Source: Candidatus Poseidoniia archaeon | GTDB lineage: Archaea; Thermoplasmatota; Poseidoniia; MGIII; CG-Epi1 | NCBI GenBank assembly: GCA_030748895.1 | Contig: JASMLC010000009.1 | Coordinates: 1-59,093, forward strand | Direction of reading: 5' to 3' | DNA length: 59,093 bases | Shown: one piece after another, positions 1 through 59,093 of the stretch | How the letters are laid out: every line of letters begins with the position of its first letter | Position numbering within the stretch: position 1 is the first letter of the stretch | Notes under the pieces: model-generated | What the model was told of the DNA's origin: nothing | The model's database searches: none | What the model saw: the letters and a program-made list of their open reading frames with translations, nothing else | Translations under genes and position numbers: made by a program

Positions 1-25
1 GTGGGGCGGCGGCCGTTGAATTGGG

Positions 26-35
26 CTTAAATATC
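26..35 (+). promoter_or_regulatory. TATA box of the first gene
   Basis: An AT-rich CTTAAATATC element in GC-rich surroundings is centred about 24 bp before the ATG at 55. The spacing fits a leaderless archaeal transcript. Confidence 0.6.
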
Positions 36-54
36 GGTCGCCGCAGTCGACGGC

Positions 55-768
55 ATGGTCGGGCAGGGGACCGACAACCGCATTCGGGGCGCGACCGCCT
101 TGCTCGTCGTGCTGGCGGTCGCGCTGCTGCTACCGCTCGCAGCGGCTGACGGCCCGACGTTCAAGTTCCTCCCGCGCGAGCGCGACTACCGCGGCATTGC
201 CGTGGAAGAAGGCGTCTACCAGTATCACGCCCTGTCGGGCGGCGACGAGTACTGGGCCGAATTCACCTTCAGCATCAACGGCAGCGGCCGCGCCGACATC
301 TTCCTGCTGCGTTACGACGTCTACTGGGGTGAACTGAGGGGTGACCTCGGCAACGCCAGCGAGGAATTCCAGCCCTACCGCGAATGGCTCGACGTCTCGA
401 CGCTCGCCATCAACATCACTTTCCCCAGCGATCAGGAAATGGTACTGGTCATCGACAACGCCGATGTACCGTGGAACGACACGGTCCCGAACGGCAGCCT
501 CACCTACGACCTTTTCATCCTCGACTGGGAATTAGATTTGGCCGAACTGCTCTCCTGGATTGAGGATTTGGTGCAGCAGGGAATGCTCATCTGCGGCGGC
601 ATCTGCCTCGTGATAATCATCGCCATCGTCGCCATCGTCGTCGCCTCGCGACGCGGTCAGGGCGGCGGCGGCAGCGGGCCGCAGCTGGACATCGACGGCG
701 ACGACCGCGTCAGCGATACCGAATGGGCGGTCTACAAGTCGCGGCGCGACTCGGAAGAGCCGCGCTGA
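55..768 (+). CDS. Secreted/membrane-anchored protein with cytoplasmic EF-hand-like loop
   Basis: A 237-residue protein of unknown function. An N-terminal hydrophobic segment (about residues 12-31, ending LPLAAADG) looks like a signal peptide. It is followed by an extracellular beta-rich domain with several N-x-S/T sites and one transmembrane helix at about 178-198 followed by Arg-Arg. The C-terminal tail holds DIDGDDRVSDTE at 212-223, which matches the 12-residue EF-hand loop (D1, D3, D5, S9, E12). Predicted topology puts this loop in the cytoplasm. The ATG at 55 is supported by the TATA box at 26-35. The downstream RDD gene begins 3 bp after the stop, so the two are probably co-transcribed. 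No family was recognised for the ectodomain. Confidence 0.8.
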   Translation: MVGQGTDNRIRGATALLVVLAVALLLPLAAADGPTFKFLPRERDYRGIAVEEGVYQYHALSGGDEYWAEFTFSINGSGRADIFLLRYDVYWGELRGDLGNASEEFQPYREWLDVSTLAINITFPSDQEMVLVIDNADVPWNDTVPNGSLTYDLFILDWELDLAELLSWIEDLVQQGMLICGGICLVIIIAIVAIVVASRRGQGGGGSGPQLDIDGDDRVSDTEWAVYKSRRDSEEPR

Positions 769-771
769 CGA

Positions 772-1194
772 GTGCAATCCGCGACGTTCCTCCAGCGACT
801 GCTCGCGTTCCTGGTCGATGCGACGCTGCTACTGCTGGCGCAAGCGCTGGTACTGTTCGTGGTGCTGCTGGTTTTCGGGCTGGATATTCCCGAAGCACAC
901 TTGCTGGCGATTGCCGAGGTGGCGGGGCTGGTGCTTGACTCGGGGCTGGCATGGCAGGAAGCCAGGAGTGGCGGTACGTTCGGCAAGCGGCTCCTGAAGA
1001 TACGCGTCGTCCGGGCCGACGGCGGCAACGTGGGCTACCGTCAGGCGTTCATCCGAAACTTTGCCCGGCTGGGCTGGCAGGTCCCGACTTTCGGCCTGCT
1101 GTTCCTGCTCGCTGACACGCTCCTGCTGCTGGCCCAGCCGCGCCGGCAGCGCATCGGCGACCTGCTGGCCGAAACCAGAGTCGTGTGCGTTTAG
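772..1194 (+). CDS. RDD family membrane protein
   Basis: A 140-residue polytopic membrane protein starting at GTG. The pattern fits the RDD family: Arg at residue 9 and Asp at 16 in the first helix, a GTFGKRLLKIRVVRADG stretch between helices, and a terminal helix ending in QRIGDLLAETRVV. The family is widespread, and its role is mostly unknown, with proposed transport or ion-related functions. It follows the preceding gene by 3 bp. Its 3' end overlaps the convergent DDAH-like gene by 4 bp. Confidence 0.8.
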   Translation: MQSATFLQRLLAFLVDATLLLLAQALVLFVVLLVFGLDIPEAHLLAIAEVAGLVLDSGLAWQEARSGGTFGKRLLKIRVVRADGGNVGYRQAFIRNFARLGWQVPTFGLLFLLADTLLLLAQPRRQRIGDLLAETRVVCV

Positions 1195-1967
1195 TAGAAG
1201 ACCGAGAGACAGGTGGGCGAGCCGTCGGCGGCGCGGATTTGCGACATCTCGAGCGGGTGCAGCTGGAAGCCGCGCTTCGCGAGCAGCGCATGCGTCGCCG
1301 GATAGCCATCCGGCAGCAGCAGCTTCTCGCCGAACGCGATGACGTTGCAGCCGTAGGCCTCGGCAGCGGGGACGCGCAGGACCTCGGCGCAGCGCTCGAG
1401 CTCCCCGTCGCGCAGCGCGTGGTCGGGCACCAGTAGCAATCCTTCCCCGGGCGACGTGCAGATAGATTTCAGGTGCAGCTGGTCGTCGGGAATCGCCACT
1501 TCGTGCACCGGTAGCGGCGCGACGAAATCGCGCAGCGCCTGCGCGCCGGCGCGGGTGGTGCGGGTCGAAATCCCGACAAGGTAGCAGTCGCCGACCCGCA
1601 GCACGTCGCCGCCGTCGAGCACGGCGGGTGGCTCCATCTCGACCAGTTCCAGCGCTGCACCCAGCGCCGCGGCGACCGGCGGCTGCTCGCCGCGGCGCGA
1701 CGCCAGCCCGGAACGGGTCAGCAGCGCGCGGCCGTCATGGACCACCGCATGGTCCTCGACAAAGATGCAGTCTGGATATTCATCGTCGGCCGCCAGTTCG
1801 GTGACGGTAACGCCGAAGCCACGCAGCGCAGCGACGTACGCGGCGTGCTGCCGTCGCGCTTCCGCCACGTCGGTCGGGCCGCTGCCGAAATAGTGCGCAG
1901 TCGCCTGCTCGAAGGAGTCGGGAACCCCGCGGACGATAGCGCGCGCCATGCTTGGGGAGCGCGCCAT
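1191..1967 (-). CDS. Dimethylarginine dimethylaminohydrolase (DDAH)-like guanidine hydrolase
   Basis: A 258-residue enzyme of the amidinotransferase/arginine deiminase superfamily. Visible family landmarks are FVED at 69-72, DGGD at 118-121, the HLKS catalytic-His motif (H165), and C253 near the C-terminus in a PTCLSVFY context. DDAH releases dimethylamine from methylated arginine to give citrulline, but superfamily members act on various guanidines. Another in-frame ATG lies at 1949. The gene begins 4 bp after deoxyhypusine synthase ends, in the gyrA-dys transcription unit. This suggests a link with polyamine or guanidine chemistry (inference). The exact substrate cannot be read from sequence. 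Confidence 0.85.
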   Translation of the reverse strand: MARSPSMARAIVRGVPDSFEQATAHYFGSGPTDVAEARRQHAAYVAALRGFGVTVTELAADDEYPDCIFVEDHAVVHDGRALLTRSGLASRRGEQPPVAAALGAALELVEMEPPAVLDGGDVLRVGDCYLVGISTRTTRAGAQALRDFVAPLPVHEVAIPDDQLHLKSICTSPGEGLLLVPDHALRDGELERCAEVLRVPAAEAYGCNVIAFGEKLLLPDGYPATHALLAKRGFQLHPLEMSQIRAADGSPTCLSVFY

Positions 1968-1971
1968 GGCT

Positions 1972-2901
1972 TTAGTCTAGCGCCCCCGCCAGCAATGGCA
2001 GCAGCACTGTCGCGTCGCCCTCGACCGTGACGCGTCGCGCCTCTGGCTTCACCTTGCCCCACGAGACCGCTTCGCGGACGCGCGCGCCGGAGAGCGAGCC
2101 GTCCCACTCGGGGGCGGTGGTAATTTGCACGGCATAGTCGAGTCCGTCGCGGAACTGGTTCCACCAGATGACGTGGTGCTTCGAAATGCCGCCGCCAATC
2201 ATCAGCGCGCCCGTGGCGGGCGCGTCGTGAACGATGTCTGAAAGCGCGTGCTCGTCCGCTAGCGTGTCGGGGGTGAAGTCGCGCTGCGACTGCCAGAACT
2301 GCCACAGTTGCGAACCGACCGCACCATCGCTGAAGCCGGGGACGAAGACCGGCACGCCGCGTGCCGCGCAGGCGGCCAGAAGCGACTCGCCCCCCCTCTC
2401 TTCCTGCGCCAGCCGCTCGCCCATTTCACGCCAGATTTCCCATGGTGTCCACCGTTTCTGTTTTTTATACAGGTCGTCGAGAAATGGTTGCATCCATTTC
2501 TCGATGGGAATTCCGTAAGAATCGTCAGGCACCAGCACGTTCCCGAGCCGGTTGACGCCGCGCTCACGGAGCGCGGCGTCGTCCAGCGCGAAATCGCCGT
2601 GGTAGTAGTCGGCGCGCGTGCGCGCGATGTCGTGGTCGAGCGTCCCGCAGGTGGTCACGACTACGTCTGCGAAGCCGTCGGCGACCAGCTGCCGCAGCAC
2701 GCCGCGCGTCCCGGTCGCCATGATGTCGGCCGGGAAGCTCAGGAAGACGGTGCAATCGGCGTCGTGCATGCGGCGCATGATGCCGGCGGCAGTCGCCAGC
2801 TTGGCGGCGGTGAAGCCGCCTGTCGCGCCGAACCGCTCGAGCAGCTCCGCCAGCGTCGTTTCGGGGCTAGCGGTAAAGTCGCGGATCGGTTTTTCAGGCA
2901 T
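1972..2901 (-). CDS. dys: Deoxyhypusine synthase
   Basis: A 309-residue NAD-dependent enzyme that transfers the aminobutyl group of spermidine to a lysine of translation factor aIF5A. Recognisable blocks are [32 protein letters not shown] and [13 protein letters not shown]. The catalytic lysine is expected in AVSWGK (K283). The length matches archaeal homologues. Its ATG overlaps the gyrA stop by 8 bp, so translation is probably coupled. In haloarchaea a DHS homologue has been linked to agmatine rather than spermidine as donor. The guanidine hydrolase directly downstream makes that worth testing here. Confidence 0.93.
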
Positions 2902-5491
2902 CGATAATCAGCCCGCAGGTGCCGCAAATCAGCTTGTCGCCGTCCGGTTTCAGGCGGCCCGAGCGGCACTCGGGGCAGAGCCCGGACGGCACCTGCTCGT
3001 CCGCGGCGGCCGACTCCTCGTCGTCGCTCTCGACTTCGGTGTGCAGTGCCACCGCGACTACCTTTTCGCCCTTCTCGAGCGACATAACCTTGACGCCGCG
3101 GCCGATACGCTTGATTTCACGGATTGTCTCTATCTCGGTGCGGATGACCTTGCCGCTGCTGGTGGTTGCGAGCAGTTGTTGCGCGTCCCCTACTGGCAGG
3201 CAGGCGATGACATCCCCGCTCTTCGCGTCTGGCTTCAGGTTCAGGACGCCGCGTGCGCCGCGCTTCGTGAGCCGGTAGTTGGCGACGCTGGCGCGCTTGC
3301 CGTAGCCGAGTTCGGTAATTGTCAGGAGTGTTCCTTCATCGTCGACCAGCGCCATGCTGATGACCGAATCGCCCTCCTTGAGCCGGATGCCGATGACCCC
3401 CTGCCCTCCGCGGCCAACGACGCGGATTTCGCCTTCGCTGGCGCGGTTTGCCATCCCGTTGCGGGTGGCGAACATCACCTGGCTTGAGCCATCCGAGATG
3501 GCGACGTCAATCAGCTCGTCGCCCTCCTTGAGCGTGATGGCGCGGAAGCCCTGGTCGACCTTCCAGCCGCGCGCGATGCGCTGCGTGAATTCCTCGAGTC
3601 GCGTGCGCTTGACGATGCCGTTACGCGTCGCCAGCACCAGGTAGTGGCCTTCGGCCTCCAGATTGGCGACCGGCAGCATCCGCAGCACCTTCTCGTTCGA
3701 TTCGTGCCGCTTCTCGTCCAGCTTCTCGAGCAGCTGTACCAGCGGAGTGCCCTTGGCGTAGCGCGAGACGTCGGGAACCTGCCACGCCTTCAGGAAGTAC
3801 ATCGAGCCGTCGCTGGTGAAGAACAGGACATGGTCGTGCGAGCCGAGCGAGTAGATTTCGACCGGCGTGTCACCCTCCTTGGCCTTGATGCCGATGCGCC
3901 CCTTGCCGCCACGCCGCTGCGCGCGGTACTCGTCCAGCTCGACGCGCTTGATGTAGCCCTCCTGCGTTCGCATTACGACTACCTGCGAGCGCGGTATCAA
4001 ATCTTCAGTATCGATGTTGCCTTCCCAGTCGGAAATCTCGGTGCGCCGCTCGTCGCCGTATTTCTCCTTCAGCTCGAGCAGTTCGCCGCGGATGATTTCG
4101 CTCACCCGTTCGGTCCGCGCCAGCACGTCCTGCAGGTCGGTGATGGTCGCCTTGAGCTCCGCCAGTTCGTTGCGCCGGGCGTCGGCGTCCTGCCGCGAAA
4201 GCTGGTAGAGCCGCATCTCGGCAATCGCCTTCGCCTGCGGCTCGCTCAGGTTGAACTGCGTTTGCAGCCCCGCGACGACCGCGTCGCGCCCGTCAGCCTT
4301 GCGGATGAAATCGATAATCGCGTCGAGCTGCGAAATCGCGAGCAGCAGCCCCTCGACGATATGCGCCCGTTCCTGCGCTTTCCTGAGTCGGAAGCGGCTG
4401 CGCCGCTCGACCACTTCGCGCCGGTGCTCAAGGTAGACTGCGAGTAGCTGCGGCAGCGCCAGCCGCACCGGCTGCCCTTTCACCAGCGCTACGGCGTTTA
4501 CGGCGAAGCTGCTCTCGAGCGCCGAGTGCTTGAAAAGCAGGTTCTCGACGATTTGCGGCGACGCATCCTGCTTCAGCTCGACCACGACGCGCATCCCGCG
4601 CCGGTCCGACTCGTCGCGCAGGTCGCGGATGCCGGCGACCTTCTTGTCGCGCACCAGCTTCGAGATTTCCTCGAGTAGCCGGTTCTTCTGTAGTCCGTAG
4701 GGAATTTCGCTGATAATCAGTCGCTGCTGCTTGCCCGCCTCTTCGTGGGCTACGCGACCGCGCAGCTTGATTTGCCCTTGCCCCTTCGAGAAAGCGTTGT
4801 AGATGCCCTGCCGCCCCATGATGGTTCCGCCGGTTGGGAAATCCGGTCCCGGTAGCACCTCCATGATGCGCGCCAGCGATACTCCGGGGTCGGCCAGTTG
4901 CAGTAGCAATGCCTCCACGACCTCCGCAAGGTTGTGCGGCGGCATGTTGGTCGCCATCCCGACCGCGATGCCGGCCGAGCCATTGACCAGCAGCCCCGGC
5001 AGGACTCCCGGCAGCACGGACGGCTCCTGTAGCGAACCGTCGTAGTTGTTGACAAAGTCGACCGTATCCTCGTCAATATCGCGCAATACGGTTTCCGCGA
5101 TGGGCGCCAGCCGCGACTCGGTGTAGCGCATCGCTGCGGCGCGGTCGCCGTCGACCGAGCCGAAATTACCCTGCCCGTCAACCAGCGGGTAGCGCAACGA
5201 GAAATCCTGCGCCATGCGCACCATTGTGTCGTAGATGGCCTGGTCGCCGTGGGGATGGTATTTCCCCATCGTGTCGCCGACGATGCGCGCTGATTTCTTG
5301 TAGGGCGAGCGTGGCCCCGAGCCCATTTCGCGCATTGCGAAGAGCACCCGCCGGTGGACCGGCTTCAGCCCGTCCCGTGCATCGGGCAGGGCGCGGCCAA
5401 CGATGACCGACATGGCGTATTCAAGGTACGACTTGCGCATCTCGGTCTCGATATTGCACTCCAGCACTGTACCGCTTTCAGTCTCTGCCAA
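2894..5491 (-). CDS. gyrA: DNA gyrase subunit A with C-terminal zinc ribbon
   Basis: An 865-residue subunit carrying the DNA-cleaving and wrapping activities of gyrase. The winged-helix domain holds the catalytic tyrosine ([10 protein letters not shown]123), and residues 79-88 are [10 protein letters not shown]. The coiled-coil gate follows. The C-terminal pinwheel carries a GyrA box (QRRGGKG). After an acidic linker, the last ~28 residues form C-x2-C-x13-C-x2-C (C839, C842, C856, C859), a zinc ribbon absent from standard GyrA. Q84 replaces the serine at the E. coli S83 position. The apparent start is TTG, and a GTG nine codons in is possible. gyrB is not adjacent. The gene heads a unit with dys and the DDAH-like gene. 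Confidence 0.95.
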
Positions 5492-5548
5492 AATAGCCTC
5501 TCCCGACGATGCCGGGGGGCCAGCGCAGGCCGGTTAAAAGGGGGACGG

Positions 5549-5573
5549 GCGGGCAGTGCTCCGCACTGCCCGC
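5549..5573. terminator. Perfect 11-bp inverted repeat between two minus-strand genes
   Basis: GCGGGCAGTGC and GCACTGCCCGC flank a 3-nt loop. It lies after the stop of the secreted-protein gene (5618) and before gyrA (5491). It could terminate the former or act on the gyrA promoter. No T-run follows, so the terminator assignment is tentative. Confidence 0.4.
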
Positions 5574-5617
5574 GCGCGTGCGAGCGAGGCCGTCCGGGAT
5601 TTCGCCCTGAAAACGCT

Positions 5618-6127
5618 TCAGCCGGCGGCCGCAGCGCCTTCGTAGAGCACGGTGATGAACAGGTCGTAGCTGTTGGGTGCCGAGCCGAAGTTCGTCACCT
5701 CTGCCGTATAATCGCCGGTGCCGCAGGCGGCGAAGTCGCGGAAGGTCATGGTCACCTTCTCCTCGTCGCCCGGGTTGCCCGATGAGCCGCACTCCTGCCC
5801 TTCGGTGCCGTAAATCGCCAGGTCCAGGTCGCCCGTACCGTCGCCCTTAAGCTCGATGATTGCGCCGGTTGCGTACTGCTCGACGGGGAAGTCGTGGTTG
5901 TTGGTTGTCGCCGGCCCGCGATAAATGCCCCCGCCGGGAGCGTAGACGGTATCGGTGATGTGGTCCTCGAAGGGCGGCAGCACCGGCCAGCCGGCGAGTT
6001 CGCCGGCGTCGGGGACGTCGCCGGTCGGGCCGCCGTAGCTCAATTCGCCGTAGCCCATGCCGGTCAGCGTCAGCACCGCCACGCCCAGCGCTACGCGCTG
6101 CATCAGCCGGTCGAGCTCCGACGCCAT
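5618..6127 (-). CDS. Small secreted protein, unknown function
   Basis: A 169-residue protein with an N-terminal hydrophobic stretch (about residues 9-26) consistent with a signal peptide or anchor. A beta-rich domain follows: an aspartate-rich segment (GDGTGDLDLAIYGTEG), two cysteines, and a C-terminal DLFITVLYEG strand. The pattern recalls pre-peptidase C-terminal or jelly-roll modules of secreted archaeal proteins, but no family can be assigned. The gene stands alone between aIF6 and gyrA. A dyad follows its stop. Confidence 0.75.
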   Translation of the reverse strand: MASELDRLMQRVALGVAVLTLTGMGYGELSYGGPTGDVPDAGELAGWPVLPPFEDHITDTVYAPGGGIYRGPATTNNHDFPVEQYATGAIIELKGDGTGDLDLAIYGTEGQECGSSGNPGDEEKVTMTFRDFAACGTGDYTAEVTNFGSAPNSYDLFITVLYEGAAAAG

Positions 6128-6160
6128 CGGTGCGCGAATGCTCTCTGCATTATAAGTGTA

Positions 6161-6838
6161 TCAGAAGAGTTGTAGCGCTTCTTCGAGTCGTCCCATCTCG
6201 ATACCGGTGCTGGCGCGGCCGCAGACCGCCCCCGTCGCGGTGGCCACGACCCCGGCCCCGATGAGCGGCATCCCGAAGTTGGCGGTGCACTCCATGATTT
6301 CCACGCCGAGCCGCTGGCCGAGCGCCTGCCGCTCCTCGTCGGGGATTTCGGGATGGCAGACGCCGCCGTGCGGTGTAACACAGGCGAGCATCCCAACGTT
6401 CTCCATTTCGCCCAGCGTTTGCGGCCGCAGCTCGACCCCCAGCACCGCCCCGGCCGCTTCGCGTGCCGCCGGCGAGAGCCGCGGGCTGCAGACGCCGCCG
6501 GAGTTGCTGACAAGCAAGTTATTGCCGGCGGCGTTGGCGCGCTCCTCAAGCACACCGAATTTCAGTCCGTGCCTTTCAGCGGCGGCCGCGAGCGCATTGC
6601 GCTCGCGATCGGTCGCTAGGTTGGAGACCAGTAGCCCCTGCGAGTTCAGGGTTACGAGCGTCCCGAGCACGCGGCTACCGCCAACGGTCGCCTCGATGAC
6701 CGGCGCGCCCAGCGCTTCCGAGATGGCTTCGCGGTCGTCGGCCGGGATGCCGGGCGGCAGTAGTGCCAGCGCATCAGAGACGGCGCAGAATACGCCGACG
6801 TAGGGGGAATTGAAAAGGTCCTGCCGTAGGAGCGTCAT
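6161..6838 (-). CDS. eif6: Translation initiation factor aIF6 (ribosome anti-association factor)
   Basis: A 225-residue homologue of eIF6, which binds the large ribosomal subunit and blocks premature 30S joining. The fivefold pseudo-symmetric repeats are visible as recurring segments such as GTLVTLNSQGLLVS, LLVSNSGGVCSP, MLACVTPHGGVCHP and GAVCGRAS. The length is standard. The ATG directly follows the L31e stop (TAGATG). This is the last gene of the S19e-PDCD5-L39e-L31e-aIF6 operon, and eIF6 beside L31e/L39e is a common archaeal arrangement. Confidence 0.95.
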   Translation of the reverse strand: MTLLRQDLFNSPYVGVFCAVSDALALLPPGIPADDREAISEALGAPVIEATVGGSRVLGTLVTLNSQGLLVSNLATDRERNALAAAAERHGLKFGVLEERANAAGNNLLVSNSGGVCSPRLSPAAREAAGAVLGVELRPQTLGEMENVGMLACVTPHGGVCHPEIPDEERQALGQRLGVEIMECTANFGMPLIGAGVVATATGAVCGRASTGIEMGRLEEALQLF

Positions 6839-7165
6839 CTACTCGGCGAGATGCACGACGACGCTGCCGTCCTCGAACTTCAGCGCCCGTACCCGGATGC
6901 GTGACGGCGGCTTCTCGATACCGCGCGCCCAGATAGCCTCGTTGACCGGCGGGTCGATGAAGAGCGCCCGGTCCTCGGACTTGCCCTTGCGAGCTTCGGC
7001 GGCGGTGCGCACCGCGACGCCATCGCGCTCGGGCTTCATGTGCCGTACCAGAAAATCCTCGACTATACGCATCGCCACCGGCGCGCGGCGCGTGCGCGGC
7101 ACGCGGTAGAGCTTGCGCAGCGGAATGGTGTAGATGCGCTCCAGCTGCAGCTCGTCGTCGGCCAT
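6839..7165 (-). CDS. rpl31e: 50S ribosomal protein L31e
   Basis: A 108-residue protein of the large subunit near the exit tunnel. The start is placed at [16 protein letters not shown], because a longer open frame would begin inside L39e. Typical L31e features are a basic RxxRAPVAMRIVEDFLVRHM helix, an IDPPVNEAIWARG block and a C-terminal VVHLAE. Its ATG overlaps the L39e stop (TAATG), so translation is likely coupled. Confidence 0.95.
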   Translation of the reverse strand: MADDELQLERIYTIPLRKLYRVPRTRRAPVAMRIVEDFLVRHMKPERDGVAVRTAAEARKGKSEDRALFIDPPVNEAIWARGIEKPPSRIRVRALKFEDGSVVVHLAE

Positions 7166-7320
7166 TAGCGGTGGAGTCTCCCACGGCGCCAGAAGTGCCG
7201 CTTGGGATGCGAAGTGAAGCGGCGGTTGGTGCGCTGCATCACCCATGCGGGAACGCGTCGGTTGCGCTTCACCAGCTTGTTGAGCCGCAGCTTCTTTGCG
7301 TAGGGCTTGCGACTAGACAT
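7165..7320 (-). CDS. rpl39e: 50S ribosomal protein L39e
   Basis: A 51-residue highly basic protein lining the exit tunnel. The sequence ([19 protein letters not shown], then [14 protein letters not shown]) is diagnostic of L39e at its usual length of about 51 residues. The start is set at ATG 7320, not at an upstream in-frame start within PDCD5. The gene overlaps PDCD5 by 8 bp and L31e by 1 bp. Confidence 0.96.
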
Positions 7321-7654
7321 CGCGATACCCCCGGATTTCGACCGTCGTCTCGCGCTTGCGCGAAAACTGCGCCAGCATCTGCTGTAGTGTAGCGTCATCA
7401 ATTGGTCCCGTCAGCTTCCCCTCGCTCGCCAGCTCCAGCAGCTGCTGCTCGACGGCGGCGGCGGTCCCGGGGCGGGCGACGCGCACCTGCGCCAGCCGCT
7501 CCTTCGCCTCGGCGCTCATCAGCTGTCGCAGTGCGCCCTGAACCTGTGCTTTGTGGGTGAGCTGCTCCTGCTCCCGCGCCAGTTGCTGTTCAGCCTGCGC
7601 CTGCATTTCCTGCAGCCGTCGCTGTCGCAGCTCCTCGAGTTCGCGGTCCTCCAT
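7313..7654 (-). CDS. PDCD5-like DNA-binding protein
   Basis: A 113-residue homologue of eukaryotic PDCD5/archaeal DUF122. It has a charged, Gln-rich N-terminal helix ([18 protein letters not shown]), the helical core [17 protein letters not shown], and the conserved C-terminal [10 protein letters not shown]. In archaea this small protein sits in translation operons, and its exact role (nucleic-acid binding, chaperonin contact) is unsettled. Its ATG overlaps the S19e stop (ATGA), as expected for a coupled operon. Confidence 0.92.
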
Positions 7655-8103
7655 CAGTAGCGCTCCAGCCGCTCGAAGGCGGCGTTAACCTCGGGGCGCA
7701 GCGCGTGTGCGGTGTTGTCAAGCAGCGACTGTCCGCGGGGCGCAACCCGGCGTCCCTTCGACGAGCGCTCGACCAGCTCCGCCGTCTCCAGCTGCTGCAT
7801 CATCAGTCGCAGGACCTTGCGGCTGCCGGGGTGCGAGCGGTTGGGCTTGCTCCCGCGGTCAACTGGTCCCGAGTAGAGCCGCGCCAGCCGCTCGGTTCCG
7901 AGCGGGCCGCGCAAGTAGAGCTTGCGCAATACCGACGCCGCACGGTGATGCCACCAGTCCGGCTGCTCGGGCGCCTTCTCGCGGTGCGCCGCGGTCTTGG
8001 CGAAGGGCGCCCATTCGGGCGGCTGCAACGCCTTCTCGCCTTTCAGCGCCTGCGCCAGCTTGCTGACCAGCTTCTGTCCGGGGACGTCGTTGACGGTAGT
8101 CAT
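7654..8103 (-). CDS. rps19e: 30S ribosomal protein S19e
   Basis: A 149-residue small-subunit protein and first gene of the operon. The diagnostic region is WWHHRAASVLRKLYLRGPLG followed by RLARLYSG and a basic RGSKPNRSHPGSRKVLR stretch. The winged-helix C-terminus ends QSLLDNTAHAL. A TATA box at 8130-8138 lies about 30 bp upstream, giving a leader of only a few nucleotides. Confidence 0.95.
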   Translation of the reverse strand: MTTVNDVPGQKLVSKLAQALKGEKALQPPEWAPFAKTAAHREKAPEQPDWWHHRAASVLRKLYLRGPLGTERLARLYSGPVDRGSKPNRSHPGSRKVLRLMMQQLETAELVERSSKGRRVAPRGQSLLDNTAHALRPEVNAAFERLERY

Positions 8104-8129
8104 CGGGAAGTGGGCGGCACCCAGCCTCC

Positions 8130-8138
8130 ATTATAAGC
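8130..8138 (-). promoter_or_regulatory. TATA box of the S19e operon
   Basis: Read on the minus strand as GCTTATAATGG, centred about 30 bp before the S19e ATG. It is the only clear promoter for the five-gene operon. Confidence 0.65.
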
Positions 8139-8147
8139 CTTTTCAGA

Positions 8148-8164
8148 CGAGAGCGTAGCTCTCG
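8148..8164. terminator. 7-bp perfect hairpin after the small membrane-protein gene
   Basis: CGAGAGC and GCTCTCG around GTA, lying between the stop at 8186 and the S19e TATA box. Its position suggests transcript-end formation for the upstream minus-strand gene. No T-run is present. Confidence 0.35.
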
Positions 8165-8185
8165 CAAACTTCGCCCGCCGAGCGC

Positions 8186-8461
8186 CTAGTCGGCGAAGAC
8201 GTTCCAGCGGTTGAACAGGACGATGGCCAGCACGAAGGCGATAATCAGCAGTGTAATCAGCCCCAGCCCGATCGCCTGCGGCAGGTGCGGGAAGATGAAG
8301 AGCACGAAGAATCCCACAATCGCAGTCCACCCCAGCAGGTAAGCGAGATAGGCGTGCGGCGCCAGTTCGGGGTCGCGCGCCGCCTTGCCGGTCATGAACT
8401 TGCCGAGCGCACTGATGGTGCGCATGACCGACTGCTGCAGCTCCGTCGCGTCCGGACTCAT
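8186..8461 (-). CDS. Small two-helix membrane protein
   Basis: A 91-residue protein of unknown function. A soluble N-terminal part (to about residue 36) precedes two hydrophobic helices, about residues 38-58 (YLAYLLGWTAIVGFFVLFIF) and 64-84 (IGLGLITLLIIAFVLAIVLF). The tail is NRWNVFAD. It lies 31 bp downstream of a larger membrane protein on the same strand and is probably co-transcribed with it. Confidence 0.7.
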   Translation of the reverse strand: MSPDATELQQSVMRTISALGKFMTGKAARDPELAPHAYLAYLLGWTAIVGFFVLFIFPHLPQAIGLGLITLLIIAFVLAIVLFNRWNVFAD

Positions 8462-8492
8462 GCGCCACCGATGCGCGCCGCGCTAATAACGC

Positions 8493-9842
8493 TCACTGTC
8501 CGCGCAGCGCCTCGAAGAATCCCTTTTTCAGGAGTTCGCGCCCGGTAAGGAAGTTGTAATTGGCAAGCAGCATCACGAACACCCCACTCAGCAGCACGAT
8601 GAAGTGTGACACGAAGCCGATTGACCGCGGGTCGTCCACCAGAGGCCGGTCACCAGCGGTCAGGAAGAAATTGCTCGCGCCGTAGGCAATCGTGAAAGAA
8701 ATGGCGATGAAGATTACGTTATGCCGGTTAATCATCCCCTCAGCCTCGCCAATGTAGTGGGACGTCTGGCTCAGGTGGCTGCGGCGTGACTCGGTCCGCA
8801 GGACCTGTACTGAAAGCGAGTAAATCGCGACGACGATTGTAACGAACATGAACACGAGGTCCAGGACGAAGCTAGGCTCTTGCGAACTCGAGTAGAGCAG
8901 CACCCCTGCATGGTAAGCGAGAAAGCCCCAGTAACCCACCGCGAACCACCCAGCGAAGGTATTCGCTTCGGCATCGCTGACATCACGCTGCAACCTCCGC
9001 AGGAAAAACAGGGTCAGGAGAGTCAGTGAAATCATCATTGCAAACCAGAAAAACTGGAACAGGATGTTGAAATCCTCCGCGAAAGGCTCATAGTTTCTGG
9101 CCATGAGATAGAATACCATGTAGCCAGCCAGCATCCAGAAAATCGGGGCGGCATAGACCAGCATTCCGCCTCGTCCCACATCACCATCTTTTCGTTCAAC
9201 ACGGCGCAACGCGTATTCCCGGAACGGCACGCGCATCCACCATGCCTGTGCAAACTGCCAGATGATGAAAATGATAATCAGCCCGAAGCGAAGCCCATTC
9301 CGGAGGTTATCGCCGTAGTCTGCATTGCCGATAATTGACCATAGAATTCCTGCAATGAGGATTGATAGTAGCACCGGTAGTAACAGGCTGGTGGGATGGT
9401 CACTGCGGGTCAGTTCCCTGACTCCTCCAAAGTGTGTCAGGATGCCAGTAAGCAGGTAACCGCCGGAAGCACCATAACCGAGCAGGAGCAGCAGGTCAAC
9501 AGCCCAGTCACCGCTGGACAGGCTGAGGACGAAGAAGACACCCAGCAATGCGACCAGCAGGAAAAAATGCAGTTTGGTCTTGCGCGAAAACAGGATTGAA
9601 ATCAGTTCAGTTTTGTTAATGCGATTCTGGGTGGAGACAGGTTCATCTTCGGTTTCGTCAGTTTCCTCAACATTCCCACCGAAATCAAAGTCTGCGATGG
9701 GCGCTTCGCCGCCGTCATCCTCCCCGGCTTCCGCCTCGCCGCCGTCGGTCTCCGTCTCCGCTTCCGTCGCCTCCGGCTCCTCGTCCTCGCCCGCCAGGAT
9801 GCGGTCGATTTCGAGCAGCACGTCTTCGTCTTCGCCAGCCAT
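8493..9842 (-). CDS. Polytopic membrane protein with acidic N-terminal domain
   Basis: A 449-residue protein. Residues up to about 80 are strongly acidic and low in complexity (many E/D/G). The rest contains roughly nine or ten hydrophobic helices. A polar loop includes VLRTESRRSHLSQTSHYIGEAEG. No transporter signature was recognised. The ATG at 9842 is preferred over a GTG four codons upstream because a TATA-like GGTTAATCC near 9872 is correctly spaced for it. Base composition of the membrane part is somewhat more AT-rich than its neighbours. Confidence 0.75.
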   Translation of the reverse strand: MAGEDEDVLLEIDRILAGEDEEPEATEAETETDGGEAEAGEDDGGEAPIADFDFGGNVEETDETEDEPVSTQNRINKTELISILFSRKTKLHFFLLVALLGVFFVLSLSSGDWAVDLLLLLGYGASGGYLLTGILTHFGGVRELTRSDHPTSLLLPVLLSILIAGILWSIIGNADYGDNLRNGLRFGLIIIFIIWQFAQAWWMRVPFREYALRRVERKDGDVGRGGMLVYAAPIFWMLAGYMVFYLMARNYEPFAEDFNILFQFFWFAMMISLTLLTLFFLRRLQRDVSDAEANTFAGWFAVGYWGFLAYHAGVLLYSSSQEPSFVLDLVFMFVTIVVAIYSLSVQVLRTESRRSHLSQTSHYIGEAEGMINRHNVIFIAISFTIAYGASNFFLTAGDRPLVDDPRSIGFVSHFIVLLSGVFVMLLANYNFLTGRELLKKGFFEALRGQ

Positions 9843-9868
9843 GCGTCCCCGCACGGCCGCTCGCCGGA

Positions 9869-10609
9869 TTAACCCTTGCGGTTCCTGCGACCTTCGCGCC
9901 GGACGTGGTCCCCGCCCCGCGCCAGCCGCCGACGCGCCTCGTTGCTGCGTTCAGCGTTGGTGCGCGGACGCCGCTGGCTCTCGCCGCGGCGTCCGCCCTT
10001 GCCGCGTCGCTCTTGCTTCCAGTGGCAGGTGACGCGCTTCAGGTCCCACGCGGCCGCCTTCGTGACGCGGCGGCCGCCGCGCAGGAGCAAAGCTTCGATG
10101 ACCGCGGCGCGGCCGTCGAGTTGCAGCACCATCTCGACCGCGAGTTCGGTTTCGGGCGGCAGCTCCTGCTTCAGCGAGAGCGTCTCGTGGCCGGTATGCA
10201 CCGCGAAGCGCACGCGCACCGTCGTGACCAGCCGCGCCCAGACTATCGGCTGTTCGCTGGCCTCCGCCTGCTCGACACGCCGCGTGCTGGCGGTCCCCCG
10301 GCGGGCGCCCAGCTCCAGAGCGGTAATTTCCAGCGGGCCGCGGGCGTGCGACAGCAGTTCGCCGACCTGTAGCCGGTCGCCCGGCTCGGCCAGCAGCTTC
10401 TCGCGCACCGTCTCGCCGCCTTCGGAGAGCCGCAGCTCCAGCTCGAGCGGTGGCGACTCCCGGATTTCGGCGTGGCGCGTCGCGCCACATTCAGCGCACC
10501 GCACGGTGCCCTGAAAGTGGAAGCCGCGCTTCTGCGAGGTCTGTGCCTTCAGCACGTCGTGTAGCGTCGGCTCGCCGCAGCCTTCGCATTCGAGCTCGAG
10601 TTGCTGCAT
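9869..10609 (-). CDS. HVO_0476-type zinc-finger protein
   Basis: A 246-residue protein with two N-terminal CxxC knuckles (CEGC near residue 8, CAEC near 38) forming a zinc ribbon. A beta-rich middle resembling the archaeal HVO_0476 family follows. The C-terminal ~50 residues are very rich in Arg/Lys (GKGGRRGESQRRPR onward), suggesting nucleic-acid binding. Its ATG overlaps the purH stop (ATGA), so it is translationally coupled to purine synthesis. Function is unknown. Confidence 0.7.
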   Translation of the reverse strand: MQQLELECEGCGEPTLHDVLKAQTSQKRGFHFQGTVRCAECGATRHAEIRESPPLELELRLSEGGETVREKLLAEPGDRLQVGELLSHARGPLEITALELGARRGTASTRRVEQAEASEQPIVWARLVTTVRVRFAVHTGHETLSLKQELPPETELAVEMVLQLDGRAAVIEALLLRGGRRVTKAAAWDLKRVTCHWKQERRGKGGRRGESQRRPRTNAERSNEARRRLARGGDHVRREGRRNRKG

Positions 10610-12153
10610 CAGTGGCGGAAGTGGCGCATGCCGGTCAGCACCAGCGCCACCTCCTGCTCGTTGGCCGCCGCGATGACTTCGTCGTCGCGAATCGAGCCGC
10701 CCGGCTGGATAACTGCCGTGACACCGGCCGCCGCGGCAAGCTCGATACCGTCACGGAAAGGGAAGAAGGCGTCCGACGCCATCACGCTACCGCGCGCTGC
10801 GTCGCCTGCCTTCTCGATGGCGATGCGCACCGAATCGACGCGCGACATCTGGCCGGCGCCGACGCCGGTGGTGCGGCTGCTGCTCGCCAGAACGATGGCG
10901 TTGCTGCGAACATATTTCACGACGCGCCAGCCGAAACGCAGCGCTTTCCACTCGGCGTCGGTTGGTTCGCGGTCGCTGGCGACCTTTATATTTGCATCGT
11001 CGAGAGTTTTCGCGTCGCCTTCCTGCAGCAGCCAGCCGCCGGCGACCGACCGCAGCTGCGGCGCGGGGTGGTAATCATCCAGCGCGCCGGTCGCGAGCAG
11101 CCGCAGGTTCGGCTTCGCCCCCAGCACTTCGCGCGCCGCGTCGCTGAACGATGGCGCGATGACGCATTCCTTGAACGCGGCGGCGATGGCGGCCGCGGTT
11201 TCCGCGTCGACTTCGCGGTTCAGCCCGATGACGCCGCCGAAGGCCGAGACAGGGTCGCCCGCCAGCGCCGATTCGTAGGCGGCCGCCAGTTCCGGCGCGG
11301 TCGCGGCGCCGCACGGGTTGCCATGCTTGACGACCGCGGCCGCCGGTTCCGGGAAGTCGGCGGCAATCGCAAGCGCCGCGTCAAGGTCGAGCAGGTTGTT
11401 GTAGCTCAACTCCTTTCCCTGTAGCTGCTCCGCGCTCCCGAGCCCCGGCCCCGCCGCCAGCGGGTCGGCGTAGAACGCCGCTTGCTGGTGGGGATTCTCG
11501 CCGTAGCGCGGCCGTAGCGCCAGCTCGCCAGAAACGTGCAGCGACTCTGGTAGCGGCTGCGCCGCATCGCCAAAGCGGTCGCCGAGCGTGCGCTGGATGA
11601 GCGCGTCGTAGCTGGCGGTGTGGCGGAACGCCTTCAGTGCTAGCGCCTGCCGTTCCGCCGCGGAGAGCGCGTCGCCCACCAGCGCTCCGGCCACGCGCTC
11701 GTAGTCGGCCGGATCGACCAGCACTACGACGCGCGCGTGGTTCTTCGCGGCAGCGCGAATCAGCGACGGGCCGCCGATGTCGATTTGCTCAACCAGCTCC
11801 GGCAGCGGCGCGTCACGACGCGCCGCTGCCGCGAAGGGATAGAGATTGACGGCGACGACGCCGAAGAGTGGCATGTCGTGCTCCGCCGCCTCGGCGAAGT
11901 CCTGCTCGCGCGCCAGGATGCCGCCGAAGATGCGCGGGTGGAGCGTCTTGACGCGGCCGCCCATCATTTCGGGGAAGCCGGTGATTTCGGAAACGGGTGT
12001 CACCGCCAGCCCCGCATCGCGTAGCGCAGCGGCGGTGCCGCCGCTGGCGACCAGTTCCCACTCCGCTTCCGTGAGCGCACCGGCGAACTCGACCAGCCCG
12101 GTCTTGTCGCTGACGCTCAACAGCGCGCGGCGCGGTGTTTTATCGCTACTCAT
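10609..12153 (-). CDS. purH: Bifunctional AICAR formyltransferase/IMP cyclohydrolase
   Basis: A 514-residue enzyme for the last two steps of IMP synthesis. The N-terminal MGS-like IMP cyclohydrolase domain begins RRALLSVSDKTGLVEFA and continues through GGRVKTLHPRIFGGIL. The C-terminal AICAR transformylase domain carries LRYGENPHQQAAFY, KHGNPCGAA, SNAIVLA and GAGQMSRVDS. C-terminal FFPFRDGIELAAAAGVTAVIQPGGS-type signature segments are intact. Length is standard. It is the first gene of a pair with the zinc-finger protein. Confidence 0.96.
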   Translation of the reverse strand: MSSDKTPRRALLSVSDKTGLVEFAGALTEAEWELVASGGTAAALRDAGLAVTPVSEITGFPEMMGGRVKTLHPRIFGGILAREQDFAEAAEHDMPLFGVVAVNLYPFAAAARRDAPLPELVEQIDIGGPSLIRAAAKNHARVVVLVDPADYERVAGALVGDALSAAERQALALKAFRHTASYDALIQRTLGDRFGDAAQPLPESLHVSGELALRPRYGENPHQQAAFYADPLAAGPGLGSAEQLQGKELSYNNLLDLDAALAIAADFPEPAAAVVKHGNPCGAATAPELAAAYESALAGDPVSAFGGVIGLNREVDAETAAAIAAAFKECVIAPSFSDAAREVLGAKPNLRLLATGALDDYHPAPQLRSVAGGWLLQEGDAKTLDDANIKVASDREPTDAEWKALRFGWRVVKYVRSNAIVLASSSRTTGVGAGQMSRVDSVRIAIEKAGDAARGSVMASDAFFPFRDGIELAAAAGVTAVIQPGGSIRDDEVIAAANEQEVALVLTGMRHFRH

Positions 12154-12187
12154 CGGAGGGGGCCTCGCGTCGCAAGTCGCGTCCGGT

Positions 12188-12856
12188 TTAAGCGCTGTCG
12201 GGGAGCTTGCGCAGGCAGCTTGCCAGCACTTCGCTGGTGACGTAGACCGTCGTGCCCGCCTTCATGATTGGCTTTCCAGCTTCCTCGGCAGCGCGCACGT
12301 CGACCAGCAATACGACGGGCTTGCCGATGATGTGGCGGCCTGCCTCGAGCGCGTTGAGTCGCGTTCCCGAAAGGTGGACCATCTGCCGGTCGAGCGGGTA
12401 GAGTCCCTGCTCGAGATATTCCTCGGAATCCTCCTGCGAACAGGCGAAGTAGAGGTGCTCGGGCACGCCGTCGGTCGGCAGGTCCAGATCCAGCTCGATT
12501 GAGTGCGCGTAAGTGGCGCGCAGCCGTCCGCTCTCGAGCTGGTACCGGCCTTTGGGGTCGGTCTCGACGACCGCCCGCAGGTGGTCCATCGTGAGCGAGC
12601 CCAGATTCTGTCGCTTGAATTTCACCGACGTGATGAATTCTTCCGCGCTAACCCACCCCTGCTGGTCCATATCCAGCTCGAAGCGGTCGGGGAAGTGGCG
12701 CAGCACGCCCGCCATGATGCGGCCGAACTGGTCGAGGTTACGAGGCGACAGTACGAGTTCGCCCGCTTCGCTGCAATACTGGCATTTTTCGCCGCGATAA
12801 TAGCCGTGCTGATTCTTGGTGCACTCCTTGAGTGGCTCGTCCGGTTGCCGTCGCAT
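12188..12856 (-). CDS. kptA: RNA 2'-phosphotransferase (KptA/Tpt1 family)
   Basis: A 222-residue enzyme that moves an internal RNA 2'-phosphate to NAD, releasing ADP-ribose cyclic phosphate. An N-terminal zinc-knuckle-like segment (CTKNQHGYYRGEKCQYC, about residues 11-27) precedes the catalytic domain. That domain has LSPRNLDQFGRIMAGVLRH, GRYQLESGRLRATYAHS, YFACSQEDSEEYLEQGL, VHLSGTRLNALEAGRH and the VLLVDVRAAEEAG strand. The start is set at ATG 12856, because a longer frame would run into hef. It lies 31 bp downstream of hef in a corA-hef-kptA unit. Archaea do not need Tpt1 for known tRNA splicing, so the substrate is open. Confidence 0.9.
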   Translation of the reverse strand: MRRQPDEPLKECTKNQHGYYRGEKCQYCSEAGELVLSPRNLDQFGRIMAGVLRHFPDRFELDMDQQGWVSAEEFITSVKFKRQNLGSLTMDHLRAVVETDPKGRYQLESGRLRATYAHSIELDLDLPTDGVPEHLYFACSQEDSEEYLEQGLYPLDRQMVHLSGTRLNALEAGRHIIGKPVVLLVDVRAAEEAGKPIMKAGTTVYVTSEVLASCLRKLPDSA

Positions 12857-12887
12857 GGCGGCGCCACGAGAGGGGGTGATTAAGCGG

Positions 12888-15245
12888 TTACGGCTCCCAC
12901 TCGCGCTCGATGGCGTCGCGGATGGCGGTTGCCCTGAGCGCGCCGATGCCCTCCACCGCGCGCAGCGCCGCGGCATCTGCGGTGAAGACCGCCGCCACCG
13001 AGCGGAAGTGGTGCAGCAGCCGCTGCGCCAGCACCGCGCTCACGCCCGGCAGTCCTTCCAGAATGTGCCGCTGCTGCTCCTCGGGCGAGAGCTCCCCGGC
13101 GGCAGGCCGCAGCTGCGCCGGCCCCGGTTCGCGGCGCGACCGCTCGAGCAGCGCCATCAGCAGTTCGGCTGTCTCGGCGGTATCGGCCGACGGCAGGATG
13201 GGAACGCCGAAATCGCCGGTGATGGCGGCGAGCGCGCCGCGAATCGCCTTCGGCTCGACGCGGCGCGCGGTGTACAGATCGTCGCCCTCGAGAATCAGCA
13301 GCGGCCGGCGAAACTGCTGCTTCAAGGCCTTGATTTGCCGGAAGAGCGAGCCGTCGAGCATCGAGCCGACGAAGTCCGCGCCGGTCTTGCGCTCGACCCC
13401 GACGCGGCCGTCAATCAGGTAGTCGCCGACCGGCAGCTGTGTCGGCGCGACCGTGATCCCGCGCTGCGCAAGCTCGCGCGCGACTCCCGACGGGAACTCG
13501 CGGTGGTCCACTTGCAGCCGCACTTCCTCCGCTGGCGGCGCAGCAGCCGGCGCATCGCCTGCTGCGCCTGCTCCCTTCGGTCGCAGGCTTCGCAACGCAG
13601 CATTTCTGGCTCGCTTCTGCTCGCCAGCGGCTGCTTGCGGATTCCCCCGCGGCGCTTCCCCCAGCCGCGTCTGCCCGCGCGCGACCGAAGGCTGGTCCCT
13701 GCCAGGCGACCCGCCGCCGAGCTCCGCGCGCGACGGCAGCTCGATTTCCATGCGGCCGCCGCCGAAGAGCGACTGCATTTGCATTTCCTTGCTGCGGCTG
13801 CTCCAGTAGGCCGCCTCGTCGCGGGTGTCGGCGGTAATCAGCACAAACACCTTGCCGGGCCGGTCGCGACCGGTGCGCCCGCGACGCTGGATGAGCCGGA
13901 TGGCCGACGGCACCGGCTCGTAGAAAATGACTGCCTCGGTGGCGGGAATGTCGAGCCCCTCCTCGCCGACCGACGTCGCGACCAGCACGTTGTAATCGCC
14001 AGCGCGGAACTGCTCGAGCGTCGCCTTCTGGACTTTCTGCGTCATCCCCGGGTCGCCTTCGCGAGAGCCCTGCCCGACGAAGCGCACCGGCCGCGCCGCC
14101 GGCAGCTTCGCGAGCCGTTCGACCATCAGGCTGGCGGTGTTGCGAATCTCCGCGAAGACGATGATGCGCTCCGCGCCCGCCGCCAGCTCCTGCGCGACCA
14201 GTTCGTCGAGCCGCTCCAGCTTGGGATGCTCATCGCTGCTGCGGGCGGCGTCGATGACCGCCTGCTTCCACTCGGGCTTCTGCAGCAGCCACTTCGTGGC
14301 GCGGCTCTTCGAGCTCTTGCGCATCCGTGCCGCGTAGTCCAGAAATTGCGTCGGCCCCTGCGTCTCGACCGTCAGCAGCGCGTGCGCTACCTTGAGCGCC
14401 ATCGCCTGCACCGAGAGCAGGTTGTAGACTTGCCGCGGCACCTCCCGGCCGGCCGCGCGCAGCCGCACCTGTAGCTTGCGCCCCGCTTCGAGCAGCATCG
14501 TCGTCGAAACCTTGCGCGGCCGCTTCAGCAGCCCCGCCTGATGCAGCTGCCCGCAGAGCCGGTCCTGCAGCTTCTGCAAGTCCTTGCGAATCCGCGCCGC
14601 GGAAGCCGGCAGTGGCACCTTCACCCAGCGCGTCTGGACCGGCTGGATGTAGGGTGCGACGTCGGGGTCCCCGTCGTCGCGCTTCTCGATGGCGGTGATG
14701 CGCAGGTTGCTGCACACCTCGACCACCGCGGCGCGGGTCGAGCCGGGTGACGCGGTCATCCCCAGCACCAGCGGCTGCCGCGCCGTCTCGTCGTAGTGCT
14801 CGGCGATGAAGACGTAGGCGTAATTGCCGACAGCACGGTGCGCCTCGTCGAAGACCACCAGCGCGAAGTCAGCCAGCTTCACCGCGCCGCGAATCAGGTC
14901 CTTCTCGACCACCTGCGGCGTCGCCACTACCACCTGCGCAGCCTGCCAGAGCGGCTCGCGCTTTGCTGGCGAAACCGAGCCGGTCAGAAGCTCGACGCGC
15001 ACCTCCAGGCTGCTCGCCAGGAAGTCGGCATGCTGCTCAGCCAGCGGGCGTGTGGGTGCCATCATCAGCACCCGCCCTCGCTCGAGCCGCTCGAGCATCA
15101 CCTGCAGCGCAATCACCGTCTTGCCGAGCCCGGTCGGCAGCACTGCCAGGGTTGATTCGCGCAGGCAGGCGGCGGCGACGTTGCGCTGGTAGGCGCGCTC
15201 CTCCAGCGGCGGCCCGTACAGCAGCGGGTGGGCCAGTGACTTCAT
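12888..15245 (-). CDS. hef: Hef helicase-nuclease (XPF/FANCM-like)
   Basis: A 785-residue fork-processing enzyme. The N-terminal SF2 helicase has Walker A PTGLGKT at 37-43, DEAH at 133-136, TASPG, and motif VI QRRGRTGRDRPG. A low-complexity linker of about 70 residues follows. The ERCC4 nuclease domain carries the ERK motif at 618-620 (VERKTGAD). Two C-terminal helix-hairpin-helix motifs (LEGLPGVSAVLAQRLL and VEGIGALRATAI) close it. The full helicase-nuclease architecture is typical of euryarchaeal Hef. Its ATG overlaps the corA stop (ATGA). The linker reads RNAALRSLRPKGAGAAGDAP and similar. Confidence 0.96.
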   Translation of the reverse strand: MKSLAHPLLYGPPLEERAYQRNVAAACLRESTLAVLPTGLGKTVIALQVMLERLERGRVLMMAPTRPLAEQHADFLASSLEVRVELLTGSVSPAKREPLWQAAQVVVATPQVVEKDLIRGAVKLADFALVVFDEAHRAVGNYAYVFIAEHYDETARQPLVLGMTASPGSTRAAVVEVCSNLRITAIEKRDDGDPDVAPYIQPVQTRWVKVPLPASAARIRKDLQKLQDRLCGQLHQAGLLKRPRKVSTTMLLEAGRKLQVRLRAAGREVPRQVYNLLSVQAMALKVAHALLTVETQGPTQFLDYAARMRKSSKSRATKWLLQKPEWKQAVIDAARSSDEHPKLERLDELVAQELAAGAERIIVFAEIRNTASLMVERLAKLPAARPVRFVGQGSREGDPGMTQKVQKATLEQFRAGDYNVLVATSVGEEGLDIPATEAVIFYEPVPSAIRLIQRRGRTGRDRPGKVFVLITADTRDEAAYWSSRSKEMQMQSLFGGGRMEIELPSRAELGGGSPGRDQPSVARGQTRLGEAPRGNPQAAAGEQKRARNAALRSLRPKGAGAAGDAPAAAPPAEEVRLQVDHREFPSGVARELAQRGITVAPTQLPVGDYLIDGRVGVERKTGADFVGSMLDGSLFRQIKALKQQFRRPLLILEGDDLYTARRVEPKAIRGALAAITGDFGVPILPSADTAETAELLMALLERSRREPGPAQLRPAAGELSPEEQQRHILEGLPGVSAVLAQRLLHHFRSVAAVFTADAAALRAVEGIGALRATAIRDAIEREWEP

Positions 15246-16243
15246 GCCTGGCGGCCGAGCCAGCCCCGACGCCAGAAGTAGTAGAGCATGCTACCCGCGA
15301 AAGCGCCCATCAGCACCAGGATGAGCCAGAATCCGTTGCCCTGCGCCAGCGGTAGCTGGTCGGTATTCATCCCGAAGATGCCGGCAATCAGCGTCAGTGG
15401 CAGCATGATAGTGGCGATAATCGTCAGCGTGGTCATCACCTCGGTCAGCTGCGCGTTTGACTCGCCGAGCCGCATCGAGACCTGCGACAGGTAGGCGTCG
15501 CGGGTCGACGAAACCCCGGCCGAGTAGTTCTCGACGCGGTTCACCAGCCCGTGAATCACGTCGGCCAGGTCGCGGAAGTATAGATAATTGGGCTCGGAAA
15601 TGAACTCCTCGTCGGGCCGCAGCAGCCGCGCGACGGTCTCCTGCAGCGGCGTCACCGATTTGGACATTTCGCGCAGGTCCTGCTTCATTTCGTGCAGCGC
15701 CTCGAGCAGCCCGGGATACTCGGTCGCCGGGTCGAAGACGCGGTCCTCAAGGTCGTCGAGCCGCTGGCTGTAGCCCTCCAGCACGTGCAGCCAGTCGTCG
15801 GCCACCGCGTCGAGCAGCTCGTAGAGCAGGAACTCGGGGCCGCGTTGCAGCCGCCGCATGCGCCGGTGCGAGCGGTAGCGCTCGCGGAAGCGATTCATCG
15901 CCGGCAGCGCCGTATGGCGCACTGTCACCAGCAGGCTATCGGCCAGGAACGCCAGCAGGTATTCGGTGTCGAGCTCCGAGTCGGCGTCGCGGGCGCGCAG
16001 CACGACGAAGCGATGGTCTTCGTAATGCTCGGCGCGGTCGACCGGGTCGGCGAAGCAGTCCTCGACTGCCAGTGGGTGGAATCCCATCGTCTCGAGCAGG
16101 AATTCCTTCGCGTCATCGCCGGGTTGCAGGATGTCGAGCCAGCCGCTCTGCACTCCCTCAAGCTCGGCCGCCAGTTCGTCGAGCGGGAGCGTCTGCTCGC
16201 CAGCCTTGCCGCTGGCCGCTGTCAGGAGCCGGATGGTTGACAC
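15242..16243 (-). CDS. corA: CorA-type divalent cation (Mg/Co) transporter
   Basis: A 333-residue membrane channel. A long N-terminal cytoplasmic domain and stalk helix precede two C-terminal transmembrane helices (about residues 270-290 and 305-325). The signature GMN sits between them in IFGMNTD. The start is GTG, with a TTTAACGG-type promoter element centred about 25 bp upstream. The stop overlaps hef, making corA the first gene of corA-hef-kptA. Confidence 0.95.
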   Translation of the reverse strand: MSTIRLLTAASGKAGEQTLPLDELAAELEGVQSGWLDILQPGDDAKEFLLETMGFHPLAVEDCFADPVDRAEHYEDHRFVVLRARDADSELDTEYLLAFLADSLLVTVRHTALPAMNRFRERYRSHRRMRRLQRGPEFLLYELLDAVADDWLHVLEGYSQRLDDLEDRVFDPATEYPGLLEALHEMKQDLREMSKSVTPLQETVARLLRPDEEFISEPNYLYFRDLADVIHGLVNRVENYSAGVSSTRDAYLSQVSMRLGESNAQLTEVMTTLTIIATIMLPLTLIAGIFGMNTDQLPLAQGNGFWLILVLMGAFAGSMLYYFWRRGWLGRQA

Positions 16244-16265
16244 ACTGAAGCGACCTGCTTCACCG

Positions 16266-16781
16266 TTAAACCGTTATCGCCCCGGCGCGCCCGTCGCCAT
16301 CGATGTGGAACAGCGGCTCGTGGACCGCGCCGCTGCGACGCAACGTCGAGCGGAAGAGCGTCACGCGCGTGACGCTCCCGGAGCCGCAGTTGGCGTCGCT
16401 GTGGCACTGCACCAGTTCGCGCAGGTCGCGCGGCGGCCTGAAGCGCGCCAGCGTGACGTGGCCGACGAAGGGGCGGTCCTGTGAAGCGGTCGCTCCACGG
16501 AGTGCCAGCGCCAGCTCCGCCAGCCCTGCGCCGTGGACGCCGACCCACGCCACGCGCGCCTGCTGCGCGGAGTGGAACGCGCCGAGCCCGCGATACTCCA
16601 GCGCCAGCGGCAGCCGGCCGGCGCAGGCGGGCGCTGCCGCTTTCACGACAGCGGCGGCGTCAGGCCGTTCACCCAGGAACGCCAGCGTGACGTGATAGCT
16701 GCCGGCCGGCTGCGCCCCCAGCTCGTGCTCCAGCGGCCGCGCGTCGAAGCCGGGGCACTCCAGCGCCAGGAAGAGTCGCAC
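16266..16781 (-). CDS. thpR: RNA 2',3'-cyclic phosphodiesterase (ThpR/LigT, 2H family)
   Basis: A 171-residue 2H phosphoesterase. The two HxTx catalytic motifs are HVTLAFLG (about residue 35) and HVTLARFRPP (about residue 122), with the usual RLFLALE start. The GTG at 16781 gives that standard N-terminus, and a TTG three codons upstream is less likely. Such enzymes hydrolyse RNA 2',3'-cyclic phosphates and can ligate 2'-5' in vitro. It lies close to kptA, another RNA-end enzyme. Confidence 0.9.
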   Translation of the reverse strand: MRLFLALECPGFDARPLEHELGAQPAGSYHVTLAFLGERPDAAAVVKAAAPACAGRLPLALEYRGLGAFHSAQQARVAWVGVHGAGLAELALALRGATASQDRPFVGHVTLARFRPPRDLRELVQCHSDANCGSGSVTRVTLFRSTLRRSGAVHEPLFHIDGDGRAGAITV

Positions 16782-16837
16782 GCCGGGCAATCGCCGTGCG
16801 GTTTAGCCTTTCTTCAGGTTTTGCTTTAGCGTCGAAA

Positions 16838-17449
16838 TCAGCGCCAGGGCTGGCGGATTATTGTCTTCCACTTGTCCGGCGCGGCCCTGCGTATATCGCT
16901 CAAATATATCTCATGGTGGCGGCCGCAGGGCTCGCCACCTTCATCGGTGATGAATTCATGCACTCGCTCAATAGTGGGCACTTCCTCCGAGAACGGTCCC
17001 AGATGCAGGGTCTGGGCTACTTGCCCTTCAGCAAAGGATTCAAACTGCAGTTTCTCAAGTGCTGCAAGTGACTTTTTCTTCGCTACCTGCGTAGTTGCCT
17101 CTTCGAAGAGTAGCCGGTCGATGAACTCCGGCTGCATAATCATGGCACTCCAGCACCACTCATCTTTGCGCTCCTCGGCAAACGCTGTCGGGTCTTCAGC
17201 TGACCACAGCGCTTCCAGCGGCATTACGCCGTAGTCGATTTGTTGCGCTCCTTTCTTGACCATGAACTTAAGGGTATAGGAGACACTGAACAGCGCTTCC
17301 ACCGCCGCCGCAAAAGCCTCCGAAGTGTTGGGGTCGCCTTCGCCGTCAATCATGATGAAATTGAATTCAGGAACATCTACCATTACGACTTTCCTTGCCG
17401 AAGGCCGGTAAAGGTGTGCGAGCTCCTTTTTCAGGTTAATCTTGCGCAT
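16838..17449 (-). CDS. GyrI-like small-molecule-binding protein
   Basis: A 203-residue protein of the GyrI-like/SOUL-type ligand-binding fold. It begins NLKKELAHLYRPSARKVVMVDVPEFNF, with a FIMIDGEGDPN segment, SYTLKFMVKKG, PLEALWW-like PLEALWSAED, and a C-terminal EIYLSDIRRAAPDKWKTI block typical of this family. It is more AT-rich than its surroundings. A TATA element (GATTAATAAAAGG on the minus strand, about 17476) fits a leaderless start at ATG 17449. It lies downstream of topA, but members usually bind small molecules rather than gyrase. Confidence 0.8.
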   Translation of the reverse strand: MRKINLKKELAHLYRPSARKVVMVDVPEFNFIMIDGEGDPNTSEAFAAAVEALFSVSYTLKFMVKKGAQQIDYGVMPLEALWSAEDPTAFAEERKDEWCWSAMIMQPEFIDRLLFEEATTQVAKKKSLAALEKLQFESFAEGQVAQTLHLGPFSEEVPTIERVHEFITDEGGEPCGRHHEIYLSDIRRAAPDKWKTIIRQPWR

Positions 17450-17487
17450 GAGTTAATCTGAACTCAGTGACCTTTTATTAATCGTTT

Positions 17488-19734
17488 TTAGCCTTTCTTC
17501 AACTGCGTTTGCAGCGCGTTGATGAGTGCGCTGGCGGTGCCTTTGCGGCCGCCGGTGAGCGCCCCGAAGGAATCGGCGCCGACGAGCGCGCACGCCGCGG
17601 CTTCGTCGAGCTTGGCGCGCCCCGCAAGGCGCTTGATGAAGCCGACCTGCTTCGGCGAAGCGGCGCGCGGCTTCCCCGCGCTGCGCTCCTGCAGCGCGCT
17701 AATGAGCGCGCTGGCGCTCCCCTCTCGGCCGCCGGTGAGCGCCGCAAAGCTTTGGGCGTCAACGAGCGCGCACGCTGCCGGCTCGTCGAGCTCGGCGCGC
17801 TCCGCCAAGCGCTTGATAAATCCGACCTGCTTTTCGGAAGCGGGAACGTCCATTCCCGCGGTGAGCGGCTGCAGCTGCTCGATGAGTTCGCCGACCGCCT
17901 TGCCGTCCAGCTCGTCGATATCCTTGCCGGCGAGCAGCGGCTCCGCCGCCTCGCCCGCCTGTTGCGCGAGTGAGCGCAGGTACGCCAGCTGCCGCGGGGT
18001 TCCGCGCGACTTCTTGCTCTCGAGCGCGGCGGTGTGCAGCGTGCCGAAACGGTCGGCGAACTCGTGCCATGCCTGTGCCGCGGCGGTCTTGCCGCCCTCG
18101 ACCTGGTCGAGTTGCACCTCCATTCCCGCCGTGAAGGCGGTCGAAAAAATTCCGTCGCTGGTGGTGCCGTAGCAGGGGGCGACCTGCTCCCACATCGTGC
18201 AGCCCGCGTCGGTCGCGTAGAGCCGCCCCTTTTCGTCGCGCGCATACTTGCGGTCGAGCAGCTTGCGGATGGTCTCGGCATAGGTCGACGGCCGGCCGAT
18301 GCCCTCCACCTTCATCTTCGCCACCAGCCCGTGCTGCGTGTAGCGGCCGGGCGGCTTGGTCGCATCCTCGACCAGCTCGCTCCCGTCGAACGGCAGGCTG
18401 TCTCCGACCGCGGCGTCCGCCAGTGGCGACACCGGCGGGGCCGCTTTCAGCAGCCCGGCATACGCCGCTTCCCAACCGGCGAAAGTGCGCCATTCAGTCT
18501 TCCCCGCAGCAGTCCAGCCGCCCGCCTCGCCCACCAGCTTCAGTCGCTGCCATTGTGACGGCGACATCTGGCTGGCGGCGAAGCGCGCCCAGATGAGTGA
18601 GTAGAGCCGCGCCTGCTCTCGCTCGAGCCCTTGCGGCTCGCGCGCCTGCGGTCGCGTCGGCCGGATGGCTTCGTGAGCGTCCTGCACCCCCTTGCCGCTA
18701 CCGCCACCCCCGACGCCGCGGCCGAGATGCGCCGCGTCCCACTCGTGCTCGATGTAGGCGCGCACCTCCTTCCGCGCGTCGGCGGAAGTGCGGGTCGAGT
18801 CGGTCCGCATGTAGGTGATGTGCCCCGCCTCGTAGAGCTGCTGCGCCAGTCGCATCACGCGCGCCGGCCGCCAGCTCAAACGCTGGCCCGCGGCTGCGAG
18901 CAGCGTGTCGGTCGTAAATGGCGGCCGCGGCCGCTTCTGGAAGCCATCAACGCTAGTGGCGGTCAGTACCAGGCTGCCGGCCGCTTCCATCGCGGCGTAA
19001 GCCGATTCGGCATTCTTGCTGTCGCCGGTGCGGTCGCTCCGCTTCTTGCCCTTCGAGTCGCGCCAGTCGTCGTCGAACTGCACCCGCAGTTCGACGCCGT
19101 TCGCGGTCAGGTGGACTTCCCAGTAGGGGATTGGCACGAACGCCTCGATTTCGCGCTCGCGCTCGACGACGAAGCCGAGCGTCGGCGTCTGCACGCGCCC
19201 CATCGACGCCAGGTTCCACGAGCGGCAGAAACGGGAGCCGCGGAAGCCAATCAGCCGGTCCATCAGCCGCCGAATCATCGCCGCTTCCACGAGTCCGATA
19301 TCGACGTCGCCCGCCTCTTCGAGCGCGGCGGCAATCGCCGTCTTGGTAATTTCGTTGAAGGTCACCCGCTTCACGGCACCCAGGCTACCGAGCAATTCGG
19401 CCAGCCGCCAGGCAATGAACTCGCCCTCGCGGTCGGGGTCAGTCGCGACCAGCACTTCGTTGACGCCGCTCTTGCGACTGTCGGCGAGCAGTTTCCGGAT
19501 GATGCTCTCCGCGCCCTTGGTAAAGCCCCATTCGGGCGCCGGCAGCTCGCCGTCGGCGGCCGCCCACATCGCCTTGCGGCCCTGCTTGCCCTCGGTCGGC
19601 AAATCCTGCACGTGACCGCGGCAGGCGCGGACCACGAACTCCTTGCCCAGGTAGCGCTGGATGGTGCGCGCCTTGGCGCCCGACTCGACAACCAGCAACC
19701 GGCTCACGCCGCCCCCGCGTTGCTCGCGGCTCAT
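17488..19734 (-). CDS. topA: DNA topoisomerase I (type IA, bacterial-like) with three C-terminal repeats
   Basis: A 748-residue type IA topoisomerase. The TOPRIM domain shows VVESGAKA (E18) and DPDREGE (99-105). The active-site tyrosine is Y308 in GHITYMRTDST. The zinc fingers usual at the C-terminus of TopA are missing. In their place residues 578-748 hold three repeats: a diverged one at about 578-622 (PRQLAYLRSLA) and two close copies at 631-681 and 692-741 (KQVGFIKRLA...ACALV...LTGG...SALI.AL). An in-frame GTG at 19707 is an alternative start nearer the conserved domain. It relaxes negative supercoils, complementing gyrase. It is divergent from the CoA-binding gene. Confidence 0.95.
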   Translation of the reverse strand: MSREQRGGGVSRLLVVESGAKARTIQRYLGKEFVVRACRGHVQDLPTEGKQGRKAMWAAADGELPAPEWGFTKGAESIIRKLLADSRKSGVNEVLVATDPDREGEFIAWRLAELLGSLGAVKRVTFNEITKTAIAAALEEAGDVDIGLVEAAMIRRLMDRLIGFRGSRFCRSWNLASMGRVQTPTLGFVVEREREIEAFVPIPYWEVHLTANGVELRVQFDDDWRDSKGKKRSDRTGDSKNAESAYAAMEAAGSLVLTATSVDGFQKRPRPPFTTDTLLAAAGQRLSWRPARVMRLAQQLYEAGHITYMRTDSTRTSADARKEVRAYIEHEWDAAHLGRGVGGGGSGKGVQDAHEAIRPTRPQAREPQGLEREQARLYSLIWARFAASQMSPSQWQRLKLVGEAGGWTAAGKTEWRTFAGWEAAYAGLLKAAPPVSPLADAAVGDSLPFDGSELVEDATKPPGRYTQHGLVAKMKVEGIGRPSTYAETIRKLLDRKYARDEKGRLYATDAGCTMWEQVAPCYGTTSDGIFSTAFTAGMEVQLDQVEGGKTAAAQAWHEFADRFGTLHTAALESKKSRGTPRQLAYLRSLAQQAGEAAEPLLAGKDIDELDGKAVGELIEQLQPLTAGMDVPASEKQVGFIKRLAERAELDEPAACALVDAQSFAALTGGREGSASALISALQERSAGKPRAASPKQVGFIKRLAGRAKLDEAAACALVGADSFGALTGGRKGTASALINALQTQLKKG
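17512..17844 (-). repeat. Tandem coding repeat within the topA 3' region
   Basis: Two ~150-bp units (17692-17844 and 17512-17661) with high similarity at both DNA and protein level, offset by 183 bp. A third, more diverged copy lies upstream at about 17869-18003. Each encodes a ~50-residue helical module. The close pair points to a recent in-frame duplication. Confidence 0.85.
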
Positions 19735-19761
19735 AAACGTTGCGACTCGCGCACGCGCACG

Positions 19762-19780
19762 GGGAGACTGTAAGTCTCCC
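19762..19780. promoter_or_regulatory. 8-bp perfect dyad in the topA/CoA-binding divergent region
   Basis: GGGAGACT and AGTCTCCC flank GTA, within the 83-bp gap between divergent starts at 19734 and 19818. Its position suits an operator or a hairpin in the topA leader. Confidence 0.4.
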
Positions 19781-19817
19781 TGCCCAAACCAGATTAACCG
19801 CCGGCCGCTGGCGAGCT

Positions 19818-20204
19818 ATGGTGCTCGAAGCGTTGCAGCGGCCCGGCGTGCGCATCGCGCTGGTCGGCGCGTCGAACGACCCCGCCAAGTTCGGCAACCG
19901 CATCTTCCGCGACCTCGTCGCGAAAGGCTACGCCGTCTGGCCGGTCAATCCGCGCGAGCCGGAAATCGAAGGCGTCGCCGCACATGCCGACCTCGAGTCG
20001 CTCCCCGGGACGCCTGACATCGTCAACTTCGTCGTCCCGCCCAAGGTCGCGCTGGCGGTCGCCAAGCAGGCGCTCGCGCTCGGCATCCGCCGGCTCTGGT
20101 TCCAGCCCGGTTCTGAAAGCGACGAGCTGAAGGTGTGGCTCGCCGAGCAGGAAGACGTCAGCGCGCTGACCGATGCGTGCATCATGGTGCAGAGCGCAGG
20201 CTGA
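19818..20204 (+). CDS. CoA-binding Rossmann protein (CoA_binding_2)
   Basis: A 128-residue single-domain protein. RIALVGASNDPAKFGNRIFRDL, GYAVWPVNP and VNFVVPPKVAL match the small CoA-binding proteins (YccU-like), and C-terminal LWFQPGSES and DACIMV complete the fold. The ATG at 19818 gives the family N-terminus, and a GATTAACC element about 22 bp upstream may be its promoter. Such proteins bind CoA, but no reaction is known. It is convergent with alaS, with 1 bp between the stops. Confidence 0.88.
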   Translation: MVLEALQRPGVRIALVGASNDPAKFGNRIFRDLVAKGYAVWPVNPREPEIEGVAAHADLESLPGTPDIVNFVVPPKVALAVAKQALALGIRRLWFQPGSESDELKVWLAEQEDVSALTDACIMVQSAG

Positions 20205-20205
20205 T

Positions 20206-22932
20206 TCATTCCGCGAGCACCTTGCGGGCGGCCGCCGCGAGCGCCGCGAGCGCCTCGCCGGTGCGATCGGCCGGTACCGCGCCCTGCGCGTGCGTCGGTG
20301 CGCCGCCGCCGCCGCCGCCCGTGGCCTTGGCGGCGGCGCCAGCTAGCGCGCCGCAGTCCACTCCCACATTGCCGCCGCGCGCAGCCATGACGTAGCCCTT
20401 GCCGCCGGCGCGGGTCGCGAGCACTACCAGCGCGTCGCCCCCGGCGCTGAGCCGGCGCGCCAGCTCCTGCATTTCGGCGAGCGGCGCGTCGCCGCAGTCA
20501 TTTATATATAAATCGACGGAACCGATGCGCTCTGCCGCGAGCTCCCCCGCCCGACTTTCAGCGCGCTCTTTCTCGAGCGCCGCAACGCGCGAGCGCAATT
20601 CTTTGCGCTCGTCCATCAGCTTGCCGGCGGCGTCCGCCACCTGCTCGAGCGGCACGCCCAGCGCCGCGGCCGCCTGCTCGAGCAGCTCGCGCTCCGCTTG
20701 CGCGGCGGCGACCGCTGCTGCGCCAGCCGAGAATTCGATGCGTTCCACGCCATCCTGAATGCGCTCGGTCCTCAAAACCTTGATGGCCTGCAGCGCGCCG
20801 GTGCGCGGGACGTGGGTTCCGGCGCACGCCTGCGCGTCGATACCGGGGATTTCGACCACGCGCACGTCGCGATAGTTGGGCGCGCCGCCCTGATAGAGCG
20901 TCGCCCCGTGTTGCGCGTCGGCCGCCTCGCGCGTCATGAATCCCGCTTCGACCGGGTGGTCGCCGCGGATGATGTTATTCGCCTCGCGCTCGAGTGCCGC
21001 GACCGCGGCGCGGTCGAGCCGCTGGTGGTGGGTAATATCGAGTCGCGCCGAGTCGGTCGCCTTGCGGGCGCCCGCCTGCCAGACGTGCGGCCCGAGCGTG
21101 CGCCGCGCCGCCGCGCCGATGACGTGCGTGGCAGTGTGGTGCTGCGAGAGCGCGTCGCGTCGGGTGCCGTCGACCGCCCCCTTTACGGCCGTCCCGACCG
21201 GCGGCACGTCGCCCTCGAGCGTGTGCAGCACCGCGTCGCCGCGCTTCACGGCGTCAACCACGCGCGCCTCGCCGCCCTCCCAGCGAAGCGTGCCGCTGTC
21301 GGCCGGCTGCCCGCCGCCTTCGGGGTAGAAGAGCGTGCGGTCCAGCGCGATGGCGTTGCCGTCAGCCCAGGTCACGCTCGCGTCGAATTCGCGTGCGCCC
21401 ATATCATCGTAGAACACCATCTCGGTCGGCGGCAATTCCTCCTGCGCGGCCTTCGCGGCTGGTGCTTCCGCGGCTGAATGGCGCTCGGCGACGAGCGCCA
21501 TGAAGCCGTCCGGTACTTCCACGCTGGCGCCCTGTTCGGCGGCGAACTCCGCCACCACCGCGGGCGGCAGCCCCTGCGAGTCGTAAAGCTCAACCAGCCG
21601 TTCACCGGTAATCTCGCCCGCGGCGAGCGTGCGTTGCACCGTGCGGCGTCCGCGCTCGAGCGTCGCGTCGAACCGTCCGCTCTCGAGCGCGACCAGCTCC
21701 AGGATGTGGTCGCGCTGCGTTGCCAGTTCGGGGTAGGTCGGCGCCAGCTCGTCGATATGCAGGCCGACGACCTGCGGTAACGCCTCGGGAATTCCCAGGT
21801 CGCGCAGCAGCAGCAGCGTCCGCCGCAACACCATGCGTGCCAGATAGCCGGCGCGCACATTGCTCGGCACCACCCCGTCGCCGAACATGAACGCCAGCGT
21901 GCGCGAGTGGTCGGCGACCGCGAACGCCTTCTCGAGCGGCTCGATGGTGTCGCGCAATTCCTCAAGCGTCAGCTTGTGGCCCGCGTCGCGCAGCCGACCG
22001 AGAACCTGTTCGCGCAGGCTGGTCAGGTCGGCGCCGTAATCTATCGAGAGCAGTCCGCAGACGCGGGCGTTCTCGGCAATCAGCGCGCCAGCCGCGCCGA
22101 GCTTCTCCGCAAGGCCCGCCTCGCGCGTCAGCAGCTCGACCGCAGTGGGGAATACGGCCTCGTAGATTGTCCCGGTTCCTTGCGACGCCCAGACCATCCG
22201 TTCCAGCCCGTAGCCAGTATCGACGATGGCGCGCGACATGCGGCGGAAGCGGCCGCCCTTCAGCTTGATATCGCCTTGCGGGTCATCAGCAAGGTCCATG
22301 AATACCAGCGTCGCCAGCTCCAGTCCACCCGCCAGGACTTCGAGCGCCTCGCCGCCGTTGCCGCCGCCGACCCATGGGTTTTCCTTGTAGGTCAGCGCCT
22401 CGGGGGGGACGCCCAGTCCGGTGTAGAGTTCGTGGCAGAGCTCGACCGTGCGGTCCTGCCAGTATATATCCTCGTCGTCGGTGTTGAAGGCATGGTGCGC
22501 CATCATCTCGAACGTCGTCAAATGGCGCCCGCTGCGGCCGACCGACTCAAGGTCGTTGAGCCGGATGCAGGGCTGCGAAATCGCGAGCGGGTTGGCGGGC
22601 GGCCGCGCCAGCCCCGAAGTCACGTGCGGCTGGAAGACTGCGATGGACGCAATCGTCAGGTAGAGGTCGTCGCGCCAGCGCGCCACCACCGGTGCGCGCT
22701 CGACCCGTTTATGGCCCCGCGTTTCAAAGAAGGCCAGAAACGCTTCGCGCATCTCCGCCAACCCCAGCGGCTGGTCGAAGAGCGGCGTGCCCAGGAACGA
22801 GTATTCGACGCAGGGCGCGTCGCCGCAGAGCGGCTGTTTCTCGAGCGCCCAGAAGTATGCCCGGCAGGCGCGGCAGCGCTGGCGCTGGAAGCCGTTCCCG
22901 GAGAAAAATTCCAGTTCCAGCGCGCCGCCCAT
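20206..22932 (-). CDS. alaS: Alanyl-tRNA synthetase (archaeal type)
   Basis: A 908-residue class II synthetase with the archaeal N-terminal extension (Cys-rich CRACRAYFWAL), catalytic core (PVVARWRDDLYLTIASI, HVTSGLARPPANPL, LTTFEMMAHHAFN, MERMVWASQGTGTIYEA-like segment) and editing domain. The editing-site zinc ligands appear as QHHTATHV (H-x3-H) and CAGTHVPRTG (C-x3-H). The C-Ala domain ends with a GGGGGGAPTHAQG glycine-rich patch. Length is standard. A minus-strand TTTTTACC element about 25 bp upstream suggests a leaderless start. Confidence 0.97.
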   Translation of the reverse strand: MGGALELEFFSGNGFQRQRCRACRAYFWALEKQPLCGDAPCVEYSFLGTPLFDQPLGLAEMREAFLAFFETRGHKRVERAPVVARWRDDLYLTIASIAVFQPHVTSGLARPPANPLAISQPCIRLNDLESVGRSGRHLTTFEMMAHHAFNTDDEDIYWQDRTVELCHELYTGLGVPPEALTYKENPWVGGGNGGEALEVLAGGLELATLVFMDLADDPQGDIKLKGGRFRRMSRAIVDTGYGLERMVWASQGTGTIYEAVFPTAVELLTREAGLAEKLGAAGALIAENARVCGLLSIDYGADLTSLREQVLGRLRDAGHKLTLEELRDTIEPLEKAFAVADHSRTLAFMFGDGVVPSNVRAGYLARMVLRRTLLLLRDLGIPEALPQVVGLHIDELAPTYPELATQRDHILELVALESGRFDATLERGRRTVQRTLAAGEITGERLVELYDSQGLPPAVVAEFAAEQGASVEVPDGFMALVAERHSAAEAPAAKAAQEELPPTEMVFYDDMGAREFDASVTWADGNAIALDRTLFYPEGGGQPADSGTLRWEGGEARVVDAVKRGDAVLHTLEGDVPPVGTAVKGAVDGTRRDALSQHHTATHVIGAAARRTLGPHVWQAGARKATDSARLDITHHQRLDRAAVAALEREANNIIRGDHPVEAGFMTREAADAQHGATLYQGGAPNYRDVRVVEIPGIDAQACAGTHVPRTGALQAIKVLRTERIQDGVERIEFSAGAAAVAAAQAERELLEQAAAALGVPLEQVADAAGKLMDERKELRSRVAALEKERAESRAGELAAERIGSVDLYINDCGDAPLAEMQELARRLSAGGDALVVLATRAGGKGYVMAARGGNVGVDCGALAGAAAKATGGGGGGAPTHAQGAVPADRTGEALAALAAAARKVLAE

Positions 22933-23005
22933 GTTGCGCCATCCCGGACGGGGTAAAAAGCCCGGACCGGCGCTGCGCTGGCGGGTGCCTGCCGGACCGG
23001 CAATC

Positions 23006-23014
23006 GTTTATCAC
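23006..23014 (+). promoter_or_regulatory. TATA box of the OPT transporter gene
   Basis: GTTTATCAC centred about 26 bp before ATG 23035, consistent with leaderless transcription. Confidence 0.6.
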
Positions 23015-23034
23015 CTTGGGCCGTCGCGACGCTG

Positions 23035-25203
23035 ATGGCCGCGGACCACGTGCCGTATGTGCCGGCGTCGCGCATTCTCCCGGAGATTACGCCGAAGGGC
23101 ATCGCGCTGGCGGTAATCCTGGCGATGGTGCTGACGGCGGCCAACGTCTACCTCGGGCTCTACGTCGGGATGACCGTTTCCGCCTCGATTCCGGCGGCGG
23201 TGCTCTCGATGGGCATGCTGCGGGCGATTGCCGCCCTGCTACCGCGACAGGAGACCAACATCCTCGAGAACAACTGGGTCCAGACCGCAGTCTCGGCGGG
23301 CGAGTCGCTCGCGGCGGGCGTCATCTTCACGCTGCCGGCGCTGGTCGTGCTCGGGACGTGGGACGATTTCGCCTTTTTCCCGGTATTCGTCACCGCTGCC
23401 GTCGGCGGCACCATCGGGGTCCTCTTCTCAATCAGCCTGCGCCGTATCTTCATTATCCAGGAGCGGCTGCCCTACCCCGAAGGAGTGGCGTGCGCCGAAG
23501 TGCTCGTGGCGGGGGAGAAGGGCGGCACGCAAGTCATGCCGATTATCGCCGGCATCGCCTTCGGCGCGATTTACAAAATTGGCGCGGCGCTCGAAATCGT
23601 GGTTGACGGAGTTCTGCGCAAAGTCTCGCTCGGCCTCTGGCGCAACAGCTGGCACGACCACTTTACGCTACAGGGGCGGCTGCCGGAGTTCGGCACTATC
23701 ACCCAGTCGCGCACCACCTTCTTCTTCGGTATCGAGCTCTCGCCGGCGCTGCTCGCGGTCGGGTATATCGTCGGCCCGCTAATCGGGAGCTTCGTCTTCC
23801 TCGGTGGCTTTCTCGGCGCGCTAGTAATCCTGCCGCTCACCTCGGGGCTGCTGCTGCCGCCCGAAGGGATGTCGATTGGCGACTTCGTCGGCTTCATCGA
23901 AATGCGCCGCCGCATGGTCGGGGTCGGGACGATGCTCGTCGGCGGGTTATACACGCTGGTGCTGATGCGCGGGCCGGTCATCAAGGGCATCCGCGACATG
24001 CTCGAGAAGGCCAACGTTTCTGAAGACCGCAGCGGCCTCTCGCGGACCGACCTCGACCTTGACCCGCAGGTGGTGAGCCGGCTCTCGCTGGCGATGGCGC
24101 TGCCGATGGCGCTGATGGTCTGGTGGGTCTCGGGACTCATCCTGCCGGCGCTGCTGGCGCTGCTGATAATCTTCAGCGCCGGCTATCTCTTCGCAGCGAT
24201 AGCGGGCTACATGGCCGGGCTGCTCGGCAGCTCCAATAACCCGATTTCGGGCGTGACGATAATCGTCGTCATCTTCACCGCTTCGCTCTTCACGCTGCTC
24301 AACTGGCTGGTCTACGACGGCGCCCGCACGCAGGAGCTGGTCGTCGCCACCATCGGTGTCGCCGCCTTCGTCTGCTGCGCCGGCGCGATTTCGGGTGACA
24401 ACCTGCAGGACCTGAAGACGGGCAACATCGTCGGGGCAACCCCGTGGCGGCAGCAGATTGCGCAGCTGGTCGGTGTCCTCGCCGGGGCGCTGGTGATTCC
24501 GCTGGTGCTGAACCTGCTGATTTCAACCTACGAACTTGGAAAAGATCTGGCGGCGCCGCAGGCGTTCCTGATGGCTGCGCTGGCGAGCGGCATCCTCGAA
24601 GGCACGATGGACTGGGCGATGGTGCTGCTCGGCTCCGGCATCGCCTTCTGCCTCATCGCGTTGCGTCACCACCGCGAAGAGTGGAACGGAGTGCCGCTGC
24701 ACCTGCTCTTCCTGACCGTTGCGTACACCCTGTTCCTCGTCGGCGGGCTGGTCGAAGGGGCGTTGCCGGAGTTCGTCTTCATGGGTTCGCTCTTCGTCGC
24801 CGCGACACTGGCGTGGATGTTCGAACGGGGCGGCCTCGAGATTTCGGTGATGGCCGTGGCCGTCGGGATGTACCTGCCAATAATCATGTCCATCCCGATT
24901 TTCCTGGGAGGGATGATTCGGCTGGTGGTTGACCGCCGGCTGGGGCTGGGCGACGTGAGCGAGGCGGAGCGCGACAAGGCGCACGGCCCCGGCGTCCTGT
25001 TCGCCTCGGGGTTGATTGCGGGCGAAGCGATTATGGGCGTGCTGCTGGCGTTCTTCGCCGTTTCAGGTATTTACCTCGGGCTGCTCAACAACCCCCTCTT
25101 CTTCCCGGGGCTGATGCTCTTCGCCTTCGCCGGCTTCAGCGCTGGCTGGTTCACGCTGCGCGGCGCCGAGGACGACGTGATGGAAGCCGAGCTTGTCGAC
25201 TGA
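23035..25203 (+). CDS. OPT family oligopeptide/metal-chelate transporter
   Basis: A 722-residue polytopic membrane protein (about 14-16 helices). OPT hallmarks include ANVYLGLYVGMTVSASIPAAVLSMG near the N-terminus, NILENNWVQTAVSAGESLAAG, RLPYPEGVACAEVL, and GAISGDNLQDLKTGNIVGATPW. The family imports peptides or metal-siderophore chelates by proton symport. The archaeal substrate cannot be inferred. Its 3' end overlaps the PqqD-like gene by 11 bp, an arrangement that suggests coupled expression. Confidence 0.93.
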   Translation: MAADHVPYVPASRILPEITPKGIALAVILAMVLTAANVYLGLYVGMTVSASIPAAVLSMGMLRAIAALLPRQETNILENNWVQTAVSAGESLAAGVIFTLPALVVLGTWDDFAFFPVFVTAAVGGTIGVLFSISLRRIFIIQERLPYPEGVACAEVLVAGEKGGTQVMPIIAGIAFGAIYKIGAALEIVVDGVLRKVSLGLWRNSWHDHFTLQGRLPEFGTITQSRTTFFFGIELSPALLAVGYIVGPLIGSFVFLGGFLGALVILPLTSGLLLPPEGMSIGDFVGFIEMRRRMVGVGTMLVGGLYTLVLMRGPVIKGIRDMLEKANVSEDRSGLSRTDLDLDPQVVSRLSLAMALPMALMVWWVSGLILPALLALLIIFSAGYLFAAIAGYMAGLLGSSNNPISGVTIIVVIFTASLFTLLNWLVYDGARTQELVVATIGVAAFVCCAGAISGDNLQDLKTGNIVGATPWRQQIAQLVGVLAGALVIPLVLNLLISTYELGKDLAAPQAFLMAALASGILEGTMDWAMVLLGSGIAFCLIALRHHREEWNGVPLHLLFLTVAYTLFLVGGLVEGALPEFVFMGSLFVAATLAWMFERGGLEISVMAVAVGMYLPIIMSIPIFLGGMIRLVVDRRLGLGDVSEAERDKAHGPGVLFASGLIAGEAIMGVLLAFFAVSGIYLGLLNNPLFFPGLMLFAFAGFSAGWFTLRGAEDDVMEAELVD

Positions 25204-25528
25204 CTTGCGTGAGTTGCGGGTCATCCCGCTCGCGGAATTGCAGCGCGACGCGGCCGGCGCGTTTCTCGAGCGCGAGCGCGGCCGCTCGCGCCTCGGCCGG
25301 CTGCTCGAGCGCTGGCTGCGCGTGCCCTCGACGGTGCGCGTCGAGCTCGACGACTTCGGCGCCGCCGCCTGGAAAGCGATGCGCGGCGGCGTTCCCGTGC
25401 GGCAGGTGGGCGAAGCGCTGCGGCGCGAGTTCGGCGACGAGGCGGAGCCGTTGTGGGAGCGGCTGGCCGAGTTCCTCGCCATGGCCGAGCGCGGTGGGCT
25501 GCTGCGGCTCGACGATTTCGACGCGTGA
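25193..25528 (+). CDS. PqqD-like (RRE-type) winged-helix protein
   Basis: A 111-residue protein whose C-terminal half (VELDDFGAAAWKAMRGG, then VGEALRREFG and FLAMAERGGLLRL) fits the PqqD/RiPP-recognition-element fold. The N-terminal ~45 residues are Arg-rich and helical. The start is TTG at 25193 inside the OPT gene, and another TTG at 25205 is possible. Stand-alone relatives are common and need not act in PQQ synthesis. No PqqA, PqqC or PqqE is visible nearby. Confidence 0.65.
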   Translation: MSTDLRELRVIPLAELQRDAAGAFLERERGRSRLGRLLERWLRVPSTVRVELDDFGAAAWKAMRGGVPVRQVGEALRREFGDEAEPLWERLAEFLAMAERGGLLRLDDFDA

Positions 25529-25542
25529 TAAGCGCTAAAGCG

Positions 25543-25565
25543 GGCGGCGGCGTCGCGCCGCCGCC
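25543..25565. repeat. 10-bp perfect inverted repeat abutting the tRNA 5' end
   Basis: GGCGGCGGCG and CGCCGCCGCC flank TCG and end on the base before tRNA position 1. It may form a leader hairpin that positions RNase P cleavage, or terminate the OPT/PqqD-like transcript. Confidence 0.45.
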
Positions 25566-25638
25566 GCGGGCGTAGTGTAGCCTGGTATCACCGGGGCTTC
25601 CCAAGCCCCTAACCCGGGTTCGAATCCCGGCGCCCGCA
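25566..25638 (+). tRNA. tRNA-Gly (anticodon CCC)
   Basis: A 73-nt cloverleaf. The 7-bp acceptor stem pairs GCGGGCG with CGCCCGC, with discriminator A. The D-arm is closed by GTG/CAC. The anticodon stem GGGGC/GCCCC encloses loop TTCCCAA (anticodon CCC, reading GGG). A 4-nt variable loop precedes the T-arm CCGGG/CCCGG with TTCGAAT. No CCA is encoded and no intron is seen. It is flanked on both sides by strong inverted repeats. Confidence 0.96.
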
Positions 25639-25658
25639 GCGTGTCCGCGCTGCGGGCG
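25631..25658. repeat. 11-bp perfect inverted repeat overlapping the tRNA 3' acceptor strand
   Basis: CGCCCGCAGCG (containing the tRNA 3' acceptor strand) and CGCTGCGGGCG flank a 6-nt loop. The right arm repeats the tRNA 5' acceptor strand GCGGGCG, so the trailer could compete with it for pairing. Confidence 0.55.
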
Positions 25659-25762
25659 CGGTCACAGCCTAGGTTCTGGCCTCGCTTTGCTCGTCCATCA
25701 CCGGCTGCGGCGCCCGCACCAGCGGCTACAGCGCATCCGCAGCGTGATTTTGCGGCGCGCCG

Positions 25763-25772
25763 CATAATTTAA
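25763..25772 (+). promoter_or_regulatory. TATA box of the 25793 gene
   Basis: CATAATTTAA centred about 26 bp before the GTG at 25793. The 154-bp stretch between the tRNA and this start otherwise holds only the trailer repeat. Confidence 0.65.
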
Positions 25773-25792
25773 GCCCCCGTGCGTGGCGAGGG

Positions 25793-26509
25793 GTGGACCG
25801 GGAACAGGAGCGGCTGCTGCGCAACTTCCTGCTGGTGCGCAACTCGTCGCGGCCTTCGCACCAGCAACTGGTGCAGCGCCACTTCGGCCAGCACGACAAG
25901 CTGATTGACGCGGGCGAACATGAATTTCCGCTCGAGTTCGTCAAGTACCTGCACCTGCTGCTGCCCGACACGCTGCTGCAGCGGATTGCGCGGGAAGTCA
26001 CGCGCTCGCGTGAGGAAGGGCTCGAGCGGGCGGGGCTGCTCTCGGCGGAGCTGGAATACCGCACTCCCGAGCTGGGTGAGCTGGTCTACGACGTGTGGGT
26101 CAGCCATGACGAGCTGGAGGCGGAAATCGGCAAGCTGGAGCGCAGCGAGCACGGGCTGAATGCGTCGCCGCTCCACCGCTACTGCCGCGAGCACTCGGGC
26201 GATGGACGCGTCTGGTCGCACCTGCATACCCATCTCGACCCGGACGACATCCGTATCTCGCGCGCCGACAAGGCGGCGCACCGGCTGGGGCCGCCGGCGT
26301 TCATCGCCGCCGCCAGCGAGAAGGGGGCGCTGGCGCTGGTGCCATACCGCATGGACTCGCGCGCTTACGACTCTGACGAGGATTTCGACTACCGCCATTT
26401 CGCGAACATCACGCTGGCGGTGCTGTGCGACCACCCCGACGCGCATGACTACTCGGTGCTGAACCAGTTCCAGAAGTCAATCGAGGAGGGGCTGGCGCGT
26501 GGCGGCTGA
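25793..26509 (+). CDS. Conserved-looking soluble protein of unknown function
   Basis: A 238-residue, mostly helical protein starting at GTG. No family was recognised. The N-terminal third is rich in Arg/Leu/Gln. A middle segment holds SHLHTHLDPDDIRIS with an HxH, which could be a metal or nucleotide site. The C-terminus has SDEDFDYRHFANITLAVLCDHPDAHDY. Its stop overlaps the trmY start by 11 bp, so the two are likely co-translated and it may have a role in tRNA biology (inference). Confidence 0.75.
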   Translation: MDREQERLLRNFLLVRNSSRPSHQQLVQRHFGQHDKLIDAGEHEFPLEFVKYLHLLLPDTLLQRIAREVTRSREEGLERAGLLSAELEYRTPELGELVYDVWVSHDELEAEIGKLERSEHGLNASPLHRYCREHSGDGRVWSHLHTHLDPDDIRISRADKAAHRLGPPAFIAAASEKGALALVPYRMDSRAYDSDEDFDYRHFANITLAVLCDHPDAHDYSVLNQFQKSIEEGLARGG

Positions 26510-27071
26510 CCGCAATTTCCTGATTCTGGGCCACCGCGCGCGCACCGCGCCCGACTGGAAGCTGGACGACCTGTGCGGCGGCGGAGGCCGGCTGGATGTG
26601 CTGGTGCGCTGCGTCACCGCGGCGCTGTGGGTCTCGCACGGGCTGCGGCGCGACACCGATGCGTGGCTGCTGCTGTCGGGGCCGCCGACGCCGCCGGTCG
26701 CGGTCCACTTCTGCGGCGCGACCGTTCGCTACCTGAATCCCGACGAGCGTTCGACCGCGGCGCTGGTGCGCAATGGGCTGGTGAAGCTGCGCAACCGCGA
26801 TTCCGTAGAAGCGAGCCCCGGCGTGACGCTGCATCGCATCGGCCTGCCGGAGGTGCTGGCGCGGCTGCCGCCCGCCGTGCTGCTCGACGAGGCGGGCGAC
26901 ACCACAGAGTTTCCGGAACCGCCGTTGACAATCGTGCTGGGCGACGACCGGGACCCGACCGAAGCGGAGCGCGGCGCGGGGCCCCGCGCGCCGCGCGTCC
27001 GGCTCGGCGACCGCAGCCTGCTCTCGTCGGCGTGCATCACGCTCGCCCATCACGCCTTGGACGCGCAATGA
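26499..27071 (+). CDS. trmY: tRNA (pseudouridine-54-N1)-methyltransferase
   Basis: A 190-residue SPOUT-class enzyme that methylates pseudouridine 54 to m1-pseudouridine in the T-loop of archaeal tRNAs. Family blocks are FLILGHRARTAPDW at the N-terminus, a VRCVTAALWVSHGLRRDT helix, the RYLNPDERSTAALVRNGL motif, and C-terminal TIVLGDDRDPTEAE plus SLLSSACITLAHHALD. The GTG start lies within the preceding gene, and the stop overlaps the next ATG (ATGA). The upstream partner is unidentified. Confidence 0.92.
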   Translation: MAADRNFLILGHRARTAPDWKLDDLCGGGGRLDVLVRCVTAALWVSHGLRRDTDAWLLLSGPPTPPVAVHFCGATVRYLNPDERSTAALVRNGLVKLRNRDSVEASPGVTLHRIGLPEVLARLPPAVLLDEAGDTTEFPEPPLTIVLGDDRDPTEAERGAGPRAPRVRLGDRSLLSSACITLAHHALDAQ

Positions 27072-27739
27072 GCGCCCCCGTCGCTTCCGTCATCACCGCG
27101 CAGCGCCAGCTCGAGGGCGGCGGCTTTCCGGTGCGGCGCCCGCCCCGCTCCCCCGCTATGCACCCGCTGCTCCGCAGCGCGCCCTTGCGTCAGCCCGGCA
27201 CAGCCGGTCCGACGCGGCCGCTGCTCCGCAGCGCGCCTTTGCGTCGCCCCGACAAGGCCGGCCCGACGCGGCCGCTACTCCGCGCGCTGCCGTTCAACCT
27301 GCTCTTGGTTGCGGGCTGCGGCGCTATCGCGTGGGCTGCCGTGCAGGCCGATGCGCAGCTGGGGCTGCCGGCGCTGGCGCACCCGGCGGGGATGGTGGTC
27401 GGCGCACTGCTGGTCGCGATGGGACTGCGGCTGCGGCTGCTGGCGACGATGGCCTACTACCAGCACCGGCTGGCGGTCGTGCGATTGCGCCCGCAGCAGC
27501 GGCTGGTGACCAGCGGCGTCTTCGCGCACCTGCGCAACCCGCTGCTGCAGGGGTGGTGGCTGTTGCAGGCCGGCTGGGGGCTGGCGTTCGGCACCCCGTC
27601 CGGGCTGCTGCTGGCGCTGGCGCTCGGGCTGGCGCTCGATTTCTGGGTCAAGTGGGAGGAGCTGACGCTGGCGGCCGAGTTCGGCGACGAGTACGTCGCC
27701 TACCGTGCGCGGACTCCGCGCTGGGGCTGGCGCCGCTAA
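27068..27739 (+). CDS. ICMT/PEMT-like membrane methyltransferase with repeat-bearing N-terminus
   Basis: A 223-residue protein. The C-terminal ~145 residues have four hydrophobic helices and the isoprenylcysteine carboxyl methyltransferase pattern: LVTSGVFAHLRNPLLQGW, WVKWEELTLAAEFGDEYVAYRART. The first ~25 residues (SAPVASVITAQRQLEGGGFP) instead resemble the start of pirin-family cupins. Residues ~33-70 are two and a part copies of an 18-residue unit (PLLRSAPLR.P..AGPTR). ATG 27068 overlaps the trmY stop. An internal ATG at 27158 just before the repeats is a serious alternative start. Substrate unknown. Confidence 0.75.
   Translation: MSAPVASVITAQRQLEGGGFPVRRPPRSPAMHPLLRSAPLRQPGTAGPTRPLLRSAPLRRPDKAGPTRPLLRALPFNLLLVAGCGAIAWAAVQADAQLGLPALAHPAGMVVGALLVAMGLRLRLLATMAYYQHRLAVVRLRPQQRLVTSGVFAHLRNPLLQGWWLLQAGWGLAFGTPSGLLLALALGLALDFWVKWEELTLAAEFGDEYVAYRARTPRWGWRR
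27167..27285 (+). repeat. 54-bp tandem repeat in the ICMT-like gene
   Basis: Units 27167-27220 and 27221-27274 differ at only about seven positions, and a partial third copy starts at 27275. Both begin CTGCTCCGCAGCGCGCC. The period is a multiple of three, so the frame is kept. Confidence 0.85.
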
Positions 27740-27783
27740 CCGGCCGCCATTGCTGCCTTAAACAGCGCGACGCCTGCCGGCCC

Positions 27784-28794
27784 GTGCAGCGCATCATCGC
27801 CACCCGCTACGGCCCGCCCGAGGTGATGCAATTCGAGGAGGCGCAGACGCCCGCACCGGGCGAGGGCGAGGTGCTGGTGCGGGTCGCGCGCGCCGGCATC
27901 AATTTTGCGGATTTGCTGGCACGTATGGGGCTCTACCCCGGCGTCCCGAAGCCGCCGTTCGTCCCCGGCCACGAAGTCGCCGGCACCGTCGCGGCGCTCG
28001 GCCCGGCGGTCGCTGGCCTGACGGTGGGCGACCGCGTCGTCGCCGGCCGCTCGTTCGGGGGCTACGCGACGCACACGATTGCGCCGCGGGCGACGGTCAC
28101 GCGGCTGCCCGACTCGGTCAGTTTCGACGCGGCGGCCGCGCTGCCGGTCAACTACCTGACGGCGTGGCTTGCCGTGGTGCATCCCGGCGCGCTGCAGCCG
28201 GGCGAGACGCTGCTCATCCACGGCGCCGCCGGCGGAGTGGGGGTCGCGGCGACGCAGCTGGCGCGCATCCGCGGCGCGGCGCGCATCTTCGGCACCGCGT
28301 CGCCGGCGAAGCACGACTGGCTGCGCGAGCAGGAGGTCGAGCCGGTCCCGCGCGACGATTTCCGCGCCGCCATCCGCGAGGCGACCGACGGGCGCGGGGT
28401 CGACCTGGTGCTCGACCCGGTCGGCGGTGACCACCTGCTCCAGGGCTATCGCTGTCTCGCCGCGGGCGGTCGCATCGTCACCTACGGCATCTCGGCGATG
28501 GCGCCCGGCCGCAGGCGCAGCCGGCTGGCGCAGCTGCGCGAGTGGTGGCGCACGCCACGCTTCAATCCGCTCTGGATGATGGGCGCCAACCGCGCGGTCA
28601 TCGGCGTCCATCTCGGCCGCTACCGCGATGCCGAGCGGCTGCAACGGGCGCAGGCGCAGCTCTTCGGCTGGCTGGAGTCGGGCGAAATCGCGCCGCACAT
28701 CGACTCGGTCTTCCCCGGCGCGGAAGCCGCGCAGGCGCACCAGCACATCCACGACCGCAAGAACATCGGCAAGGTGCTGCTGGACTTCGCGTAA
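27784..28794 (+). CDS. Quinone oxidoreductase-like MDR dehydrogenase
   Basis: A 336-residue zinc-free medium-chain dehydrogenase. GroES-like N-terminal domain: PGEGEVLVRVARAGINFADLLARMG, PPFVPGHEVAGTV. Rossmann domain: LLIHGAAGGVGVAATQLARI, VDLVLDPVGGDHL. C-terminus: HIHDRKNIGKVLLDF. It resembles the VAT-1/NADPH-quinone reductase group. The GTG at 27784 is chosen, since the longer open frame upstream runs through the ICMT-like gene. A 44-bp gap separates it from that gene. Confidence 0.9.
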   Translation: MQRIIATRYGPPEVMQFEEAQTPAPGEGEVLVRVARAGINFADLLARMGLYPGVPKPPFVPGHEVAGTVAALGPAVAGLTVGDRVVAGRSFGGYATHTIAPRATVTRLPDSVSFDAAAALPVNYLTAWLAVVHPGALQPGETLLIHGAAGGVGVAATQLARIRGAARIFGTASPAKHDWLREQEVEPVPRDDFRAAIREATDGRGVDLVLDPVGGDHLLQGYRCLAAGGRIVTYGISAMAPGRRRSRLAQLREWWRTPRFNPLWMMGANRAVIGVHLGRYRDAERLQRAQAQLFGWLESGEIAPHIDSVFPGAEAAQAHQHIHDRKNIGKVLLDFA

Positions 28795-28795
28795 C

Positions 28796-28805
28796 CCTAT
28801 AACCG
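28796..28805 (+). promoter_or_regulatory. TATA box of the winged-helix regulator
   Basis: CCTATAACC element directly after the dehydrogenase stop, centred about 24 bp before ATG 28824. Confidence 0.6.
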
Positions 28806-28823
28806 GCCGACCGCTCGCGCCCC

Positions 28824-29246
28824 ATGGCGGAGTCGGACAGCGACGCTGCGGGCGAGGTGGAGCTGCACCGTCGCACCAGCGCCGACGAGGCGGACAAGCT
28901 CTTTCGCATCCTGTTCGCCGCGGTCCAGCTCGGGGCGCCCGCTTCCAAGCGGCAGATTGCCGAGCAGGCGGGGCTCTCGTCGCAGCTCGTGGATTACCAC
29001 GTCCCGAAGCTGGTCGCGAGCGGGCAGCTGCTGCTGCAGGGCGGCCGCTACCGCCCGCAGGCGTGCCTTACCGACCGCAACCTGTTCCGGCTGATGAAGT
29101 CGTCGCTCATCCGCCAGCAGCTCATCGAGCAGGTCGCGGCGGGGCTCGACTTCTCGCAGGCGGAGAAGGACGAGGGCGCAGTCATTGAGGAGAATATTTT
29201 GAGCTTGCTGCGGCTCTTCACGGTCGAGCTGAAAAAAGGGCGCTGA
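28824..29246 (+). CDS. Winged-helix transcriptional regulator
   Basis: A 140-residue protein. A helix-turn-helix is seen at about residues 43-75 (SKRQIAEQAGLSSQLVDYHVPKLVASG), followed by a wing (LLLQGGRYRP) and a helical C-terminus rich in Glu/Leu suited to dimerisation. It resembles ArsR/MarR-like archaeal regulators, but the subfamily is not assignable. A strong terminator follows, so it is transcribed alone or with the upstream dehydrogenase. Its targets are unknown. Confidence 0.8.
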   Translation: MAESDSDAAGEVELHRRTSADEADKLFRILFAAVQLGAPASKRQIAEQAGLSSQLVDYHVPKLVASGQLLLQGGRYRPQACLTDRNLFRLMKSSLIRQQLIEQVAAGLDFSQAEKDEGAVIEENILSLLRLFTVELKKGR

Positions 29247-29277
29247 AATCGCTCGTTGCGCACCGCTCCGGGGCCGT

Positions 29278-29328
29278 GGCGCGGCTGCCGCGGCAGCCGC
29301 GCCAAGCACGAAACAAAAAAATTTTTTT
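29278..29328 (+). terminator. 26-bp perfect palindrome followed by a T7 run
   Basis: 29278-29303 is a perfect palindrome centred on CCGCGG (arms GGCGCGGCTGCCG and its complement). A run of T at 29322-29328 follows 18 bp later. The arrangement looks like a terminator for the upstream regulator. As a long palindrome it might also be a protein-binding site. Confidence 0.6.
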
Positions 29329-29336
29329 GGCGCCGC

Positions 29337-29344
29337 TTTATATA
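29337..29344 (+). promoter_or_regulatory. TATA box of the 29367 small gene / beta-propeller unit
   Basis: TTTATATA, a near-consensus archaeal TATA box centred 26 bp before ATG 29367. It is the clearest promoter in the window and lies 8 bp after the T-run. Confidence 0.8.
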
Positions 29345-29366
29345 CCGCGAGCACCGCCGGAGAGTT

Positions 29367-29537
29367 ATGCGCCGACGCCATATGCTGGGCAACCACCGCC
29401 TTACCATCTGCGGCTATCCGACCACTCAACAGGAGCGCCGCGTGATGCGCAAGACCCATTGGGAACAGGTTTCATGCAAGCACTGCCTTGCGATGCACGA
29501 CAGCCATCCGGCTCTCGGGGTGGAGGTTCCGGCATGA
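29367..29537 (+). CDS. Small Cys/His-containing protein coupled to the beta-propeller gene
   Basis: A 56-codon open frame starting exactly where the strong TATA box predicts transcription to begin. It is basic (MRRRHMLGNHR start) and carries CKHC (C37, C40), C15 and several His, so it may bind metal. Its stop overlaps the ATG of the secreted beta-propeller gene (ATGA), the usual sign of translational coupling here. It could be a true small protein or a translated leader. No family was recognised. Confidence 0.5.
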   Translation: MRRRHMLGNHRLTICGYPTTQQERRVMRKTHWEQVSCKHCLAMHDSHPALGVEVPA

Positions 29538-32155
29538 GCGACCGACTCACGGTTTTCGGGACGCCGCTGCAGCGACCGCGTGCGATGAATCCGCCGCCGG
29601 TTCCCGGTAGCGGGCCGTCGCCGCTGCTCGCGGTCGGCGTCGTACTGACGCTGGTCGTCGCAGCGCTAATGGTCTACCAGCCGGCGACCGATGAGCCGAC
29701 CGGGCTGACGACGGCCCAGAGCGACTTCCTGCAGGGACTGGTCGCGGACCAGGGCCGCAGCTCGCCGCAGCTGGCGGCGTACGACTCGTGCGACGCGCTC
29801 GAGGGCGACCTGAAGGAGCATCTCAAGGACGAGATGCGCGCGACGCTCGCGTCCAACCAGGGCAGCTACTACCGTGGCGGCTGGGGCGGCGGCTGGATGG
29901 AGGGTGACATTGCTATTGCTGAATCCAATATGGCGATGGACGACGGTGCCGTGGCGACGCCCGGCGCTGCCGATTCCTCTAATGGCGCATCGCAGGGCGC
30001 GACCGGGGGCAGTGGCGCTGCCGGCGGCGAACGCGACTTCTCTGGTACCAACAACCAGGAGGGTGGCGTCGACGAGGCAGACTTCGTCAAGACCGACGGC
30101 GACTACCTCTACGTGCTGTTCGGCGACCAGTACTACTACTATTCACCCCACTACGGCGGGCATCTGGACGGCGGGCGGCTGCATATCCTCGCCGTGCCCG
30201 AAGTCGGGCAGGTGGAGTACCTCTCCAACGCGACCGTGGAGGGCTGGCCGCGCGAGATGCTCCTTTCGGGAGACCGCATGGCGGTCTACTCCGACCTCTC
30301 GGTCTGGGATCTGATGTACACCGAGGAGCAGCATCCGCTGCTCCCCTACCTGCTGCGCGACAGCGCGGACGATAACGGCGGTAGCGCGACCCCCGGCTCT
30401 GCCCCCGACCCGTCGGGCATCGTCGCGGACAGCGCCAGCTACAGCTACGACTCATTCCGCGTCAACTCGCTCTCCAAGCTGACCATATTCGGGCTGGGCG
30501 ACCGCACTGCGCCGCAGGTGGAGCGCGAGCTCTACATGGAAGGCTGGTACCAGACCGCGCGCGAGGTCGACGGCACCGTACGCATGGTGAGTCAGGGCTA
30601 CCTCGATATCCCCGGTATCGTTTACTGGCCCGAATTTCCGGCCGAATACGTTAATGACTATTTGGACGGCGACAATGAGAAGACGCTGACAGCTCGGGCC
30701 TTAAACCTCTGGAAGGAAGCTATAAACGATACCATCGTGCAGAACGAAGCGATTATCGACGCGACCAACCTTGACGAGCTGATTCCCCGCATCTATGAAT
30801 TGCAGGACGGTAACGTCACGGTCCACAGCTTCACTGACGCCGCCGACTGCCAGGACTTCGTGATTGCCGAGGACGGCACCGCCAGCAGCGTCACCAGCAT
30901 CATGACGCTCGACCTGAACGACAGCGAACTGTCATTCGAAGCAGACCACGTCATGAGCAACTGGGCCACAATTTACGCTTCGGCCGACATGCTCGTAATC
31001 GCCGAGATGGCTAACGACTGGTGGTGGTTCTGCTGCGGCGAAGAAGATGAGGGCTCGAGCAACATCGAGTACTATGAGGCGACCAACCTGCACGCCTTCG
31101 ACATTTCGCAGCCCGGCCAGACCAGCTACATCGGCAGCGGCCGTGTCAACGGCACCATCCTGGACCAGTTCTCGCTCTCCGAGCACAACGGCTACCTGCG
31201 CGTCGCGACGACGACCGGCCAGTGGGGCCGCTGGTGGCTCTCCGCGGAGGAGCAGTCCGGGCCGGAGAACCACGTCTTCGTACTCGAGCAGCTGATGCAC
31301 GCCGCCGGCTCGGCCGAGCAATCGACCGAGCTGAATGTAGTGGGCCACGTCGGCGGCATCGCCGTCGGCGAGCGCATCTGGTCGTCCCGCTTTGTCGGCG
31401 ACCGCGGCTACCTTGTCACGTTCCGCAACATCGACCCGCTCTGGACGCTCGACCTGAGCGACCCGGCCAACCCGCAAGTGATTGGCGAACTCGAGGTTCC
31501 CGGGGTTTCGACCTACATCCACCCGCTCGACGAGGACCACCTGCTGACCATCGGCATCGGCGGCGACGAGAATGGCCTCGACTGGGGCAGCACGCAGCTT
31601 TCGCTCTTCGACGTCACCGATTTCGCCGACCCGCAACTGGCTTCCAAGCTGGAGCTCTCACCAGTCGCCAAGGACGATATGCACGAGTGGAACTGGGCCT
31701 GGTCGGAGGCGACCTACGAGCACAAGGCGTTCCAGTACTGGAACGGCCAGCTCGCCATTCCCCTGAGCACCTACCGCCACACCTGGGACCAGGCTGGCGG
31801 CAACTACCACTACGAGTACGTCTCGAAGCTGGTGCTGGTTGACGTCTCGACCACGGACGGTCTCTCAATCTACGACGGCACCAGCATCGACCACTCGATG
31901 TTCTACAACGGCAACGACGAGTGGTATTGGGACCGCCCCGACATCCGCCGTACGGTCTTCATCGACGACTACGTCTACGCCATCTCGCAGCAGGGCGTCA
32001 CCGCCCACCAGCTCGACACGATGGCGCTCTCCGACTACGCTGGCCTGCCGGTCAGCAACCCCGACCCCGAGCCTTACTACAAGGAGCGGGAAAACGAAAG
32101 CGACCCGAACGACCCCGATGGCGATGAGACGGCCAGCTCCGACGGCTCCGGCTGA
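29534..32155 (+). CDS. Secreted/anchored C-terminal beta-propeller protein (COG4880 type)
   Basis: An 873-residue protein anchored by one N-terminal helix (about residues 31-48). The diagnostic NNQEGGVDEADFVKTDG segment near residue 175 and the long beta-propeller that follows match secreted archaeal proteins of the Beta_propel family. A low-complexity G/S/A linker precedes the propeller. The C-terminal tail is acidic (ESDPNDPDGDETASSDG). The ATG at 29534 overlaps the small upstream gene. A longer open frame upstream is rejected because it crosses the palindrome and TATA box. Its role is unknown, with surface binding likely. Confidence 0.88.
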   Translation: MSDRLTVFGTPLQRPRAMNPPPVPGSGPSPLLAVGVVLTLVVAALMVYQPATDEPTGLTTAQSDFLQGLVADQGRSSPQLAAYDSCDALEGDLKEHLKDEMRATLASNQGSYYRGGWGGGWMEGDIAIAESNMAMDDGAVATPGAADSSNGASQGATGGSGAAGGERDFSGTNNQEGGVDEADFVKTDGDYLYVLFGDQYYYYSPHYGGHLDGGRLHILAVPEVGQVEYLSNATVEGWPREMLLSGDRMAVYSDLSVWDLMYTEEQHPLLPYLLRDSADDNGGSATPGSAPDPSGIVADSASYSYDSFRVNSLSKLTIFGLGDRTAPQVERELYMEGWYQTAREVDGTVRMVSQGYLDIPGIVYWPEFPAEYVNDYLDGDNEKTLTARALNLWKEAINDTIVQNEAIIDATNLDELIPRIYELQDGNVTVHSFTDAADCQDFVIAEDGTASSVTSIMTLDLNDSELSFEADHVMSNWATIYASADMLVIAEMANDWWWFCCGEEDEGSSNIEYYEATNLHAFDISQPGQTSYIGSGRVNGTILDQFSLSEHNGYLRVATTTGQWGRWWLSAEEQSGPENHVFVLEQLMHAAGSAEQSTELNVVGHVGGIAVGERIWSSRFVGDRGYLVTFRNIDPLWTLDLSDPANPQVIGELEVPGVSTYIHPLDEDHLLTIGIGGDENGLDWGSTQLSLFDVTDFADPQLASKLELSPVAKDDMHEWNWAWSEATYEHKAFQYWNGQLAIPLSTYRHTWDQAGGNYHYEYVSKLVLVDVSTTDGLSIYDGTSIDHSMFYNGNDEWYWDRPDIRRTVFIDDYVYAISQQGVTAHQLDTMALSDYAGLPVSNPDPEPYYKERENESDPNDPDGDETASSDGSG

Positions 32156-32228
32156 AGAAGCTTATATCTAGCGCAATCAGCGGCACAGCGCTGACAAAAC
32201 CCTAAACCCACCCGGTACTGCAACCGCG

Positions 32229-33128
32229 ATGCGCCCACGGCCGTTCCTGCTGCTGATTGCTGGTTTTGTACTGGTGATGCTGGCGGCGGGGGAAGCGGAT
32301 GCAGCACCCACTGCCAATATTGATTCAATCTCTCCATCACCAGTCAGACTTGATGAAGAGGTCACTTTCAATGGTACCGGCTCGGACAGCGACGGCACAA
32401 TTGTGGCCTATCAGTGGAACTCATCTATTGACGGGTTCCTGAGCGATGAGGAGAATTTCAGCATCAGCAACCTCAGCGTCGGTAACCATACAATTTCCTT
32501 CCGGGTACAGGATAATGACGGGAATTGGAGTGACGCCGCTTCAGAATTACTGATAGTCAAGCCGCTTGAACTGGAGGAGGTATGCCTGAACGAACATGCC
32601 AACCTGACATTGCACATACATGTCATGCTTCTCATATTAGACAATGGCACACCGCTGACGATACCGACTAGCACAGGTATTGATACTGAGACCTGCCCGG
32701 GCGGCATGCATGCCATACACACACACGACACCAGTGGGAAACTGCACATCGAAACGCCTTACGTGACTCCGGTGTACTTAGGGACATTCTTCAACATCTG
32801 GGCGCAGCCTTTCTCGGCAGAGCAAGTCATGCATATGGTTGCTGATGCCAATCACACATTGACTATGAAAGTGGATGGTGTGGCATACGATAGCTGGGAA
32901 TTGACCCTTCTCGCAGACCAGCAAGTCATTGTTGTCGAATACCAAGCAGCTGGTGAGAATGGGACAGTTTCCCCTCCTCCTGTCGACGACACTAGCAACC
33001 CCCCCGCCAACGACACCTCCGAGCAGACATACGATGCAGACGACGATACCAGACTTCCTGCAACATCCTTGCTCACTACTTTAGTCGCTGTGGCTACAAT
33101 CGCGCTGAAAAGGCGCCGAAGCGACTAA
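32229..33128 (+). CDS. Secreted PKD-domain protein with C-terminal sorting-like anchor
   Basis: A 299-residue protein. Signal peptide at about residues 5-25 (LLLIAGFVLVMLAAGEADA). A PKD domain at about 27-112 shows the order DEEVTFNGTGSDSDGTIVAYQW, FSISNLSVGNHTISFRVQDNDGNWS. A second domain with two cysteines follows, then a Pro/Thr/Asp-rich spacer. The end reads LPATS, a hydrophobic helix and KRRRSD. This tripartite tail resembles a sortase or archaeosortase signal. The gene is clearly more AT-rich than the genome average. Confidence 0.82.
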   Translation: MRPRPFLLLIAGFVLVMLAAGEADAAPTANIDSISPSPVRLDEEVTFNGTGSDSDGTIVAYQWNSSIDGFLSDEENFSISNLSVGNHTISFRVQDNDGNWSDAASELLIVKPLELEEVCLNEHANLTLHIHVMLLILDNGTPLTIPTSTGIDTETCPGGMHAIHTHDTSGKLHIETPYVTPVYLGTFFNIWAQPFSAEQVMHMVADANHTLTMKVDGVAYDSWELTLLADQQVIVVEYQAAGENGTVSPPPVDDTSNPPANDTSEQTYDADDDTRLPATSLLTTLVAVATIALKRRRSD

Positions 33129-33167
33129 ACTCCCCTAGCAAAATTGCAGTTTCAAGAAACCATACAG

Positions 33168-33821
33168 ATGTATTCCAGAATCAAGAACTTTCTCCACCTG
33201 CACGTTCTGATGCGCTCCTACATCGTTCGGAACTGGTTCACTGGGAACGGAGCTATCTGGCGCTATCTCGATAACGCCGATCTAGAAGGGATGGCGGCCA
33301 AGACGGTGGAGGTCACATCTCTGGAATTGTCAGGAAAGAACGTTCTGGACCTCGGTTGTGGTTCCGGGACCATGCTGGCATATCTTGCAGAAAAGGAACT
33401 GGCAGTGCCGCATGGTGTGGATATCAGCAGGCTCAATATCCGAGAGTGTCGCAAGAAAATGGGATCCGGTAACTTTCACAGGATGGACATCATGAAATAC
33501 CTCGCGGACTCACCTCCGGAGCAATTTGACCTCGTAATCATGTACGGGGTTTCTGCCAGCTTTACTGTTGAACGGCAGAAGGAGATTATCAGGCGGATAA
33601 TCCCCATCCTGAGGCCGGGTGGCTACCTGTGGGTAGGCGCTAACATCTATGATGATGCGAAATACAGGTACCAGACCTACCCGGTACCCAGGAACTTCTA
33701 CGAGCAACTGAAATCCCGCCATGGAGACCAAGTAGATTTCGAGGAGCATCTGGAGCTGGAGCTCTTCGGCAACGACAAGTATGAGAAGGAACAGACCACG
33801 GTCCTGATACGGAAATTATAG
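33168..33821 (+). CDS. Class I SAM-dependent methyltransferase
   Basis: A 217-residue enzyme (from ATG 33168). Motif I is VLDLGCGSGTMLAYL at about residues 59-73, motif II PHGVDIS, a DIMKYL acidic site, and motif IV/post IV FDLVIMYGVSASF and LRPGGYLWVGANIY. The N-terminus (FLHLHVLMRSYIVRNWF) and low-GC composition match the preceding PKD gene. A TTG at 33144 is a possible earlier start. Substrate unknown; it may modify a surface glycan or lipid (guess from context only). Confidence 0.85.
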   Translation: MYSRIKNFLHLHVLMRSYIVRNWFTGNGAIWRYLDNADLEGMAAKTVEVTSLELSGKNVLDLGCGSGTMLAYLAEKELAVPHGVDISRLNIRECRKKMGSGNFHRMDIMKYLADSPPEQFDLVIMYGVSASFTVERQKEIIRRIIPILRPGGYLWVGANIYDDAKYRYQTYPVPRNFYEQLKSRHGDQVDFEEHLELELFGNDKYEKEQTTVLIRKL

Positions 33822-33882
33822 AACTTTTCCGCCGTTTCTTCTGGTTTTGCCGCTAAACTATTCCGTAGCGGTCGTAGTACTT

Positions 33883-33930
33883 ATGTCCGAAGCTGAACCA
33901 TCCCCCGCGGCGGGCGCACCGCTTCAATAG
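33883..33930 (+). CDS. Possible 15-codon leaderless minigene
   Basis: ATG at 33883 lies about 27 bp after a GCTAAACTA element (centred near 33856) and encodes SEAEPSPAAGAPLQ before a TAG. It ends 18 bp before the membrane-protein GTG at 33949. It could be a leader peptide, but chance is a real alternative. The remainder of the 127-bp gap holds nothing else recognised. Confidence 0.2.
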   Translation: MSEAEPSPAAGAPLQ

Positions 33931-33948
33931 CCCCCGCATTGCGCCAGC

Positions 33949-34650
33949 GTGGACGACCTGCAGCTGCTGTCACTGACAGTGCTCTTCGCCGGGCTGGTGA
34001 CGCTGGCGCTGCCGCTGCTGGCGCGACTAGTCGAGTTTGCCACTGAGCGGCAGTCGGGTGACTGGCTGCTGCTGGGGCTGCTGCTGCTCTTTGGTGCGGC
34101 GCTGGTGGCGGCGCTCTGGGCGGTCTGGGCTGCTTCAACGCAGAGCTGGCTGCTCTGGCCGGTGGGGGGCTTCACGCTGCTCTTCCGGCTCGCGTCACCC
34201 CCCATCCTGCTGCGCGCGCTCTCGCAGCGCCTTGGCCCGCCCGCGGATGGTGTGGCCAGCACGGCGATGCTCGAGCAGTCGGTGACTGGCCTGGCGGTGG
34301 TGCTCGGCAGCTTTGCGCTGCTGGCGCCGTGGCTCGAGCCGGCGCACGGGACTGCGATGGCGGCGGCCGAGACCGGCCTCGCGACCGCCGTGGCAGTCTT
34401 CTCGTTCAGCCAGTTCTACCTGCTGCTCTTCATGGAGCGCATGCGCGAAGGGCAGGCGCACTTTGCGTGGGTCGCAGGGCTACTGCTCGGCGTCGGGTTC
34501 ATGGTGCTGACGCCCGCCTACCTGCCGGGCTTCCAGGCGGCGTTCCGTACCACCTCGGCGCTGGGCTGGTTTGGTGCGGCGGCGCTGTTCCACTACGGCC
34601 GGCAGCCGGACCCGCCGCCGCTATTGCGGAAGCTGCGGTGGAACGGTTAA
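33949..34650 (+). CDS. Polytopic membrane protein, unknown
   Basis: A 233-residue protein with about six or seven hydrophobic helices, mostly Leu/Ala/Trp. Short polar loops include RLVEFATERQSGDW, SQRLGPPADGVAS and MERMREGQAHF. The start is GTG with a TTCAATAG element about 23 bp upstream. It resembles no transporter family I can name. The next gene follows by 24 bp. Confidence 0.75.
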   Translation: MDDLQLLSLTVLFAGLVTLALPLLARLVEFATERQSGDWLLLGLLLLFGAALVAALWAVWAASTQSWLLWPVGGFTLLFRLASPPILLRALSQRLGPPADGVASTAMLEQSVTGLAVVLGSFALLAPWLEPAHGTAMAAAETGLATAVAVFSFSQFYLLLFMERMREGQAHFAWVAGLLLGVGFMVLTPAYLPGFQAAFRTTSALGWFGAAALFHYGRQPDPPPLLRKLRWNG

Positions 34651-34674
34651 ATCCCCTTCGTGAATGCGCTGCGC

Positions 34675-35139
34675 ATGTCCAGTGAAACGTTGCAAACTCT
34701 CGGCATAATCCTGCTGCTGAACGCGGTCGCGTGGGGCGGCTACGTCGCGCTGCAGGACGAGCCCGACATGGTCTACCGCTACCGCGAAACCCCCGCAGCG
34801 AGCGCCAACGTCACCGTCTCGCTCGACTTCGGCGACGCCGGAGCCAATGCGACGACCTTCGCCAACGCGACCACGGTAAGCTTCGCCGGCATCGTCGTCA
34901 CCAACGACACTTCGGCCTACGCGGCGACCATCGCGGCCGCACGCGCCAACGGCTTCGCGGTCGGCGTGACCATGTATTCATTCGGGCCTTACGTCCACAC
35001 CCTCGACGGTGTCGCGGGCGACAGCGGCCACTACTGGGAGCTCAACCACAACGGCGCGTACTCGATGGTCGGCGCCGGCGACCTGCAGTTGCACGACGGC
35101 GACACTATCGCGTGGAAATACGTCGTCGCCGACTGGTAG
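34675..35139 (+). CDS. Membrane-anchored DUF4430 protein
   Basis: A 154-residue protein. One N-terminal anchor helix (about residues 5-24) is followed by an extracytoplasmic domain. The DUF4430 pattern is plain: NVTVSLDFGDAGANATT, a middle segment VGVTMYSFGPYVHTLDG, and the closing GHYWELNHNGAYSMVGAGD with DGDTIAWKYV. The domain is related to the C-terminal part of transcobalamin, but most members have no shown cobalamin binding. The ATG at 34675 is 26 bp after a GTTAAATC element, and a GTG at 34660 is less likely. Convergent with the acetoacetyl-CoA synthetase gene. Confidence 0.8.
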   Translation: MSSETLQTLGIILLLNAVAWGGYVALQDEPDMVYRYRETPAASANVTVSLDFGDAGANATTFANATTVSFAGIVVTNDTSAYAATIAAARANGFAVGVTMYSFGPYVHTLDGVAGDSGHYWELNHNGAYSMVGAGDLQLHDGDTIAWKYVVADW

Positions 35140-35140
35140 T

Positions 35141-37066
<1,926 letters not shown>

Positions 37067-37094
37067 GGCGTGGCAGCGCCCGCGACTGAAAAAG

Positions 37095-38165
37095 CTACAG
37101 CATCCCGGCTTTCTGGATAATCATTAGCTGTTCGGTCGAGAGTTTTTCGCCGGCGAGGAACTTGCCGAACAGCTCCTCGGCGTTCGCGACGCTCTCGATG
37201 GCGCTGGCGCCAGTGCCGCCCTTACGCCGCTCGGCGACCACCTTGTCGATGGCGGAGAGCTGCCGCAGCTGCTCGATATAATCTGCGTGGACTTCGTCCG
37301 CCTGCTCCTTGGAATTGACGAAAGCGCGTTGCGCGGCGTCCGCCTTGCGGCGTGCGATGCGGTTCGCCTTGAGCGCCTCGCGCATCAGATCGTGCGCATT
37401 CTGCGCATCATCGCGGACGCGCTTCATCTCGTGCGTGAGGTCCTTGCGCTTCTTCTCGGCAGCGCGGAACAGGTCGCGCGCTGTAGCGACCTCTTCGTCG
37501 CCATCCATCATCTGGTCCTGCTCGGTAATCTGAGATTGCAGCGCGCCGATTTTCTCGACGAGCTCGCGCTCTTTCTTGATGCTCATCGAGCTGGTCATCT
37601 GCTTGATTTCCAGCTCCTGGATTTGCCGCCGTAGCTTCGGGACGGGTGGCAAGTGGGTGCCGGAGAAACGGGCGCGCTTCAGCGACAGGAACTGCTCGCG
37701 CAGCTGGTCAACCTCGTCGAGCACTTCACGCCGTTCGTCGCGCACCTGGCTCACGTCGAAGTTGAGGCCGTTGCGCAGGGTGCGCTGGTACTGCACCTGC
37801 TCCATCTGCACCTTCGCCTCATTGTTCAGCCCGTTGCGTTCTGAGGCGTGCGACTGCGATTCGAGATTCATCTCGTCGCGCTTGATGCGCAGCACTTCGG
37901 CAGCCTCGTTGATTTCCTTGCGGTGCGCCTTGAGCTCCTTCTGCGAGAGCTCGGAATAGTTAATTGCGGCTTCCGCGGTTTCCCCACCGCTGGTACCGGC
38001 TTCTTCCAGCCGCGCCAGCAGCTCAGCCTTGGTGCCGGAGACCGGGAGTTCCTGCTCGCGCAGTTTCTCCTTCAGGTCGGCGACCTTCAGGCCAGCGTAT
38101 TCGCTGGGTGCAGGCGCGTTGCCTGCCGGGGCGTCGGGGGCGGGTTCCTCGGTTTCGGTCTCCAT
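37095..38165 (-). CDS. SAP-domain coiled-coil protein (COG1340-like)
   Basis: A 356-residue protein. A SAP DNA/RNA-binding motif sits at about residues 24-56 (YAGLKVADLKEKLREQELPV, SGTKAELLARLEEA). A long charged coiled coil occupies about residues 70-320, resembling the archaeal coiled-coil family COG1340 (RKEINEAAEVLRIKRDEMN). The C-terminus is a short helical LFGKFLAGEKLSTEQLMIIQKAG. SAP fused to this coiled coil suggests a nucleic-acid tether or ribosome-associated role. It lies 33 bp downstream of the P1 stalk-protein gene on the same strand. Confidence 0.8.
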   Translation of the reverse strand: METETEEPAPDAPAGNAPAPSEYAGLKVADLKEKLREQELPVSGTKAELLARLEEAGTSGGETAEAAINYSELSQKELKAHRKEINEAAEVLRIKRDEMNLESQSHASERNGLNNEAKVQMEQVQYQRTLRNGLNFDVSQVRDERREVLDEVDQLREQFLSLKRARFSGTHLPPVPKLRRQIQELEIKQMTSSMSIKKERELVEKIGALQSQITEQDQMMDGDEEVATARDLFRAAEKKRKDLTHEMKRVRDDAQNAHDLMREALKANRIARRKADAAQRAFVNSKEQADEVHADYIEQLRQLSAIDKVVAERRKGGTGASAIESVANAEELFGKFLAGEKLSTEQLMIIQKAGML

Positions 38166-38198
38166 CGCTTCTCCCGGGGCAGGGCCCCGCTGGCGGGC

Positions 38199-38519
38199 CT
38201 AACCGAAGAGGGCACCGAGTCCTTCGACTGCTTCCTCTTCACTGACTTCTTCTTCCTCGGCTTCTGCTTCCTCTGCGGGGGCTTCCTTGCCGCCATCGTT
38301 GTCACCAGACGCGGCCGGAGCCGCTGCGGCTGCCGGAGCAGCTACTGCGGCGGTCGCCATGGCTTCCTCGATGTCCACGCCGTCAAGCGCGGCCACGAGG
38401 GCCTCGGCCCGTGCCTTGTCGGTCTTCAGGCCTGCGGCCTTGAGGACCTTGGTGACGCTCTTGGCGTCAATCTCGGCGCCCGCCGAGTTGAGCAGCATTG
38501 CCGAATAGATGTATTCCAT
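38199..38519 (-). CDS. rpl12: 50S ribosomal stalk protein P1 (archaeal L12)
   Basis: A 106-residue acidic protein of the GTPase-activating stalk. N-terminal dimerisation helices ([27 protein letters not shown]) are followed by an Ala/Gly hinge and a charged tail ending GLGALFG, nearly identical to the tail of P0, which lets both contact translational GTPases. It carries a clear Shine-Dalgarno, unlike most genes here, as expected inside an operon. Confidence 0.95.
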
Positions 38520-38528
38520 TTTTTGTTT

Positions 38529-38533
38529 CCTCC
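38529..38533 (-). promoter_or_regulatory. Shine-Dalgarno of P1
   Basis: GGAGG (within TAGGAGGAAAC on the minus strand) about 9 nt before the P1 ATG and overlapping the P0 stop codon. It fixes the P1 start. Confidence 0.8.
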
Positions 38534-39549
38534 TATCCGAATAGTGCTCCTAATCCTGATACGGCGTCTTCCTCGGACGCCTCGTCTTCTTCTTCCTCGT
38601 CGTCTTCCGACTCCGTTGCGGCTTCCGCCGACGCGGGTGGCGCTGCGGCGGCCGGCGCCGCAGCGCCCTGCAGCGCCTTCAGCTCATCGTCGGCACCGTC
38701 GCCGGCGTGGCCCGCGACGCCCAGCATTTGCAGGTGGGCTTCGGCGAGCAGTGCGGCGATGGTTGCTTCCGACGGCCACGCCGCGGCGTGCGCCACGGCG
38801 AGTGCGTCGCGGCGCGCCTTCGAGAGCAGCGGCACCGTCGTGGTGTCGCTGAACCAGCGCGCGTGCATCGCGAGGTTGAACGCTCCGGCGGTAGCTGATT
38901 GCAGTTGGCCGCGGAACTCGTCATAGTCAATATCCAGTACTTCGGGCGGGTAAAAGTTCTCGCCGTCATAGGCGCCGAGCAGCTCCATCCCCATCGTAAT
39001 CGGGAAGATTTCCAGCTTCGCAAGAGCTCCAGCCACCTGCGCCGAGATAGTATCGCCCTCCGCGACGGCAACGTGCCGCTTGCGAATCACGATTTTCCCC
39101 TTCTCGATGGCGGCCGGGAAGCCCGCCTGCTGGAATTCGCCCACGATGGGACCTGCCGGGAACGGCGTTGGCCCTTTCTCGATGACGATATCTGCGCTGG
39201 CGGTCTCGCCGCCCTTCGCGGGCGCTTGTGTCTGCGCCTCGCTGAGCATGCGGAAAATCGTGAACGGGCTCCCCTCGCCGGTCAGCAGCGACAGCTGCTC
39301 CTTGCGGAACGCGTTGGCCAGCTTCTCCAGCCCGGGGCGCTTCGCGGCGACGGAATCGATGGCGCGGCGCAGCAGCCGGTTGCGGCTCATGCGCACGCGC
39401 ACACCGCGCTCGCGCAGTGACTTGCGCATCTCCATCATCTGCCGCGCGGGGATGCCGCTGACGTCGACCAGCGCCACGACCGGCGCCGCGAGGTACTCCT
39501 CGAGCTGCGCAACCTCGTCGTGCTTCCACTGCGTGGCGACCGCCTGCAT
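38533..39549 (-). CDS. rpl10: 50S ribosomal stalk protein P0 (L10)
   Basis: A 338-residue protein that anchors the L12/P1 dimers to 23S rRNA. The rRNA-binding part has [20 protein letters not shown] and [12 protein letters not shown]. Later segments hold [21 protein letters not shown] and [18 protein letters not shown]. The C-terminal helical spine and acidic tail end GLGALFG. The ATG at 39549 overlaps the L1 stop (ATGA), and a longer frame upstream is inside L1. It is the second gene of L1-P0-P1. Confidence 0.95.
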
Positions 39550-40169
39550 CAGACCCTCACCGCCTTGCCCATGGTGGTCTTGACCCACACCGACGCAATA
39601 TTCTGGTCGCCGCGGTCGAGGTGCGACTCGACCCGCTTCAGGACCGTCTCGAGGTTCTCGGCCAGCTTTTCCTGCTCCATCGCCACGTTGCCAATCGAGA
39701 CGTGGAAGGTGGGGCGGTCACGCGACCGCAGCACCACCAGGTTATGCAGTCCGTCGATGACGCGCGCGATGTCGGCGGTCGGCGGCACCGGCCGCGGCAT
39801 CTTGCCGCGCGGCCCCAGCACGACCCCCAGCGACTTGCCGATGTCGGCCATCATACTGATTTCGGCGACGAAGTAGTCGATGCCGTCGACGACCTTGCGC
39901 GCGCGGCGCTTGTTGTCGGCGAGGTCGCCCAGCTCTTCGGGGGTAATCATCAGGTCGGCGTGCGCCTTCGCCTTCTCGGCCAGCTCCTTGCGCGCGAAGA
40001 CGCCGACTTTCGCCGGACGCCCGCGGCCGTGCGGCAGCGCCAGCTCGTCGTTGATACGCTTCTGCGGGTTCTGCAGGTCGACATCGCGCAGGTTAATCGC
40101 TACGTCCACCGTCTCGGTGAACTTGCGCTCCTTGCGCGTCTCGAGCGCGTCTGCGATAGCCTGCTTCAT
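39549..40169 (-). CDS. rpl1: 50S ribosomal protein L1
   Basis: A 206-residue protein of the L1 stalk. Family blocks: FTETVDVAINLRDVDLQNPQ, LPHGRGRPAKVGVFA, FVAEISMMADIGKSLGVVLGPRGKMPRPV, and the C-terminal IGNVAMEQEKLAENL helix with ASVWVKTTMGKAVRV. It leads the L1-P0-P1 operon, and L11, often adjacent in archaea, is not next to it here. A TATA box and a structured leader upstream suggest feedback control by L1 binding its own mRNA. Confidence 0.96.
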   Translation of the reverse strand: MKQAIADALETRKERKFTETVDVAINLRDVDLQNPQKRINDELALPHGRGRPAKVGVFARKELAEKAKAHADLMITPEELGDLADNKRRARKVVDGIDYFVAEISMMADIGKSLGVVLGPRGKMPRPVPPTADIARVIDGLHNLVVLRSRDRPTFHVSIGNVAMEQEKLAENLETVLKRVESHLDRGDQNIASVWVKTTMGKAVRV

Positions 40170-40192
40170 GTCGCCTGCGATGGTTTCACCCC

Positions 40193-40222
40193 CGTAGTGT
40201 GCGGGGCAGCGCCCCTCCTACG
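40193..40222 (-). promoter_or_regulatory. Candidate L1-binding hairpin in the rpl1 leader
   Basis: On the minus strand CGTAG and CTACG form an outer stem, and GGGGC and GCCCC an inner stem with loop GCT. The stems are joined by an asymmetric internal loop (GA opposite GCACA). Two helices around an asymmetric loop is the general design of L1 targets in rRNA and mRNA. It lies 24-53 nt before the ATG, within the leader predicted from the TATA box. Confidence 0.5.
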
Positions 40223-40244
40223 GACTTCGCGCCGCACCCGGGGA

Positions 40245-40255
40245 CGTATTTAAGG
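40245..40255 (-). promoter_or_regulatory. TATA box of the L1-P0-P1 operon
   Basis: CCTTAAATACG on the minus strand, directly after the pheS stop. It predicts a transcript start near 40224 and a leader of about 55 nt, unusually long for this genome. Confidence 0.65.
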
Positions 40256-40257
40256 AT

Positions 40258-41730
40258 TCAGCGCGCAGTCTTCAGCCACTCCAGGTCGGACTGGTAGAGC
40301 ATGCGGATATCATCGAGGCCGAGCCGCAGCATCGCCAGCCGCTCGAGCCCCAGCCCCCACGCCAGCACCGGCGTATCGATGCCGAAGGGCGCGGTGACCT
40401 CGGGGCGGAAGATGCCGGAGCCGCCCAGCTCGAGCCAGCGGTCGCCGAATTTTACTTCGATTTCCATCGACGGCTCGGTGTAGGGGAAGTAGGCGGGGCG
40501 CACGCGGACGTCGGGGAAGCCCATGCGGCGGTAGAATTCTTTCAGCACGCCAATCAGCATCCCGAAGCTCGCCTCCTCCTCCATGATGATGCCCTCGACC
40601 TGCGTGAATTCCGGCAGGTGCGTCGCGTCGACCGCCTCGCGCCGGAAGACGCGCCCCACGGCGAAGACCCGCACCGGCGGGTCGGGGTGCTCCGACAGGT
40701 AGCGGATGGTGCTGACCGTTGTGTGCGTCCGCAGTAGCGCCTGCTGGGCGACCTCGCGCGACCAGTCGTAGCGCCAGCCGGTCGAGCCGGTGTCGCCGCC
40801 AGTCTCGTGGACCGCCTTGACCGCCGCGACCGCCTCTTCGTCATCGAGCAGGAATGACTTCGGGTCGTCCAGATACAGAGTGTCCTGCAGCTCGCGCGCC
40901 GGGTGGTCCTGCGGGATAAAGAGCGCGTCCATGTTCCAGAACGCCGACTCGACATAGTCGCCCTCGATTTCAGTAAAGCCCATCTGCAGGAAGATGCCGC
41001 GAATCTCCTCGGTGAAGCGCGTCAGCGGGTGCAGCGTCGCCTGCTGCGCCGACTCGGTCTGCGTCTCGAGGCCGTAGCGCTGGAAGCGCCCCTCGCGCCA
41101 GCCGCCTGACTGCAGCATCTCGGGCGTCACCTCGCCCAGCAGCTCCTCGCCGCTCAACTCGTCGAGCGCCATGCGCCCCGCCTCGGTGATGCGCAGCGTC
41201 CGCGCAACCTGCTGGCTGCGCTCGAGAATCTGTCTCCCCTGCAGCAGCTTCAGTCCCTGCGGGTCGAGGCTGTCGACCGGCTGCGCGCCGTCTGCCAGCT
41301 GCTGCAGCAGCGGCTCGTCCGCCCCTTCCGGTGCGTCGTCCCGTGCGGGGGTCAGCATCACGCCGTCGTCGCTCTTCTCGAGCCACGCCCACTGCTTGCG
41401 CTTGAGCCACCCAATCACGATGCGCGCCTCGTCGGCGGTGAGCGGGCCGTCGGCGAGCTTGCTGGCGGTCGCGGCGCCGTGCTCGTTGAGCCACTCAATC
41501 GCGCGCCGTTCGGGCAAGCCCTCAGCCGCGTAGCGCCGTCCTTCCTCGTTCAGCCCGACCAGCTCGGTCGCCACTTCCTCGATTTCGGCCAGCTCCTTGG
41601 TGCGCAGCCATGAGGCGGCCGAGACCGCTTCCTGCTCGCCGAGGCCGGCCGCCTCGGCCGCCGCCGCTGGCGACAGCTCGCCAGCGGCGAGCGCCCGGAG
41701 CACTTTCTGTTCGTTGGAGGAGAGGTCCAC
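40258..41730 (-). CDS. pheS: Phenylalanyl-tRNA synthetase alpha subunit
   Basis: A 490-residue archaeal-type alpha subunit. The N-terminal ~200 residues hold winged-helix DNA/tRNA-binding repeats. The class II core has HPLTRFTEEIRGIFLQMGF (motif 1 region), STIRYLSEHPDPPVRVFAVGRVFRREAVDATHLPEF (motif 2) and GLGLERLAMLRLG (motif 3). The start is GTG, with a TATA box (CTATAAAC, about 41754) 26 bp upstream. pheT is not adjacent. Confidence 0.95.
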   Translation of the reverse strand: MDLSSNEQKVLRALAAGELSPAAAAEAAGLGEQEAVSAASWLRTKELAEIEEVATELVGLNEEGRRYAAEGLPERRAIEWLNEHGAATASKLADGPLTADEARIVIGWLKRKQWAWLEKSDDGVMLTPARDDAPEGADEPLLQQLADGAQPVDSLDPQGLKLLQGRQILERSQQVARTLRITEAGRMALDELSGEELLGEVTPEMLQSGGWREGRFQRYGLETQTESAQQATLHPLTRFTEEIRGIFLQMGFTEIEGDYVESAFWNMDALFIPQDHPARELQDTLYLDDPKSFLLDDEEAVAAVKAVHETGGDTGSTGWRYDWSREVAQQALLRTHTTVSTIRYLSEHPDPPVRVFAVGRVFRREAVDATHLPEFTQVEGIIMEEEASFGMLIGVLKEFYRRMGFPDVRVRPAYFPYTEPSMEIEVKFGDRWLELGGSGIFRPEVTAPFGIDTPVLAWGLGLERLAMLRLGLDDIRMLYQSDLEWLKTAR

Positions 41731-41755
41731 GATGCGCAGTTACCCCGGGTTTATA

Positions 41756-41786
41756 GATTTGCGACCGCCATCAGCGGTCGCAAATC
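41756..41786. terminator. 13-bp perfect inverted repeat between the kinase stop and pheS TATA box
   Basis: GATTTGCGACCGC and GCGGTCGCAAATC flank CATCA. It begins 7 bp after the kinase stop on the minus strand and its other end overlaps the pheS TATA box. It could end the kinase transcript or act as an operator for pheS. There is no T-run. Confidence 0.55.
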
Positions 41787-41792
41787 CCCCAG

Positions 41793-42563
41793 TCACAGCG
41801 TTGCCCAGAGCGGAGCCAGCTGCGCCAGCCGCTGCAGGATTTCGTCGCGCACGTCGGGAGGCTGCTTGCCGTCGGTGTCGACGATGAGGTCGTAGCCGGC
41901 CGGGTCGCGGTAGTCGAAACCGTAAAGCTCGAGGTAGCGCTGCCGGTCGTCCTCGTCGCGGCGCGTGTTGTCGCGCAGCTGCGCCGCCGCGTCGGTCGCC
42001 CCTTCGAGCTTCAGCGCCGCGACCGCCTCGGCCAGCGCCGCAAGCGACTCCGGCTCGCCCGGCGGCAGTGTGTCGCGCGCCAGCCGACCGGCGTCCTCGC
42101 CCAGCTCGCGCTTCAGGAACCGCACCGCCTGTTCGCGCCGTGAGCAGCGGAAGTAGAGCCGCGCCATGTTCTCCTTACCCAAAGAGGACATGAAGCCGCC
42201 GAGCCAGCCCGGCTGCCGCCCCTCGATGACCGCCATGCTTCCCTCGAGCCCTGCGCCGCCAATCCACTCGCAGGTGGCGTAGTCAATTTCGACATCAATC
42301 CCGCGCCCGGTCAGCAGCCGCCGCGCTTGCTCGGCGACCGAGATTCCGCGGCGGGCAGCCGCCTCGCGGAAGAGCCCGCCGACCGAGCGGCAGACGCCGC
42401 TGTAGTGGCCGGCCAGCATCCGCGCCTGCGTCGACTTTCCGGTCAGCTGGTCGCCGGCAATCAGGATGACCGGCAGCGGCGTGACGGTCGCCATCAGCCG
42501 CTCGACCGCGTCCGGCCCGACGTGGGTCGTGAAGGTGCGCTCGATGCCCTTGAGCGGGTCCAC
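41793..42563 (-). CDS. P-loop kinase-like protein (nucleotide kinase related)
   Basis: A 256-residue P-loop NTPase. Walker A is GDQLTGKST at 37-45. A cytidylate/adenylate-kinase-like layout follows: VGGLFREAAARRG, DYATCEWIGGAGLEGSMAVIEGRQPGWLG, and RLYFRCSRREQAVRFLKRELG, with a closing DLIVDTDGKQPPDVRDEIL. The actual phosphate acceptor is not clear, and cytidylate-kinase-like is the best guess. The start is GTG, with a TCTTAACC element 24 bp upstream. Confidence 0.75.
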   Translation of the reverse strand: MDPLKGIERTFTTHVGPDAVERLMATVTPLPVILIAGDQLTGKSTQARMLAGHYSGVCRSVGGLFREAAARRGISVAEQARRLLTGRGIDVEIDYATCEWIGGAGLEGSMAVIEGRQPGWLGGFMSSLGKENMARLYFRCSRREQAVRFLKRELGEDAGRLARDTLPPGEPESLAALAEAVAALKLEGATDAAAQLRDNTRRDEDDRQRYLELYGFDYRDPAGYDLIVDTDGKQPPDVRDEILQRLAQLAPLWATL

Positions 42564-42606
42564 GACGGCGCACCGCCAGCCGCCGGTTAAGACGGTTGCG
42601 CGTTCT

Positions 42607-43641
42607 TCAACAACTGAATTCCGGCTCCAGATGCCCTGTAATGGGGTCGCCGAAGTCCATCACGCGACCGGGGTAGTCCTCCTCGCAGACGAGCGCAATC
42701 AGGCTGTTCGGCGCCTCGTCGATGACCTGCCACCCCAGCTCGCCCGCCAGCTCCTGCGCAAACGCCCTGATTTCAGGCCACTCGAGCATGTTGTGCTGCC
42801 CGAGTCGCTTGCGCGCCGGGCCGAGATGCATGTATGATTTCACTTCGACCATCGTCCGCGCGCCGGTGCGGCGCGCGAGGGCCGCATAGCCGGGAACGTC
42901 GAAATCATTCCAGTCGCGGACGACGATCATCCGCAGCACCTTACGCGTCTCCAGCCCGTCGAGCAGGTCGAGCGTGCGGGTGACCCGCTCCCAGTAGTCG
43001 GGCAGCAGCGGGACGTCAATCTTCTTCCACGTCTTTGCGTCGGGCGCGTCGAGCGAAACGTAGAGCTGCGTCGGCAGTGCATCCTCGTCGCGCAGCCGTT
43101 CAATCATCTCCGGGTGCAGGCCGTTGGTGACGAGGAACGACGAGATGCTGCGCGCGCGCAGCTCGCGCAGCATCTCCGGTAGCTGTTCGTAGAGCGTCGG
43201 CTCGCCGGTCAGCGAAATCGCGAAGTGGCGCACCGTCAACGACTCCTCGAATTTGCGCCGGTCGATGTCAGGGTTGCCGCCGAAGCCGGAGAGCTTCTGC
43301 AGGTGCGCCTCAATCGACCCCTGCACGATATCGGCCGGCTCGTCGTGCGCCTGCTTCATCAAGTCCTGCTGGCCCGAGAACATCTCGTTGACCCGCCAGC
43401 AGTAGACGCACTTCTGGTCGCACGCGACCGCCGCGGGGGTCATCTGCGTGCACTGGTGCGAGCGGACGCCGTAGAACTTCTGCTTGTAGCAGCCTGCCGA
43501 GTCCTCCTGCATTCCCTTGCGGGTCCAGCCGCAGATTTCGACGGCTGAGTGGTTGCCGACTATCCCGTACGATGCCTTCTCGAGTGCGCGCTTGTACTCG
43601 TCGGTGAAGAGCAGGTTGCCACTGTCCGCCGCCGACTGCAT
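42607..43641 (-). CDS. taw1: tRNA 4-demethylwyosine synthase (radical SAM)
   Basis: A 344-residue enzyme condensing pyruvate with m1G37 of tRNA-Phe in wyosine synthesis. The radical SAM cluster ligands are C74, C78 and C81 (CDQKCVYCW). A second cluster is expected from C37, C51 and C64, with spacings x13 and x12 as in archaeal TYW1. Further signatures: LTGEPTLYEQLPEML, SFLVTNGLHPEMI, VSLDAPDAKTWKKI. The ATG overlaps the stop of the upstream membrane-protein gene (ATGA). Confidence 0.95.
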   Translation of the reverse strand: MQSAADSGNLLFTDEYKRALEKASYGIVGNHSAVEICGWTRKGMQEDSAGCYKQKFYGVRSHQCTQMTPAAVACDQKCVYCWRVNEMFSGQQDLMKQAHDEPADIVQGSIEAHLQKLSGFGGNPDIDRRKFEESLTVRHFAISLTGEPTLYEQLPEMLRELRARSISSFLVTNGLHPEMIERLRDEDALPTQLYVSLDAPDAKTWKKIDVPLLPDYWERVTRTLDLLDGLETRKVLRMIVVRDWNDFDVPGYAALARRTGARTMVEVKSYMHLGPARKRLGQHNMLEWPEIRAFAQELAGELGWQVIDEAPNSLIALVCEEDYPGRVMDFGDPITGHLEPEFSC

Positions 43642-44366
43642 CAGAGGTCCGAGACTTCGCGGATGTTCTGCAGCTCCCAGTTGACGAGCGTGCAGGTCAG
43701 CGTGTAGTCGAGCGGTTCGTCCTTGATGGGACTCGGGTTGGCGTCGTCTTCGTAGGTGATTACGCCCGAAACCGGTGGCCCCGCCGCCTCGAAAGAGGCG
43801 ATGAATTCCTCCACCGAATCCGCCGAGCCGGAAACGGTCTCACCCAGCACGGTCACGGGGATGGTAATGGTCACCGAGCCGTCGAAGCCGGTGCCCTGTG
43901 CGGTTTCAGAAAAATTGCCGGTAGTGACCTGCAGCGACACAGTGGGCTGTCCGATATCGCCAATCGAGGCCGCCGTGGTCCAGATGACGGTTACGTCGAC
44001 CGAGGCGAGCCGCATTTCGCCCGCGAAGTCCCACTCGCCCTCCCCGGCGTCGACCCCGAACGGCACGCTGTCACCCTCGTCGTTGAGCGTTCCGCTCTTG
44101 CTGGGACCGGAGGTGTTGTTGGTCGCGACGTCCGCCTCGAAGCCAGTCGAGCCGCCGCCGATGCCGGAAACCGCGACCGAGTTGGCCGCCGACTGGAACG
44201 AAATCGCGAGGATGATGATGATGACCGCGAAGCCGATGGCGCCCGAGACCAGCCGGCCGGTAACCGCGAACGGGAAGCCGCCCGGCAGCTCCATGCGGCG
44301 CAGCTCGCTGTTGTTGTAGCGCTCGAACTGCTTCAGCTTCTCACCCACGGTGTCGGACAGCGCCAT
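43641..44366 (-). CDS. Membrane-anchored protein with extracellular beta domain, unknown
   Basis: A 241-residue protein. A cytoplasmic N-terminal helix of ~30 residues (SDTVGEKLKQFERYNNSELR) precedes a transmembrane helix at about 37-57. A Gly/Thr/Asp-rich beta domain (GEMRLASVDVTVIWTTAAS, VTITIPVTVLGETVSGS, SGVITYEDDANP) follows. No family recognised. It overlaps taw1 by 1 bp, an odd partner for a surface protein. A TTAGGTTTAAG element 24 bp upstream is a likely promoter. Confidence 0.75.
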   Translation of the reverse strand: MALSDTVGEKLKQFERYNNSELRRMELPGGFPFAVTGRLVSGAIGFAVIIIILAISFQSAANSVAVSGIGGGSTGFEADVATNNTSGPSKSGTLNDEGDSVPFGVDAGEGEWDFAGEMRLASVDVTVIWTTAASIGDIGQPTVSLQVTTGNFSETAQGTGFDGSVTITIPVTVLGETVSGSADSVEEFIASFEAAGPPVSGVITYEDDANPSPIKDEPLDYTLTCTLVNWELQNIREVSDL

Positions 44367-44406
44367 TGAGGCGGCAGTAGTGGTGCGTTATTAGGTTTAA
44401 GCCGTT

Positions 44407-47400
44407 CTACGAGCAGCCCGTAGTGGCTCCACACCCAGTGCACTTGAAGCAGTTGCCGTTGGGGACCAGCATGAACTGGCCGCAGTCGGGGCACGGGTCG
44501 CCCGAGAAGCCCATACGAACCGCCTCCGTGACACTCGCCTGCCGCAGGTCACCGGTCGCGCCGGGGGTTAGCGGGCCGGGGTCGAGGCTCGGGTCGGGCG
44601 GGTTGCCCATGTCGTCGAGCGTCATCTGGATTTCGTGCTGGTCGCCCGACGCTTCGCCGTGCGGGGAGCGCTCGCTGGCGGCATCTTCGAGGTCGTCTTC
44701 AGCGACCGACCGGAGGGCATCGGGGCGCAGGTCATCCTCGGTGACGCCGTGTGCGAGGTCGTAGCGGCCGAGGTAGTTGATGGCCAGCTCGCGGAAGAGG
44801 TAGTCGATAATCGAGGTCGCCATCTTGATGCGTTCGTTGCCCTGCACCGGGCCGAGCGGCTCAAAGCGCGAGAAGACGAAGGCATCAACGAATTCCTCGA
44901 GCGGGACGCCATGCTGTAGCCCGAGGCTGATGGCGACCGCGAAGCAGTTCATCAGGCTGCGGAAGGCTGCTCCTTCTTTGGCCATGTCAATGAAAATTTC
45001 GCCGAGGCTGCCATCCTCGTACTGGCCAGTGTGGAGGTAGACCGTGTGCCCCCCAATCTTGGCCTTCTGGATGTACCCCGTACGGCGCTCGGGGAGCCGC
45101 CGCCGCTGCGCGATGTAGCGCGTCACTACCTTGCGCGCAATCTGGTGCGCGTCGGGCGTCGGCAGCGCGTCGGCCATGATTTCGACCGCTTTCTCGGCCG
45201 AGACGAGGCCTTCTGCCAGTAGCTCCTCGTCCTCAGCCAGCGCGACCGTCAGGCTGGTGCCCGACATCAGTGGCTGGCTCAGCTTGGAGCCGTCGCGGTA
45301 GAGTGCGATGGATTTGTTCATCGTGCGCCATGATTCCTCGTAGGCCTGACTGATTTCGGCGACTGTCGCCTTATGTGGCATGTTGATAGTCTTCGAGATG
45401 GCGCCCGAGATGAACGGCTGCGCGGCCGCCATGATGCGGACGTGCGCGTGCCACGAAATAGAGCGGGTGCCGTAGCGTCCGCAGCGGTTGGCGCAGTCGA
45501 AGACGGCGAGGTGCGCTTCCTTGAAGTGTGGCGCGCCTTCGACCGTCAGTCGCCCGAAGACGTAGTCGTCGGCCGCCTGCACTTCATCAGTCTCGTAGCC
45601 CAGGTGTTCGAGCAGGTCGAAGGCGGGACTGGTGACCTGCTCCTGCGTAACGTCGAGCTTCTCGAGGCAGTATTCTTCGCCGATGTGCAGCGGCGTCACC
45701 AGCATCTTCAGCGAAGTCGTGGTGGGAATCGCCTGCTCGAGCTGGTCGATGACCTCGCCCGAGAGCCCCTTGCGTTTGAGCGATTCGCGGTTGACGTCCG
45801 GTGCTTCCACCAGCGTGCCGTTCCCGAGCATATAGCGGATGATGTCGTCGCGCTGCGCCTCGTCGTAGCCGAGCCGTTCCACCGCGAGCGGCACCGACTG
45901 GTTGATGATGCGCAGCATTCCGCCGCCCGCCAGTGTCTTGAGTTTCACCAGCGCGAAGTCGGGCTCGATACCGGTGGTATCGCAGTCCATCTGCATGCCG
46001 ATGGTGCCGGTCGGCGCAATCACCGTGACTTGCGCGTTGCGGTAGCCGTGCCGTTCGCCCAGCGCCACCGCCTCGTCCCACGCTGAGCGGGCGCTGTTGA
46101 GCAGGTATTCCGGGCAGTAAGCGGGGTCAATCGCGAGCGGCTTCACGGTCAGTCCTTCGTATTCGTCGGCCGGGGCGTTGCACGCCGCACGGCGGTGGTT
46201 TCGCATCACCCGCAGCATGCAGTCGCGGTTCTGCTCGTAGCGCGGGAACGGCCCCTTCACGCGTGCCATCTCGGCCGAGGTGGCGTAGCTCGCCCCCCCG
46301 AGAATGGCGGTCAGCGAGCCGCAAATCGCGAGCGCGCGCTCGTCATCGTAGGGAATCCCCATGCGCATTAGCAGCGAGCCGATATTGGCGTAGCCGAGGC
46401 CGAGGGTGCGGTAGTCGTAGCTGCGCTTTGCAATCGCCTCGGACGGGAATTGCGCCATCAGCACCGAAATTTCGAGCACGACCGTCCAGAGCCGGATGGC
46501 GTGCCGGTAATCGTCCAGTCGCAGCATTCCCTCGCGCTCGTCGTAAAACGCGCCGAGGTTGAGCGACGCAAGGTTGCACGCCGTGTCATCAAGGAACATA
46601 TATTCCGAGCAGGGGTTCGACCCGCGAATCGGCCCGTCGGGCGCGCAGGTGTGCCACTCGTTGATGGTGGTGTCGAACTGGATGCCGGGGTCGGCGCAGG
46701 ACCAGGCGGCCTGCGAAATCTGGTCCCAGAGGTCGCGCGCCGGCAGGTTACGGCACGCCTCTGGCTCGCGCCCTTCGGCCGCCGCCGCCTCAAGCTCGGT
46801 GCGCCAGTAGAGCTGCCACTCCCCATCGGAGAGCGCTGCTTCCATGAAGGTGTTGGAGGCGCGGACCGAGTTGTTGCTGTTCTGCCCTGAGACAGTCTGG
46901 TAGGCATCGCCCTCCCAGTCCGTATCGAACGTGGTGACCTCGAGGTGGGACCAGCCCTGCTCGCCCAGCTCGAGCACGCGTGCGACCAGCGTCTCGGGGA
47001 CGTAGTCGCGCAGTGCCGAGCGCACCGCGCGCGCCAGCGCCCGGTTCAGTTTCTGGTCCAGCTTATCTCCCTCTTCGGGGTGCGCCACGATAGCAGCCAG
47101 AATTTCGTTGGCGTGGTCCTGTAATTGCCGCGAACCGGCAACCAGTGCGGCCACTTTCTCTTCCTCTGAGACCTTCCAGTTGATGAACTCTTCAATGTCG
47201 GGATGGTCCATGTCAAGGCAGACCATCTTGGCGGCCCGACGAGTTGTGCCGCCCGACTTGATGGCGCCCGCAGCGCGGTCACCAATCTTCAGGAATGACA
47301 TCAGTCCTGATGAGCGGCCGCCGCCCGAGAGCGGCTCCTCGCCGCTGCGGATGGAGGAGAAGTTGGAGCCGGTACCCGAGCCGAACTTGAAGAGCCGCGC

Positions 47401-48084
47401 CTCGCGCGTCCAGAGGTCCATGATGCCTCCTTCGTTGACGAGGTCGTCGCTCACCGACTGGATGAAACAGGCGTGCGGCTGCGGGTGCTCGTAAGCGCTG
47501 GTCGAGCGCTCCAGCTCGCCGGTTCTGGCGTTGACGAAGTGGTGCCCCTGCGGGGGTCCGTCAATCCCGTAGGCCCAGTTGAGGCCGGTGTTGAACCACT
47601 GCGGCGAATTGGGCGACGCCATCTGCGCCGCCAGCATGTAACAGAGTTCGTCGTAGAACGCGCGCGCATCCTTCTCGGACGCGAAGTAGTCATGTTTCCA
47701 GCCCCACCAGGTCCAGGTCCCTGCCAGGCGACGGAACAGCTGCCGGCCGTCCTTTTCGCCGCGGTGGCGCTTGCTGACGCTCAGCTTCGCCAGTGCCTTT
47801 TCGTCAGGCGCGGAACGGCGCAGCCACTTCGGAACGTCCTTTTCGACTACCGCTTTCAGCTTGCGCGGGATGCCTGCCTTGCGGAAGTATTTCTGCGCCA
47901 GCACGTTGGCTGCGGTCTGGCTGTAATTGACAGGAAGGTTGACACCGCGCATCTCGAAAGCGGTCGTGCCGTCGAAGTTACGAATCAGCGTGTCGCGCTT
48001 CTTCCATTCCAGCGCGTCGAATGCGTCGGCACCTGCCTCAGTAAAACGCCTTTCAATTCCAAGTCCTTCTGGATTGGCTGGCAT
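44407..48084 (-). CDS. nrdJ: Adenosylcobalamin-dependent (class II) ribonucleotide reductase
   Basis: A 1225-residue enzyme making deoxyribonucleotides with B12 in place of a tyrosyl radical or oxygen. Landmarks: [69 protein letters not shown], and [19 protein letters not shown]. The C-terminus holds two CxxC pairs in a zinc ribbon ([26 protein letters not shown]). Start is set at ATG 48084; an ATG 23 codons upstream (48153) lies only about 15 bp from the nearer TATA box and is less likely. It is long for the family, probably through insertions. The upstream region is rich in inverted repeats. Confidence 0.94.
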
Positions 48085-48107
48085 CAGGCCACCCCCCAGG
48101 GTGGCTG

Positions 48108-48115
48108 AGATATAG
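48108..48115 (-). promoter_or_regulatory. Proximal TATA box of nrdJ
   Basis: GCTATATCTC on the minus strand, about 27 bp before the preferred ATG 48084. A GC-rich hairpin (GCCACCC and GGGTGGC, 48087-48104) lies between it and the start codon. Confidence 0.5.
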
Positions 48116-48162
48116 CATCGTATTTTGCCATTACAATCATGGGTTCGGGGCATTCTGGCTAC

Positions 48163-48172
48163 CTGATATAAG
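48163..48172 (-). promoter_or_regulatory. Distal TATA box of nrdJ
   Basis: CGCTTATATCA on the minus strand. It predicts a start near 48142 and a ~58-nt leader to ATG 48084 that would contain the 48087-48104 hairpin. Confidence 0.55.
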
Positions 48173-48190
48173 CGTTGCAGGGGAGGCTAA

Positions 48191-48210
48191 TTTTGTAGAA
48201 TACTACGAAA
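48191..48210. promoter_or_regulatory. 8-bp dyad upstream of nrdJ
   Basis: TTTTGTAG and CTACGAAA around AATA, with one G-T mismatch. It lies just upstream of the distal TATA box, where an archaeal activator or repressor could bind. Confidence 0.4.
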
Positions 48211-48240
48211 TTCGGGTGATGTTCCACTCTTTTTTGCAAC

Positions 48241-48282
48241 AAAAACAGGTGGAACCTGCTGAAAACAGGGTAAAGGTTCCAC
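48241..48282 (-). terminator. Stem-loop plus T5 run between nadE and nrdJ
   Basis: On the minus strand GTGGAACC and GGTTCCAC pair over an 18-nt loop (with inner CTG/CAG), followed by CTGTTTTTG. It looks like a terminator for nadE or for a short RNA from the TATA-like CTTATAAC near 48332. A further GTGGAAC copy lies at 48221-48227. The rest of 48085-48349 is AT-rich with no gene. Confidence 0.5.
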
Positions 48283-48349
48283 GATTTATGCCGGTAAAGG
48301 GGTAGTTATTTTATCTTCGTCGAAATATGTTATAAGTCGGTTTTACGGG

Positions 48350-49153
48350 TCAGTGCCGGACCCCCGTGGTCTCGCGCCAGTCAATGCCGACCGTGCGGCG
48401 CCCCAATTTGCAAACCGGGGGAAAAATTCGCTTGTGGATTGAGCGCTGTACCAGTGCCGCAACGCGCGCCGCATCCGCCTCCGGAACGCCGCGCGCCGCC
48501 ATTTCCGTCGGCGAGTCATGCCGCTCCAGCGCCGCCAGCAGCCGGTCCAGCTGCGCGTACGGCAGCCCCAGCTCGCCCTCGTCAGTCTGCCCCTCCCACA
48601 GCTCGGCCGTCGGGGGCCGTTCGCGGATGGCTGCGGGCACGCCAAGGGCGGCAGCGAACAGTCGTACCTGGCTTTTATAGAGATCGCCGAGAGGAAGCAG
48701 GTCTGCGCCCCCGTCGCCCCACTTGGTGTAGTAGCCGGTCAGCAGCTCCGACTTGTTCGAGGTGCCGAGCACCAGCGCCCCGCGTTCGGCCGCCGCGCCG
48801 TAGAGCAGCGCCATGCGCAGGCGGGCGCGCAGGTTGCCCTGCTGCTCTCGCGTTTTGAAGAAGTCCGCCGCGTCGTCGAAAGCACTTGCCAGCGGCGCGA
48901 TGTCCACCTCGCGCGTCTCGACCGCCAGCGCGGCGGCGTGCGCCGCCGCCATTCCGGTCGAAACAGTCTCGCCGTGCGGGAGCAGCAGCCCGTGGACCGC
49001 TTCGGCACCGAGCGCCTCAACCGCCGTGGCCAAGGCGGTCGCCGAGTCGATGCCGCCCGAAAGCCCGAGCACGACGCCCGCAGCCCCGGCGTCGGCGACG
49101 CGGTGCCGGATGAAGCCGGTGATGATGGCGCGACAGTCGGCGGGCAACCGCAT
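48350..49153 (-). CDS. nadE: NAD synthetase (ammonia-dependent type)
   Basis: A 267-residue N-type ATP pyrophosphatase amidating deamido-NAD. The PP-loop is LSGGIDSAT (about 31-39). Later blocks: ALVLGTSNKSELLTGYYTKWGDGGADLLPLGDLYKSQVR and ELWEGQTDEGELGLPYAQLDRLL are diagnostic. No glutaminase (nitrilase) domain is fused. A separate nitrilase-family gene lies divergently 69 bp away. Length is standard for the NH3-dependent form. Confidence 0.95.
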   Translation of the reverse strand: MRLPADCRAIITGFIRHRVADAGAAGVVLGLSGGIDSATALATAVEALGAEAVHGLLLPHGETVSTGMAAAHAAALAVETREVDIAPLASAFDDAADFFKTREQQGNLRARLRMALLYGAAAERGALVLGTSNKSELLTGYYTKWGDGGADLLPLGDLYKSQVRLFAAALGVPAAIRERPPTAELWEGQTDEGELGLPYAQLDRLLAALERHDSPTEMAARGVPEADAARVAALVQRSIHKRIFPPVCKLGRRTVGIDWRETTGVRH

Positions 49154-49222
49154 CGCGCGCCGAACGGCGGCAGGATATGAGGCCGTGGCCCAGCCCTTTT
49201 ACCACACGGCAACTGCGCGCGC

Positions 49223-50008
49223 ATGCAGCTGGCGGTGGCGCAGGCGCCCGTGGAACTTGGCGATGTCGAGGCGAATCTCGCGACGGCACGCAAGCTGCTG
49301 GAGCAGGCGCAGGCGGCGTGCGACGGCGGGCTCGACCTGCTGGTGCTGCCCGAGCTGTTCCTGACGGGATACCTGCTGCGCGACGACTACGCGCGCGTCG
49401 CCGAGACGGTCCCGGGCGACGGCCCGGCGCAGGTGGGCCTCGCGGCGCTCGCGGCCGACAGCGGCGTCCATATCGCCGCCGGGCTGGTCGAGCGCGGGCG
49501 CGAGAGCCTCTACAACGTCGCGCTGCTGGTCGGGCCCGACGGCTACATCGGCCACTACCGCAAGCGCTACCTCCCCAATTTCGGGCCGTTCGAGGAGAAG
49601 CTGCACTTCGGCGCCGGCGACGCGACGCCGGTCTTCGAGACGCCGCTGGGGCGCATCGGGATGCAGGTCTGCTACGACATATTCTTCCCGGTGCAATCGC
49701 TGGCGCTGGCGCACGGCGGGGCCGAGCTTATCCTGAACATCTCGGCCAGCCCGACGACGTCGCGTCCGCTGTTCCATCGCATGCTCCCCGCGCGCGCCAT
49801 CGAGACCACCTGCTTCTGGGTTTTCGCCAACAACGTCGGCGTGCAGGGCTCGCTCACCTTTGGCGGCGAGTCGTGCATCGTCGACCCGCGCGGGCGCTTC
49901 GTCGGCGAAGCGCCCGCGCTCGAAGCAGGCATTGCGGTGGCGGAGATTGACCTCACCACGCTGCCGTCGTTCCGCGAAGCGCGGCCGGTGCTGCGCGACT
50001 CTCAGTAG
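49223..50008 (+). CDS. Carbon-nitrogen hydrolase (nitrilase superfamily)
   Basis: A 261-residue amidase with the catalytic triad E44 (LPELFLTGY), K114 (YRKRYLPNFG) and C150 (MQVCYDIFFP). The closest functional themes are N-carbamoylputrescine amidohydrolase, omega-amidase or a glutaminase partner. It is divergent from nadE, so supplying ammonia to NadE is possible, but no direct evidence exists. A CTTTTACC element about 25 bp before the ATG is the likely promoter. Convergent with the next gene by 7 bp. Confidence 0.85.
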   Translation: MQLAVAQAPVELGDVEANLATARKLLEQAQAACDGGLDLLVLPELFLTGYLLRDDYARVAETVPGDGPAQVGLAALAADSGVHIAAGLVERGRESLYNVALLVGPDGYIGHYRKRYLPNFGPFEEKLHFGAGDATPVFETPLGRIGMQVCYDIFFPVQSLALAHGGAELILNISASPTTSRPLFHRMLPARAIETTCFWVFANNVGVQGSLTFGGESCIVDPRGRFVGEAPALEAGIAVAEIDLTTLPSFREARPVLRDSQ

Positions 50009-50499
50009 GCGGCCTGGAACTGCGACAGGTCGGCGTTGCACTTCCCGCACTGGAACATGGGCGAGATGCAGGCGGAGTGGAACTTGATGTTGCAGTGGTT
50101 GCAGGTCGCGACGTAGCTGCCGGTGCGCAGCTCCATATCGCAATCGGCGCAGGCGGCCGACGCGAACTCGACTCCCGTTTTCTGCTGCTTGAGCTGCTTG
50201 CCAGTGCGCGTTGCGCCGCCCTTGACCAGCCCGGCCGCCAGGACTCTCCTGTGCGCCTTCTCGACTTCGGGTTTCAGGTGCTGTAGCGCCTCAATCAGTT
50301 TCTTCTGCCGCAGCGCAACGATTTTCTCGATGTGCCCCACCGCATCCGATTCGCGCTGGAGTGGCGGCATCTTGCCCAGTTCCTCGGCGATGCGGTGCAG
50401 GCTGCCCCGCTCCTGCTCGACCCACTTCAGTAGTGCCTTCATCAGGTTGTAGCCGCGAGTCGCCTCCTTCTTGGTCAGGTGGAGCGGGTCGCGGGTCAT
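50002..50499 (-). CDS. Helical protein with C-terminal C4HC3 (PHD/RING-like) zinc finger
   Basis: A 165-residue protein. Residues 1-100 are helical and basic/charged (EATRGYNLMKALLKWVEQER, HIEKIVALRQKKLIEALQHL). The C-terminal finger has ligands C117, C120, C133, C136, H141, C144, C151 and C154: C-x2-C-x12-C-x2-C-x4-H-x2-C-x6-C-x2-C. The order and H-x2-C spacing match PHD or treble-clef cross-brace fingers. Such domains are unusual in archaea. Function unknown. A CTTTTTAGG element lies about 75 bp upstream. Confidence 0.8.
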   Translation of the reverse strand: MTRDPLHLTKKEATRGYNLMKALLKWVEQERGSLHRIAEELGKMPPLQRESDAVGHIEKIVALRQKKLIEALQHLKPEVEKAHRRVLAAGLVKGGATRTGKQLKQQKTGVEFASAACADCDMELRTGSYVATCNHCNIKFHSACISPMFQCGKCNADLSQFQAAY

Positions 50500-50656
50500 G
50501 CGACCGCCCCCGGGAGGTCTTCAGGAAGTGAGTTGAGTCCGGACACGGAGCCGGGGCACGCCTGTCGGCCCTAAAAAGAATTCCCTCCTCGAGTGCATGG
50601 GAACTGGTTCAAGCTTTGACAATCAGCTTTTAACCGTAGCAGCCTGCCGCCAGCCG

Positions 50657-51916
50657 ATGCATGACGTGGCGGTGGTAGGGCAGGGGCCGGCCGGCGGAAT
50701 GGCGGCGCTGCGGCTGGCCGAAGCGGGCCACTCAGTAATCTCTTTCGAGCGCAAGCAGCGGGTCGGCGACCCGATTCACTGCGGCGAAGGCCTCGGGCGC
50801 ATCGCGCTCGAGCACACGAACTACCCGGTCGGCGACTGGGCTATCCGTGAAGTGAAGGGCAACCGCATCCGGATGCCCAACGGCAAGTCGGTGGGGCTGA
50901 TGTCGCCCGGCTACTCAATCCACCGCTGGGGGCTCGACCGCGCCATCTCCGACGACGCGGTCAAGGCGGGCGCCGAGCGGCACGAAGGCGTGCGCGTCAC
51001 GAAGGTACTTCGCGAGAACGGCCACTGGAACCTCGCCTCGAAGGACGGCCCGGTCGCGCAGGCGCGGCAGCTGGTGATAGCCGAAGGGCGGGTGCCGGTG
51101 CTGGTACCGCAAGTTGGCCTCAAAGGTAATGACAAGCTGCGGCTATTGCCGGGGCTGCAGTACAAGTTCCGCACCAGCGACGTCAATTTTCCAGATACGG
51201 ACTATTTCGACTTCTACATCCACCCGCGCTATGCCGATGGCTACGTCTGGGTCTTCCCGCGCGACGACGTCTTCAACGTCGGCATCGTTGCGACTAACGG
51301 CGCCAAGGCGGGCCTCGAGCAGTTCTGCCGAGACGAGATGCAGGTCGACCCCGACCAGCGCATCCCCAACGACCTGGGCGACCTGCAGAACGGGGGGCTG
51401 ATTCCGCGCGACGGCCCCATCCCGCAGTTCGCGACGCGCGGCGCCTACGTCGTTGGCGATTCGGCCGGGCTCACGAACCCGATAACCAAAGGGGGCGTCC
51501 ATGTCGGGATGCTCTCGGGAGAATACGCCGCCATCGCCATCCGCAACGCGCTCGGCAGCGGCGAGTTGGTGCCGCCGTCGCACGCGGTCAACACCCACGA
51601 ACTACGCGGCCTGCACTGGGAACGCACCGGCCGGGCGCTGCACCCACAGCTGGCGCCGCACCTGTGGTACGACCGCATCCTGAAGCGGCAGCCGTGGACG
51701 CAGCAGCAGTTCGTCGACGAGTCGAAGCTGATTTACGCGCTGGACGAGCGCATCCTGAACCTGATTGGCGAAATCTACGACGGGCGCAACTACTCCGACC
51801 TGCCGTGGCTGAAGATGCTGGGCATCCTGATACGCAACCCGGATCTGGCTCCGCTGGCGCGCAAGCTGCTCAAAATCAAGGCCAGCCTGAAGATAACCGA
51901 GAAATACGGGTGGTAA
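50657..51916 (+). CDS. Geranylgeranyl reductase family protein (digeranylgeranylglycerophospholipid reductase-like)
   Basis: A 419-residue FAD enzyme that saturates isoprenoid chains of archaeal ether lipids. The N-terminal Rossmann motif is DVAVVGQGPAGGMAALRLAEAG, then RVGDPIHCGEGLG; a later FAD site reads GAYVVGDSAGLTNPITKGGVHVGM. The YVWVFPRDDVFNVGIV strand is typical of the family. The ATG at 50657 gives the standard start and sits about 28 bp from GCTTTTAACC. An ATG at 50597 with its own CTAAAAAG element is an alternative. The exact substrate is not proven. Confidence 0.93.
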   Translation: MHDVAVVGQGPAGGMAALRLAEAGHSVISFERKQRVGDPIHCGEGLGRIALEHTNYPVGDWAIREVKGNRIRMPNGKSVGLMSPGYSIHRWGLDRAISDDAVKAGAERHEGVRVTKVLRENGHWNLASKDGPVAQARQLVIAEGRVPVLVPQVGLKGNDKLRLLPGLQYKFRTSDVNFPDTDYFDFYIHPRYADGYVWVFPRDDVFNVGIVATNGAKAGLEQFCRDEMQVDPDQRIPNDLGDLQNGGLIPRDGPIPQFATRGAYVVGDSAGLTNPITKGGVHVGMLSGEYAAIAIRNALGSGELVPPSHAVNTHELRGLHWERTGRALHPQLAPHLWYDRILKRQPWTQQQFVDESKLIYALDERILNLIGEIYDGRNYSDLPWLKMLGILIRNPDLAPLARKLLKIKASLKITEKYGW

Positions 51917-51956
51917 CATTCCGCGTCTTTACGCGTTATTACGTAGCTAAAACCGG

Positions 51957-51978
51957 CTAAACCGCCTGCGGGTTTTTA
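51957..51978 (+). terminator. Hairpin/T5 overlapping the next promoter
   Basis: AAACC and GGTTT around a 7-nt loop, running into GTTTTTATC. The T-run may end the reductase transcript, while GTTTTTATCC, centred about 28 bp before the GTG at 52003, may serve as the next TATA box. Confidence 0.4.
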
Positions 51979-52002
51979 TCCCACCCCGGCCAACTGCCCG
52001 CC

Positions 52003-52335
52003 GTGAGCGACTGGATTGACTGCGAGAATTGTGGCGACCAGTTCGAAATCAGGCGGGTTTTCCAGCGCAGCCATGGTTACTGCTCGCGTTGCCGCCAGCA
52101 CATGAAGCCGCTCGACCTGGAACTGCTCTGCGCCGCCGAAGGCGCGGTGGCGGGGCACGGCGACGGCCGCGTCTCGCGCGGCGACTTGCAGGAAATCATG
52201 GCCATCATCCGTGGGACCGGCTGGTTCAGCCCGGTCGAGAGGGCGACGCTCGACCTGATTCACCGCAACTACCGTTTCACCAGCGCCGCCGAGAAACTCT
52301 ACCGCACCGAGCTCGGCAACTGGCCCAAGGGCTAA
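52003..52335 (+). CDS. Small zinc-ribbon protein, unknown
   Basis: A 110-residue protein starting at GTG. An N-terminal zinc ribbon has C7, C10, C27 and C30 (CENCGDQF, YCSRC). The rest is a helical domain (DGRVSRGDLQEIMAIIRGTGWFSPVERATLDLIHRNYRF) with an HTH-like rhythm. It may bind nucleic acid or a protein partner. It is convergent with the MBL hydrolase gene, overlapping by 4 bp. No family recognised. Confidence 0.75.
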   Translation: MSDWIDCENCGDQFEIRRVFQRSHGYCSRCRQHMKPLDLELLCAAEGAVAGHGDGRVSRGDLQEIMAIIRGTGWFSPVERATLDLIHRNYRFTSAAEKLYRTELGNWPKG

Positions 52336-53174
52336 ATCGAAAAGGTCTGCCCTTCCCGTCCCGTTTCCCAGCCGCTGCGCGCCAGCTTCGCCGACTCCGC
52401 GGATTCGGGATTGCAGAGCGGGTTGGTGTGGTTCAGGTGGATGAAGACGATGCGCGGGTCGCCCTTCCGCCGCGTGCCGAGCCGCTCAAGGCTTTCGCGC
52501 ACCGGCGGGTGCGGCACTGCGTCCTGCCGCGGCAGCTCGTCCGCGGACCAGAAGGTGCCGTCGAGCAGCACGATGTCGGCGCCCAGTTGCCGGAACCAGT
52601 CGCGCGGGCTGGCGGCGCCGACCGCCGCCAGCGTCGCGCCCCAGTCATCATGGTCGGGTAGGAACAGCAGTTTTCGTTTCGCGCTGACCAGCAGCGCGTG
52701 CATGTCGCTCCGCTCGTCGCGGTGTGGCACCGGCAGCGGCGTGACGCTGAAACCCCGGCACTCGACCGGTTCGCCGCTGCGCCACTCGCGCAGCTCCAGG
52801 TGGCAGCCATCGAGGAGCGCACGCCAGCCGGGCGTCGCGCGCAGTTGCTCCGCGACCGCTCGCGAGCAGTGGAATGGGACGCCCCGCGCGTCCATCACTT
52901 CGGTGCCGAACTGCCCCAGCCCGTCGATATGCCCGAGATGCGCGTGCGTCAGCCAGACCGCGGCCGGTGTTCCGCCGCCAGCCAGTGCGAGCTGGTGCGC
53001 CAGCTCGCGCGTCGCTTCGAAGAGCTGCACCCCGTCGGGTCCCCGCAGGGCGAGCGAGGCCGGCAGCCGCTCGAACTCGCGGTCGGCCAGCGCGGCGGCG
53101 CAATGCGCGCAGCGGCAGCCCGCTTGCGGGACTCCGCCGTCCTGCGCCGAGCCGAGCAGCGTCGCGGTCAGCAT
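52332..53174 (-). CDS. PqqB-like MBL-fold hydrolase
   Basis: A 280-residue metallo-beta-lactamase-fold protein with TLLGSAQDGGVPQAGCRCAHC at its start and THAHLGHIDGLGQFG as the metal motif; LPVPHRDERSDMHALLV, LLFLPDHDDWG and FIHLNHTNPL follow. The PqqB-like layout is clear, but most such proteins are not PQQ enzymes. The ATG at 53174 overlaps the upstream stop (ATGCTGA), so it is coupled to the amidotransferase gene. It is the third gene of a unit with the 47-residue zinc ribbon. Confidence 0.85.
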   Translation of the reverse strand: MLTATLLGSAQDGGVPQAGCRCAHCAAALADREFERLPASLALRGPDGVQLFEATRELAHQLALAGGGTPAAVWLTHAHLGHIDGLGQFGTEVMDARGVPFHCSRAVAEQLRATPGWRALLDGCHLELREWRSGEPVECRGFSVTPLPVPHRDERSDMHALLVSAKRKLLFLPDHDDWGATLAAVGAASPRDWFRQLGADIVLLDGTFWSADELPRQDAVPHPPVRESLERLGTRRKGDPRIVFIHLNHTNPLCNPESAESAKLARSGWETGREGQTFSI

Positions 53175-53800
53175 TGCGACCGCAGCCATTCCTGCATCAG
53201 GCTGCGCCCCGCGCCCGCGGCGGTGCGCTCGGGATGCCACTGCACCCCCAGCCACGGCAGTTTGCGGTGCCGCAGCGCCTCAACCATCCCGTCCTCCGCG
53301 CGCGAGATGACCTCGAGGTCGCTCCCAAGGTCGCGCACGCCTTCGTGGTGGTGGCTGGTGACCTCGAACTCGGCCCCGGACATCGTAACTGGATGGTAGA
53401 CGTCGTCGGTGTCGCGCGTCCCTCCGGTATGCGCCGCGGTCTCGAAACCGCCGTCGCTGATGTCAGGCCACAGCGTCCCGCCGCACGCCACGTTCAGGAC
53501 TTGCAGCCCGCGGCAGATGCCGAGGATCGGCATCTGCCGCTCGCGGGCCACCGCCAGCAGCGCCAGCTCCAGCGCGTCGCGCTCCGGCTTCGGATTGCGT
53601 AGCCGCGACTCGTCCACGTCGCCGCGGAAGGCGCCGCTGCCGGGCGCCATGTCGCCACCGCCCGAGAGCACCAGCAGCGAATAGCGCTCAAGCTCCGCGA
53701 CGCTGTCGATGCGCTCGGCGGCGAAGCCCGCTTCCGCCAGCCAGTCGGCATATTTTTTTAAATACTTGTCGTCGGAAAGTGTAATCGCGACCGGTTGCAT
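53168..53800 (-). CDS. Class I glutamine amidotransferase-like hydrolase (peptidase C26, PuuD-like)
   Basis: A 210-residue enzyme. Nucleophile C96 lies in LGICRGLQVLN; H189 and E191 are in QWHPE. Family segments: VLSGGGDMAPG and GGTLWPDI. PuuD-type enzymes cleave gamma-glutamyl amides such as gamma-glutamyl-GABA. Here the substrate is unknown. It lies 20 bp after the small zinc-ribbon gene and overlaps the MBL gene, so all three probably form one operon. Confidence 0.88.
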   Translation of the reverse strand: MQPVAITLSDDKYLKKYADWLAEAGFAAERIDSVAELERYSLLVLSGGGDMAPGSGAFRGDVDESRLRNPKPERDALELALLAVARERQMPILGICRGLQVLNVACGGTLWPDISDGGFETAAHTGGTRDTDDVYHPVTMSGAEFEVTSHHHEGVRDLGSDLEVISRAEDGMVEALRHRKLPWLGVQWHPERTAAGAGRSLMQEWLRSQC

Positions 53801-53820
53801 GCTTCAGCTCCCCTTCGGCG

Positions 53821-53964
53821 CTAAGTGTCCTCGCCGTCGCCAGCGGCGCAGGCGGGGCAGGTCACCGTCGCCTGCTCCTGCGGTGCCCAGAGTTCGGCTG
53901 CGCATTGCGAGCAGTTGGCCAGCTTGACCGGCTCGCCCTTGATAATCGCCTTGAAGTCTGCCAT
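53821..53964 (-). CDS. 47-residue zinc-ribbon protein
   Basis: A short gene encoding ADFKAIIKGEPVKLANCSQC, a spacer, then CPAC and an acidic tail GDGEDT. Two CxxC knuckles separated by about 16 residues form a minimal zinc ribbon. It starts 26 bp from the TATA element at 53986-53994, and the amidotransferase begins 20 bp downstream. Its position as first gene of the operon suggests a partner or regulator for the enzymes. Confidence 0.7.
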   Translation of the reverse strand: MADFKAIIKGEPVKLANCSQCAAELWAPQEQATVTCPACAAGDGEDT

Positions 53965-53985
53965 TGGCGCCGGCAGCCCGAGGTG

Positions 53986-53994
53986 GGATATACC
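53986..53994. promoter_or_regulatory. Shared, near-symmetric TATA element for divergent zinc-ribbon genes
   Basis: GGATATACC (GGTATATCC on the other strand) lies 26 bp before ATG 53964 (minus) and about 29 bp before ATG 54019 (plus). No second TATA box is visible in the 54-bp gap, so one element may drive both directions. Confidence 0.6.
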
Positions 53995-54018
53995 GGCTGC
54001 GCTCGCTGGTTAGCAGAC

Positions 54019-54333
54019 ATGGAATGCCAGCTCTGCGCGCTGCCACCGGGCGATTCCGCCTGGCGCATCACCGACTGCCCCGGTTGCGGGCTGCCGCTGC
54101 TGCTCTGGCTCGCGCACGATTCGGAGCCGGTGCGGGCGGAGCGGCGCGAGATGCGCGCTGCGCTGCGCGAGCACGGCAATATGCGCTACGGCCGCGGCAA
54201 TTACCTGATTGACCGCTTTCCCGCCGAGTTTCCCGACCACTTCCACTGGCACTGCCGCCCCAACCTGAGCCCGCAGCTGGTCGAGGAGCTGGCGCTGGCG
54301 CGCGGACGGCCGCCGCCGCACGATGGCTCATAA
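54019..54333 (+). CDS. Small double-CxxC zinc-ribbon protein, unknown
   Basis: A 104-residue protein. An N-terminal zinc ribbon uses CQLC and CPGC (ITDCPGCGLPLLLW). A helical basic part and a C-terminal FPDHFHWHCRPNLSP, rich in histidine, follow. The HFHWH cluster may bind metal. Its ATG sits about 29 bp from the shared TATA element, and its end overlaps tmk by 11 bp. The coupling to tmk might be coincidental. No family recognised. Confidence 0.75.
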   Translation: MECQLCALPPGDSAWRITDCPGCGLPLLLWLAHDSEPVRAERREMRAALREHGNMRYGRGNYLIDRFPAEFPDHFHWHCRPNLSPQLVEELALARGRPPPHDGS

Positions 54334-54937
54334 GCAGCCGCGGGCTCGCCACGCCGTGCTTATCGACCTGGAGGGAATCGACGGCTGCGGCAAGTCGACG
54401 CAGGCGCGGCTGCTGGCAGAGCGGCTGCGCGGTGCGGGCCATACGGTGGTCGTGCTGAAGGAGCCGACCGACGGCCCGAATGGCAGCCGACTGAAGCAGG
54501 TGCTGCGCGGCGAGTGCATCGCAGACGCCGAGGAAATCCTGTCGCTCTTCGCCGCCGACCGGCGCGAGCATGTCGCCGACCGCATCGCGCCGGCGCTCGA
54601 GCGGGGCGAAATCGTGCTGATGGACCGCTACTACTACTCGGGGCTCGCCTACCAGTGCGCTGCCGGGATTCCTGCCGACCGCATCCGTGCGCTCAACTCC
54701 TTCGCACCCGCGCCGGTGCTCGTGCTGGTCTTCGACCTGCCCGTGGAGCAGGCGCTCGAGCGAGTCCATTCGCACTCGGTCGCCGATACCTTCGAGCGCG
54801 CCGACCACCTCGAGCGCGTCCGCGCCGCCTATCTCGCGCTGCGTGACGACCCGCTGGTGCGTATCCTCGACGCGACGCGGCCGCCGGAAGCGGTGGCGGC
54901 CGACGTCTGGGCGCTGGTGCAGGAGGCCATGGCGTGA
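54323..54937 (+). CDS. tmk: Thymidylate kinase
   Basis: A 204-residue dTMP kinase. P-loop EGIDGCGKSTQARLLAERL at 17-35; DR-x-x motif VLMDRYYYSGLAYQCAAG; LID-like segment DTFERADHLERVRAAYL. The dTDP it makes feeds DNA synthesis alongside nrdJ elsewhere in the window. Standard length. It overlaps both the upstream zinc-ribbon gene and the downstream membrane gene (GTGA). Confidence 0.95.
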   Translation: MAHKQPRARHAVLIDLEGIDGCGKSTQARLLAERLRGAGHTVVVLKEPTDGPNGSRLKQVLRGECIADAEEILSLFAADRREHVADRIAPALERGEIVLMDRYYYSGLAYQCAAGIPADRIRALNSFAPAPVLVLVFDLPVEQALERVHSHSVADTFERADHLERVRAAYLALRDDPLVRILDATRPPEAVAADVWALVQEAMA

Positions 54938-55392
54938 CTGACTGGTTGCTGTTGCTCAAGCTCTCCCTTGGTGGAGTGCTGTTGTTCGACCTGCTGCTAT
55001 TGCAGCGCAAGCCAGCTGCTGATGCAATTATCCAGCGACTGGACTGGCAGGCGGAGCTGACGCGCAAGGGCGCTTACGGCTGGCTGATGCCGACTGCGGC
55101 GCTGCTGGTGTTGCTGCTCGACCGCGCACAGGGCAACGACCCGCGTCCCGCGCTGGCGTTGCTGGCGCTCGTTGTCGGCTATCTGGCGCTGCCGCGTTCG
55201 CTGGCGCTCGAGCCCGAAGCGCTGCTGCTCGACGGCTGGCGCATCCCGCTTGCGCGCGTGCTTTCGGCCAAGCCCGCTGAAGATGGCGTTGCCGTCTCGC
55301 TCGAGCGGTTCGGCTGGCTCACTGAGCAGCACCTCCCGGCTGGCACGGTTGCAGACGCGCTACAGGAACGGCTGGCCGCAAGGGAGCCGTAG
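54934..55392 (+). CDS. Small membrane protein with PH-like C-terminal strand region
   Basis: A 152-residue protein starting at GTG (GTGACTG overlapping the tmk stop). Hydrophobic helices lie at about residues 4-22, 50-63 and 73-90. The C-terminal ~60 residues (LALEPEALLLDGWRIPLARVLSAKPAEDGVAVSL) are beta-rich and recall bacterial PH-like membrane proteins. Role unknown. It is the last gene of the zinc ribbon-tmk unit. Confidence 0.7.
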   Translation: MTDWLLLLKLSLGGVLLFDLLLLQRKPAADAIIQRLDWQAELTRKGAYGWLMPTAALLVLLLDRAQGNDPRPALALLALVVGYLALPRSLALEPEALLLDGWRIPLARVLSAKPAEDGVAVSLERFGWLTEQHLPAGTVADALQERLAAREP

Positions 55393-55394
55393 CG

Positions 55395-55826
55395 CTACAG
55401 GCTCATGGCCAGAATCTGGACTATGTCCGTTAACAGACTCAACCCTGAAGCAGTGCCTGCCACACCCTTGGCCACTCCCTTTCCGTCCGTTTTCTGCAAT
55501 GCCTCCAGTTCATCCTTGTCGAACCAGATGCCATGGCAGCCGCCGCAGATGTCGAGTTGCACCTCTGGTTCAGGGATGCTGGTGAGGTGCATCTGGCCGG
55601 TGCAGTGGGGGCACGCAATGTCGTGTTTGCCGGCTTCCGGCTCGCGTGATAGTTGGCTGGCGAGCTCCTCGACCGATGCGCTATCGGGTGCCAGCCGGGC
55701 CAGTTCCCCCCGGTCCAAGAAGAGCCCTCCGCAATCCTTGCAGTCGTCCACGGTTATCGCGAACGTATCATTGGTGACGCTGCGCGGTTCAAGGCTAGTG
55801 CTACAGCGGGGACACGTGCGCGCCAT
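55395..55826 (-). CDS. Protein with two zf-TFIIB-type zinc ribbons
   Basis: A 143-residue protein with duplicated zinc ribbons: CPRC near residue 5 with CKDCGGLFLDRGEL, and CPHC near 72 with CGGCHGIWFDKDEL. The C-x-C-G-G-x-W/F-x-D-x-x-E-L signature identifies the zf-TFIIB domain. The C-terminus has a short hydrophobic stretch (TASGLSLLTDIVQILAM). Found widely as a metal or nucleic-acid-binding module; function unclear. A GGCTTAAACC element is 25 bp before the ATG. Confidence 0.85.
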   Translation of the reverse strand: MARTCPRCSTSLEPRSVTNDTFAITVDDCKDCGGLFLDRGELARLAPDSASVEELASQLSREPEAGKHDIACPHCTGQMHLTSIPEPEVQLDICGGCHGIWFDKDELEALQKTDGKGVAKGVAGTASGLSLLTDIVQILAMSL

Positions 55827-55874
55827 GCTTCGCGAGCTCCGGCCGTTGGTTTAAGCCGTTGGCGCTCCCCGGCG

Positions 55875-56492
55875 CTACGGCTCCGCCATGAACGCGACAA
55901 ATTCCTCGAGCGACCGCGGCGCGAGCACGTAGTTCTCGCGCCGCTCGGCGCCCATCGTCGAAGACGGACGCGGGCCGTAATCGTGGCCCGGCCAGATGAC
56001 CGCGGAATCCGGGACTTCGGCCAGTACTTCGAAGAGCGAGCGGTGCATCGCACGCGGGTCACTGCCGGGCAGGTCGGTGCGTCCGCACTCGCCCACAAAC
56101 AGCGTGTCGCCCGTGAACAGATTGCCCTCGGCGTGCAGGCAGACGGAATCGCGCGCGTGGCCCGGCGTGTGCAGCACCTCGACCGCGATTTCACCGACGC
56201 GCAACGTGTCACCGTGTTTTAAATATTGATCGACGGTGAATTCCGCCTTACGGTGCGCCGCCACTTTCGCGCCGGTCAGCTCGACCGTGTGGTCGTTGCC
56301 GTTGACGTGGTCGTGGTGGCCGTGGGTGTTGAGCACCCACTCGACGCGGTATCCCTGCGCTTCGGCGCGGGCGACCAGTTTTTCTGGCTCGAAGCAGGGG
56401 TCGACCAGCGCCGCGACGCGCGTTTCCTCGCAGCCGAGCAGGTAGGCGAAGTTCGCCATCGGCCCGACCCGAAGCTGCTCTACGATGGCCAC
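55875..56492 (-). CDS. ETHE1/glyoxalase II-like MBL hydrolase
   Basis: A 205-residue metallo-beta-lactamase-fold protein with THGHHDHVNG (HxHxDH motif, about residues 55-64), HTPGHARDSVC, FTGDTLFVGECGRTDLPGSD and WPGHDYG. The GRTD and GHDY segments are typical of the ETHE1/persulfide dioxygenase branch rather than true glyoxalase II, which has a C-terminal domain lacking here. The GTG start overlaps the cysS end by 13 bp. It ends the four-gene operon, pointing to cysteine or sulfide metabolism. Confidence 0.85.
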   Translation of the reverse strand: MAIVEQLRVGPMANFAYLLGCEETRVAALVDPCFEPEKLVARAEAQGYRVEWVLNTHGHHDHVNGNDHTVELTGAKVAAHRKAEFTVDQYLKHGDTLRVGEIAVEVLHTPGHARDSVCLHAEGNLFTGDTLFVGECGRTDLPGSDPRAMHRSLFEVLAEVPDSAVIWPGHDYGPRPSSTMGAERRENYVLAPRSLEEFVAFMAEP

Positions 56493-57766
56493 TGGAACAC
56501 CCCCAGCGCGCGCTGGAAAATGCGGTAGAGCGCCGCGACTGGTTCCAGCCCGCTACCGTCGAGCCGCTCGCGTGCGATAGCGTCAAGCTCGCGCAGCGCC
56601 GCGACCGCCCGCGGCGAGCCCAGGTCGTCGTCCATGCCCGCCTCGAGCCGCGCCAGCAGTTGCGCCGTGGCGGGGTCGCCGCGTGCCAGCTGCGCATCTC
56701 CTGTTGAAGCCGCGACTGTGGCATCGCCTCCGGCGCCTGCCGCAGCGCCATGCGGTTTTTCGTCGTCGCCGCTCGCCGTCAGCACTTCGACAGCAGTCCA
56801 GCCCAGCGCTTCGCCCTCGGCGCAGGCGGCCTTCAGCGCCGCTTCGCTGAATGGGGTGAAGTCGCGGTAGTGGTATTGCAGCAGGTAGAACCGCAGCGCC
56901 GCGGGCGGGCAGTCGTCGAAGACGGCTGTCAGCGAGAGCCGCTCGCCGCGCGATTTCGATAATTTCCCGTCCGCGTCCTCCATCAGTCCGTTGTGCATCC
57001 ACATGCCGCAGTATTCGCCCAAGCCCAGCGCGTCGGCCAGCAGCAGCTCGCTCTCGTGGTGCGGATACGCCAAATCCGCGCCACCGAAATGGATGTCGAG
57101 CGGCAGCCCGGGGTCGTGCGCCGCCATCAGCGTGCACTCCAGGTGCCAGCCCGGTCGCCCCGGAGCAATGTCATCCGGCGACCACGTCCGGCCGCCCTCG
57201 AGCGGCGGCCCCCAGAGCATGAAATCGAACGGCCCCCGCTTAGGCCCCGAGTCGACCGCGTCGGCCGGCTCGCAGAGCGCCGCCTCGATTCCGGTTCCGA
57301 GCAGTGCGCCGTGCTGCTCCGGCGCGACCGAGAGCCAGATGCCGCCCTCGCTCTCGTAGGCCCGACCGTCGGCGAGCAGCCGCGCCGCCAGCGCGCCAAT
57401 CTCGGGGGCGACCTCGGAAGCGCGCGGCAGCGCCTGCGGCCGCAGGTTCCCCAGCGCGTCCATCTGCGCCAGGAATTCCGCCTCGTAGCGCGTGGTCAGT
57501 TCCTGCTCGGGCAGCCCATCGCGCGCCGCCGCCTGCGCAGTCTCGTCGGCGACGTCGGTAAAATTCTGCGCGTGGCGCACCGCGTAGCCGCGGTATTCGA
57601 GCCAGCGGCGCAGCACATCTACGGCAACGTAACTCTTGGCATGCCCCAGATGCGCCGGCGCGTAGACCGTCGGCCCGCAGGCGTAGAGCCGCACCGGGTC
57701 GCCGGCCGGCGCGAAGCGCTCCTTGCAACGGGTGGCGCTGTTGTAGAGCCGCAGCCCGCGGCTCAT
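56480..57766 (-). CDS. cysS: Cysteinyl-tRNA synthetase
   Basis: A 428-residue class I synthetase. Zinc ligand C30 in YACGPTVY, HIGH-type HLGH at 39-42, a second zinc site in GWHLECTLMAAHD with FGGADLAYPHHESE, and the KMSKS-type KLSKSRGE near residue 270. A low-complexity insertion (KPHGAAAGAGGDATVAAST) lies before the C-terminal helical domain. The family is usually about 450-500 residues, so it is slightly short. The ATG overlaps the GNAT stop (ATGA). Other CysRS proteins are known to make cysteine persulfide. Confidence 0.95.
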   Translation of the reverse strand: MSRGLRLYNSATRCKERFAPAGDPVRLYACGPTVYAPAHLGHAKSYVAVDVLRRWLEYRGYAVRHAQNFTDVADETAQAAARDGLPEQELTTRYEAEFLAQMDALGNLRPQALPRASEVAPEIGALAARLLADGRAYESEGGIWLSVAPEQHGALLGTGIEAALCEPADAVDSGPKRGPFDFMLWGPPLEGGRTWSPDDIAPGRPGWHLECTLMAAHDPGLPLDIHFGGADLAYPHHESELLLADALGLGEYCGMWMHNGLMEDADGKLSKSRGERLSLTAVFDDCPPAALRFYLLQYHYRDFTPFSEAALKAACAEGEALGWTAVEVLTASGDDEKPHGAAAGAGGDATVAASTGDAQLARGDPATAQLLARLEAGMDDDLGSPRAVAALRELDAIARERLDGSGLEPVAALYRIFQRALGVFQWPS

Positions 57767-58611
57767 CCCTTGTCGCCTCCAGCGCGTGCGCAGATATTCG
57801 CCTCGTCGCTCCAGCTACCGCCGCGCACCATCGCCAGTGTGTAGTCGACCGCTTCCCAGCCTTGGGCCTCGAGCAGGCTGGTGACGCGGAAGTTGGGCGA
57901 CGGGACGATGATTTCCAGCGTCGCCTCGCGGGGGAGCGCCGCGACCGCCGCCTCGAGCAGCGTTTGCCAGCCGCGGCAGCCCTGTTCGACCACCCACGGT
58001 CCCAGCTCGAACAGAGCATCCTCGCCCTTCGCCAGGATGTAACTGCCGTCCAGCGCGAGCGCCGCCTTCGGGACCGCCGTCGCGAGCGCCTCGAGCAGCG
58101 CGGAGCGGTCAGCGCCGAATTGCGCCGCGTCGACCGCCAGTACCTCCTCCCAGCGGTCACGCGCCGGCGCGACAGCTACGCTGCCGACGTCGAACGGCGC
58201 CAGCGCGTGCATCTCCGGTGAGAGCCGGAAGCGGGTCGACATCCCCTCCGCCTCGAAACCGAGTGCGCGATAGAAGCCGGCGGTCGGCATCAGTGCGTGC
58301 ACCCGCACCGCGCGGCACCCCGCCAGCCGCTCCAGTGCCGCCTCGAGCAGCGCGATCCCCACGCCGCAGCCGCGCTGCTCGGGCGCGACGACGACGTTGC
58401 CGACGGTCCCGAGCGCGCCATAGTCGTGCGCGGTGCAGACGCCGGCGGCCACGCCGTTGACTTCGGCGCCCAGCGCGACGCCGAGCGCGTGCAGCCGCTC
58501 CCAGTCGCGCGCCGAGTTGCCCCACCCCTCGCCGTCGGTCAGCGCCCGCGCCAGCTCCAGGTCGCCGGCGGCCATGGGGTGGACCGCGACCGGCGCGGCC
58601 GCGTCAGCCAT
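57763..58611 (-). CDS. Tandem GNAT N-acetyltransferase
   Basis: A 282-residue protein. The N-terminal GNAT domain holds the acetyl-CoA site VVVAPEQRGCGVGIALLEAAL (about residues 73-90) and a FYRALGFEAEG strand. The C-terminal half looks like a second, degenerate GNAT fold (SYILAKGEDALFELGPW, LLEAQGWEAVDYTLAM). Substrate unknown, often an amine or small molecule. It overlaps both the upstream Cys-rich gene (8 bp) and cysS. Confidence 0.85.
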   Translation of the reverse strand: MADAAAPVAVHPMAAGDLELARALTDGEGWGNSARDWERLHALGVALGAEVNGVAAGVCTAHDYGALGTVGNVVVAPEQRGCGVGIALLEAALERLAGCRAVRVHALMPTAGFYRALGFEAEGMSTRFRLSPEMHALAPFDVGSVAVAPARDRWEEVLAVDAAQFGADRSALLEALATAVPKAALALDGSYILAKGEDALFELGPWVVEQGCRGWQTLLEAAVAALPREATLEIIVPSPNFRVTSLLEAQGWEAVDYTLAMVRGGSWSDEANICARAGGDKG

Positions 58612-58762
58612 CGCCCACCGCCCCTTCCTCCACGCCTTCGTCGCACTCCTGCTGGCCGAAGGTCAGGAAGCGCTGCTCCTCGCGCCGCAATTTGAGCCGG
58701 CAGCTGCCATAACCGTAGTCCTCGCCGCCATACCAGTGGGGGCAGTCCTTGCACCGCAACAC
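58604..58762 (-). CDS. 52-residue four-cysteine protein
   Basis: A short gene with start GTG 58762. LRCKDCPHWYGGEDYGYGSC then FLTFGQQECDEG place four cysteines (C4, C7, C20, C37), consistent with a small metal-binding fold. A TATA element at 58808-58814 predicts a start near 58785. Its stop overlaps the GNAT ATG by 8 bp. It is the first gene of the Cys-rich - GNAT - cysS - MBL operon. Confidence 0.65.
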   Translation of the reverse strand: MLRCKDCPHWYGGEDYGYGSCRLKLRREEQRFLTFGQQECDEGVEEGAVGDG

Positions 58763-58807
58763 GGCCGCCGAACGGCCGTCGCCCAAAAAGCCGCGCTCCA
58801 AGGTTAC

Positions 58808-58815
58808 TATTATAG
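58808..58815. promoter_or_regulatory. Shared TATA element for the cysS operon and the M14-like gene
   Basis: TATTATAG (CTATAATA on the minus strand) lies 27 bp before ATG 58838 on the plus strand and 49 bp before GTG 58762 on the minus strand. It is the only TATA-like element in the 75-bp divergent gap. Confidence 0.55.
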
Positions 58816-58837
58816 CCGGCCGGCAGGTGGCGCCGCC

Positions 58838-59093
58838 ATGCGACAGGGGGCTGCGCTGCTGATGGCACTGCTGATGGTGCTGACCGGACTGGGCACCGGC
58901 TCCGTCGCGCCCGCCCCGGCGGAGCAGGCGCCAGCGCAGTTCGCGGCGGCCGAAGGCGGCAACGACACGCTGAACCGGACCAACACGTTCCCATTCGACG
59001 TGCTCTTCGACGATTACCACGAATATTACGAAGTGGTCTCCGCATTGCAGCGGTTCGCCAACGACTTTCCCGGGATTGTTGAATTCTACACGC
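58838..59093 (+). CDS. Secreted M14 carboxypeptidase-like protein, 5' part
   Basis: The reading frame is open to the window end (85 codons seen). An N-terminal signal peptide (MRQGAALLMALLMVLTGLG) is followed by an Ala/Pro-rich stretch. The segment DDYHEYYEVVSALQRFANDF then PGIVEFYT matches the start of M14 zinc carboxypeptidase domains (YHxYxE.. and P.IVxxxxxG). The catalytic residues lie beyond the window, so the assignment is provisional. Confidence 0.65.
   Translation, partial: MRQGAALLMALLMVLTGLGTGSVAPAPAEQAPAQFAAAEGGNDTLNRTNTFPFDVLFDDYHEYYEVVSALQRFANDFPGIVEFYT

Follow-up and report, generated by a model that had tools for sequence, protein, structure and literature searches.

A small gene of a Candidatus Poseidoniia archaeon encodes a protein of 165 amino acids in which a basic N-terminal domain, predicted to form a helical hairpin, is joined to a C-terminal C4HC3 finger, predicted to be RING-like. 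The finger belongs to a known kind, while its carrier is unusual and restricted to a single genus. The gene occupies 50002..50499 on the minus strand of the window, by which is meant the whole analysed stretch of 59,093 nucleotides (contig JASMLC010000009.1), and its frame runs from 50499 to 50002 with an ATG start codon and a TAG stop codon. Two orthologues have been found, both in the same genus, with 89% and 68% identity, making a set of only three sequences including the window protein. The closer one belongs to a MAG from the Cayman site that is assigned to Euryarchaeota, in agreement with the archaeal origin assumed in an earlier note on this DNA. Pairwise dN/dS values among the three are 0.13, 0.19 and 0.08, the last coming from a pair near synonymous saturation. 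Since the orthologues keep all eight ligands of the finger and dN/dS lies between 0.08 and 0.19, sequence comparison indicates that the gene is real and under purifying selection. It is known so far from one genus of deep-sea archaea only.

The finger spans residues 117–154 (50038..50151, minus strand), with the ligands C117, C120, C133, C136, H141, C144, C151 and C154. The spacing is C-x2-C-x12-C-x2-C-x4-H-x2-C-x6-C-x2-C (gaps 12/4/6), and the loop between the sixth and seventh ligands (C144–C151) consists of six residues, ISPMFQ, without Trp. The eight ligands, their C4-H-C3 order and their C-x2-C, C-x2-C, x4-H-x2-C and C-x2-C spacing had been described before from the letters of the DNA, without the length of the six-residue loop, and they are borne out by the frame and by both orthologues, the eight ligands being invariant in all three proteins. 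They are also invariant in an alignment of 20 archaeal fingers, with RING-compatible spacing in four pairs. Of the 602 frames in the window that run from stop to stop over 60 amino acids or more, a single one, that of the 165-amino-acid gene, has a C4HC3 pattern of this type, and 300 shuffles of all 602 frames produced none. Each finger would hold two zinc ions.

The whole-protein model, built from three sequences, is poor in the finger (pLDDT 45–69), and in fold comparison it brings up coiled coils without specificity. For this reason a separate model of the finger was built from the 20-sequence alignment, with pLDDT 81 and pTM 0.63. The stretch that separates the second ligand pair from the His forms a hairpin in this model, followed by a short helix and last by a strand (strands at 23–26 and 33–35, helix at 36–39 and strand at 56–58, in residues of the modelled segment). 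A RING-like treble clef is made of a primary β-hairpin, a short helix and a C-terminal strand, with the last ligand at the start of the strand (PMC4506424). Among PDB structures, RING fingers (Arkadia, RNF38, 3lrq and EL5) come first and PHD fingers second in Foldseek, with probabilities for RING mostly of 0.8–0.97, although the E-values are weak (best 0.05). The TM-scores against EL5 (1iym) are 0.56/0.60, and the PHD finger of Pygo (3zpv) superposes with an rmsd of 1.1 over 35 columns. The model thus supports a RING/PHD-like treble clef. The fold comparison proposed in the earlier note places RING and then PHD on top, and no double zinc ribbon is a top match.

Every curated family cut-off is missed by the window protein, for which the best sub-cut-off families are Prok-RING_1, C1 and double zinc ribbon. 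The C1 domain (PF00130) scores 15.5–19.9 bits against a cut-off of 26.5. Its spacing, C-x2-C-x12-14-C-x2-C-x4-H-x2-C-x6-7-C, is nearly identical to that of the window finger, which, however, is without the N-terminal His ligand of C1 and obtains its eighth ligand from the C-terminal CxxC. In C1 the N-terminal His precedes the first CxxC by about 12 residues; the corresponding residue 104 is K, and His is absent from the stretch between residues 84 and 134. Against Prok-RING_1 (PF14446) the window protein scores 16–19 bits, below the cut-off of 29.1, and no match above this cut-off was found in 40 relative genomes. On the other hand, two relatives scanned singly exceed it (L072, 59 bits; L076, 37 bits), and all of the 20 aligned fingers match Prok-RING_1 at E <= 1.

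Fingers of this type had been regarded as rare in archaea, a view that does not survive the profile search proposed together with it, which finds relatives of the finger across Thermoplasmatota. When run across the class, the three-sequence profile reached the C-terminal ends of proteins of about 1350 amino acids with exactly the same ligand spacing. A combined profile of genus and outside fingers returned 30 loci from 390 genomes of the phylum, and the finger is present in 16 of them, mostly with gaps of 12/4/6. When the profile of the genus fingers was compared with that of fingers from outside the genus (an alignment including L072 and L076), the probability was 98% and the score 57. When all columns other than those of the ligands were permuted, the scores averaged 27 and peaked at 53, and none of 200 trials reached 57. 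Since these controls keep the ligands and score lower, the genus and phylum fingers appear from their sequences to be related through more than their cysteines, by a small margin over the best permutation.

The fingers of the relatives lie mostly at extreme C termini. A segment resembling a membrane helix is found within a few dozen residues of the finger in six loci (L064, L066, L071, L073, L080 and L091), and in three others (L053, L054 and L089) such a segment is followed by a long tail that bears the finger; other relatives have no such segment in the portion read. The Prok-RING_1 and Thermoplasmatota finger tails share with the window finger the eight ligands, their order, mostly the 12/4/6 gaps and the C-terminal position. 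They differ in the carrier: a basic, soluble hairpin for the window finger, membrane proteins for many of the relatives. The proteins of about 1350 amino acids in related archaea (L089:1999-6054, L053, L054 and L060) are membrane proteins resembling surface glycoproteins, and their C4HC3 finger stands at the end of a long acidic, Pro/Gln-rich tail. One locus contains two separate frames, L080:1462-1638 and L080:2959-3099, each ending in a C4HC3 finger.

The window protein stands apart by its carrier, predicted to be a basic hairpin of helices, which has no detectable relatives. Residues 1–110 (50170..50499, minus strand) have a pI of 10.3, with 23 Lys and Arg against 12 Asp and Glu, and AlphaFold2 predicts two long helices in them, 10–42 and 52–90, with pLDDT mostly 70–91 across residues 11–90 of the whole-protein model; a helical, basic N-terminal domain had already been recognised in the earlier note. 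Homologues of the hairpin outside the genus were not detected in the collections searched. The 165-amino-acid protein has no relatives among viral contigs, phage records and plasmids, only chance-level scores against PHROGs and NCBIfam, and nothing but finger-only or chance helical matches in a whole-protein profile search of 340 genomes of the class. Two weak matches of this profile (L057 and L058) were discarded because they represent another ribbon protein, about 127 amino acids long, that resembles ribosomal protein L37ae.

The earlier note described such fingers as characteristic of eukaryotic chromatin and ubiquitin proteins. In RING-type E3 ligases, Ile or Leu precedes the second ligand, Trp precedes the seventh, and a linchpin Arg or Lys follows the eighth. 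At these E2-contact sites the window protein has the invariant D119, a C6–C7 loop without Trp, and the invariant N155, and a connection to eukaryotic chromatin or ubiquitin proteins is not upheld. The archaeal RING E3 of Caldiarchaeum, srfp, is a C3H2C3 protein encoded in a ubiquitin operon, and its E2-contact Ile, Trp and Arg (I30, W58 and R69) have been probed by mutation (PMC5654768). The window protein is likewise a small archaeal protein with a RING-like fold by prediction, but it has neither the C3H2C3 order nor the operon nor the three contact residues, and there is no ubiquitin-system gene near its own. One E1-like ThiF protein is present in the genome, and Prok-RING_1 is the best prokaryotic family; a search of the genome for E2 (PF00179) gave no match, although control genomes are equally silent and this is no proof of absence. 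That the protein is an E3 of an archaeal ubiquitin-like system is, on this balance, very improbable. Still harder to believe is a chromatin-reading PHD finger. In PHD fingers 12–46 residues separate the sixth and seventh ligands, and the last pair is preceded by a Trp. The window finger shares with them (PF00628) the C4HC3 order and the C-x4-H-x2-C motif, and PHD structures are among its fold matches, but its loop of six residues without Trp and PF00628 scores under the cut-off, in the orthologues too, led to rejection of a PHD identity. Of the PHD/RING cross-brace type named in the earlier note, the predicted treble clef thus stands and PHD as such does not. The three CxxC pairs and the HxxC, together with weak matches to Zn_ribbon_6 and DZR, could also be accounted for by two independent zinc ribbons or by a single-zinc structure. 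This is improbable in view of the invariant His within C-x4-H-x2-C, of the ligand spacing, all of which fits the cross-brace type, and of a treble-clef model that matches RING and PHD.

Because the finger recurs as a C-terminal tail without enzymes around it, the simplest reading is a protein-docking module. The finger would then be a structural module, neither a ubiquitin ligase nor a histone reader, borne by membrane proteins on their inner side in the relatives and joined in the window genus to the hairpin, which might grip a second partner or drive dimerisation. We give an even chance to the 165-amino-acid protein being a small soluble adaptor of this kind. Its neighbours (NAD synthase, CN-hydrolase and a geranylgeranyl reductase) point to no partner, and the basic N-terminal domain suits nucleic-acid binding equally well. 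The main rival is therefore a nucleic-acid-binding or transcription-associated protein, whose hairpin and finger would bind DNA, RNA or RNA polymerase, as in factors that combine a coiled coil with a zinc finger, such as DksA. It is suggested by the pI, by the hairpin fold and by weak hits of the whole-protein model in the fold comparison, which include DksA2 and the Rad50 zinc hook, but these hits have E > 0.7 and are of the sort that two-helix coiled coils routinely bring up. The coiled coil of DksA carries one four-cysteine finger at its base, an arrangement different from that of the window protein, and many fingers of this kind are on membrane proteins; the nucleic-acid reading is possible but rather unlikely. 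An adaptor is the preferred reading. The C4HC3 RING-like finger proves to be widespread in Thermoplasmatota as a C-terminal module, with nothing here that points to a ubiquitin system, which speaks against taking such archaeal fingers by default for chromatin or ubiquitin proteins. The small soluble carrier makes this protein convenient for learning what they bind.

The gene is antisense to the two genes that flank it. Class II ribonucleotide reductase, NAD synthase and CN-hydrolase come first in the locus, followed by the 165-amino-acid gene and then an FAD-dependent reductase of the geranylgeranyl-reductase type. In two sister genera the CN-hydrolase and reductase genes are adjacent in 12 of 12 genomes examined, separated by a few dozen bases without a finger gene, whereas in the window genus each of the three genomes that have the locus carries the gene between the two, in antisense orientation. 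Three further genomes of the genus do not have the gene, but they are incomplete and also without a close copy of the reductase, and their lack of it is not evidence of loss. The simplest reading of these gene orders is that the gene was inserted, or was born, between the CN-hydrolase and reductase genes in the ancestor of the window genus. More speculatively, and with considerable doubt on our part, the joining of a mobile archaeal RING-like finger to an orphan basic hairpin may have given rise to a genus-specific family, which would have placed a novel regulatory adaptor in a locus of NAD/amide metabolism and membrane-lipid saturation that had been contiguous until then. The gene shares 7 bases with the end of the CN-hydrolase gene. 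In the divergent intergenic region between it and the reductase gene (50500..50656), alignment of three genomes reveals that the AT-rich elements TTAAAA and CTTTTTAG, in minus-strand reading, are kept, and they may act as a promoter. No known RNA families are found near the gene. Elsewhere in the window, a frame of 110 amino acids (52003-52335, plus strand), which is without a Pfam match, has a zinc-ribbon-like N terminus, C-x2-C-x16-C-x2-C (CENCGDQFEIRRVFQRSHGYCSRC), and the class II ribonucleotide reductase (44407-48153, minus strand) has a cysteine-rich ribbon as its C terminus.

Follow-up and report, generated by a model that had tools for sequence, protein, structure and literature searches.

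A short CysRS paralog that travels with a four-cysteine protein in Thermoplasmatota: candidate genes for a cysteine-based thiol

A locus of four overlapping genes

The DNA analysed here, referred to as the window, is a stretch of 59,093 nucleotides that makes up one contig in full (C9) of a 1.4-Mb Candidatus Poseidoniia archaeon genome with a completeness of 97%. Four genes overlap on its minus strand, encoding a small four-cysteine protein (C4), a tandem-GNAT acyltransferase (GNAT), a CysRS-like protein (CysL) and a protein of the metallo-beta-lactamase fold (MBL), and the overlaps at the C4/GNAT, GNAT/CysL and CysL/MBL junctions are 8, 4 and 13 nt, respectively (Table 1). On the coordinates, the overlap and the families of these genes, the ORF positions and Pfam matches agreed with the initial annotation. 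Genomes (G), contigs (C), loci (L) and families (f) are cited below by our own numbers, the window's genome being G000.

A TFIIB-type zinc-ribbon gene lies just downstream of MBL; it is also present in G002 and G004, and was not seen in G005. Upstream, a divergent gene with a signal-peptide-like start is kept opposite C4 in loci of the window's family. The sole RNA gene found in the window was a tRNA-Gly.

Table 1. Features of the locus and its surroundings in the window
Feature	Position	Strand	Description
C4	58604-58762	minus	52 aa, GTG start, four cysteines; no Pfam family
GNAT	57763-58611	minus	tandem-GNAT acyltransferase, 282 aa; Pfam GNAT 1.7e-10
CysL (CysRS-like)	56480-57766	minus	short CysRS paralog; Pfam tRNA-synt_1e 1.2e-70
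MBL	55875-56492	minus	ETHE1/glyoxalase-II-like metallo-beta-lactamase fold, 205 aa; Pfam Lactamase_B 8.5e-20
TFIIB-type zinc-ribbon gene	55395-55826	minus	
Divergent gene	58838-59092	plus	signal-peptide-like start
tRNA-Gly (CCC)	25566-25638	plus	

CysL is a short paralog of CysRS

Two CysRS genes were found in the window's genome, the full-length one on another contig (G000:C17) and 44% identical to the window copy. Against the TIGR00435 profile, the C17 copy scored 489.9 bits and the window CysL 252.5 bits, below the cut-off of 340, although some other short copies (L102, L104, L150 and L154) passed it at 343-388 bits. Because the full-length CysRS sits elsewhere in the genome, we rejected a housekeeping cysS operon. 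Thus, of the "cysS operon" that had been proposed, the four overlapping genes are real, but the synthetase gene among them is a second, short CysRS paralog. Among 60 relatives, CysRS matches of two kinds occurred in most genomes of the window's family; genomes of its sister families, f2 and f3, had one where they matched at all.

CysL ends after the DALR region, at 394-428 aa in complete copies from the window's family. Most short copies are about 390-420 aa long (449 in L109), as compared to 455-500 aa for canonical CysRS. In a 65-row tree, a branch with 100/99 support split all long copies from all short copies; eight f6 rows of this tree had first been labelled X, and three of these grouped with the long copies, the other five with short ones. 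When E. coli CysRS and 8qhp were used as the outgroup, 18 short copies formed one clade (support 99/99, recovered in 100% of 200 bootstrap trees), with the caveat that the branches are long and attraction may contribute to it. Because short copies from many families make up this clade, a recent duplication within the window's family was rejected. As judged from these trees, CysL is an ancient CysRS paralog, common to many Thermoplasmatota families.

All 30 short copies aligned keep C28, H37, G39, H40, W205, C209, D229, H234, K266 and S270, and E238 is kept in 23 of them. In contrast, a C-terminal set of residues (R/D/R/L/D) that is kept in 35 canonical rows is gapped in nearly all 30 short copies. 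By this alignment, CysL retains the zinc/cysteine pocket together with HIGH and KMSKS, whereas it no longer has the anticodon-binding part. A separate observation concerns the full-length Thermoplasmatota enzymes, in 14 of 35 of which Asp replaces the zinc ligand Cys209. We found no paper on this CysRS paralog in a literature search that mostly did not reach subscription journals.

Gene order and genome-level co-occurrence

Loci of the window's family have C4, GNAT and CysL side by side and in this order wherever the contig allows, with tmk and a small membrane-type gene adjoining them. The order recurs outside the family in f15, f21, f23 and f4, and also at L164, L181, L195 and L214, while C4-GNAT is found without an adjacent CysL in f45, f53 and f7 and a GNAT-CysL pair in f50. 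Since both order and homology are kept in the window's family and in others, the C4-GNAT-CysL arrangement is more than chance. A named collection yielded 150 matches to the C4 pattern, 137 of them confirmed. Among the best 80 of these 137, the records were titled Thermoplasmata, Thermoplasmatota, Euryarchaeota, Methanomassiliicoccales or Sysuiplasma, except for three naming another group; GNAT adjoined C4 in 18 of the best 80, and CysL did so too in 5 of those 18.

The position of MBL is less constant. The initial annotation had proposed conservation of the four-gene order as a check, and although C4-GNAT-CysL is widely kept, MBL adjoins CysL only in four genomes of the window's genus (G000, G002, G004 and G005) and in one further copy (L045); it was not adjacent in the remaining loci compared within the window's family set. 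At L238, CysL, C4, GNAT and MBL share one 6.8-kb stretch, with an MBL, 48% identical to that of the window's family, lying ~1.3 kb from CysL. No common neighbour was found in the MBL neighbourhoods outside the window's family.

To compare whole genomes, we searched the phylum for C4, which matched in 50 of 389 genomes (46 strong matches, 4 weak and partial). The 46 genomes with a strong match represent 12 families, and CysL is present in 11 of them. At least two CysRS matches were present in 40 of the 46, versus at most 2 of the 343 genomes without C4; the former count includes 14 f6 genomes whose two matches were counted without being sorted individually into short and long. The six C4 genomes with one CysRS comprise G002, G010 and G011, which hold a short copy, G355, which holds a short copy according to the tree, and the two f7 genomes G063 and G074, in which the only CysRS is long and CysL is absent.

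Among the C4-less genomes, 29 of 343 had initially appeared to carry at least two CysRS matches. On re-examination, 21 were weak matches to other synthetases, 5 were split genes and 1 was a contig-end fragment, which leaves at most two, a duplicate in G148 and an uncertain case in G282. The G282 match (G282:C1:115762-116862; E 2e-61) is CysRS-like and lies in a genome with 8% contamination. Co-occurrence with C4 is clustered phylogenetically, and a phylogenetically independent contrast gave only 4 supported pairs, all of them concordant (p 0.125).

MBL was searched in 43 genomes, only 10 of which were controls. At E <= 1e-40, a line set after the table was seen, it was present in none of the 10 controls, whereas C4 genomes had it in 21 of 22 cases outside the window's family and in 7 of 11 within. 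The one outside genome missing the line, G092, had an MBL of only 3e-33, and a line at 1e-30 was passed by 2 of 10 controls. Close MBL orthologs therefore accompany C4 throughout the phylum, also in genomes where the two are unlinked, which supports the earlier proposal that the genes, MBL included, form one functional set. Taken at the level of homology, these comparisons show that CysL travels with C4, with the tandem GNAT in most lineages, and with the ETHE1/GloII-like MBL.

The partner proteins

The C4 protein has the pattern C-x2-C-x2-WYG ... GxC-xxK ... T ... CDE, with a cysteine spacing of C-x2-C-x13-C-x18-C. Residues C4, C7, W10, Y11, G12, G19, C21, K24, T34, C40, D41 and E42 are shared by all 23 rows of the alignment, and the C-terminus after CDE varies in length and sequence. 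Its structure model (pLDDT 50.9) was too poor to use. C4 is the constant partner: it occurs with CysL minus a GNAT of this family in f6 and f46, and with GNAT minus CysL in f7. Because it persists where GNAT or CysL drops out, C4 may be a scaffold, a metal carrier or an acceptor. At four f6 loci (L094, L096, L098 and L100) C4 adjoins neither GNAT nor CysL; in several f6 loci it directly follows a FolD-like gene and is convergent with a gene that we call radical-SAM-like by reading only.

The GNAT model (pLDDT 91.3) contains two GNAT domains, with the RxxGxG acyl-CoA motif in the first. Its closest structural match was 3ddd, a putative acetyltransferase of Pyrococcus (Z 28.2); next came N-myristoyltransferases and further tandem GNATs, at Z 17 to 19.5. 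All 28 of 28 rows aligned end in Gly (G282). The C-terminal carboxylate serves NMT and Eis as a catalytic base, and this precedent, together with the invariant last Gly, suggests by analogy that the C-terminal carboxylate of GNAT might have the same role.

MBL carries the metal-binding HxHxDH motif, as THGHHDH. Its best PDB matches were ETHE1/persulfide-dioxygenase-type chains, namely 4ysb (6.6e-33), which we take to be a persulfide dioxygenase, and 4chl (ETHE1; 2.3e-27), in keeping with the "ETHE1-like" label that it had been given from its sequence.

Alternative explanations for the gene set

Several explanations other than a small-molecule thiol can be considered. It is possible, though unlikely in our estimation, that C4 is itself the acceptor, a small, ribosomally synthesised carrier or scaffold protein to which CysL would add cysteine, for example at the invariant Lys24, and which GNAT would acylate. 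LysW and the peptide-scaffold (PEARL) pathways are precedents for such carriers. C4 is the element common to lineages in which one or the other enzyme is absent, its gene is the first of the operon, and C4 ranks among the best-conserved parts of the set, Lys24 being kept in 23 of 23 rows. However, the C-terminus, which is the attachment site in LysW-type amino-group carrier proteins, is variable in C4, the four cysteines would also fit simple metal binding, and the low-confidence model does not help the case.

Somewhat less probable again is that CysL serves as an alternative cysteinyl-tRNA synthetase and charges a special tRNA whose anticodon it does not read, as CysRS* does with SelC* in Desulfobacterales. 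PMC9437257 describes a CysRS* that has no anticodon-binding domain and charges SelC*, a loss shared by CysL, and the catalytic core of CysL is intact. Against this, no tRNA-Sec scored above the Rfam RF01852 cut-off in 13 of 13 genomes (9 from the window's family), a threshold that a divergent tRNA could escape. No tRNA-Cys was found at the 24 loci scanned, three of which had an ordinary tRNA (Thr, Ser, His), and CysL is linked to GNAT and C4 rather than to translation genes.

We consider it improbable that the locus is a mixed operon of independently acting parts, namely a degenerate CysRS, a housekeeping acyltransferase and a zinc protein. The separate loss of partners in f6, f46 and f7 and the mostly unlinked MBL fit such a view, but the order recurs in distant families and co-occurrence at the genome level is tight.

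Least probable is the reading of the initial annotation, in which CysL makes cysteine persulfide and MBL oxidises it: MBL is ETHE1-like and co-occurs with C4, and KMSKS is kept in CysL, but the Lys73/Lys76 motif is missing and persulfide synthesis by CysL is therefore unsupported. In E. coli CysRS, K73A and K76A (in KIIK) each strongly cut persulfide synthesis, according to PMC5660078; the window CysL has neither equivalent, though KLSK is kept, K73 or K76 occurs in only 16 of 30 short copies as against K73 in 29 of 35 canonical rows, and the housekeeping CysRS would be the better candidate. What stands of that reading is a single set with MBL in it, and what is left unsupported is the production of persulfide by the CysRS-like gene.

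A proposed cysteine-based thiol pathway

We propose, with a probability of roughly 0.4, that the four genes together direct the synthesis of a cysteine-based thiol conjugate, other than glutathione, along lines like those of mycothiol. CysL would activate cysteine as Cys-AMP and pass it to a putative non-tRNA amine acceptor, as MshC does. GNAT would then acylate the amine left free on the cysteine, for which its own C-terminal carboxylate may be the base. MBL might be a hydrolase that depends on the thiol or its persulfide, with persulfide or thioester adducts of the resulting thiol as its substrate. C4 would bind metal or serve as a scaffold or carrier. Elsewhere, glutathione is the thiol co-substrate of ETHE1. 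A GCS2 gamma-glutamylcysteine ligase was found in none of 21 relatives (0/21), with controls such as Haloferax volcanii positive.

More tentative is the fuller form of this proposal, in which Thermoplasmatota would use a CysRS-derived ligase and a tandem GNAT to make either a cysteinyl-conjugate thiol or a C4 carrier bearing cysteine, the product being a glutathione/mycothiol equivalent and the co-substrate of MBL, and the ligase a separate archaeal recruitment. Several findings count against a thiol pathway: CysL is absent from both f7 genomes, GNAT is missing from f46 and, in 10 of 10 f6 genomes, either missing or weak, and MBL is unlinked in most lineages. The lack of PIG-L in most other carriers and the small number of independent pairs in the contrast also weigh against it.

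A possible source of the acceptor was seen in the window's family. Of 45 genomes, 16 had PIG-L; all of these belong to this family, the window's genome among them, and none to f2 or f3. In the window's genome, an ATP-grasp gene, a GT4 glycosyltransferase and a PIG-L deacetylase lie in a row (L090:6616-9585, on G000:C7); the row also occurs in L091, and in L092 the GT4 is paired with PIG-L. Such a pair could supply an amino sugar in this family. The best thiol-family scores of the L090 cluster, 51 bits for BshB1 and 35.6 for MshA, were far below cut-off. PIG-L was present in only 2 of 23 other C4 carriers and absent from 21; an MshA/MshB route as a general feature was rejected, and the pair is therefore at most a family-specific acceptor source.

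For the question of which small thiol archaea use, the gene set offers named, testable enzymes in one phylum. Section 14 of a 2020 review (PMC7278568) reports that neither mycothiol nor its genes were found in archaea, and no archaeal MshC homologs. If the proposal is true, it would also assign a role to a four-cysteine protein that is strongly conserved yet carries no annotation.

Comparison with known systems

C4 resembles LysW in being a small four-cysteine protein adjoining an ATP-dependent amino-acid-activating enzyme, but it differs in having no conserved C-terminal attachment tail or residue. Similarly, CysL is like CysRS* in being a CysRS paralog without the anticodon domain, whereas CysL genomes differ from CysRS*/SelC* systems in having no SelC-like tRNA over the cut-off. 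MBL appears similar to ETHE1 persulfide dioxygenase and glyoxalase II in its nearest PDB chains and its HxHxDH motif; unlike them, it falls below all NCBIfam cut-offs, and its genome has no GCS2-type glutathione ligase.

GNAT shares with MshD, 3ddd, Eis and NMT a fold of two GNAT domains, for which amine N-acylation is the expected chemistry. It is unlike MshD in scoring 14.6 bits against TIGR03448, where the cut-off is 163.1, which counts against a mycothiol-type reading; MshD (1ozp) ranked 46 in the Foldseek comparison with the GNAT model (TMq 0.54), was not among the 50 matches listed in a second structure comparison, and is matched far less well than 3ddd.

The same holds for CysL and MshC, the cysteine:GlcN-inositol ligase of mycothiol synthesis. 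The window CysL scored 181.9 bits against TIGR03447 (MshC), below the cut-off of 485.1, and six other short copies scanned scored 190-269 bits, which again counts against a mycothiol-type reading. CysL is set apart from MshC by this profile score, by being archaeal and by most carriers having no PIG-L (MshB-type) gene. As a separate observation, a CysRS homolog was found on 624 plasmid records, 503 of them from Klebsiella; a search for MshC relatives on plasmids returned plasmid cysS genes, mostly from Klebsiella, with no MshC among the matches listed. In contrast to its profile score, the make-up of CysL is like that of MshC: both are CysRS paralogs of ~400 aa that have no anticodon-binding domain, keep the cysteine pocket and have a tandem GNAT as partner. 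PMC2922099 raises the question of whether MshC stands alone among synthetases that work as ligases. The CysL family is a candidate for a second MshC-like case within CysRS and, if the proposed pathway is correct, would join MshC as a second amide ligase derived from CysRS.
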